From DATKZS01 sp035527835 [NCBI: bacterium] (lineage in GTDB: Bacteria > RBG-13-61-14), in assembly GCA_035527835.1 (NCBI GenBank), contig DATKZS010000077.1, positions 1 through 23,211 on the forward strand: 23,211 nt of DNA, given 5' to 3'. A program made the translations under genes and the position numbers. Positions 1 through 23,211 of the stretch are shown here, piece by piece; within the stretch, counting starts at the first letter, position 1; each line of letters begins with the position of its first letter. Under the pieces are notes generated by a model that was not told where the DNA came from, made no database searches, and was given only the letters and a program-made list of their open reading frames with translations.

Positions 1-5
1 GGAAT

Positions 6-86
6 GGACAGGATTAACAGGATTTACAGGATGGAAGAAAAAACCGAGCATTGGTGTTAATCCGGTAAATCCTGTTAATCCTGTCC
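6..86. repeat. Palindromic intergenic repeat, family A, copy 1
   Basis: The arms at 6-32 and 60-86 are inverted copies with one mismatch in 27. Each arm is built from a 9-base unit (ACAGGATTA, ACAGGATTT, ACAGGATGG). The loop is about 27 bases. Further copies lie at 8078-8161, 9108-9187 and, more divergent, 14490-14563. Function is unknown; the transcript would fold into a long hairpin. Confidence 0.9.
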
Positions 87-96
87 GATAATCTTC

Positions 97-146
97 TTTT
101 CATGAACTTAGGGTGCCGCCTCGCGGCATGAGTGACTGTGCAAAAT
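97..146. repeat. Conserved tail following family A repeat (copy 1)
   Basis: This stretch begins TTTTCATGA and contains a small hairpin at 115-127 (GCCGC, loop CTC, GCGGC). A roughly 70% identical stretch follows the family A copy at 9108-9187 (tail at 9195-9245). The mobile or duplicated unit is therefore larger than the palindrome. Nothing else is visible between it and the promoter at 165. Confidence 0.65.
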
Positions 147-164
147 AATTCGGCTGACCCTGCC

Positions 165-193
165 TTGTCATTTATGTTGCCCCGTCCTAGAAT
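165..193 (+). promoter_or_regulatory. Sigma70-like promoter for the sugar ABC operon
   Basis: TTGTCA (165-170) is separated by 17 bases from TAGAAT (188-193). A start of transcription near 200 would leave a short leader containing GGAGA at about 216-220, ahead of the first ATG at 227. It would drive the operon 227-5429. Confidence 0.6.
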
Positions 194-226
194 TTACGGG
201 CGCTGAGAAATTTCCGGAGATGACCC

Positions 227-443
227 ATGATTGATTTCAACACTCATCCGTTGCGGGTCCGCGGGATGTTCGAGCTGGAGCCGGACCTCGCCCGCGCACC
301 TCAAAAGCATCCTCGCCAACTACTGCGCCTTCTTCCCCGTCGAGAACGGCGCCATCGTCAAGGGCTCGCGCCAAGTCATTTATTTCGCCGAGTACGACGG
401 CCCGCTTTGCCGCGCGTATTGCGTGCGGGTGATCGGAGAGTGA
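227..443 (+). pseudogene. Small conserved-looking protein, frameshifted (about 71 aa if repaired)
   Basis: An ATG at 227 with a GGAGA site 7 bases upstream opens a frame reading plausibly for about 24 residues (MIDFNTHPLRVRGMFELEPD, then LARA). From about 300 the plausible protein continues in the next frame (LKSILANYCAFFPVENGAIV onward, ending CRAYCVRVIGE) to the TGA at 441-443. One surplus base around 285-300 explains both halves. The downstream half ends 4 bases before the lipoprotein start, so this was the first gene of the sugar operon. Neither unrepaired frame looks like a full protein. It could be a true pseudogene, an assembly or sequencing error, or less likely a programmed +1 shift. 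No family is recognised. Confidence 0.6.
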
Positions 444-447
444 AGCC

Positions 448-1506
448 ATGCGCCTGAAACGGACGGCGGCGCGGCTGGTGATGGCATGGCTTATCGTGTC
501 ATGCTTGTTGGCCTGCAAGCCGCGCGGGGAAAACGCGCCCGCCGCTCCGGTGCGTTTCCGGCCCGCTCCCCCGGCGTTGGTGGAGGACCGGGTCGGCAGC
601 GAGGCGGACCTGGCGGTCACGGAAGAGGAGATCGCGGCGGCGCGGAAGCGTCTTGACGGGGGACTGGTGGGCATCATCTCCTGCACCATGGCCAACGAGT
701 ACCATTACCAGGCCGCGGACTCCGCGCAAAAGGCGCTGGCCGGGTTCGGGCTGCGCGCGCAGATCATTGACCCGGAGGCCCGGTCGGATAAGCAGATCGC
801 GGCCATCGAGAACCTTACCGCCGCCGGCGCGCGCGCCATCGTGATCTGCGTGCTCGACCCCAGGGTGGTCGGCGCCGCCCTCAAGGAGGCCGCGAACAAG
901 GGAGTGTACATCGTGCAGTACGCCGGCGTGGAATCGGCCGTGAACGGCATCGGCGTGTCCATTGACGACGGCGACCTGGGCCGCGCCGCCGGCGAGTACG
1001 CGGCCAAGTTGATCAACGATGAGCTCGGCGGCAAGGCCGTCGCCGCCATCCTCGATTACCCCGACCTGCCCAACACCGTGTTCCGCGCCAACATGATCGA
1101 GGCCGCCCTCATACAATCCGCGCCCGGCGCCGAGATCGCCGGCCGCTACCTCGGCGGCACCCAGCAGAACGCGCTCACCTCCGTGGAGAACGCGCTCCAG
1201 GCCCGGCCCGACATCAACGTGGTCGTCAGCATCAACGACGCGGGCGCTTACGGCGCGTACCAGGCCCTCGCCGCGGCGGGCAAGGACCCGAAAAAGACGA
1301 TCATCGTGGCCATTGACGGCGAGAAAAAGGCGCGCGAGCTGATCAGGGAAGGCGGCATGTACCGCGGCACCGTGGATACGGGCCCGGCCCGCACCGGCCA
1401 ACTCGCCGCGCAGGGCGTGGTCAAAATCCTGGCCGGGTCCGCCGTGCCGAAACAGATCAAGGTCCCGGTCCGAGTCATAACCAAGGCGGACCTGACGGAG
1501 AAATGA
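448..1506 (+). CDS. Periplasmic sugar-binding lipoprotein of an ABC importer (RbsB-like)
   Basis: This 352-residue protein should capture a sugar outside the inner membrane and deliver it to the permease encoded next. The N-terminus has a basic stretch, a hydrophobic core and a lipobox LLAC with the lipidated Cys at 23, so it is membrane-anchored. After a linker, the fold starts near residue 70 (GLVGIISCTMANEYHYQ) and has the alternating pattern of the periplasmic-binding-protein type 1 (LacI/RbsB-like) family: GARAIVICVLDP, then VVVSINDAGAYGAYQALAAAG, then GTVDTGPARTGQLAAQGVVK. The SD-like GGAGAG lies just upstream, at the end of the preceding small gene. The operon partners 1617-5429 support sugar import. 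Ligand identity cannot be read from the sequence; a LuxP/sensor role is less likely given the adjacent permease and ATPase. Confidence 0.9.
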   Translation: MRLKRTAARLVMAWLIVSCLLACKPRGENAPAAPVRFRPAPPALVEDRVGSEADLAVTEEEIAAARKRLDGGLVGIISCTMANEYHYQAADSAQKALAGFGLRAQIIDPEARSDKQIAAIENLTAAGARAIVICVLDPRVVGAALKEAANKGVYIVQYAGVESAVNGIGVSIDDGDLGRAAGEYAAKLINDELGGKAVAAILDYPDLPNTVFRANMIEAALIQSAPGAEIAGRYLGGTQQNALTSVENALQARPDINVVVSINDAGAYGAYQALAAAGKDPKKTIIVAIDGEKKARELIREGGMYRGTVDTGPARTGQLAAQGVVKILAGSAVPKQIKVPVRVITKADLTEK

Positions 1507-1522
1507 GGGACCATATGAGGTG

Positions 1523-1570
1523 GGGCCGACACTCCTGTCGGCCCAAGAGCAGGGGACAAGAGTGTCCCCT
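1523..1570. repeat. Twin-hairpin repeat, family E, copy 1
   Basis: Two perfect stem-loops stand side by side: GGGCCGACA/TGTCGGCCC (9 bp, loop CTCC, 1523-1544) and AGGGGACA/TGTCCCCT (8 bp, loop AGAG, 1551-1570). The second is related to the first in inverted orientation. They lie between the binding-protein and permease genes. No T-run follows, so this is not a classic terminator, but it could attenuate or stabilise mRNA so that the binding protein is made in excess. Confidence 0.85.
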
Positions 1571-1616
1571 CCACCAGCCTCGATCATGACTTTATTTTTG
1601 CAGTAATCAATAAAAG

Positions 1617-2579
1617 ATGCTCATGAAAACAAACCGCCGCCAGATGCTCGACTTCCTGGCCGAGAACGGCTTCATCATCATCTTCGCGCTCTGGTGCCTG
1701 TTTCTCAGCATAAGCGCGCCCAACTTCCTGACCGTGCCCAACGTCATGACGCTGCTGCGGCAGGCGTCCATCATCGGCATCGTCGCCATCGGGGAGGCCA
1801 TGATCGTCCTCTCCGGCGCTGGAATGGACGTGTCGCTCGCATCCATTTTGGGACTCTCCGGCGTGGTGGCGTCCATCGCCATGGTCAACCTAGGCGTCCC
1901 GCTTCCCCTCGCCGTCCTTGCCGGCATCGCCCTCGGCGCTACGGTCGGACTCGTTAACGGCGTTTTGGTGACCGGGGTCCGGATCAACGGCATCGTGGTC
2001 ACGCTCGGCATGATGACGGCGCTGGAGGGAGCGGCGTTCATGCTCACCAGGGGGCAGACGATATTCGGCGCGCAGCTTGGGCCCCTGGCTCCGCTCTCGA
2101 GCGGCTACATAGGCCCCGCGCCGCTGCCCGTGCTCATCCTCTTCGCTTTCTACGCCATGGCCTATTACATCGCCAACTACACGGTCTTCGGCGCGCGCGT
2201 TTACGCCATCGGCTGCAATGAGCAGGCGAGCCGACTGGCCGGCATCAACGTCGGCCGCCTCCGCCTCATGGGCTATGTCGCCGCGGGCGCGCTCGCCGGC
2301 TTCGGCGGCATCATGCAGACCGCGCGCATGAACGCGGCCACCGGCGGCATGGGCCAGGAATTCCTCTTCCCCATCCTCACCGCCGTCATCCTCGGCGGCG
2401 TGTCGCTGCAAGGGGGGCGCGGCAAAATCCTGAACGTCCTCGTGGCCGCCGTGTTTCTCTCCACCATCACCAACGGACTCGTGCTCCTGGGCGTGCCCTC
2501 CTACGCGCAAAAAATAATTTCCGGCGTCATCCTGGTCCTCGCGCTGTCGCTGGACAGCCTGCGGAGCGATTCCGAATGA
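1617..2579 (+). CDS. Sugar ABC transporter permease (RbsC-like, BPD_transp_2)
   Basis: This 320-residue, very hydrophobic inner-membrane protein forms the channel of the sugar importer. Features typical of the RbsC/XylH family include an N-terminal APNFLTVPNVMTLLRQAS block, the conserved GEAMIVLSGAGMDVSLASIL segment, VRINGIVVTLGMMTALEGAA, and the GARVYAIGCNEQASRLAGIN cytoplasmic EAA-like loop that docks the ATPase. About eight to ten membrane helices are expected. The length matches the family. Two in-frame starts (1617 and 1623) are close together with only a weak SD. The gene overlaps the ATPase by 4 bases (ATGA), implying translational coupling. A second permease is not seen, so it probably acts as a homodimer. 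Confidence 0.95.
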   Translation: MLMKTNRRQMLDFLAENGFIIIFALWCLFLSISAPNFLTVPNVMTLLRQASIIGIVAIGEAMIVLSGAGMDVSLASILGLSGVVASIAMVNLGVPLPLAVLAGIALGATVGLVNGVLVTGVRINGIVVTLGMMTALEGAAFMLTRGQTIFGAQLGPLAPLSSGYIGPAPLPVLILFAFYAMAYYIANYTVFGARVYAIGCNEQASRLAGINVGRLRLMGYVAAGALAGFGGIMQTARMNAATGGMGQEFLFPILTAVILGGVSLQGGRGKILNVLVAAVFLSTITNGLVLLGVPSYAQKIISGVILVLALSLDSLRSDSE

Positions 2580-4057
2580 GCGCCAAGCTCGAGCTCGAGA
2601 GACTCGGTAAGTCCTTCCCCGGCGTGGACGCGCTCGCCGACGTGTCGCTGTCCATCGCGCCCGGCGAGGTCCACGCGCTGGTCGGGGCCAACGGCGCGGG
2701 CAAGTCCACCCTCATTAAGATCATTTCCGGCGCGTATCCGGCCGATGCCGGCCGCATGATCCTGGACGGCAAGGACTTCCGGCCCCGCACGCCGGCCGAC
2801 GCCATCAACCGCGGCATCTCCACCATCTACCAGGAGCGCAACTGGCTGCCCGGCCGCAGCGTCATGTTCAACATCATGCTCGGCCGCGAGGCGGGCCATC
2901 ACGGCATCCTCGACTTCCCGGCCATGAGGGCTCGCGCGCAAGAGGCCCTGGCCATGCTCCACGCCGAGAGCGTCCCGCTCGACGCCCCCGCCGACACGCT
3001 GTCGGTCGGCCGCCGCCAGGTGGTCGAAATCGCGCGCGCGCTCGTGCGCGAATGTTCGCTGCTCATCATGGACGAGCCCACCGCCGCGCTCAACCGGGAG
3101 GAGGAGCAGGCGCTGTTCGCCTTGGTGCGCACACTCCGCGCCCGCGGCCTGTCCATCATCTACATCTCTCACCGCCTGGAAGAGGTCTTCGATCTCGCCG
3201 ACCGCGTCACCGTGCTCCGCGACGGCCGGCGCGAGCTCACCGCCGCCGTAAACGCCATCAGCCCGGACGATCTCATCAGGGCCATGATCGGCCGCGGGCT
3301 CGATTCCGCCTTCCCTGAAAAAAATCCCGCGCCCGGGCCGCCGGTGCTCACGGTGAGCGGGCTCGGCGCCGCCGCGTTCCGCGAGGTCTCGTTCACTCTG
3401 CGGCGGGGCGAGGTCCTGGGCATCACCGGGCTCGAAGGCTCGGGCAAGGAGGAGCTGGCGCGGGCGTTGTTCGGCGCGGTCGCGGTCAAGGAAGGGACCA
3501 TGAAGATCGGTGGCGAGCGAGCGCGCTTCGACACGGCCTGGCTGATCGGCAAGGGCCTGGCGTACCTGCCGGAGGACCGCAAAGTGGAGGGCATGATCGG
3601 CGAGCTTCCGGTCCGGCGCAATATCTCGCTGCCCCTGCTCGACCGGCTCTCCACCCGGCTCGGACGCATCCTGAAAAAGCTGGAACAAGAGCTGGCGGGC
3701 AAGTGGATCGAGCGGCTCGACATCAAGACACCGTCGCCGGATGAGCCGTGCCGGAACCTCTCCGGCGGCAACCAGCAGAAAGTCGCGCTCGCCAGGTGGC
3801 TCGCGGCCGACGCCCGCGTGCTCATCCTCGCCCACCCCACGCGGGAGATTGACGTCGGCGTCAAGTTCGAGCTCTACCGCCTGATCGCCGACCTCTCGCG
3901 GCAGGGCGTGGCCGTGGTCCTCGTCTCCGCCGACCTCGCGGAGATCCTGGGCCTTTGCCACACGATACTTGTCATGCGCGACGGCACTCCCGCCGCCATG
4001 CTCCCGGCCGACCGGGCTGACAAGGAGACGATATTGCGCTATACATTAGGGCGGTGA
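2576..4057 (+). CDS. Sugar ABC transporter ATPase, two fused nucleotide-binding domains (RbsA/MglA-like)
   Basis: This 493-residue protein powers the importer on the cytoplasmic face. Domain 1 is complete: Walker A GANGAGKST (37-45), Q-loop YQERNW, signature LSVGRRQ (142-148), Walker B LLIMDEPT with D166/E167, and H-loop ISHR. Domain 2 has the family's modified Walker A (GLEGSGKEE, 285-293) and an intact signature LSGGNQQKV (395-403). Its Walker B reads VLILAHPTREIDVG: Ala419 and His420 replace the Asp and Glu usually found (LDEPTRG). RbsA-type proteins are normally asymmetric, but the second Walker B is usually kept. Only domain 1 is therefore likely to hydrolyse ATP efficiently. The gene overlaps the permease gene by 4 bases and is followed by twin hairpins. 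Confidence 0.95.
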   Translation: MSAKLELERLGKSFPGVDALADVSLSIAPGEVHALVGANGAGKSTLIKIISGAYPADAGRMILDGKDFRPRTPADAINRGISTIYQERNWLPGRSVMFNIMLGREAGHHGILDFPAMRARAQEALAMLHAESVPLDAPADTLSVGRRQVVEIARALVRECSLLIMDEPTAALNREEEQALFALVRTLRARGLSIIYISHRLEEVFDLADRVTVLRDGRRELTAAVNAISPDDLIRAMIGRGLDSAFPEKNPAPGPPVLTVSGLGAAAFREVSFTLRRGEVLGITGLEGSGKEELARALFGAVAVKEGTMKIGGERARFDTAWLIGKGLAYLPEDRKVEGMIGELPVRRNISLPLLDRLSTRLGRILKKLEQELAGKWIERLDIKTPSPDEPCRNLSGGNQQKVALARWLAADARVLILAHPTREIDVGVKFELYRLIADLSRQGVAVVLVSADLAEILGLCHTILVMRDGTPAAMLPADRADKETILRYTLGR

Positions 4058-4070
4058 TTCTAGGGCAGTA

Positions 4071-4122
4071 GGACAGACATTCTTGTCTGTCCAGCCGCGG
4101 GGACAGGCACGAATGCCTGTCC
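4071..4122. repeat. Twin-hairpin repeat, family E, copy 2
   Basis: Perfect stems GGACAGACA/TGTCTGTCC (loop TTCT, 4071-4092) and GGACAGGCA/TGCCTGTCC (loop CGAA, 4101-4122) form a pair laid out like copy 1. The stem bases differ from copy 1 while pairing is kept. It lies between the ATPase and SIS genes and contains an ATG that would falsely extend the SIS gene. Confidence 0.85.
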
Positions 4123-4163
4123 TACCCCTGATTTTCAAGCAGGGGGATGAGGGGGGAGTATTC

Positions 4164-5429
4164 ATGGCCAAACGTGCAACGGTGAAGAAGAGGGCAGGGC
4201 GCAAGGCCGGCAAGGAGCCGCGCAAGCGCTGGGACTGGACCGAGGGCGGCGGCGAGCGCGCGATCGAGGGCACGGGCGAGTTGCCGCTGATGTACATCGC
4301 GCTCGGCTCCACGCCGCGGACCGCGCACCCGTTCAATCTTTACCGCGACATCATGAGCTCGCCTCAAGCGCTGGCCGACACGTTGCAGAGCATCCCGGCC
4401 GAGGTCAGCCGGGTGGCCGCCGCCATCGTCAAGCGCAAGATCCGGCGCGTGATCGGCACCGGACTCGGCACCTCGCAGTTCGTGGCCATGGCCGCGGCCT
4501 CCGCGCTCGGCAACTTCGCCGGCTTTGACGGCGGCCAGGTGGACAGCGGCGAGTTCCTGACCTCCGAGCGCGACTGGGACCTCAAACACTCCGCCTTCAT
4601 CGTCTTCTCCGGCTCCGGCCGCACGCTGGATGCGAACGACGCCGCCAGGAAAGCCAAGGCCGGCGGGGCCTACGTCGTCGCCGTGACCTCCGTGCCGTTC
4701 AGTCCGCTCACCAAGATCTCGGACGACGTGATCGTGTGCAAGGGCGGGTTCGACACCGGCGGCTCCGACACCTTCCACTACATGACCCGCACCGCCGCTT
4801 CCGTGCTCCTCGCCATCGAGCTCGGCAAGAGGGCCGCGCCCGGCCGCCGCGACTTCGTGAAGCTCCGCCGCGAGCTCGACTCGGTGCCCGCTTGGCTCAA
4901 GGAAAACCTCGGGCGCCTGGACGGCCGCTGCCGCACCATCGCCCGCCGCCACCAGAACGCCCGCGCCTTCATCATCGTGGGCGGCGGCGTGAACCTGGCC
5001 ACGGCCGAGGAGTTCGCGCTCAAGTTCGACGAGATGGCGCACATTCCCGCCAAGGCCATGTGCCCGGACCGACACATCCACGGCGCGCTGGGCTTGACCG
5101 ACGAGCGCATCGTCACCGCCGTGATCGCGCCCGCCGGACCCTCGATGCCCTGGCTCAAGCCCATCGCGCAAGCCACCGTGGGCTTGAAGACCCCCTCCAT
5201 CGGCCTGGTGCGGGAGGACGATGAGGAGATCGCGCCGCTCATGGACTACGTGGTCCGGCTGCCCAACCTGGACGAGACCATCTTCGCCGTGGCTGCGACC
5301 TTTCCGGTCCAGCTCATCCCCTACTACTGCGCGGTCGAGCTCGGCGGCATCAATCCCGACACCCAGCGCAGCAACGTGCCCAAGCACGCCCGCGTCTGGA
5401 TGAACCTCTTCCCGCCGGGGTCGCACTGA
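4164..5429 (+). CDS. Tandem SIS-domain sugar-phosphate isomerase/deaminase-like protein
   Basis: This 421-residue cytosolic protein probably acts on the phosphorylated or aminated form of the imported sugar, or senses it. The start at 4164 is chosen because GGGGGGAG lies at 4151-4158; the longer frame from 4083 runs through the hairpin repeat. After a basic N-terminal tail (1-22), SIS domain 1 shows GTGLGTSQ (about 99-106) and the phosphosugar loop FSGSGRTLD (148-156). SIS domain 2 begins near 267 (AFIIVGGGVNLATAEEFALK) with HIHGAL near 304. This layout matches the isomerase half of GlmS and AgaS/FrlB-like deglycases, without the glutaminase domain. It is the last gene of the operon. No kinase or dehydrogenase is linked, so the substrate is undetermined. 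Confidence 0.85.
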   Translation: MAKRATVKKRAGRKAGKEPRKRWDWTEGGGERAIEGTGELPLMYIALGSTPRTAHPFNLYRDIMSSPQALADTLQSIPAEVSRVAAAIVKRKIRRVIGTGLGTSQFVAMAAASALGNFAGFDGGQVDSGEFLTSERDWDLKHSAFIVFSGSGRTLDANDAARKAKAGGAYVVAVTSVPFSPLTKISDDVIVCKGGFDTGGSDTFHYMTRTAASVLLAIELGKRAAPGRRDFVKLRRELDSVPAWLKENLGRLDGRCRTIARRHQNARAFIIVGGGVNLATAEEFALKFDEMAHIPAKAMCPDRHIHGALGLTDERIVTAVIAPAGPSMPWLKPIAQATVGLKTPSIGLVREDDEEIAPLMDYVVRLPNLDETIFAVAATFPVQLIPYYCAVELGGINPDTQRSNVPKHARVWMNLFPPGSH

Positions 5430-5457
5430 GCAGGGACTTTTTGAGATGTGGAAACAA

Positions 5458-5546
5458 TTAACCACGGATGAACACAGATGAACACTGATTAAAGAAAAGA
5501 AAATAAGTTAATTAATCTGTGTTAATCTGTGTTCATCTGTGGTTAA
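5458..5546. repeat. Palindromic intergenic repeat, family B, complete copy
   Basis: The left arm (5458-5492) uses a 10-base unit (GATGAACACA, GATGAACACT) and ends TTAA. The right arm (5512-5546) is its near-perfect inverted copy ending CTGTGGTTAA. The central spacer is AT-rich. A lone left arm recurs at 7290-7319. It ends 27 bases before the next start codon, so it may contribute promoter or leader sequence for 5573. Confidence 0.9.
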
Positions 5547-5572
5547 TATGATATCTCCAGAACAGATCACCC

Positions 5573-6829
5573 ATGACCAGGACGACTAAAACCACCATCC
5601 GTCTCGGGCTCTGGCTCGCTTCCATCGCCGCGGTCATCGCCATGGGGCTGGTTTACTTTCCCCGCGAGTACCCGGGCATGGGCTTCTGGGAGTCGCTTTA
5701 TTATACGCTGCGTCTGTTCGTGTTCGAGCACGACCTGCCTAATTTCCCCCGCAGTTGGCAGCTCATCTTCATTCACTTCGCCGCGCCGGTGATCGCCATC
5801 TCCGCGGTGGGCACGGCGGTTAGCTACCTCTTCCGCTTCTCACCGGCCATCCGCACCCGCTTCATGTCGGACCACGTGGTGATCTGCGGCGTGGGCCGCA
5901 CCGGGAAGCTCGTCGCCGCCACCTTGAAGCGGCGCGGCGTGCCGGTGGTCGGCGTGGACCGCGGGCCGATCGAGGCCTTTGACGAGTGGCGCTCCGAGTG
6001 CGGGGTGCCCATGATCTTCGGCGACTTCAACCGCAAGTCCCCCATGATCAGGGCGGGCGCGAGAAGGGCCCGCTCCATCATCTTCTCCTCCGGCGACGAT
6101 CTGGCCAACCTGGAGGGAGCGGTCGGCGCCTACGACCTGCTCCACACCGACGCCGGGCCCGCCCGCCTGATCTGGGCCCACGTGGCCACCGAGCGCCTGG
6201 CCGAGACCGCGCGCCTCGCCGTCCGCACCAAGGGCCGGATCAGCATCCGCTTCTTCGACACCTATCACCTGGCCGCCGAGCGCATGATCTCCCGCCACTT
6301 CAACCGCGAAATCAGGAAGGGCGTGAGCGAGGTCACCATCCTGGGCTTCGGCAAGTTCGGACACGACGTCCTCGAAATCCTGGTCCATGACCTCGGCCCC
6401 AACGAGAAATTCATCATCAAGGTGATTGACAAGCACGACCGGTCGGCCCTGGTCCGATCCCTGGCCCAGGAGCTCGGCGTCGCCGACCGCGTCTCCTTTA
6501 CCCAGGCATCCGTCCAGGACCTGGACCTGGTGGACGAGCCCGACAAGGCCTTCTTCCTCTGCACCGACGACGACCTCGGCAACCTCACCGCCGCCATGAT
6601 GCTCGCATCCAAAATGGGCGCCACCCACATTTATGTCCGCATGACCCGCTGGCCCTTGTCCGCCGTCGCCGACCACCTCGGCGAGGACCGTGGCGTAACC
6701 TTCATCAACATCAACGAGCTCATGGTCCAGGGCATCGAGCAGCTCCCCGGAGTCTTCGCCCCCGCGTCCGCCGAACACCTCAAACGGGTGGGATCCGCGG
6801 AAGTCACAATCAAGGAGACCTCGCAATGA
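5573..6829 (+). CDS. Two-TM membrane protein with two TrkA-N (RCK) NAD-binding domains
   Basis: This 418-residue protein resembles ligand-gated K+ channel/TrkA-type regulators. Hydrophobic segments lie at about 9-28 and 63-88, with a pore-like segment (about 36-52, FWESLYYTLRLFVFEHD) between them. That segment has no TVGYGD-type selectivity filter. The first Rossmann domain starts at HVVICGVGRTGKLVA (GxGxxG at 106-111), and the second at VTILGFGKFGHDVLE (258-263). Each is followed by an acidic strand end (VDR, VIDK) and long RCK-like sequence. It may be a regulatory NAD-binding membrane protein rather than a true K+ channel. The start at 5573 lacks a strong SD. Its stop overlaps the thioesterase start (ATGA), so the two are coupled. 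Confidence 0.8.
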   Translation: MTRTTKTTIRLGLWLASIAAVIAMGLVYFPREYPGMGFWESLYYTLRLFVFEHDLPNFPRSWQLIFIHFAAPVIAISAVGTAVSYLFRFSPAIRTRFMSDHVVICGVGRTGKLVAATLKRRGVPVVGVDRGPIEAFDEWRSECGVPMIFGDFNRKSPMIRAGARRARSIIFSSGDDLANLEGAVGAYDLLHTDAGPARLIWAHVATERLAETARLAVRTKGRISIRFFDTYHLAAERMISRHFNREIRKGVSEVTILGFGKFGHDVLEILVHDLGPNEKFIIKVIDKHDRSALVRSLAQELGVADRVSFTQASVQDLDLVDEPDKAFFLCTDDDLGNLTAAMMLASKMGATHIYVRMTRWPLSAVADHLGEDRGVTFININELMVQGIEQLPGVFAPASAEHLKRVGSAEVTIKETSQ

Positions 6830-7269
6830 AAAACAATGAAGCCAGGGAAAAACGTTGCCGCGAGCTGGTCGCCCTCTTCGGCAAGGCCCCCATCAAGAAG
6901 ACCTTCGGCATGACCCTGCGCTACGATGAAGAGGGCAGGGCGATCTTCGAGATGCCTTATAATCCTCGGCTCGACCATTTTCTGGGCGGCATTCACGGCG
7001 GCGTCATCTCGACCCTGCTCGACAACGCCGGCTGGTTCACCGCGGCCGCGCTGTACGACAACTGGGTGGCCACCGCCGAGATGCAGGTCCGGCTGTTGGA
7101 GCCCGCCGCCAGGGTCGCCCTCTGGTCCATCGGCCGCATTGTCAAGGCCGGCAGCCGCCTGATCGTGGCCGAGATGGAGGTCCGGGCGAAAAACGACAAC
7201 AGCCTCATCGCCATCGGCTCCGCCACCTTCATCGTGACCTCAGTCTCCGCCAAGAAGTCAAAGGTGTAG
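6826..7269 (+). CDS. Hotdog-fold thioesterase (PaaI/4HBT family)
   Basis: This 147-residue protein probably hydrolyses a small or aromatic acyl-CoA thioester in the cytosol. The hotdog signature is clear: a short N-terminal region, then FLGGIHGGVISTLLDNAGWF (53-72) with the HGG motif and the acidic D66 position on the central helix. The beta strands with TAEMQVRLLEPA, VKAGSRLIVAEMEVRA and IGSATFIV follow. Length matches the PaaI group. An SD (AAGGAGA) overlaps the end of the preceding gene, and the start overlaps its stop by 4 bases. A functional link with an NAD-binding channel-like protein is not obvious. A second, different hotdog enzyme lies at 9246-9683. Confidence 0.85.
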   Translation: MKNNEAREKRCRELVALFGKAPIKKTFGMTLRYDEEGRAIFEMPYNPRLDHFLGGIHGGVISTLLDNAGWFTAAALYDNWVATAEMQVRLLEPAARVALWSIGRIVKAGSRLIVAEMEVRAKNDNSLIAIGSATFIVTSVSAKKSKV

Positions 7270-7289
7270 GGGGAGGGGATTTGTGGAAA

Positions 7290-7319
7290 CCACGGATGAA
7301 CACGGATGAACACTGATTA
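7290..7319. repeat. Family B repeat, single arm
   Basis: One arm of the family B element (CCACGGATGAACAC, then GGATGAACACTGATTA) is present. No inverted partner occurs before the promoter at 7343. It is a half element left by deletion or decay. Confidence 0.8.
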
Positions 7320-7342
7320 TTATCAATTGAAAAACCCTGGAC

Positions 7343-7372
7343 TTGACATGTCCCGTGATTATATTCTATAAA
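7343..7372 (+). promoter_or_regulatory. Sigma70-like promoter for the ankyrin gene
   Basis: A perfect TTGACA (7343-7348) is followed after 18 bases by TATAAA (7367-7372; alternative CTATAA at 17 bases). It makes the ankyrin gene a separate transcription unit with a leader of about 40 bases. The TTG in this box also creates a spurious upstream start for the gene. Confidence 0.7.
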
Positions 7373-7417
7373 GCTCTTATGGACAGTCTTAATTCATTTC
7401 ACTGGGGGGTGAAAAAC

Positions 7418-7885
7418 ATGAAAAGGATCCTGATGGCGGTATTGGCCGCGCTGGTGGCGGCGGGACTATCGCTGAGCGCGTATGCTCAGAACAGCTTCAC
7501 ATTGCCGGGGGAGGATTCGCTGGAGCTGTTGATGAAGGCCGCGTCCACCGGCGACCTGGCCACATTGCAGGCCCAGATCGTCCAGAGCGCTGACCTGGTC
7601 AACACGCACAGCGGCAAGGACGGCAAGACCGCGCTCCACATCGCCGTCATGAACGGCAAGGTCGAGGCCGTGAAAATTCTGCTCAACCACGGCGCCGACC
7701 CCAACGCGCGCGACTTTTACTGCAAGACCCCGTACTACTACGCCCGGGTCTCATACCGCCCCGTCATCAGCCGCCTGCTCCGGGAACGCGGCGCCATGCG
7801 CGAGTACGTGCGCTTCTTCCCGCATTGCTGCACCCAGATGAGCCCGAACCCCGCCCGCTCCCGCGCTCCCCGCGCCTGCCGATAG
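7418..7885 (+). CDS. Secreted small ankyrin-repeat protein
   Basis: This 155-residue protein starts at the ATG at 7418, preceded by a GGGGGGTG SD. The upstream in-frame extension covers the promoter and is rejected. The N-terminus is a standard signal peptide (MKRILMAVLAALVAAGLSLS, then AYAQ) with cleavage near residue 24. The mature protein has a helix-helix unit (ELLMKAASTGDLATLQAQIV) followed by a good ankyrin repeat (GKTALHIAVMNGKVEAVKIL, then LNHGADPNARD) and a partial third unit (KTPYYYARVSYRPVISRLLR). The last 30 residues are basic and contain a CC pair. Such proteins usually mediate protein-protein contacts in the periplasm; no partner is evident. The repeat number is very low for the family. 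Confidence 0.8.
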   Translation: MKRILMAVLAALVAAGLSLSAYAQNSFTLPGEDSLELLMKAASTGDLATLQAQIVQSADLVNTHSGKDGKTALHIAVMNGKVEAVKILLNHGADPNARDFYCKTPYYYARVSYRPVISRLLRERGAMREYVRFFPHCCTQMSPNPARSRAPRACR

Positions 7886-7912
7886 TGAGCGGGAACTGAT
7901 CCAGCGCGGGAG

Positions 7913-7957
7913 ACCGGCCCATCAGGGCCGGTCCGGGCCCGGATACATTCTTGTATC
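7913..7957. repeat. Twin-hairpin repeat, family E-like, copy 3 (divergent)
   Basis: ACCGGCCC/GGGCCGGT (8 bp, loop ATCA, 7913-7932) is followed by GATACA/TGTATC (6 bp, loop TTCT, 7942-7957). The second keeps the ACATTCTTGT core of copy 2. It lies 28 bases after the ankyrin stop. The GC-rich first stem could act as a weak terminator, but no T-run follows. Confidence 0.6.
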
Positions 7958-7958
7958 G

Positions 7959-8023
7959 CACGGAGGCACGGAGAACACAGGGAAGAGCTGATATTTTTTT
8001 CTCCATGTTCTCCGTGCCTCTGT
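7959..8023. repeat. Palindromic intergenic repeat, family C
   Basis: The left arm (7959-7986) is built from an 8-base unit (CACGGAGG, CACGGAGA). The right arm (8001-8023) is an imperfect inverted copy (CTCCGTGCCTCTGT core). The AT-rich loop contains a T7 run. This is part of a 418-base gene-free stretch (7886-8303) made almost wholly of repeats. Confidence 0.8.
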
Positions 8024-8077
8024 ATTGCTAACGTTCAAGATGCATAATTTTTTTTGCACTTTTAAATGCTCGGAATA

Positions 8078-8161
8078 TTTTTTGACAGGATTAACAGGAT
8101 TTACAGGACTCTTGGAATGCGTAAACTGATACTCTCCCATCCTGTTAATCCTGTCAAAAAA
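8078..8161. repeat. Palindromic intergenic repeat, family A, copy 2
   Basis: A perfect 23-bp inverted repeat (8078-8100 and 8139-8161), including flanking T6/A6 runs, surrounds a 38-base loop. With the A/T runs, the hairpin could serve as a bidirectional terminator between the convergent ankyrin and PIG-L genes. Confidence 0.9.
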
Positions 8162-8205
8162 ACTTTTGATAAGTTCAAGTGGGCTGTTCCAGTGATAGCT
8201 TGGTT

Positions 8206-8220
8206 GCGGCCTTAGGCCGC
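8206..8220. repeat. Short GC hairpin after family A copy 2
   Basis: GCGGCC and GGCCGC form a perfect 6-bp stem with loop TTA. Position relative to the family A palindrome resembles the small hairpin tails after copies 1 and 3, although the surrounding bases differ. On the minus strand the following bases (CACAGAGACCCAGCG) look like one arm of another repeat family. Confidence 0.55.
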
Positions 8221-8303
8221 GCTGGGTCTCTGTGCGAGCCTTTATTGCTTTCTTGTTCCGGATCCTCTGGCCGGGAATGCTGGTGCGGGTCATGAAACCA
8301 GTT

Positions 8304-9086
8304 CTATTTTTGCCCTCCCAGCGCGAAATACTCGTGGTCCAGGACCAGGAAAAAGTCCGTGAGCGTCCCCACCTCGGTAAACACCATCTGGCTGGCGTGA
8401 GCCGCGCAGGCCATGCGCTTGAGCTTCTTCTCCGCCCGGATGTCCACGCGCAAGGTCGGCGCCGCGGGCTCGCCCACGGTGTCATATTCCTGGAAGGCCC
8501 GGAGCGGCCGGTAAAGGTACATGGGCAGGGTAGGGTAATAAAGCCGCTCGGCCCCGCTCCGCCAAAACGCCGCGGTGGCCACCCGCGAGCACGTGACATG
8601 GTCCCAGTGACCCGTGATCCCGGCCGGGTCGTGCGTGAGCACAATCTCCGCGCCCACCCGGTCAATCACCTCCTTGATCCTGCCGATCAGCTCCTCCGGG
8701 TCCTGCCGGTTGAGCGTCCGGCTCGCGTACATGAACTGGATGACCTCCTCCGCCTCGTACACCGCGGCCGCCGTCTTGAGCTCCTGCGCCCGGATGTTGC
8801 CGATATGGTCCGGAGTGATCTTGAGAGCGTCCTTGGCCCCCGAGGTCTGGTCGAACGTCATGCACAAAATATACAGCCGCACCCGCGGGTCCCTCTTCAT
8901 CTTGAACAGCGCGCCCCCGCCGTAAATGCTCTCGTCGTCCTGGTGCGAAAAAACCGTGAGCACGTCAATCTTCCCGTCCGGCCCCGGCGTGACCCCCGCC
9001 AGCAAATCACCGTCCGGGACATGCGCCTGTGCGGAAAACGCCGCCAGCAAAACCGCCGCCACGACCCAAGCCTTCCTTCTCATCAT
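8304..9086 (-). CDS. Secreted PIG-L (LmbE-like) family deacetylase
   Basis: This 260-residue protein is likely a zinc-dependent N-deacetylase acting on an N-acetylated sugar or glycoconjugate. A signal peptide (MMRRKAWVVAAVLLAAFSAQ, then AH) places it outside the cytoplasm. The metal motif HQDDE (48-52) replaces the commoner HPDDE. The second zinc motif, THDPAGITGHWDH (151-163), supplies the C-terminal His163. Family length is normal. GAGGAAAG lies directly upstream of two adjacent ATGs (9086 and 9083), so the exact start is uncertain by one codon. It is followed downstream by repeats and preceded by family A copy 3, so it is probably monocistronic. Substrate cannot be inferred. Confidence 0.87.
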   Translation of the reverse strand: MMRRKAWVVAAVLLAAFSAQAHVPDGDLLAGVTPGPDGKIDVLTVFSHQDDESIYGGGALFKMKRDPRVRLYILCMTFDQTSGAKDALKITPDHIGNIRAQELKTAAAVYEAEEVIQFMYASRTLNRQDPEELIGRIKEVIDRVGAEIVLTHDPAGITGHWDHVTCSRVATAAFWRSGAERLYYPTLPMYLYRPLRAFQEYDTVGEPAAPTLRVDIRAEKKLKRMACAAHASQMVFTEVGTLTDFFLVLDHEYFALGGQK

Positions 9087-9107
9087 CTTTCCTCAATCAT
9101 TTTTAAT

Positions 9108-9187
9108 AGACAGGATTAACAGGATCAACAGGATTTTCAGAATACGGCTCTTGTTGTTATATCCTGTGAATCCTGTTAATCCCGTCT
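9108..9187. repeat. Palindromic intergenic repeat, family A, copy 3
   Basis: The arms 9108-9134 and 9161-9187 match at 24 of 27 positions with a 26-base loop. The copy lies between two co-directional minus-strand genes, the thioesterase and the PIG-L gene, and would be in the leader of the latter if they are co-transcribed. Confidence 0.9.
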
Positions 9188-9194
9188 GAAAAAA

Positions 9195-9245
9195 TTTTCA
9201 TGATTTCCAGGCGCAGCCTCGCGGCATAAGCAGTTGTGTGAAAAT
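9195..9245. repeat. Conserved tail following family A repeat (copy 3)
   Basis: Begins TTTTCATGA and includes GCCTCGCGGCAT, as in the tail at 97-146 (about 70% identical overall). The small stem here has one A-G mismatch (GCAGC/GCGGC). It ends exactly at the stop codon of the thioesterase gene. Confidence 0.65.
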
Positions 9246-9683
9246 TCATCTCTTCCTCGCACCTTCCCCTCCGAGCTCCAGCACCATGAACGACGCTCCC
9301 GCCTGCGCCAGGAGCTGGCCCTTGCCGTCAAGCACGTCCGCCGCCACCGTGATCACCTTCCGGCCCTTCTTAACCACCCGCGCCACCGCCTTCATCTCGC
9401 CCGACTTCACCGATTTGAGGAACCTGAGGTTCATCTCGATCGTCGTCGTGGTCTCGCCCTCGGCGAGGTTCGCAATGATCACGTGCGCCATGGCCTCGTC
9501 CGCCAGCGCGGCCATGATTCCTCCAGCGATCACGCCCGCGCCCTGGATGAACTCGCGCCGGAACGGCAGCCTAAGCTCCACCCGCTCCCGCGAGATCTCC
9601 ACCACCTCCACCCCGAGGAACTTGAACAGCGGGTTCACCCGGCCCGCGTCCTTGCGCATCATCTCCAGATATTCCTTGAGCAT
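9246..9683 (-). CDS. Hotdog-fold thioesterase (PaaI-like), second copy
   Basis: This 145-residue protein is likely an acyl-CoA thioesterase. The start at 9683 is chosen over longer in-frame options because AAGGAG lies 6 bases upstream. Hotdog features include IQGAGVIAGGIMAALADEAM (47-66), with the helix carrying D62/E63 in the place of the catalytic acid. Strands follow with TTTIEMNLRFLKSVKSG, VVKKGRKVITVAADV and LAQAGASFMVLE. It lacks the HGG of the enzyme at 6826-7269, so the two are not recent duplicates. Its promoter (9710-9738) is divergent from that of the PLP enzyme at 9829. Confidence 0.85.
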   Translation of the reverse strand: MLKEYLEMMRKDAGRVNPLFKFLGVEVVEISRERVELRLPFRREFIQGAGVIAGGIMAALADEAMAHVIIANLAEGETTTTIEMNLRFLKSVKSGEMKAVARVVKKGRKVITVAADVLDGKGQLLAQAGASFMVLELGGEGARKR

Positions 9684-9709
9684 ATTAATCTCCTTGTGCT
9701 TTCCGCTCC

Positions 9710-9738
9710 ATCCTACTCCACCGCCCTCCCGTTGCCAA
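9710..9738 (-). promoter_or_regulatory. Promoter for the minus-strand thioesterase
   Basis: On the minus strand, TTGGCA (9738-9733) is followed after 17 bases by TAGGAT (9715-9710). It forms a divergent pair with the promoter at 9766-9794. Confidence 0.5.
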
Positions 9739-9765
9739 GCTTCCATCACGCTACCCGCGGACAGG

Positions 9766-9794
9766 TTGCATCGCACCGCGCCGCGGGATACAGT
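9766..9794 (+). promoter_or_regulatory. Promoter for the PLP-enzyme gene
   Basis: TTGCAT (9766-9771), 17 bases, TACAGT (9789-9794). Each box matches consensus at four of six positions. The SD AGGAGG follows at about 9816, ahead of the ATG at 9829. Confidence 0.4.
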
Positions 9795-9828
9795 GGCTTC
9801 ATCGCGGTAACGTCAGGAGGGCGGAATT

Positions 9829-10923
9829 ATGGAAAGGCCCAGGCTGTTCGAGAAGTATCCGCAGTTGGAAAAGACCATTCCCTGGGTCCCGCTCGGGACC
9901 TTCCCCACTCCCGTGCAAAGGCTCGACCGGCTGGGCGGGATGCTCGGCCACCACAAGCTCTGGATCAAGCGCGACGACCTCTCTTCCGACCAGATGGGCG
10001 GCAACAAGGTCCGGGTCATGGAGTTCCTCCTCGCACAGATGCGGGCGCAGGGTAAACAGGTCGCGATCTCGCCCGGAGCGCTCGGCTCCAACCAGATCCT
10101 GGCATCAGCCATTTACGGCCATCAGCTCGGCCTCAAAATCGTCGGCGTCTTCTTCAAGCAGTGCGAAACCGATTACATGTGCAAGCACATGCTCATTGAC
10201 CAGAGCATGGGCGTCGAGTTCGTCCACGTCAACAACCCCTACTTCGTGCCCTTTGCCGTCATCTGGCAGCTCCTGAAGAACGCGGACTGGAAAAAATTCG
10301 AGCTCCCGTTTTACATCCCCTCCTTCGGCTCTTCCGCCACCTGCGCCTTCGGCTATTTCAACGCCATGCTCGAATTGAAGGACCAGATTGACGCTGGCCT
10401 GCTGCCGCCGCCCGACTACATCTTCGTCACCGCCGGCACCGGCGGGACCATGGCCGGCATCGAGCTCGGCGCCCGCGCGCTCGGCCTCCCCACCAGGGTC
10501 GTCGGCGTCCGCATCACCGATTACATCGCCTGCAACGAGCGCCTGGTCGCCAGCATCGTGAACCGCGCCGCCAAAGCCCTGCGCCAAGCGGGCGCCGACC
10601 TGCCCGTGAAAAAATGCCACGGCCGCGACGTCACCCTGATCCACGATTTCTTCGGAGGCGAGTACGCCAAGATCACGCCCGAGGCCGTGGAGGCCAGGAA
10701 GACCTGCGCCGAGCTGGAAGGACTCACCCTCGACACCACCTACACCGCCAAGACCATGGCCGCCATGATCCAGCACCTCAAGGCCCACGGCCTCAAAGAC
10801 CAGAACGTCCTCTTCTGGCATACCTACAACACCCGTGACCTCTCCCCCTTCCTCAGCCCTGACTCCTGCCCTGAAAAAATGCCCGCGCCGTTCCAGGGCT
10901 ATTTTAAAAAAGGGGGAAATTAG
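9829..10923 (+). CDS. D-cysteine desulfhydrase / ACC deaminase-like PLP enzyme
   Basis: This 364-residue cytosolic enzyme of the tryptophan-synthase-beta (fold type II) family probably eliminates a group from an amino acid (for example D-cysteine to pyruvate, sulfide and ammonia). PLP attachment is expected at Lys60 in DQMGGNKVR. The substrate-carboxylate loop is GALGSNQ (83-89), and the phosphate-binding glycine loop is TAGTGGTMAG (201-210). LDTTYTAK (301-308) and WHTYNT near the C-terminus are typical of this subgroup. A strong AGGAGG SD supports the start. D-cysteine desulfhydrase, ACC deaminase and L-cysteate lyase cannot be separated by eye. No sulfur genes are adjacent. Confidence 0.82.
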   Translation: MERPRLFEKYPQLEKTIPWVPLGTFPTPVQRLDRLGGMLGHHKLWIKRDDLSSDQMGGNKVRVMEFLLAQMRAQGKQVAISPGALGSNQILASAIYGHQLGLKIVGVFFKQCETDYMCKHMLIDQSMGVEFVHVNNPYFVPFAVIWQLLKNADWKKFELPFYIPSFGSSATCAFGYFNAMLELKDQIDAGLLPPPDYIFVTAGTGGTMAGIELGARALGLPTRVVGVRITDYIACNERLVASIVNRAAKALRQAGADLPVKKCHGRDVTLIHDFFGGEYAKITPEAVEARKTCAELEGLTLDTTYTAKTMAAMIQHLKAHGLKDQNVLFWHTYNTRDLSPFLSPDSCPEKMPAPFQGYFKKGGN

Positions 10924-10982
10924 ACGGGGACCGCGGCATTCGAGACGGGCCCTCGGCCATCGTGCGCCGCGCGGCTTGGCCT

Positions 10983-11011
10983 TTGCATTCCGCCCACCCG
11001 TGCGCTAGTTT
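10983..11011 (+). promoter_or_regulatory. Possible promoter ending at the start codon of the spermidine-synthase-like gene
   Basis: TTGCAT (10983-10988), 17 bases, TAGTTT (11006-11011). Transcription would start at or very near the ATG at 11020. Since no SD is present, a leaderless mRNA is possible. The -10 match is weak. Confidence 0.3.
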
Positions 11012-11019
11012 TATAAAAT

Positions 11020-13122
11020 ATGAGCGCCACCACCAGCCCGCGCCAGGCCTTGCGCCTGTTCCTCATCAGCTTCCTGTCCTTGTATTTCGAGGTGATCATG
11101 ATCCGCTGGATCCCGGGACAGGTCCCGATCATCGGCTATTTCACCAACCTCGTTCTGATCGCTTCCTTCCTGGGCCTGGGGGTTGGCTGTACGACCTGGC
11201 GGCGGGGTGCCCGGCACCCTTTACAGTTCTTGTGGCGGCTGGCCGTGTTGGCGGTGGTATCCTGGATCATTGGCTTGGCGGGCGTTTCCAATATCGGAGT
11301 GGATTGGGGAGTGGTGTTTCTGGATCCCACCTGGGGGCCGGTGCCTTCCTTCGTGGCCGCGATCTTTCTTTTCATCTGGATCGCCGTGACCTTCATTCCG
11401 CTGGGGAGGATACTGGGAGAGGCCCTGGACCCTTTTCCTCCTCTCTGGGGCTATTCGCTGAACCTGTTGGGCAGCGTGCTGGGGGTTTCTTTCATTGCGT
11501 TGCAGCACTGGTTCCGGGTCGGTCCGGTGTGGTGGATCGCGGTGGGTCTGGCCGGGTTGGCGCCGTTAGCCTCGTCCGTCCCCGGCCGTCGGCTCAAGGC
11601 GTATTCATTAGCCTGGGCCTTGCTGAGCATGATCGTGGTATGGTCCGCCACCGGGGATGAAATCTGGTCGCCTTATTATAAAATCAAGGTCGAGAAATCG
11701 CTGACCCTCATCAAGAACCGCCTTTCCATGCCGCTGGGCGATGCCGGCTACAGCCTCACCATCAATAACAGCTTTTTTCAATTCGGCTTTAATCTCAACC
11801 CCCGCTACATCGAGATGCTCAAGGAGACACGGCCGGCGCTCCGCGATTTTCTGAAGATCCAGCGCGCCCTGTACCAGGCGCCCTTTGACCTGTTCCATCC
11901 CCGATCGGTGCTGGTGCTGGGAGCGGGCTCGGGCAACGACGTCGCCGTGGCATTGCAAAACCACGTTCCCCGCATCGTGGCGGTGGAAATTGATCCGGTG
12001 ATCGCTCAGATGGGCAAGGACCGCCATCCCATGAGGCCCTACCTGGCCCCCGAGGTCGAGCTCAAGGTGGACGACGCCCGCCAATACCTCAGGACCTCCC
12101 CCGAAAAATTCGACATGATCATATATGGGCTCCTCGATTCCCATCGCCTTACCTCCTACATGTCCACCGTAAGACTGGAGAGCTTCGTTTACACCTTTGA
12201 GGGCCTGCGCCAGGCCGCCGCCCATCTCAATCCGGGCGGAGTGATCCTGCTCTGCCATACCTCGCCGCGGGGATCCCAGCAGAAGGCGCGCCTGTTTCAG
12301 ACCTTGGATAAAATTTTCCCCGGCCGCACCCACGTGCTTTCCATGAAGGGCCTGCCCTTCACCTTCCAACGTTACGACGTCATCATCGCGGGCGGGGAGA
12401 GGCCGCCGGACGCTTACAAGTCACTGCCTGACGTCACCGACGTTACCGCGGAGTACCGCGCCATGAACCAGGTGCGGCCGGCCACCGACGACTGGCCCTT
12501 CCTTTACCTCCAAACCGACTCGTTCAAAAAAACCGGATACCTGAAGGCGCTGCTGATCATGGTCCTGGCCTCCATTCTCATCATCCGCCGCGCCATGCCC
12601 GAAGTCCGCCGCAGCGTCCCCCTCCATTTCTTCCTGCTCGGCTCCGGCTTCCTGCTCCTCGAGACCAAGAGCGTCATCGAGCTCAGCCTGCTCTTCGGCT
12701 CGACCTGGACGGTCAACTCCGTGGCCATCGGATCGTTCCTCGTCATGGCCCTGCTGGCCAATCTCGCGGTCCACCGCCTCCGTTTTGGGAGGACCTGGAT
12801 ATTCTATCTCGCGCTCTTCGCCGTACTGGCGCTCAACGCCGCGTATCCGGTGGGACGGATCAACGTTGCCAGCACTCCGCTCCGGGTCCTGCTCGGGGGC
12901 GGCTTCGTGGCCCTGCCCGTGTTCTTCAGCGGCGTCATCTTCGCCGTCAGCTTTCGCAAAACAGCCTCCCCCTCCGCCGCCCTGGGCGCCAACGTGATGG
13001 GCGCGGTGCTGGGTGGGTTCGGCGAGTACGCCTCGATGTTCCTGGGCTACCATGCCCTGTACCTGGTGGCGGCCTTGTTGTATCTGGGATCATGGCTCTT
13101 CATGGGCCGCGGCAAGCGGTGA
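11020..13122 (+). CDS. Membrane-embedded spermidine-synthase-like protein
   Basis: This 700-residue protein has a polyamine aminopropyltransferase (SpeE-like) domain between two membrane blocks. About six hydrophobic segments fill residues 10-210. The methyltransferase-type fold then follows: LVLGAGSGNDVAV (298-310), the acidic strand end AVEIDP (321-326), KVDDARQYL (349-357) and IIYGLLDSH (367-375), where D373 sits in the place of the catalytic Asp. Another hydrophobic block covers about 508-700. Such multi-TM SpeE-like proteins are widespread, and most have no proven polyamine activity. No SAM-decarboxylase is nearby, so a different transferase role is possible. No SD precedes the ATG; see the possible leaderless promoter. 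The gene is followed by the FecR-domain gene with its own promoter. Confidence 0.8.
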   Translation: MSATTSPRQALRLFLISFLSLYFEVIMIRWIPGQVPIIGYFTNLVLIASFLGLGVGCTTWRRGARHPLQFLWRLAVLAVVSWIIGLAGVSNIGVDWGVVFLDPTWGPVPSFVAAIFLFIWIAVTFIPLGRILGEALDPFPPLWGYSLNLLGSVLGVSFIALQHWFRVGPVWWIAVGLAGLAPLASSVPGRRLKAYSLAWALLSMIVVWSATGDEIWSPYYKIKVEKSLTLIKNRLSMPLGDAGYSLTINNSFFQFGFNLNPRYIEMLKETRPALRDFLKIQRALYQAPFDLFHPRSVLVLGAGSGNDVAVALQNHVPRIVAVEIDPVIAQMGKDRHPMRPYLAPEVELKVDDARQYLRTSPEKFDMIIYGLLDSHRLTSYMSTVRLESFVYTFEGLRQAAAHLNPGGVILLCHTSPRGSQQKARLFQTLDKIFPGRTHVLSMKGLPFTFQRYDVIIAGGERPPDAYKSLPDVTDVTAEYRAMNQVRPATDDWPFLYLQTDSFKKTGYLKALLIMVLASILIIRRAMPEVRRSVPLHFFLLGSGFLLLETKSVIELSLLFGSTWTVNSVAIGSFLVMALLANLAVHRLRFGRTWIFYLALFAVLALNAAYPVGRINVASTPLRVLLGGGFVALPVFFSGVIFAVSFRKTASPSAALGANVMGAVLGGFGEYASMFLGYHALYLVAALLYLGSWLFMGRGKR

Positions 13123-13166
13123 GCTGCGACGGGGAATTGAAAAACGGCAATGCCGGGGCCGGAATG

Positions 13167-13230
13167 AAACGGTGGCCTGGGGTCCCGGGACGGGTCCCGA
13201 CCGGACGCGTGCAATAAAACGGTGGACTGG
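13167..13230. repeat. Spaced direct repeat with central palindrome
   Basis: AAACGGTGGCCTGG (13167-13180) recurs as AAACGGTGGACTGG (13217-13230), starts 50 bases apart, 13 of 14 identical. Between them is the palindrome GTCCCGGGAC (13182-13191). The second copy overlaps the -35 of the promoter at 13223-13251, so it could be regulatory. Confidence 0.5.
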
Positions 13231-13251
13231 TTCGTATCACATTGATATAAG
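13223..13251 (+). promoter_or_regulatory. Promoter for the FecR-domain gene
   Basis: TGGACT (13223-13228), 17 bases, TATAAG (13246-13251), followed by GGGGAGG and the ATG at 13271. It separates this gene from the preceding one. Confidence 0.45.
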
Positions 13252-13270
13252 ACTGCGGGGAGGTATCGAG

Positions 13271-14431
13271 ATGAGAGCTTTCAAGCCGGCGGCCGCTGTG
13301 ATGGCGCTTTTCATGATCGTCATGTCCCATCCTTTTTCCGCGCTGGCGGCGGAGGAGGGCGTGATTGACGAGGTGCGGGGGACCGTGACCGTGGAAAGCT
13401 TCGAGGGCGCGCCGCGTCCGGCCCGTGCCGGGGAATACGTGCTCGCGGGCGAGACCATCGAGACCGGGCCGGACGGCTTCATCCGCGTGATCATGGGGGA
13501 AGGCTCGGTGCTGGAGCTCCGGGAGCGGAGCCGCATCGAGGTCTTTGACTCGCGGGCCGATGAGTCGGGCACGCGGCGGATCGCGCTGTTCCTGGGCCGC
13601 ATGTGGACCACGGTGGCCGGCAACTCCGAAGGCTCGACCGCGATGGAGGTCACCACTCCGACCTCCGTTTCCGGTGTGCGCGGCACGTCGTTCTCCGCCG
13701 GGGTGGGACTCGACGGCGCCACCCGCGTCGGCGTGGACAAGGGCCTGGTGGACGTGAGCTCGGAACAGGGCATGGTCGAGCTCGGCGCCGGCCAGGAGAC
13801 CACCGTCGAGTGGGACCAGGCGCCCGCCGCGCCGGCCGGCTATAACGCGGACGAGGAGCAGTGGCGCCAGTGGGTGCTCTCCCGCCAGGACCAGGTGGTC
13901 AAGCACGGAAAGCAGATCGTGCCCTTCGTGGTCAGGGACGTTAAGAAGAGCCGCCAGGACATGGTTCGCCTCAAGAAGACCGGTGACCAGCGCATGAAGC
14001 GGCTCCGGGACTTCGCGGAGAAGCAGAAGGCGCGGGGCAAGCCGGTCAGGCTCACGTCCCGCCAGAAGAAGGCCATCGCCGGATACGTCCGCGACGTCGT
14101 CGGCTCAGTCCGCGAGCTTTACATCTCCGACGAGAAGATGGTGACCCGCTACTACATCCTGAAGCAGATTCAGCTCGACACCCAGGCCCACCCCGAGCTG
14201 TACGACCAGGAATTCATCAGCACCGTGAACAACGCCATGGCCGAGCTCGACAAACTGGACATCGAAAAAATCCACCAGGACAACAGAAAGATCATCTCCG
14301 CCTATGTCAACGGCGTTGACGAATTCCTGAAGAAGCACCGCCTCGGCCGCTACAAGGAAGGCGCGCCTGAGGCCCAGGACCGCAGGCAGGCGCTGAAAAA
14401 GGCCAGGCAGGACTACAACAAGAACAAGTGA
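13271..14431 (+). CDS. Exported FecR-domain protein with basic helical C-terminus
   Basis: This 386-residue protein starts at the ATG at 13271 (GGGGAGG about 7 bases upstream); the longer frame back to 13013 overlaps the preceding gene. A signal peptide ends near ALAA (residue 27). The FecR domain runs about 30-180: GTVTVESFEGAPRPARAGE, GETIETGPDGFIRVIMGEGS, then the hallmark TPTSVSGVRGTSFS (129-142) and GAGQETTVEWD. Residues about 190-386 are rich in Lys/Arg/Asp/Glu and probably form long helices. FecR domains in secreted proteins without a sigma factor neighbour usually act in the envelope (surface or adhesion structures) rather than in iron signalling. No sigma factor or TonB receptor is present here, so iron regulation should not be assumed. 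Confidence 0.82.
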   Translation: MRAFKPAAAVMALFMIVMSHPFSALAAEEGVIDEVRGTVTVESFEGAPRPARAGEYVLAGETIETGPDGFIRVIMGEGSVLELRERSRIEVFDSRADESGTRRIALFLGRMWTTVAGNSEGSTAMEVTTPTSVSGVRGTSFSAGVGLDGATRVGVDKGLVDVSSEQGMVELGAGQETTVEWDQAPAAPAGYNADEEQWRQWVLSRQDQVVKHGKQIVPFVVRDVKKSRQDMVRLKKTGDQRMKRLRDFAEKQKARGKPVRLTSRQKKAIAGYVRDVVGSVRELYISDEKMVTRYYILKQIQLDTQAHPELYDQEFISTVNNAMAELDKLDIEKIHQDNRKIISAYVNGVDEFLKKHRLGRYKEGAPEAQDRRQALKKARQDYNKNK

Positions 14432-14489
14432 AGAGGAAAAGGGGAGGGGATCGAGGAACGAGGATTGAGAAAGAAGAGAAGAGAATGAA

Positions 14490-14563
14490 ACAAGGATATT
14501 CAGGATGAACAGGATAAAAATAAGATGAAAAAAAAATATCCTGTAAATCCTGTTCATCCTTGT
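14490..14563. repeat. Palindromic intergenic repeat, family A variant, copy 4
   Basis: The arms 14490-14516 and 14537-14563 match at about 22 of 27 positions. The unit is TTCAGGATGAACAGGAT-like instead of the standard form. The loop is short and A-rich. The copy lies between the convergent FecR and acyl-CoA dehydrogenase genes, where it could terminate transcription from both sides. Confidence 0.75.
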
Positions 14564-14587
14564 TCGCTATTCTTTGTCTTTAAAAAT

Positions 14588-14612
14588 CTTGGCGGCCTTG
14601 GCGTCTTGGCGT
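14588..14612. repeat. Family D repeat, single arm
   Basis: CTTGGCGGC, CTTGGCGT, CTTGGCGT: an 8-9-base unit repeated three times just before the stop codon of the acyl-CoA dehydrogenase gene. No inverted partner is visible. It has the same design of short-unit tandem arm as families A-C. Confidence 0.7.
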
Positions 14613-14619
14613 TTACTCT

Positions 14620-15777
14620 TTACGTACCTCCATCCACGGTGGCCCTGGCGATGATCTCCTTCATTATCTCGTTGGCCCCTCCGTAGATCATCTGCAGGCG
14701 CGCGTCGCGCCAGGCCCGCGCGATCGGGTATTCCTCCATGTAGCCGTATCCGCCGAAGAGCTGGAGGCACTCGTCGCAGAGGCGCTTCAGGTTTTCGGAG
14801 GCGAAGCTCTTGAGCATGGCGCACTCGGCGTTGATTTCTTCGCCGCCCATGTGCGCCCCGATCAGGCGGTCGAGGAAAACCCGGCTGATCTCGGCCACGG
14901 TGTAAAGCTCGGCGAGCTTCATGCGCGTGTTCTGGAAGTCCGCCACCCGCCGCCCGAACGCGCGGCGCTCCGTGACGTAGGCCCGCGTCATTTCCAGCAC
15001 CGGCCACATCCCGGCCACGCACGAGATCGAGAGCATCAGCCGCTCGCGCGGAAGCTGCTTCATCAGCATCACGAAGCCCTCGCCCTCCTGGCCCAGCCGG
15101 TTCGAGGCCGGGACGCGGCAGTCCTCGAATGCCAACTCCGCCGTGTCCTGCGAGCGCCACCCGATCTTTTCCAGCTTGCGGCCCTTCACGTAACCCGGCG
15201 TCCCCGCCTCCACGCCAAACAGCGTGATTCCGCGGTGCGCCGGCCGGGCCGCCGGGTCAGTCTTCGCCGCCACGATCACCAGGTCGTTGGCGATCCCGTT
15301 CGTGATGAACGTCTTCATGCCGTTCAGCACGTAATGCCCGCCGTCGCGCACGGCCGTGGTCCGGATGGCCTTGAGGTCCGAGCCCGCGTCCGGCTCGGTC
15401 ATGGCCACCGCGGTAACGATCTTGCCGCTCGCGCAGCCCGGCAGCCACCGCCGCTTCTGTTCCTCCGTCCCGAAGTTCCAGAGGTACGGCGCGATGATGT
15501 CGTTGTGCACCGAGAGCGTAAACCCCGTCGCCATCAGCGCCGCCAGCTCCTCCATCTGCACCACGCCGTACAGAAAGTCCGTCCCGCTCCCGCCGTACAC
15601 CTGGGGCAGCCACGGGCACAAGTAGCCCGCCGCGCCCGCCTTCAGCCACGCCTCCCGCGGCACCATTCCCTGACGCTCCCACTCCCCGAAGTGCGGCGCG
15701 ACCTCCCGCTCCAGGAACTTGTGGAACTGCTCCCGGAACAGATCGTGCTCATCCCTGAATATCGTCCGCTTCATCAT
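14620..15777 (-). CDS. Acyl-CoA dehydrogenase, long-chain (LCAD) type
   Basis: This 385-residue FAD enzyme catalyses alpha,beta-dehydrogenation of an acyl-CoA in the cytosol. The FAD/substrate motif AMTEPDAGSDL is at 125-135 and the WRSQDTAELAFEDCRVP strand at 207-223. The C-terminal motif reads IYGGANEIMKEIIAR with Gly where SCAD/MCAD have the catalytic Glu. As in LCAD and isovaleryl-CoA dehydrogenase, the base is instead expected on helix G; Glu262 in LEMTRAYVTERRAFG fits this. The start ATG (15777) overlaps the stop of the RND transporter gene (ATGATG/TGA), so translation is coupled. Together they suggest lipid or fatty-acyl processing linked to export or uptake. Confident on family, less on chain length. 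Confidence 0.93.
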   Translation of the reverse strand: MMKRTIFRDEHDLFREQFHKFLEREVAPHFGEWERQGMVPREAWLKAGAAGYLCPWLPQVYGGSGTDFLYGVVQMEELAALMATGFTLSVHNDIIAPYLWNFGTEEQKRRWLPGCASGKIVTAVAMTEPDAGSDLKAIRTTAVRDGGHYVLNGMKTFITNGIANDLVIVAAKTDPAARPAHRGITLFGVEAGTPGYVKGRKLEKIGWRSQDTAELAFEDCRVPASNRLGQEGEGFVMLMKQLPRERLMLSISCVAGMWPVLEMTRAYVTERRAFGRRVADFQNTRMKLAELYTVAEISRVFLDRLIGAHMGGEEINAECAMLKSFASENLKRLCDECLQLFGGYGYMEEYPIARAWRDARLQMIYGGANEIMKEIIARATVDGGT

Positions 15778-18080
15778 CTTTCTTCCAGATCTCCCAGGCC
15801 CCGCGGTTCCCGGAACTTGAACAGGCCGAGCGTGATCATCGCGGGCACCAGGAGCAGGTCCGCGAGCAGCGCGGCCAGCAGGCAGCCGGGCAGGAGCGTG
15901 CCCATGATGTGGGTGGTGAAATAATCGGACACGGCAAACGGCGCGAACCCGACGATCAGGATGACCGAGGTGATGATCATGGCGCGGCCGGAGTAGTGAT
16001 AGGCCGCGGCCAGGGCCTTGCCGCGGTCGCCGGTCCGCGCAAGCTCCAGCTTGAACCGCATCAGGTAGTGGATGGTGTCGTCCACCCCGATGCCGATGGC
16101 CACCAGGAACACGATGATCGCGTCCGTGTCAATCTTTCCATAAGAAAATCCGATATAACCGCCAAGCATGAGGAGCGGGATAATGTTCGGGATCATGGAC
16201 CACATCCCCGCCGAGATCGAGCGCAGCGCCACGGCCATCATCAGCGAGATCATCAGGAAGGCCAGGACCAGCGCCCGCTTCTGGCCCGCCATCACGCGGT
16301 TGAACTCGGACCCGAAAATGTATTGCAGGCCGGATATCTCGACCTTCACGCCGCCGCCGAGCGTCCGCGCGGCCGCCTCCAATACCTTTTGGCCCGCCCG
16401 GTCCGCGGCCATGAAGCCGTCTTCCTTGATGTGCGCCGCCATGCGCATGGTCCGGCGCTCGGAGTCAATCATGGCCGCCAGCGCCTCCTCGTCATCCATC
16501 TCGAACAGGTAGAGGTACTGGGCGATCTGCTTTTGCGTGTCGGGCAGGGCGTCCGGCCCGGCCTCGGGATGGAAGCCCCGGTGCGCCGCCGCCACCAGGT
16601 CCACCGCCGACACCGCTTTGTCAACGTCGGGCAGGTCCGTGACCGCCTTCTCGAATGCGGCGATCCGAGAGAAGGCCTCCGGCGTGAGCAGACCGCCCGG
16701 CTCCGGCGATTCCAGGTACAGGTCAAGGTAACTGGTTCCCGCGAAGTGCTCGCTGAAAAAGCGCTCGTCAACCATGAGCTGGTTGTCGGCGGCGAACCTC
16801 TGCACGAAGTCCGTCTCTAACTCGAAGCGCATGAGCCCCGCGACCGACAGCGCGGTGAGGACCGTAAACGCGGCGACGATCAGCCGGGGCCGGCCGGTGG
16901 CAAGCCTCTCCAGAAAGCCGAGCAAGGCATCGAGCGCGTCCTGCACCCTGGCCGTCGCGCCCAGCCGCCACGGCTTCGGCTCCTTCATCACCGAGAACAG
17001 CACCGGCGTCAGCGTCAGCGCCAGAAACAGCGCCACCGCGGTCCCGAAGCCGAGCACCAGCCCGGCCTGCCGCGAGATTGGGGTCGGCACCGTGGCCAGC
17101 GAGATGAACCCGATGAACGTGGTCACCGACGTGTAAAAACACGCGGCGCCGACCTCCGTGCCCGACTTGAGAATCGCGTTCTCCTTGGCCTCCCCCCGCG
17201 AGAGCTCGAGCAGATAAGAGCTGCAAAGGTGCACCACGTCCGAAAATGAGATGATCAAGATGAACATCGGGACCATGGCCATCAGCAGGTTGATCTGGTG
17301 AAACAACAGCACCGCGAACCCCATGCTCCAGATCACGCTCAACAACGCGATCAGGCCCGTGATCGCCACCGGCCACAGCCGCCGGAACATCACGAAGATC
17401 GTGAGCAACAGCGCCGCGCACACCAGCGGGAACAGGCGCTTGATGTTGACCGCGCTCTGCCGCATCACCTCCGCCAGCACCGGGATCATTCCGGTGCGGT
17501 GCAAAGACGCCCGGGCAAAGCCGTGCTCCGTGAACGCCCCCAGCGCCTGCTCCACAAAGTCCGGATAGTTCTCGGTCCGACGGTCCTTGTCCGGAGACAG
17601 CTCGACCACCACCAGAGCGCCGCGCCCGTCCTTCGCGATCAGCAGTCCCTCCGCCAGCGGGTCGCTCCGGAGCTCCGCGGCGAGCGCCGCGCCGTCGCCG
17701 CCCGCCAGCGAGCGCTCCGCGTAGCTGTCCATGCTCACCGCGCCGTCCTTGACCTCGATCTTGCGCGCGTCCAGGATGCTCCGCACGCGCCGCACGCCCG
17801 GGAGCCCGGCGAGCGCGTCCACCGCGCCGCGCAGCTTGTTGATGCTCTCCGCGGAAAGAGGGTCAGGCTCCTCGTAAGCGATCACCATCACCTCGTCATT
17901 GGCGAACTCCCGGGTGTGCTCAAGATACGATGCATACTGGTCGCTTTCTTCCAGGAAGTCGCCGATGGACGACGCGATCACGCCGCGCGACATCTCGGCC
18001 GCGGCCGCCGCGGTGATGATGAGGACGGCGGCAATCACGTACCAGCGCCTTCTCAGCACGAACCTGATGTACGTTTCCAT
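15774..18080 (-). CDS. RND/MMPL superfamily lipid-type transporter
   Basis: This 768-residue inner-membrane protein has the duplicated RND layout. TM1 (about 13-28) precedes a large periplasmic loop (about 30-210), and a five-TM block (about 214-365) with the proton-relay-like ISFSDVVHLCSSY (277-289) closes the first half. TM7 (about 400-416), a second large loop and a second five-TM block with IGIGVDDTIHYLMRF complete the second. These SFSDxxH and GVDDTxH motifs are typical of the MMPL/HpnN/sterol-sensing-like branch, which moves lipids or hopanoids rather than drugs. No membrane-fusion protein or outer-membrane channel is linked, which also fits that branch. The promoter at 18090-18118 is very close to the start codon; GAGG precedes the ATG. 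It is the first gene of an operon with the acyl-CoA dehydrogenase. Confidence 0.9.
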   Translation of the reverse strand: METYIRFVLRRRWYVIAAVLIITAAAAAEMSRGVIASSIGDFLEESDQYASYLEHTREFANDEVMVIAYEEPDPLSAESINKLRGAVDALAGLPGVRRVRSILDARKIEVKDGAVSMDSYAERSLAGGDGAALAAELRSDPLAEGLLIAKDGRGALVVVELSPDKDRRTENYPDFVEQALGAFTEHGFARASLHRTGMIPVLAEVMRQSAVNIKRLFPLVCAALLLTIFVMFRRLWPVAITGLIALLSVIWSMGFAVLLFHQINLLMAMVPMFILIISFSDVVHLCSSYLLELSRGEAKENAILKSGTEVGAACFYTSVTTFIGFISLATVPTPISRQAGLVLGFGTAVALFLALTLTPVLFSVMKEPKPWRLGATARVQDALDALLGFLERLATGRPRLIVAAFTVLTALSVAGLMRFELETDFVQRFAADNQLMVDERFFSEHFAGTSYLDLYLESPEPGGLLTPEAFSRIAAFEKAVTDLPDVDKAVSAVDLVAAAHRGFHPEAGPDALPDTQKQIAQYLYLFEMDDEEALAAMIDSERRTMRMAAHIKEDGFMAADRAGQKVLEAAARTLGGGVKVEISGLQYIFGSEFNRVMAGQKRALVLAFLMISLMMAVALRSISAGMWSMIPNIIPLLMLGGYIGFSYGKIDTDAIIVFLVAIGIGVDDTIHYLMRFKLELARTGDRGKALAAAYHYSGRAMIITSVILIVGFAPFAVSDYFTTHIMGTLLPGCLLAALLADLLLVPAMITLGLFKFREPRGLGDLEER

Positions 18081-18089
18081 GTGCGCCTC

Positions 18090-18118
18090 AATATAGCTTT
18101 TTACGGGGGAGCAGGCAA
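18090..18118 (-). promoter_or_regulatory. Promoter for the RND/acyl-CoA dehydrogenase operon
   Basis: On the minus strand TTGCCT (18118-18113) is followed after 17 bases by TATATT (18095-18090). Transcription would start about 3-5 bases before the ATG at 18080, leaving little or no leader. The -35 region touches the T-tail of the tRNA terminator. Confidence 0.5.
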
Positions 18119-18123
18119 TAGAA

Positions 18124-18149
18124 AAGGGGGCCGATTAAGCGGCCCCCTT
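18124..18149 (-). terminator. Rho-independent terminator of the tRNA-Sec gene
   Basis: A perfect 10-bp stem (AAGGGGGCCG/CGGCCCCCTT) with a 6-base loop lies 9 bases beyond the tRNA CCA. On the minus strand it is followed by TTTTCTATT. Confidence 0.85.
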
Positions 18150-18157
18150 GCAATGAT

Positions 18158-18253
18158 TGGCGGCAAGAGCAGGAATCGAACCTGCCACGAGCAGTGTTAT
18201 CTGCCCGCATCCGGGTTTGAAGCCCGGTAAGCCCACCAGAGCTTATCCTTGCC
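18158..18253 (-). tRNA. selC: tRNA-Sec (anticodon UCA), selenocysteine tRNA
   Basis: A 96-base tRNA gene read on the minus strand, with encoded CCA. The anticodon loop CTTCAAA is closed by CCGGG/CCCGG, giving anticodon UCA, which reads UGA. The D arm is AAGCTC/GGGCTT with the 4-base loop TGGT, the long stem and short loop typical of tRNA-Sec. The long variable arm pairs about 8 bp (GCGGGCAG/CTGCTCGT). The T arm is GCAGG-TTCGATT-CCTGC. The acceptor GGCAAGG pairs with TCTTGCC, which appears to be 7 bp against 8 bp in E. coli. No other sel gene or selenoprotein is visible here. An integrase gene ends 20 bases upstream of its 5' end. selC is a known integration site for islands. Confidence 0.93.
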
Positions 18254-18273
18254 TCTGATTTATTATCAATGAG

Positions 18274-19377
18274 TTATAGACCGCCTTCCGGGTCCGCCGA
18301 TTTCTCTCCATTGTTTTCTCCATTACTTTCCCGGCCCATGTCCAGGTCCGCGACAACCGCCTTGAGGTCTTGCCAGTCAACCTTGTCATAGCGCCGGAGC
18401 ATGGAGTCCGTCTTGTGGCCGACAACCTTCATGATCGAGCGGTCTTGCTTCCCGGCCCGCCGCGCCGCTGTAACGAAGCAATGACGCCAGTCGTGCCAAG
18501 TGAAGCCCTCGATCCCGGCCTTCCGGCATGTCGCCCTGTGGTAGTAGTCGGCAAGGAAGCGGGTAATCGGCTTCCCGTCCGGCCGGATGAAAACCGGGCC
18601 TATGGCCGCGCTCGCTCCGCGCTGAAAAAAGAGGAGCGCCTTTTTCGCGTCTTGGTTCAGGGGCACGCGCCGCGTTTCCTTGTTCTTGGCATGACCGCCC
18701 AGGATTTTAATGACGCCGCCGAAAAGATCAACATCGGCCCAGGTCAAGGTCAAGAGTTCTCCCTTCCGCGCCCCGGTGTTACAGGTAAGGACCGCAAGGG
18801 CCGCGAACCAATCAGGAGCGGCCTTCATGTAGGCGTCATATTCCGCCGGCGATAACACCCGATCCCGTTCATTGTTCTCTGTCTGCTTCCTGACTTTGGA
18901 GACGGGATTGACCATAAGCTTTCCGTCCCGGATGAAATGATTGAAGGCCGATTTGAGGCAGGTCAGTTCCTTGTTAATCGTGCTCGGAGAGGTAGGCTTT
19001 CCCTTCCACGTGTCGCCCTTGCGCTTCGCCACATAATTTAGAATGTCGGTAGGAGTAACGTCAACCGCCCGCCGATCCCCCAGGGCTTCCTTGATCCGCA
19101 TGACCAGGCCCCGGTCCCGCTCGCATGACCGCTTATGCTTCGCGCTGTAGTCAAGGAAGGCATCGCACATCTTGGAGACAGTCGCATCGGATATGCCGCC
19201 GCCCCAAAGGCCCCGAGCCTGTGCCTGCTTGATCTCGGTTTTCTTCTTCGCAAGCTCCGCCCTGGCCTGGCTCGCCGTGAACGCCAACTTGACGGCTTCC
19301 TGGACTTGCTTTCCTTTCAAGGTGTATTGGATGTACCAGGTCTTGCCCGTCTTGGTTTTCCGCGTGAACACGCCCAT
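18274..19377 (-). CDS. int: Tyrosine recombinase (phage-type integrase)
   Basis: This 367-residue integrase would insert and excise the element to its right. The start at 19377 is preferred because GGGGGCGGGG precedes it; an ATG six codons upstream (19395) overlaps that SD. The N-terminal arm-binding-like region (GKTWYIQYTLKGKQVQEAV) is followed by a core-binding SAM-like domain (about 65-165). The catalytic domain is complete: Arg204 (NTGARKGELL), Lys near 233, His295 and Arg298 (TWHDWRHCF), His321 (VVGHK) and Tyr330 (LRRYDKV). The gene ends 20 bases from the 5' end of tRNA-Sec, co-directional with it. It follows the RHH gene by 25 bases, so the two are probably co-transcribed and controlled by the operator at 19589-19632. 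Confidence 0.95.
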   Translation of the reverse strand: MGVFTRKTKTGKTWYIQYTLKGKQVQEAVKLAFTASQARAELAKKKTEIKQAQARGLWGGGISDATVSKMCDAFLDYSAKHKRSCERDRGLVMRIKEALGDRRAVDVTPTDILNYVAKRKGDTWKGKPTSPSTINKELTCLKSAFNHFIRDGKLMVNPVSKVRKQTENNERDRVLSPAEYDAYMKAAPDWFAALAVLTCNTGARKGELLTLTWADVDLFGGVIKILGGHAKNKETRRVPLNQDAKKALLFFQRGASAAIGPVFIRPDGKPITRFLADYYHRATCRKAGIEGFTWHDWRHCFVTAARRAGKQDRSIMKVVGHKTDSMLRRYDKVDWQDLKAVVADLDMGRESNGENNGEKSADPEGGL

Positions 19378-19402
19378 CACCCCGCCCCCTTTCATGCCGT
19401 TG

Positions 19403-19570
19403 TTACTTGTCGCCGCCTTTCTTCCGGTCCACCGCTTTGACTATAAGCTCCCTGATAAAATCCTGGACGCCCTTGTCCTCTTCGGCGCACTTGATCCTTA
19501 GCTTCTTGTGGGTCTCCGGGTCAAGCCGGACGTGGATCATGCGAAGGTCATCTTTTTTCTTTGGAGTCAT
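19403..19570 (-). CDS. Small ribbon-helix-helix (Arc/CopG-like) regulator
   Basis: A 55-residue protein with a basic N-terminus (MTPKKKDDLR), a beta-strand MIHVRLDPE, helix 1 THKKLRIKCAEED, and helix 2 VQDFIRELIVKAVDR, ending KKGGDK. This is the ribbon-helix-helix pattern of small DNA-binding dimers. The start is supported by GGGAGA about 8 bases upstream. It lies directly upstream of the integrase in the same direction. Tandem 15-16-base repeats in its promoter suggest that it represses itself and the integrase, like other RHH proteins that bind spaced repeats. An excisionase-like role is also possible. Fold assignment is by pattern only. Confidence 0.8.
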   Translation of the reverse strand: MTPKKKDDLRMIHVRLDPETHKKLRIKCAEEDKGVQDFIRELIVKAVDRKKGGDK

Positions 19571-19588
19571 TTTTGCTTCTCCCTGAAT

Positions 19589-19632
19589 GTTACCTTAGTA
19601 AAGACGTTACCACAAGTAAAGGGGCTTGTCAA
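19589..19632 (-). promoter_or_regulatory. Promoter with tandem operators for the RHH-integrase unit
   Basis: On the minus strand a perfect TTGACA (19632-19627) is followed after 17 bases by TAACGT (19609-19604), preceded by an extended -10 TG. Two direct repeats overlap the spacer/-10 and the start region: GTTACCACAAGTAAAG (19606-19621) and GTTACCTTAGTAAAG (19589-19603), 17 bases apart. Binding of the adjacent RHH protein here would block transcription. The remaining gap (19633-19732) holds only a small GC hairpin and no gene. Confidence 0.65.
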
Positions 19633-19732
19633 GAAAAATCTCCGGCCTCAATCTGTGCGGGTCCAGGGACCGGGCGGGTGATGGAACACCCGGCCCCCGG
19701 AGCACCGCGAGCGGCCGGGGCAGGCCGCCCCC

Positions 19733-19939
19733 TTAGCGCGCTGGGCGAGAGCGCGCACCTAAAAATCCTTGCACAACATCCTGGACCACGGCGTCAACTG
19801 TGGTCCCCCGGCTCACCGCCATTTCCTCGATCCGGCCCGCGAATTTTCCCGGCAAGGTTACGTTCAAGAGGCAGTCGCCGCCCGGAAGCTCCCGGACCAT
19901 AGTGCTCGGTTGCCGGCTCTTTTCCATCTTGTTCACCAT
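19733..19939 (-). CDS. Second RHH-like small protein, nested start
   Basis: A 68-residue protein with a short basic N-terminus (MVNKMEKSRQ), a strand CLLNVTLPGKF, then two helices (AGRIEEMAVSRG and VDAVVQDVVQGFL), again resembling an RHH fold. GGAGGG with an 8-base spacer precedes the ATG at 19939. Its first 146 bases lie inside the preceding ORF in another frame. Its composition looks more protein-like in this overlap than the other frame does. It is the last gene of the leftward TerL operon before the RHH-int promoter. It could be a regulator or an antitoxin-like protein; no toxin partner is recognised. Confidence 0.65.
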   Translation of the reverse strand: MVNKMEKSRQPSTMVRELPGGDCLLNVTLPGKFAGRIEEMAVSRGTTVDAVVQDVVQGFLGARSRPAR

Positions 19940-20105
19940 GACCGCATCCCTCCGCTTCGAGGATGGAGCATTGGACGATTTCAGAGATTAAGCTCGCCCT
20001 GGACAGGTTCATCCGCCGCGCCAGAGGCCGAAGCTCCCGCATGAGGTCTTTCCCGATCACAACCGGGATTCTCCGCCCGGTATGGCGCTGGACCTTGCCG
20101 GGCAC
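19794..20105 (-). CDS. RHH-like small protein with overlapping, low-complexity C-terminus
   Basis: A 103-residue ORF starting with GTG (20105) after a GAAGGGGTGA site. The first 52 residues look like an RHH domain (RRIPVVIGKDLMREL, then LARRMNLSRASLISEIVQCS). After about residue 53 the sequence turns Gly/Glu/Pro/Arg-rich, and this part overlaps the start of the next gene in another frame. The third frame has a TGA right at that gene's start codon. A one-base frameshift that removed the native stop is therefore a good explanation, leaving an original protein of about 55-58 residues. It starts 4 bases after the stop of the gene upstream. Confidence 0.55.
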   Translation of the reverse strand: MPGKVQRHTGRRIPVVIGKDLMRELRPLARRMNLSRASLISEIVQCSILEAEGCGHGEQDGKEPATEHYGPGASGRRLPLERNLAGKIRGPDRGNGGEPGDHS

Positions 20106-20109
20106 GGCT

Positions 20110-20379
20110 TCACCCCTTCAAAATTTTCTCGATTCGGGCGAGCAAGTCATCCTCGATTTTGCCATGAAGCAAGGACAAAATTTTCTCCGCGCTGCTCATC
20201 TTCGCCCATGCCGCCGCCGCTTCCCGCTCTTTGCGTGCCTCATCCCGGAGAACGCGGTCTGCGGTTTCCTTGCCCAGCGCGAGCTGAAGCCGAAGCCGGC
20301 GCGGGTCTTTTTCCCGCAACTCATCAAGCTCGCTCGTGTCAATTTTGCTGTCCGTACTTTGGTCGCTTAGCTGGATCAT
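20110..20379 (-). CDS. Small charged phage/element protein, unknown
   Basis: An 89-residue hydrophilic protein rich in Glu, Lys, Arg and Ala, mostly helical (LDELREKDPRRLRLQLALGK, then DRVLRDEARKEREAAAAWAK). It has no recognised motif. The start at 20379 is chosen since GGGAGG lies 8 bases upstream. Alternative GTG and ATG codons at 20388 and 20385 overlap that SD and the stop of the gene before. A scaffold-like, coiled-coil or regulator role is possible, but none can be supported. It lies in a tightly packed operon downstream of TerL. Confidence 0.65.
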   Translation of the reverse strand: MIQLSDQSTDSKIDTSELDELREKDPRRLRLQLALGKETADRVLRDEARKEREAAAAWAKMSSAEKILSLLHGKIEDDLLARIEKILKG

Positions 20380-20384
20380 GGTCA

Positions 20385-20786
20385 TCACCTCCCTTCATCC
20401 TGGCCCGCCATGACGGGCGATAATTTTTTTTTCGCCGCTTGCACTTTGAGCCGCGTCTTGCACTTGAGGCAGGTCTCGCGGTAGGTCTCGAAAAACTCCC
20501 GCGAAGCCGCCTCCCATGCCTCTACCTCTTGAATCATCCCGAGTGTGCTGGCGACGTGGCACTTGATGTAGTCGCTGACCTGGCCCGCCGAGCCGCAGAA
20601 AACCAGATCGAGGGTGTTTTTGTAAACCTGTTGCAGGGCGACGCCAACCGAGGCGACTTTGAGCCAGTCGGCCGCCGTGAGGCCCATCGCATCGCCCGTG
20701 GCCTGGTCGTAGATTTCGCCGGGTTTGATGCGGAAGGACACGATGTCGGCCCGCGTCCGTTCGACAACTTTTTCTCTTGGTTCCAT
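20385..20786 (-). CDS. Unknown element protein, 133 aa
   Basis: A 133-residue protein starting at ATG 20786 after a strong AGGAGGT. The N-terminus is VERTRADIVSFRIKPGEIYD. A mildly hydrophobic helix follows (LTAADWLKVASVGVALQQV), then a long helical stretch and a CLKCKTRLK pair near residue 107. The two cysteines alone do not make a complete zinc site; Cys64 and Cys76 elsewhere might contribute. The C-terminus is Lys-rich. No family is recognised. Its position two genes after TerL, where a portal is usually expected, is noteworthy because it is far too small to be one. Confidence 0.7.
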   Translation of the reverse strand: MEPREKVVERTRADIVSFRIKPGEIYDQATGDAMGLTAADWLKVASVGVALQQVYKNTLDLVFCGSAGQVSDYIKCHVASTLGMIQEVEAWEAASREFFETYRETCLKCKTRLKVQAAKKKLSPVMAGQDEGR

Positions 20787-20803
20787 CTTCGTTACCTCCT
20801 GAT

Positions 20804-21259
20804 TCAGTTCGGGATGAACGGATTATTTTCCGGGAGGGTGAGGTCCGGGCCGGGGTCCGGGGTCTTCACCGGGTCCACCTTGATCTGCCCGTCCCGAATC
20901 CGTTTCAGTTCCGCCGCCGCCCGGAGTTCGTCATCACTTGTTGAAATGAACGGATTGACGGTCGGGTCTTCGAGCTCCTCCATGTCCACTTTTTCCTTCG
21001 CCATTGTTCCCTCCTCTTTGTCTTTGATGCGGAGCCGCAATCGCTCCGCGCTTTCCAAGCCGCTCTCTAACATATACGACGTGGTGAAAATCGAATCCAC
21101 GGACTCGCCCCGGTCCACCATGCCCTCAAGAATGTCTTGCGGCATGGACAAAAACGACTTGACGATGTTCGGGTTGCCCTCGCTGTCAAGCATTGCCGCA
21201 ATGTCGCCGCGCACCATCTTTCCCCGATACGCTGTCCTGTAACTTTTCTGATTCACCAT
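20804..21259 (-). CDS. Unknown element protein after TerL, 151 aa
   Basis: A 151-residue hydrophilic protein starting at ATG 21259 with a strong GAGGAGGTGA. The N-terminal half (MVNQKSYRTAYRGKMVRGDI onwards) looks folded. The second half is acidic and contains two related short motifs, NPFIS (near 102) and NNPFIPN (the extreme C-terminus). These resemble peptide tags that dock onto a partner protein, but this is inference. It lies 12 bases after TerL and 17 bases before the next gene. No family is recognised. An internal ATG with an SD-like GGAGG (near 21004) could give a shorter product. Confidence 0.7.
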   Translation of the reverse strand: MVNQKSYRTAYRGKMVRGDIAAMLDSEGNPNIVKSFLSMPQDILEGMVDRGESVDSIFTTSYMLESGLESAERLRLRIKDKEEGTMAKEKVDMEELEDPTVNPFISTSDDELRAAAELKRIRDGQIKVDPVKTPDPGPDLTLPENNPFIPN

Positions 21260-21271
21260 TGGCTCACCTCC

Positions 21272-22900
21272 TCAAAGTCTCTCATCGTCAAGAATGATGC
21301 GCGGGTCCGTGATGTTCACCCGCTCTTTTCGGGGTTGACAATTCATCCCCATCTTCACCGCGCTCCACGGAATATCTTTTTTATGCAAGCCGTGATACGC
21401 CAGCGCCAGCGAGCACACCGCGTCATCATGCAGGCCGGACGGCGCTGAAAAACGGGTGTTGCCGCTGGGCAGGATGTCATACGAAAATGCTTCAAGCTCT
21501 CGGGTCAAAACCGGGATGCGGGCCAGCGTGATCCGCCTTTGTTCAACCGCAATGGTGAGGTCCGCAATCAGGTCTTGCTTGCTCTTGGACGTGAACGTAA
21601 AGCCCCGGACCTTCAGCTCCATCTCTTTCAGCGATTCGGTAACAGGTTGCCCCATGCCGGTTTCATCCGCGATAATTTCAGCGTCATGATACTTGTCCGC
21701 AATGGCCTTCACCCGCGCCCGTTGCCGCCCCCACTCCTGCCCGGTCCAGCGGTCGAAATAGCAGAGCCGCCCATGCGAGTCCATGACGGTCGCAACCGTA
21801 AAATCGCCGTATCTTCCCAGGTCAAGCCCCATGAAATACCGCATCCCCGCAACCGGGGCCATGACCTCAACCGGCATGACGCTCTCCGGGATGGACGGCC
21901 CATCCAGCACGCCCGCCAAGTTCCGAAAAACTGTCCCGCCGTCTTGCAAAAATACCGCTTCGATTTCTTGCTTGAAGGCGTCATGCGGCAAGCTCCGCCG
22001 AAGCGCCCCGATTTCAGAGTCTATAATCCCGCCGGGATAAACATGGACGTTGCCCCAGCTCGGAAAGCTCCAGCTCTCCACGTCCGGGCAGTCCGCATCT
22101 TGACCTTCCAAAAAGAGCCGATAGAACCAACTGCCCCGGCCCCGTGGTGTTGAAATGAGCCAAGCCGTGCCCCGCGTGTCGCTCAATGACGGCCGCAAAA
22201 TTTTGGTCCATGCCTCCTCCGGTAGCAGGCCGGCTTCATCGCAGACAAGCAGGTCAATGCCCTGGCCGCGAAGGTGGTCCACGTCATCGCCACTCTTGAC
22301 CTCAAGGACCGCATTGTTATTTAGCGTCATGGTCAACTTGCTATGGCTCACCCGCCGGACGATAGGCGCGGGCAGGGAAGCGCACAGGTTATGAAACACC
22401 CGCTCTCCTTGACTGAAAATCGGGACCACAAGCCAGCATGTCGCCCCCGGATGCGTGAGGCCGTGCCAGCGCATCACGTTCATTGCGAGCCGGGACTTGC
22501 CCCATCGCCTGCCTGTGCAAAGGCACTTGAACCTTGCCGCGCTCGAGAGCACCTTAACCTGGCCGCTGTGAGGAATGAAAGGGACAAGGCCGGGGACCGC
22601 GAGCATGGGCGAGTCGGCAGGCACAAGGCGCTGCCCGGGCCGGGGCAATCTGGACGCGAGCACCGCCTTCAAGAACATGCCAGCATCGGCCGGGAGCGCC
22701 GCCAACACGGACGCCAAGCCAGCATCCCGAATAGCGCGGGCAAGGGCATTGTCCTCACCCCGGCCGATTTCGCCGGCCAGCTCCATCAACCGGCGCTTGG
22801 ATTCCCGCCCCGTCATGGCCTGCTCGCCCGCCCGGTCCCCTTCAAGAATCCCCTTGACGCGCTCTCCGAGTCGCGCCAGCGCCCCTTGTGTCAACTGCAT
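21272..22900 (-). CDS. Phage terminase large subunit (TerL)
   Basis: This 542-residue DNA-packaging motor has an ATPase domain with Walker A CTGRRWGKSRL (128-138), Walker B IDLLVCDE (215-222), the catalytic Glu222, and a motif III-like WLISTPRGRGSW (248-258). The C-terminal RNase H-like nuclease has MGLDLGRYGDFTV (357-369, Asp360), IIADETGMG (409-417, Asp412/Glu413) and LHDDAVCSLALA (490-501, Asp492/493). All key residues are present, so it appears functional. About 110 N-terminal residues precede the motor and are helical, longer than in many TerL proteins. The SD is moderate (AGGGGG). Downstream are only small genes and the integrase, with no portal or capsid gene. Confidence 0.95.
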   Translation of the reverse strand: MQLTQGALARLGERVKGILEGDRAGEQAMTGRESKRRLMELAGEIGRGEDNALARAIRDAGLASVLAALPADAGMFLKAVLASRLPRPGQRLVPADSPMLAVPGLVPFIPHSGQVKVLSSAARFKCLCTGRRWGKSRLAMNVMRWHGLTHPGATCWLVVPIFSQGERVFHNLCASLPAPIVRRVSHSKLTMTLNNNAVLEVKSGDDVDHLRGQGIDLLVCDEAGLLPEEAWTKILRPSLSDTRGTAWLISTPRGRGSWFYRLFLEGQDADCPDVESWSFPSWGNVHVYPGGIIDSEIGALRRSLPHDAFKQEIEAVFLQDGGTVFRNLAGVLDGPSIPESVMPVEVMAPVAGMRYFMGLDLGRYGDFTVATVMDSHGRLCYFDRWTGQEWGRQRARVKAIADKYHDAEIIADETGMGQPVTESLKEMELKVRGFTFTSKSKQDLIADLTIAVEQRRITLARIPVLTRELEAFSYDILPSGNTRFSAPSGLHDDAVCSLALAYHGLHKKDIPWSAVKMGMNCQPRKERVNITDPRIILDDERL

Positions 22901-23112
22901 GACGGCTCGCCCCCTTCACCCTGGCCCCCGGTTGGACGGGGACGGGGCGGAATCTCCCTTTTTGCCGGGATTGCCGCCGTATCAGGCCGCGCCAGAGGCC
23001 CCAGAACGGGCGCAACCGGGGAAGGTGGGGCTACACCATTGCCCCGCGTTCCCGTCTCGGAAAAGTGGCCCCTAGGAGCCTGTCGGAGTATAGGCTCCGA
23101 TGATTGATACAT
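22891..23112 (-). CDS. Possible truncated Pro-rich protein upstream of TerL
   Basis: A 73-residue ORF overlaps the TerL start by 10 bases. It is rich in Pro, Gly and Arg (APPSPVAPVLGPLARP, EIPPRPRPTGGQGEGG), like a disordered C-terminal tail. The beginning runs through the hairpin at 23075-23098 and has no good SD. It may be the remaining 3' end of a longer element gene, cut by insertion or rearrangement near 23060-23100, or it may not be a gene at all. Confidence 0.3.
   Translation of the reverse strand: MYQSSEPILRQAPRGHFSETGTRGNGVAPPSPVAPVLGPLARPDTAAIPAKREIPPRPRPTGGQGEGGEPSCS
23075..23098. repeat. Inverted repeat, possible element end or leader hairpin
   Basis: GGAGCCT (23075-23081) and AGGCTCC (23092-23098) flank a 10-base loop. 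It sits at an abrupt change from GC-rich to AT-rich sequence, which could be the edge of an inserted element, or the 5' hairpin of a transcript started from 23104-23131. Confidence 0.4.
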
Positions 23113-23140
23113 TATGATCTATCATGGTCAACATTATGAT
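23104..23140 (-). promoter_or_regulatory. Possible leftward promoter with direct-repeat operators
   Basis: On the minus strand TTGACC (23131-23126) is followed after 16 bases by TATCAA (23109-23104). A perfect 10-base direct repeat (plus strand ACATTATGAT at 23109-23118 and 23131-23140, starts 22 bases apart, two helical turns) abuts both boxes. It could control the TerL operon with a leader of about 195 bases. Confidence 0.35.
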
Positions 23141-23211
23141 TTCCCCTTTGCGACTTCAGAACAAAGGGCGGAGATGAATGTGTCCGCGCTCATTTTCAGG
23201 CGAAAAAGGGG
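23141..23211. other. Right edge: gene-free AT-rich/hairpin sequence
   Basis: No gene is supported. The stretch contains CCCTTTG and CAAAGGG as an inverted pair (about 23145-23169) and an imperfect palindrome CGGAGATGAATGTGTCCG. This is compatible with the end of an insertion sequence or another repeat, but it is cut by the window. Confidence 0.3.

What the first reader, a model, noticed from the sequence alone, without database searches (positions are those of the whole stretch)
18274..22900. Compact TerL-small genes-RHH-integrase module with no portal or capsid
An apparently intact TerL is followed by five small genes, then an RHH gene and the integrase, all in one direction. Usually a portal and capsid operon follows TerL. 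This could be a satellite or packaging-interference element that uses its own terminase on a helper's capsid, or a deletion remnant. The small genes have strong SDs and tight spacing, which argues against random decay.
Basis: partly seen in the sequence, partly recalled or inferred. Interest (0 to 1): 0.62.

Follow-up and report, generated by a model that had tools for sequence, protein, structure and literature searches.

The report
Cut-off phage element beside selenocysteine tRNA
This is the integrase end of an integrated phage-like element sitting beside the selenocysteine tRNA gene, with an intact DNA-packaging motor gene; it looks as if it lacks capsid genes mainly because the sequence stops 311 bases past that gene, so it is most likely ordinary.

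Summary
The genes are real: an intact large terminase (TerL), five small genes, a ribbon-helix-helix gene and a complete tyrosine integrase, all on the minus strand, with foreign base composition. The integrase stops 19-20 bases from a tRNA-Sec gene. "No portal or capsid" cannot be claimed: the window ends 311 bp upstream of TerL and shows no second att copy, so the element runs off the right edge. Unusual is that no portal follows TerL: of 92 sampled viral TerL relatives with at least 5 kb downstream, 88 have a large same-strand ORF within 4.5 kb. In 3 of the 4 exceptions TerL ends its strand run in larger phage contigs, so the order does not prove a satellite. Of 15 integrase-relative loci, 4 could be bounded: tRNA islands of 6.5-8.5 kb, and one of 29.6 kb with BREX genes; no TerL match was found in them. 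In two, the duplicated att core is the tRNA 5' half, the geometry seen here. Best reading: the integrase end of a temperate phage, intact or decayed, cut by the end of the sequence. A satellite with its own TerL is not excluded. A side finding, a TerL-portal pair kept beside gltX, may be more interesting.

The parts
21272..22900 (-). TerL, large terminase (542 aa): ATPase plus RNase H-like nuclease domains, motifs intact, about 105-aa N-terminal extension not shared by most relatives aligned
20804..21259 (-). g151, unknown; acidic low-complexity tail with two NPFI motifs; an in-frame internal ATG behind GAGGAGG near 21000 may give a second product
   Evidence: no relatives; motif and internal start read by eye
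20385..20786 (-). g133, unknown, predicted helical (model of low confidence)
20110..20388 (-). g92, unknown, charged
19794..20105 (-). g103, N-terminal RHH-like region (weak), C-terminal half overlaps g68
19733..19939 (-). g68, possible RHH-like protein (reading by eye; PHROG match is to a family of unknown function)
   Evidence: phrog_5333, E 0.0059
19403..19570 (-). rhh55, ribbon-helix-helix regulator
18274..19395 (-). tyrosine integrase (373 aa), catalytic R210, K237, H301, R304, H327, Y336 present
18159..18254 (-). tRNA-Sec, intact; predicted attachment gene, its 5' end facing the integrase
   Evidence: geometry as
23105..23145 (-). candidate promoter/operator upstream of TerL: two ATCATAATGT direct repeats 22 bp apart around a TTGACC
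   Evidence: for the repeats; promoter read by eye, not listed by the scan

Best explanation
The module is the integrase-proximal end of an integrated tailed-phage element, most likely a temperate prophage (intact or decayed), inserted at tRNA-Sec and cut off by the end of the available sequence. The integrase recombines the element's attP with the 5' half of tRNA-Sec (crossover near the anticodon loop), the element restores the 5' half, and the displaced original half lies at the unseen far end. rhh55 sits in front of the integrase and probably regulates that unit. TerL is the last packaging gene before small genes and the lysogeny genes; on induction it would pump DNA into proheads encoded further right, outside the window. 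Shown: genes, intact motifs, position at the tRNA, no att copy in the window. Inferred: att site, regulation, capsid genes to the right, mechanism.
For: TerL and integrase keep their catalytic residues. The integrase stops 19-20 bp from tRNA-Sec. The element exceeds the window: alignment of the tRNA-Sec region with the module stays within the range of 100 shuffles. Two integrase relatives with the same orientation to the tRNA (G441, G162) have att cores made of the tRNA 5' half, 42 and 44 bp. One integrase relative (L281) lies beside CI-like repressor and antirepressor genes, as in prophages. TerL at the end of its strand run with no portal behind it occurs in larger phage contigs: L027 (tail gene upstream), L430 (DNA polymerase upstream), L436 (tail gene on the convergent strand). 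In L349 a distant integrase relative (25%) comes next after TerL, portal, adaptor and minor head genes, with a tape-measure gene upstream, so a lysogeny gene can lie inside a head cluster.
Against: No virion gene except TerL is seen. The upstream 311 bp hold no TerS-like gene, whereas most relatives list a small same-strand ORF just before TerL. 88 of 92 relatives have a large same-strand ORF within 4.5 kb downstream; in the window none other than the integrase starts before the tRNA. Only 1 of 200 viral TerL loci has an integrase hit at all, and it lies upstream. The four bounded integrase-relative elements are islands without a TerL match.
Confidence: 0.6

Rival explanations
1. A phage satellite or island that keeps its own TerL, perhaps with a fused N-terminal recognition domain in place of TerS, and packages itself into a helper's proheads.
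For: Integrase relatives sit in islands of 6.5 kb (G441), 7.3 kb (G458) and 8.5 kb (G325); G441 and G325 hold HTH_17 proteins and primase-like genes, G458 was not annotated. TerL has an extra helical N-terminal region of moderate confidence and no TerS-like gene in the 311 bp seen upstream. Repeats upstream suggest TerL may have its own regulated promoter.
Against: No primase, HTH_17 excisionase or other island hallmark is seen in the window. The window's TerL found no match in any of the 15 integrase-relative loci (a divergent TerL could be missed). No satellite with TerL but without capsid genes appears in the titles, abstract starts and passages seen; PICMI and tycheposon papers were not opened.
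Confidence: 0.15
2. A deletion remnant: a decayed prophage of which TerL, small genes and the integrase survive.
For: Portal missing from its usual place; that integrase and TerL can outlive other genes is general knowledge, not tested here.
Against: All ORFs are open, mostly with good RBSs and coding-like codon positions. The TerL branch is long (0.83 against a median tip of 0.37) but the placement is weak and this does not show decay.
Confidence: 0.2
3. A non-phage island or gene-transfer-agent-like locus that uses TerL for another purpose.
For: TerL relatives of about 38% identity stand with a portal gene beside gltX in a bacterial class.
Against: Those loci keep the portal, and none of their ORFs printed was recognised as an integrase; the window has an integrase at a tRNA and no portal.
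Confidence: 0.05

Closest known systems
Tailed phages with terminase of PHROG family 2 / Terminase_6 type (sequence relatives: Tunturi_4, Thermus phage P23-45 group, Halorubrum phage Hardycor1)
   Same: TerL domain order and motifs; 28.5-33.5% identity over 72-81% of the query
   Different: In the four annotated records looked at that name a portal, it follows TerL directly or one gene later; here small genes and the integrase follow
tRNA-targeted islands with related tyrosine integrases (G325, G441, G458, G162)
   Same: Integrase 31-34% identical over the alignment; integrase next to a tRNA; in G441 and G162 the att core is the tRNA 5' half
   Different: G325 and G441 carry HTH_17 and primase-like genes, G162 carries BREX genes; no match to the window's TerL
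PICI and capsid-forming PICI satellites
   Same: Integrase near one end, possible packaging gene
   Different: By passages seen in PMC6092414 and PMC10690885, PICIs may carry terS, and cf-PICIs carry both terminase subunits plus portal, capsid and protease; TerL alone fits neither

Membership tests
Tyrosine-integrase element integrated at a tRNA gene | Integrase with complete catalytic residues next to a tRNA gene | tested here: met
Tyrosine-integrase element integrated at a tRNA gene | Displaced tRNA fragment at the far end | tested here: inconclusive
   not within the window; the far end lies outside
Temperate tailed phage (prophage) | Large terminase with both enzymatic domains | tested here: met
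Temperate tailed phage (prophage) | Portal, major capsid and tail genes | not testable with these tools
   sequence ends 311 bp upstream of TerL; no larger genome is held
Phage satellite (PICI) | Absence of structural and lytic genes over the whole element | not testable with these tools
   far end not in the window
Phage satellite (PICI) | Excisionase/alpA and primase module | tested here: inconclusive
   none among the genes seen; element incomplete
Capsid-forming PICI | TerS, TerL, portal, capsid and protease together | tested here: inconclusive
   only TerL present in the part seen

The most novel reading that the evidence does not exclude
A compact integrating satellite that brings its own large terminase, with a fused helical N-terminal domain standing in for TerS and its own regulated promoter, but no portal or capsid, so that it replaces only the packaging motor on a helper's proheads.
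Probability: 0.13. Interest if true: 0.7.

Novelty: new member of a known kind. Interest (0 to 1): 0.22.

Why it matters
As it stands it is an uncommon gene order in an otherwise familiar kind of element, at a tRNA-Sec site. It shows that absence of capsid genes cannot be read from the edge of a sequence. It makes one clean prediction: a 5' fragment of tRNA-Sec at the far end. If the satellite reading were right, it would add a packaging strategy (own motor, borrowed capsid) to those in the satellite papers seen here.

Tried and rejected
Exact-peptide searches for close relatives found none: TerL in genome contigs and viral contigs, integrase in viral contigs, g133 and g151 in viral contigs. 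tblastn of g133, g151 and g92 against 50,697 phage records gave no match at E up to 1. PADLOC and NCBIfam gave nothing useful for the small genes. The g133 model has mean pLDDT 44.9 and was not used. TerL found nothing at E up to 1e-40 in the 3 genomes of G001's class. The idea of a short element whose second att site lies inside the window was rejected: the best direct alignment scored 10 and the best inverted one 13, with shuffled maxima of 14 and 15. The idea that a missing portal behind TerL proves a satellite was rejected by L027, L430 and L436. Weak matches treated as chance: g133 in L220 (E 0.066) and integrase in L229 (E 0.46); g103 in L247 (E 0.025) and L251 (0.11), g92 in L247 (0.89), g151 in L250-L252 (0.63-0.99); g151 in L270 (0.075). 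A pattern scan for a repeat in front of rhh55 found one copy only, so an operator there is not claimed. The promoter scan listed 3 sites (mean 1.1 in shuffles) and the terminator scan 2 (mean 5.7), none of them upstream of TerL or between integrase and tRNA.
Full report
Observation. On the minus strand from 22900 to 18274 the window holds TerL (542 aa), ORFs of 151, 133, 92, 103 and 68 aa, a 55-aa RHH-like protein and a 373-aa tyrosine integrase. TerL matches PHROG family 2 (E 1.3e-39), Pfam Terminase_6C (3.8e-8) and solved terminase chains (E about 1e-18 to 6e-18; Thermus phage P74-26 and G20c by the titles). Residues of the ATPase and nuclease sites are conserved in alignments with phage relatives (the naming of the motifs is recalled). 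The AlphaFold model (mean pLDDT 77.9) matches T4 gp17, D6E, P74-26, Sf6 and HK97 large terminases. The integrase keeps R210, K237, H301, R304, H327 and Y336 (roles recalled). Third-position GC is 0.62-0.75 in the eight module genes and 0.86-0.92 in four host genes, so the module is foreign.

A tRNA-Sec gene lies at 18254-18159 on the same strand (Rfam RF01852 at 18253-18162, 69.2 bits). The integrase stop codon is 19-20 bp from its 5' end. The window ends 311 bp upstream of TerL, and alignment of 18100-18300 with the rest of the module gives nothing outside the range of 100 shuffles. The element therefore runs past the right edge, and a lack of portal and capsid genes cannot be claimed. No whole genome is held for the window.

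How unusual is TerL without a portal behind it? 92 of the 200 have at least 5 kb downstream: 72 have a same-strand ORF of 350 aa or more starting within 2 kb, 16 have one at 2-4.5 kb, and 4 have none. ORF size stands in for a portal; most of these ORFs were not annotated. Of the four exceptions, L027 has TerL at the end of a strand run with a tail protein upstream; L430 has DNA polymerase and a helicase-like gene upstream of TerL and opposite-strand ORFs after it; L436, similar in ORF sizes, has a tail gene on the strand that converges on TerL. L226 was not annotated. So TerL last in its strand run is a minority order in larger phage contigs (29.5-36.7 kb), not a mark of satellites. An HMM of eight integrases found an integrase in 1 of the 200 loci (L194, 916 bp upstream of TerL); very different integrases could be missed. 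None of the window's other genes matched these 200 loci at E up to 0.1; in the earlier set of 143 loci g133 had a match at E 0.066 in L220.

The integrase. In 395 genomes of one phylum (chosen through distant host-gene matches, so not known to be the host's), 14 genomes had integrase relatives at E up to 1e-40, giving 15 loci. 13 of the 15 have a tRNA within 90 bp of the integrase end: 11 in opposite orientation and 2 in the same orientation as here. Far copies of the tRNA part were found in 4: G325 58 bp (8.5 kb element), G458 45 bp (7.3 kb), G441 42 bp (6.5 kb), G162 44 bp (29.6 kb). For the others only the fetched piece was searched. In G441 and G162 the core is the 5' half of the tRNA, starting at or two bases before its first base and ending a few bases past the anticodon, with the integrase stop 9 and 72 bases before the tRNA: the window's geometry. 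G325 and G441 carry HTH_17 proteins and primase-like genes; G162 carries PglZ, PglX and BrxL of BREX; G458 was not annotated. L281 (G008), not bounded, has CI-like repressor and antirepressor genes near the integrase, as a prophage would. None of the 15 loci gave a match to the window's TerL at E up to 0.1. Integrase relatives from viral contigs were more distant (the two best 29-30% identical); among those 80 loci only L349 also matched TerL. In the Islander database 159 islands leave a 5' fragment against 3760 with a 3' fragment (passage in PMC4383910), so 5'-half use is uncommon but known.

A head cluster can hold a lysogeny gene: in L349 the order is tape measure, other ORFs, a 180-aa gene in the TerS position (no PHROG match), a TerL in two overlapping ORFs, portal, adaptor, minor head, then about 0.5 kb later the integrase. 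With such a layout the remaining capsid genes would lie at the opposite end of the prophage.

Mechanism, marked. Shown: a packaging ATPase-nuclease gene with intact motifs and an integrase with intact motifs, next to tRNA-Sec. Supported by relatives: integration by the 5' half of the tRNA. Inferred: rhh55 controls the rhh55-integrase unit; TerL is transcribed from a promoter near 23140-23105, where ATCATAATGT occurs twice 22 bp apart; TerL packages DNA into proheads made by genes further right. The 105-aa N-terminal extension is absent from most aligned relatives (a few have longer N-termini of uncertain start) and is modelled as five helices with block-mean pLDDT of 51-76 over its first 90 residues; it might replace a TerS, which is a guess.

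Verdict. Most likely the integrase end of an ordinary temperate phage element cut by the end of the sequence (0.6). A remnant (0.2), a satellite with its own TerL (0.15) and a non-phage use (0.05) remain. On the papers: I saw passages of PMC4383910, PMC6092414, PMC11389934 and PMC10690885 and search listings with abstract starts for the rest (one search returned none). No satellite with TerL but no capsid genes appears in what I saw; PICMI, VEIME and tycheposon papers, named in PMC11389934, were not opened, so this is a limited search.

Side finding. The best TerL relatives among 395 bacterial genomes (38-39%; 11 genomes had any match at E up to 1e-20) are in a small class: all 4 genomes held of it have one. 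In the 3 with long contigs (L247-L249) TerL is followed by a portal-like gene (SPP1_portal PF05133, E 1.4e-7 in G016, the one tested; the others 63-70% identical to it) next to a gene that I read as gltX (by recall), with different genes on the other side. A 67- or 83-aa ORF lies between TerL and portal in L247, L248 and L252; in L249 only an opposite-strand ORF was listed. The fourth, L252, is a contig end. Amino-acid identity is 58.4-63.8% for TerL, 62.7-69.7% for portal and 65.5-66.8% for gltX, with pN 0.19-0.28 against pS 0.59-0.75 for TerL and portal (pS is near saturation). This suggests a vertically kept packaging pair, possibly part of a gene transfer agent. HK97-type capsid was found in 1 of the 3 class members tested, the capsid-like protein of the G171 locus in 0 of 4, and PhageMin_Tail in 1 of 4, so no conserved capsid partner was found.

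Noticed in passing
L247, L248, L249, L252 (G016, G169, G203, G231): All 4 genomes held of one bacterial class carry a TerL relative; in the 3 with long contigs TerL and a portal-like gene stand beside gltX with no capsid genes recognised among the ORFs read nearby, diverging like gltX under purifying selection: a candidate domesticated packaging motor or dispersed gene transfer agent.
   Followed up: partly
L269/L285/L286 (G162, 29.6 kb): A tRNA-Leu island with a related integrase and 44-bp att copies carries BREX genes (PglZ, PglX, BrxL).
   Followed up: partly
L271 (G441) and L268 (G325): Very small islands of 6.5 and 8.5 kb with HTH_17, primase-like genes and integrase, bounded by copies of tRNA halves; G441 also has a 162-aa protein of PHROG 418, labelled internal virion protein.
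   Followed up: partly
L349 4881-6340: TerL is encoded in two overlapping ORFs, one for the ATPase and one for the nuclease domain.
   Followed up: no
L430, L436: TerL ends its strand run (behind DNA polymerase in L430), with opposite-strand genes, in L436 including a distal tail protein, converging on it.
   Followed up: partly
window 18254-18159: The tRNA-Sec acceptor stem seems short (about 7 pairs by eye; gaps against the Rfam consensus).
   Followed up: no
window 21000 (inside g151): Strong internal SD and in-frame ATG could give a C-terminal product of about 65 aa with two NPFI motifs (by eye).
   Followed up: no
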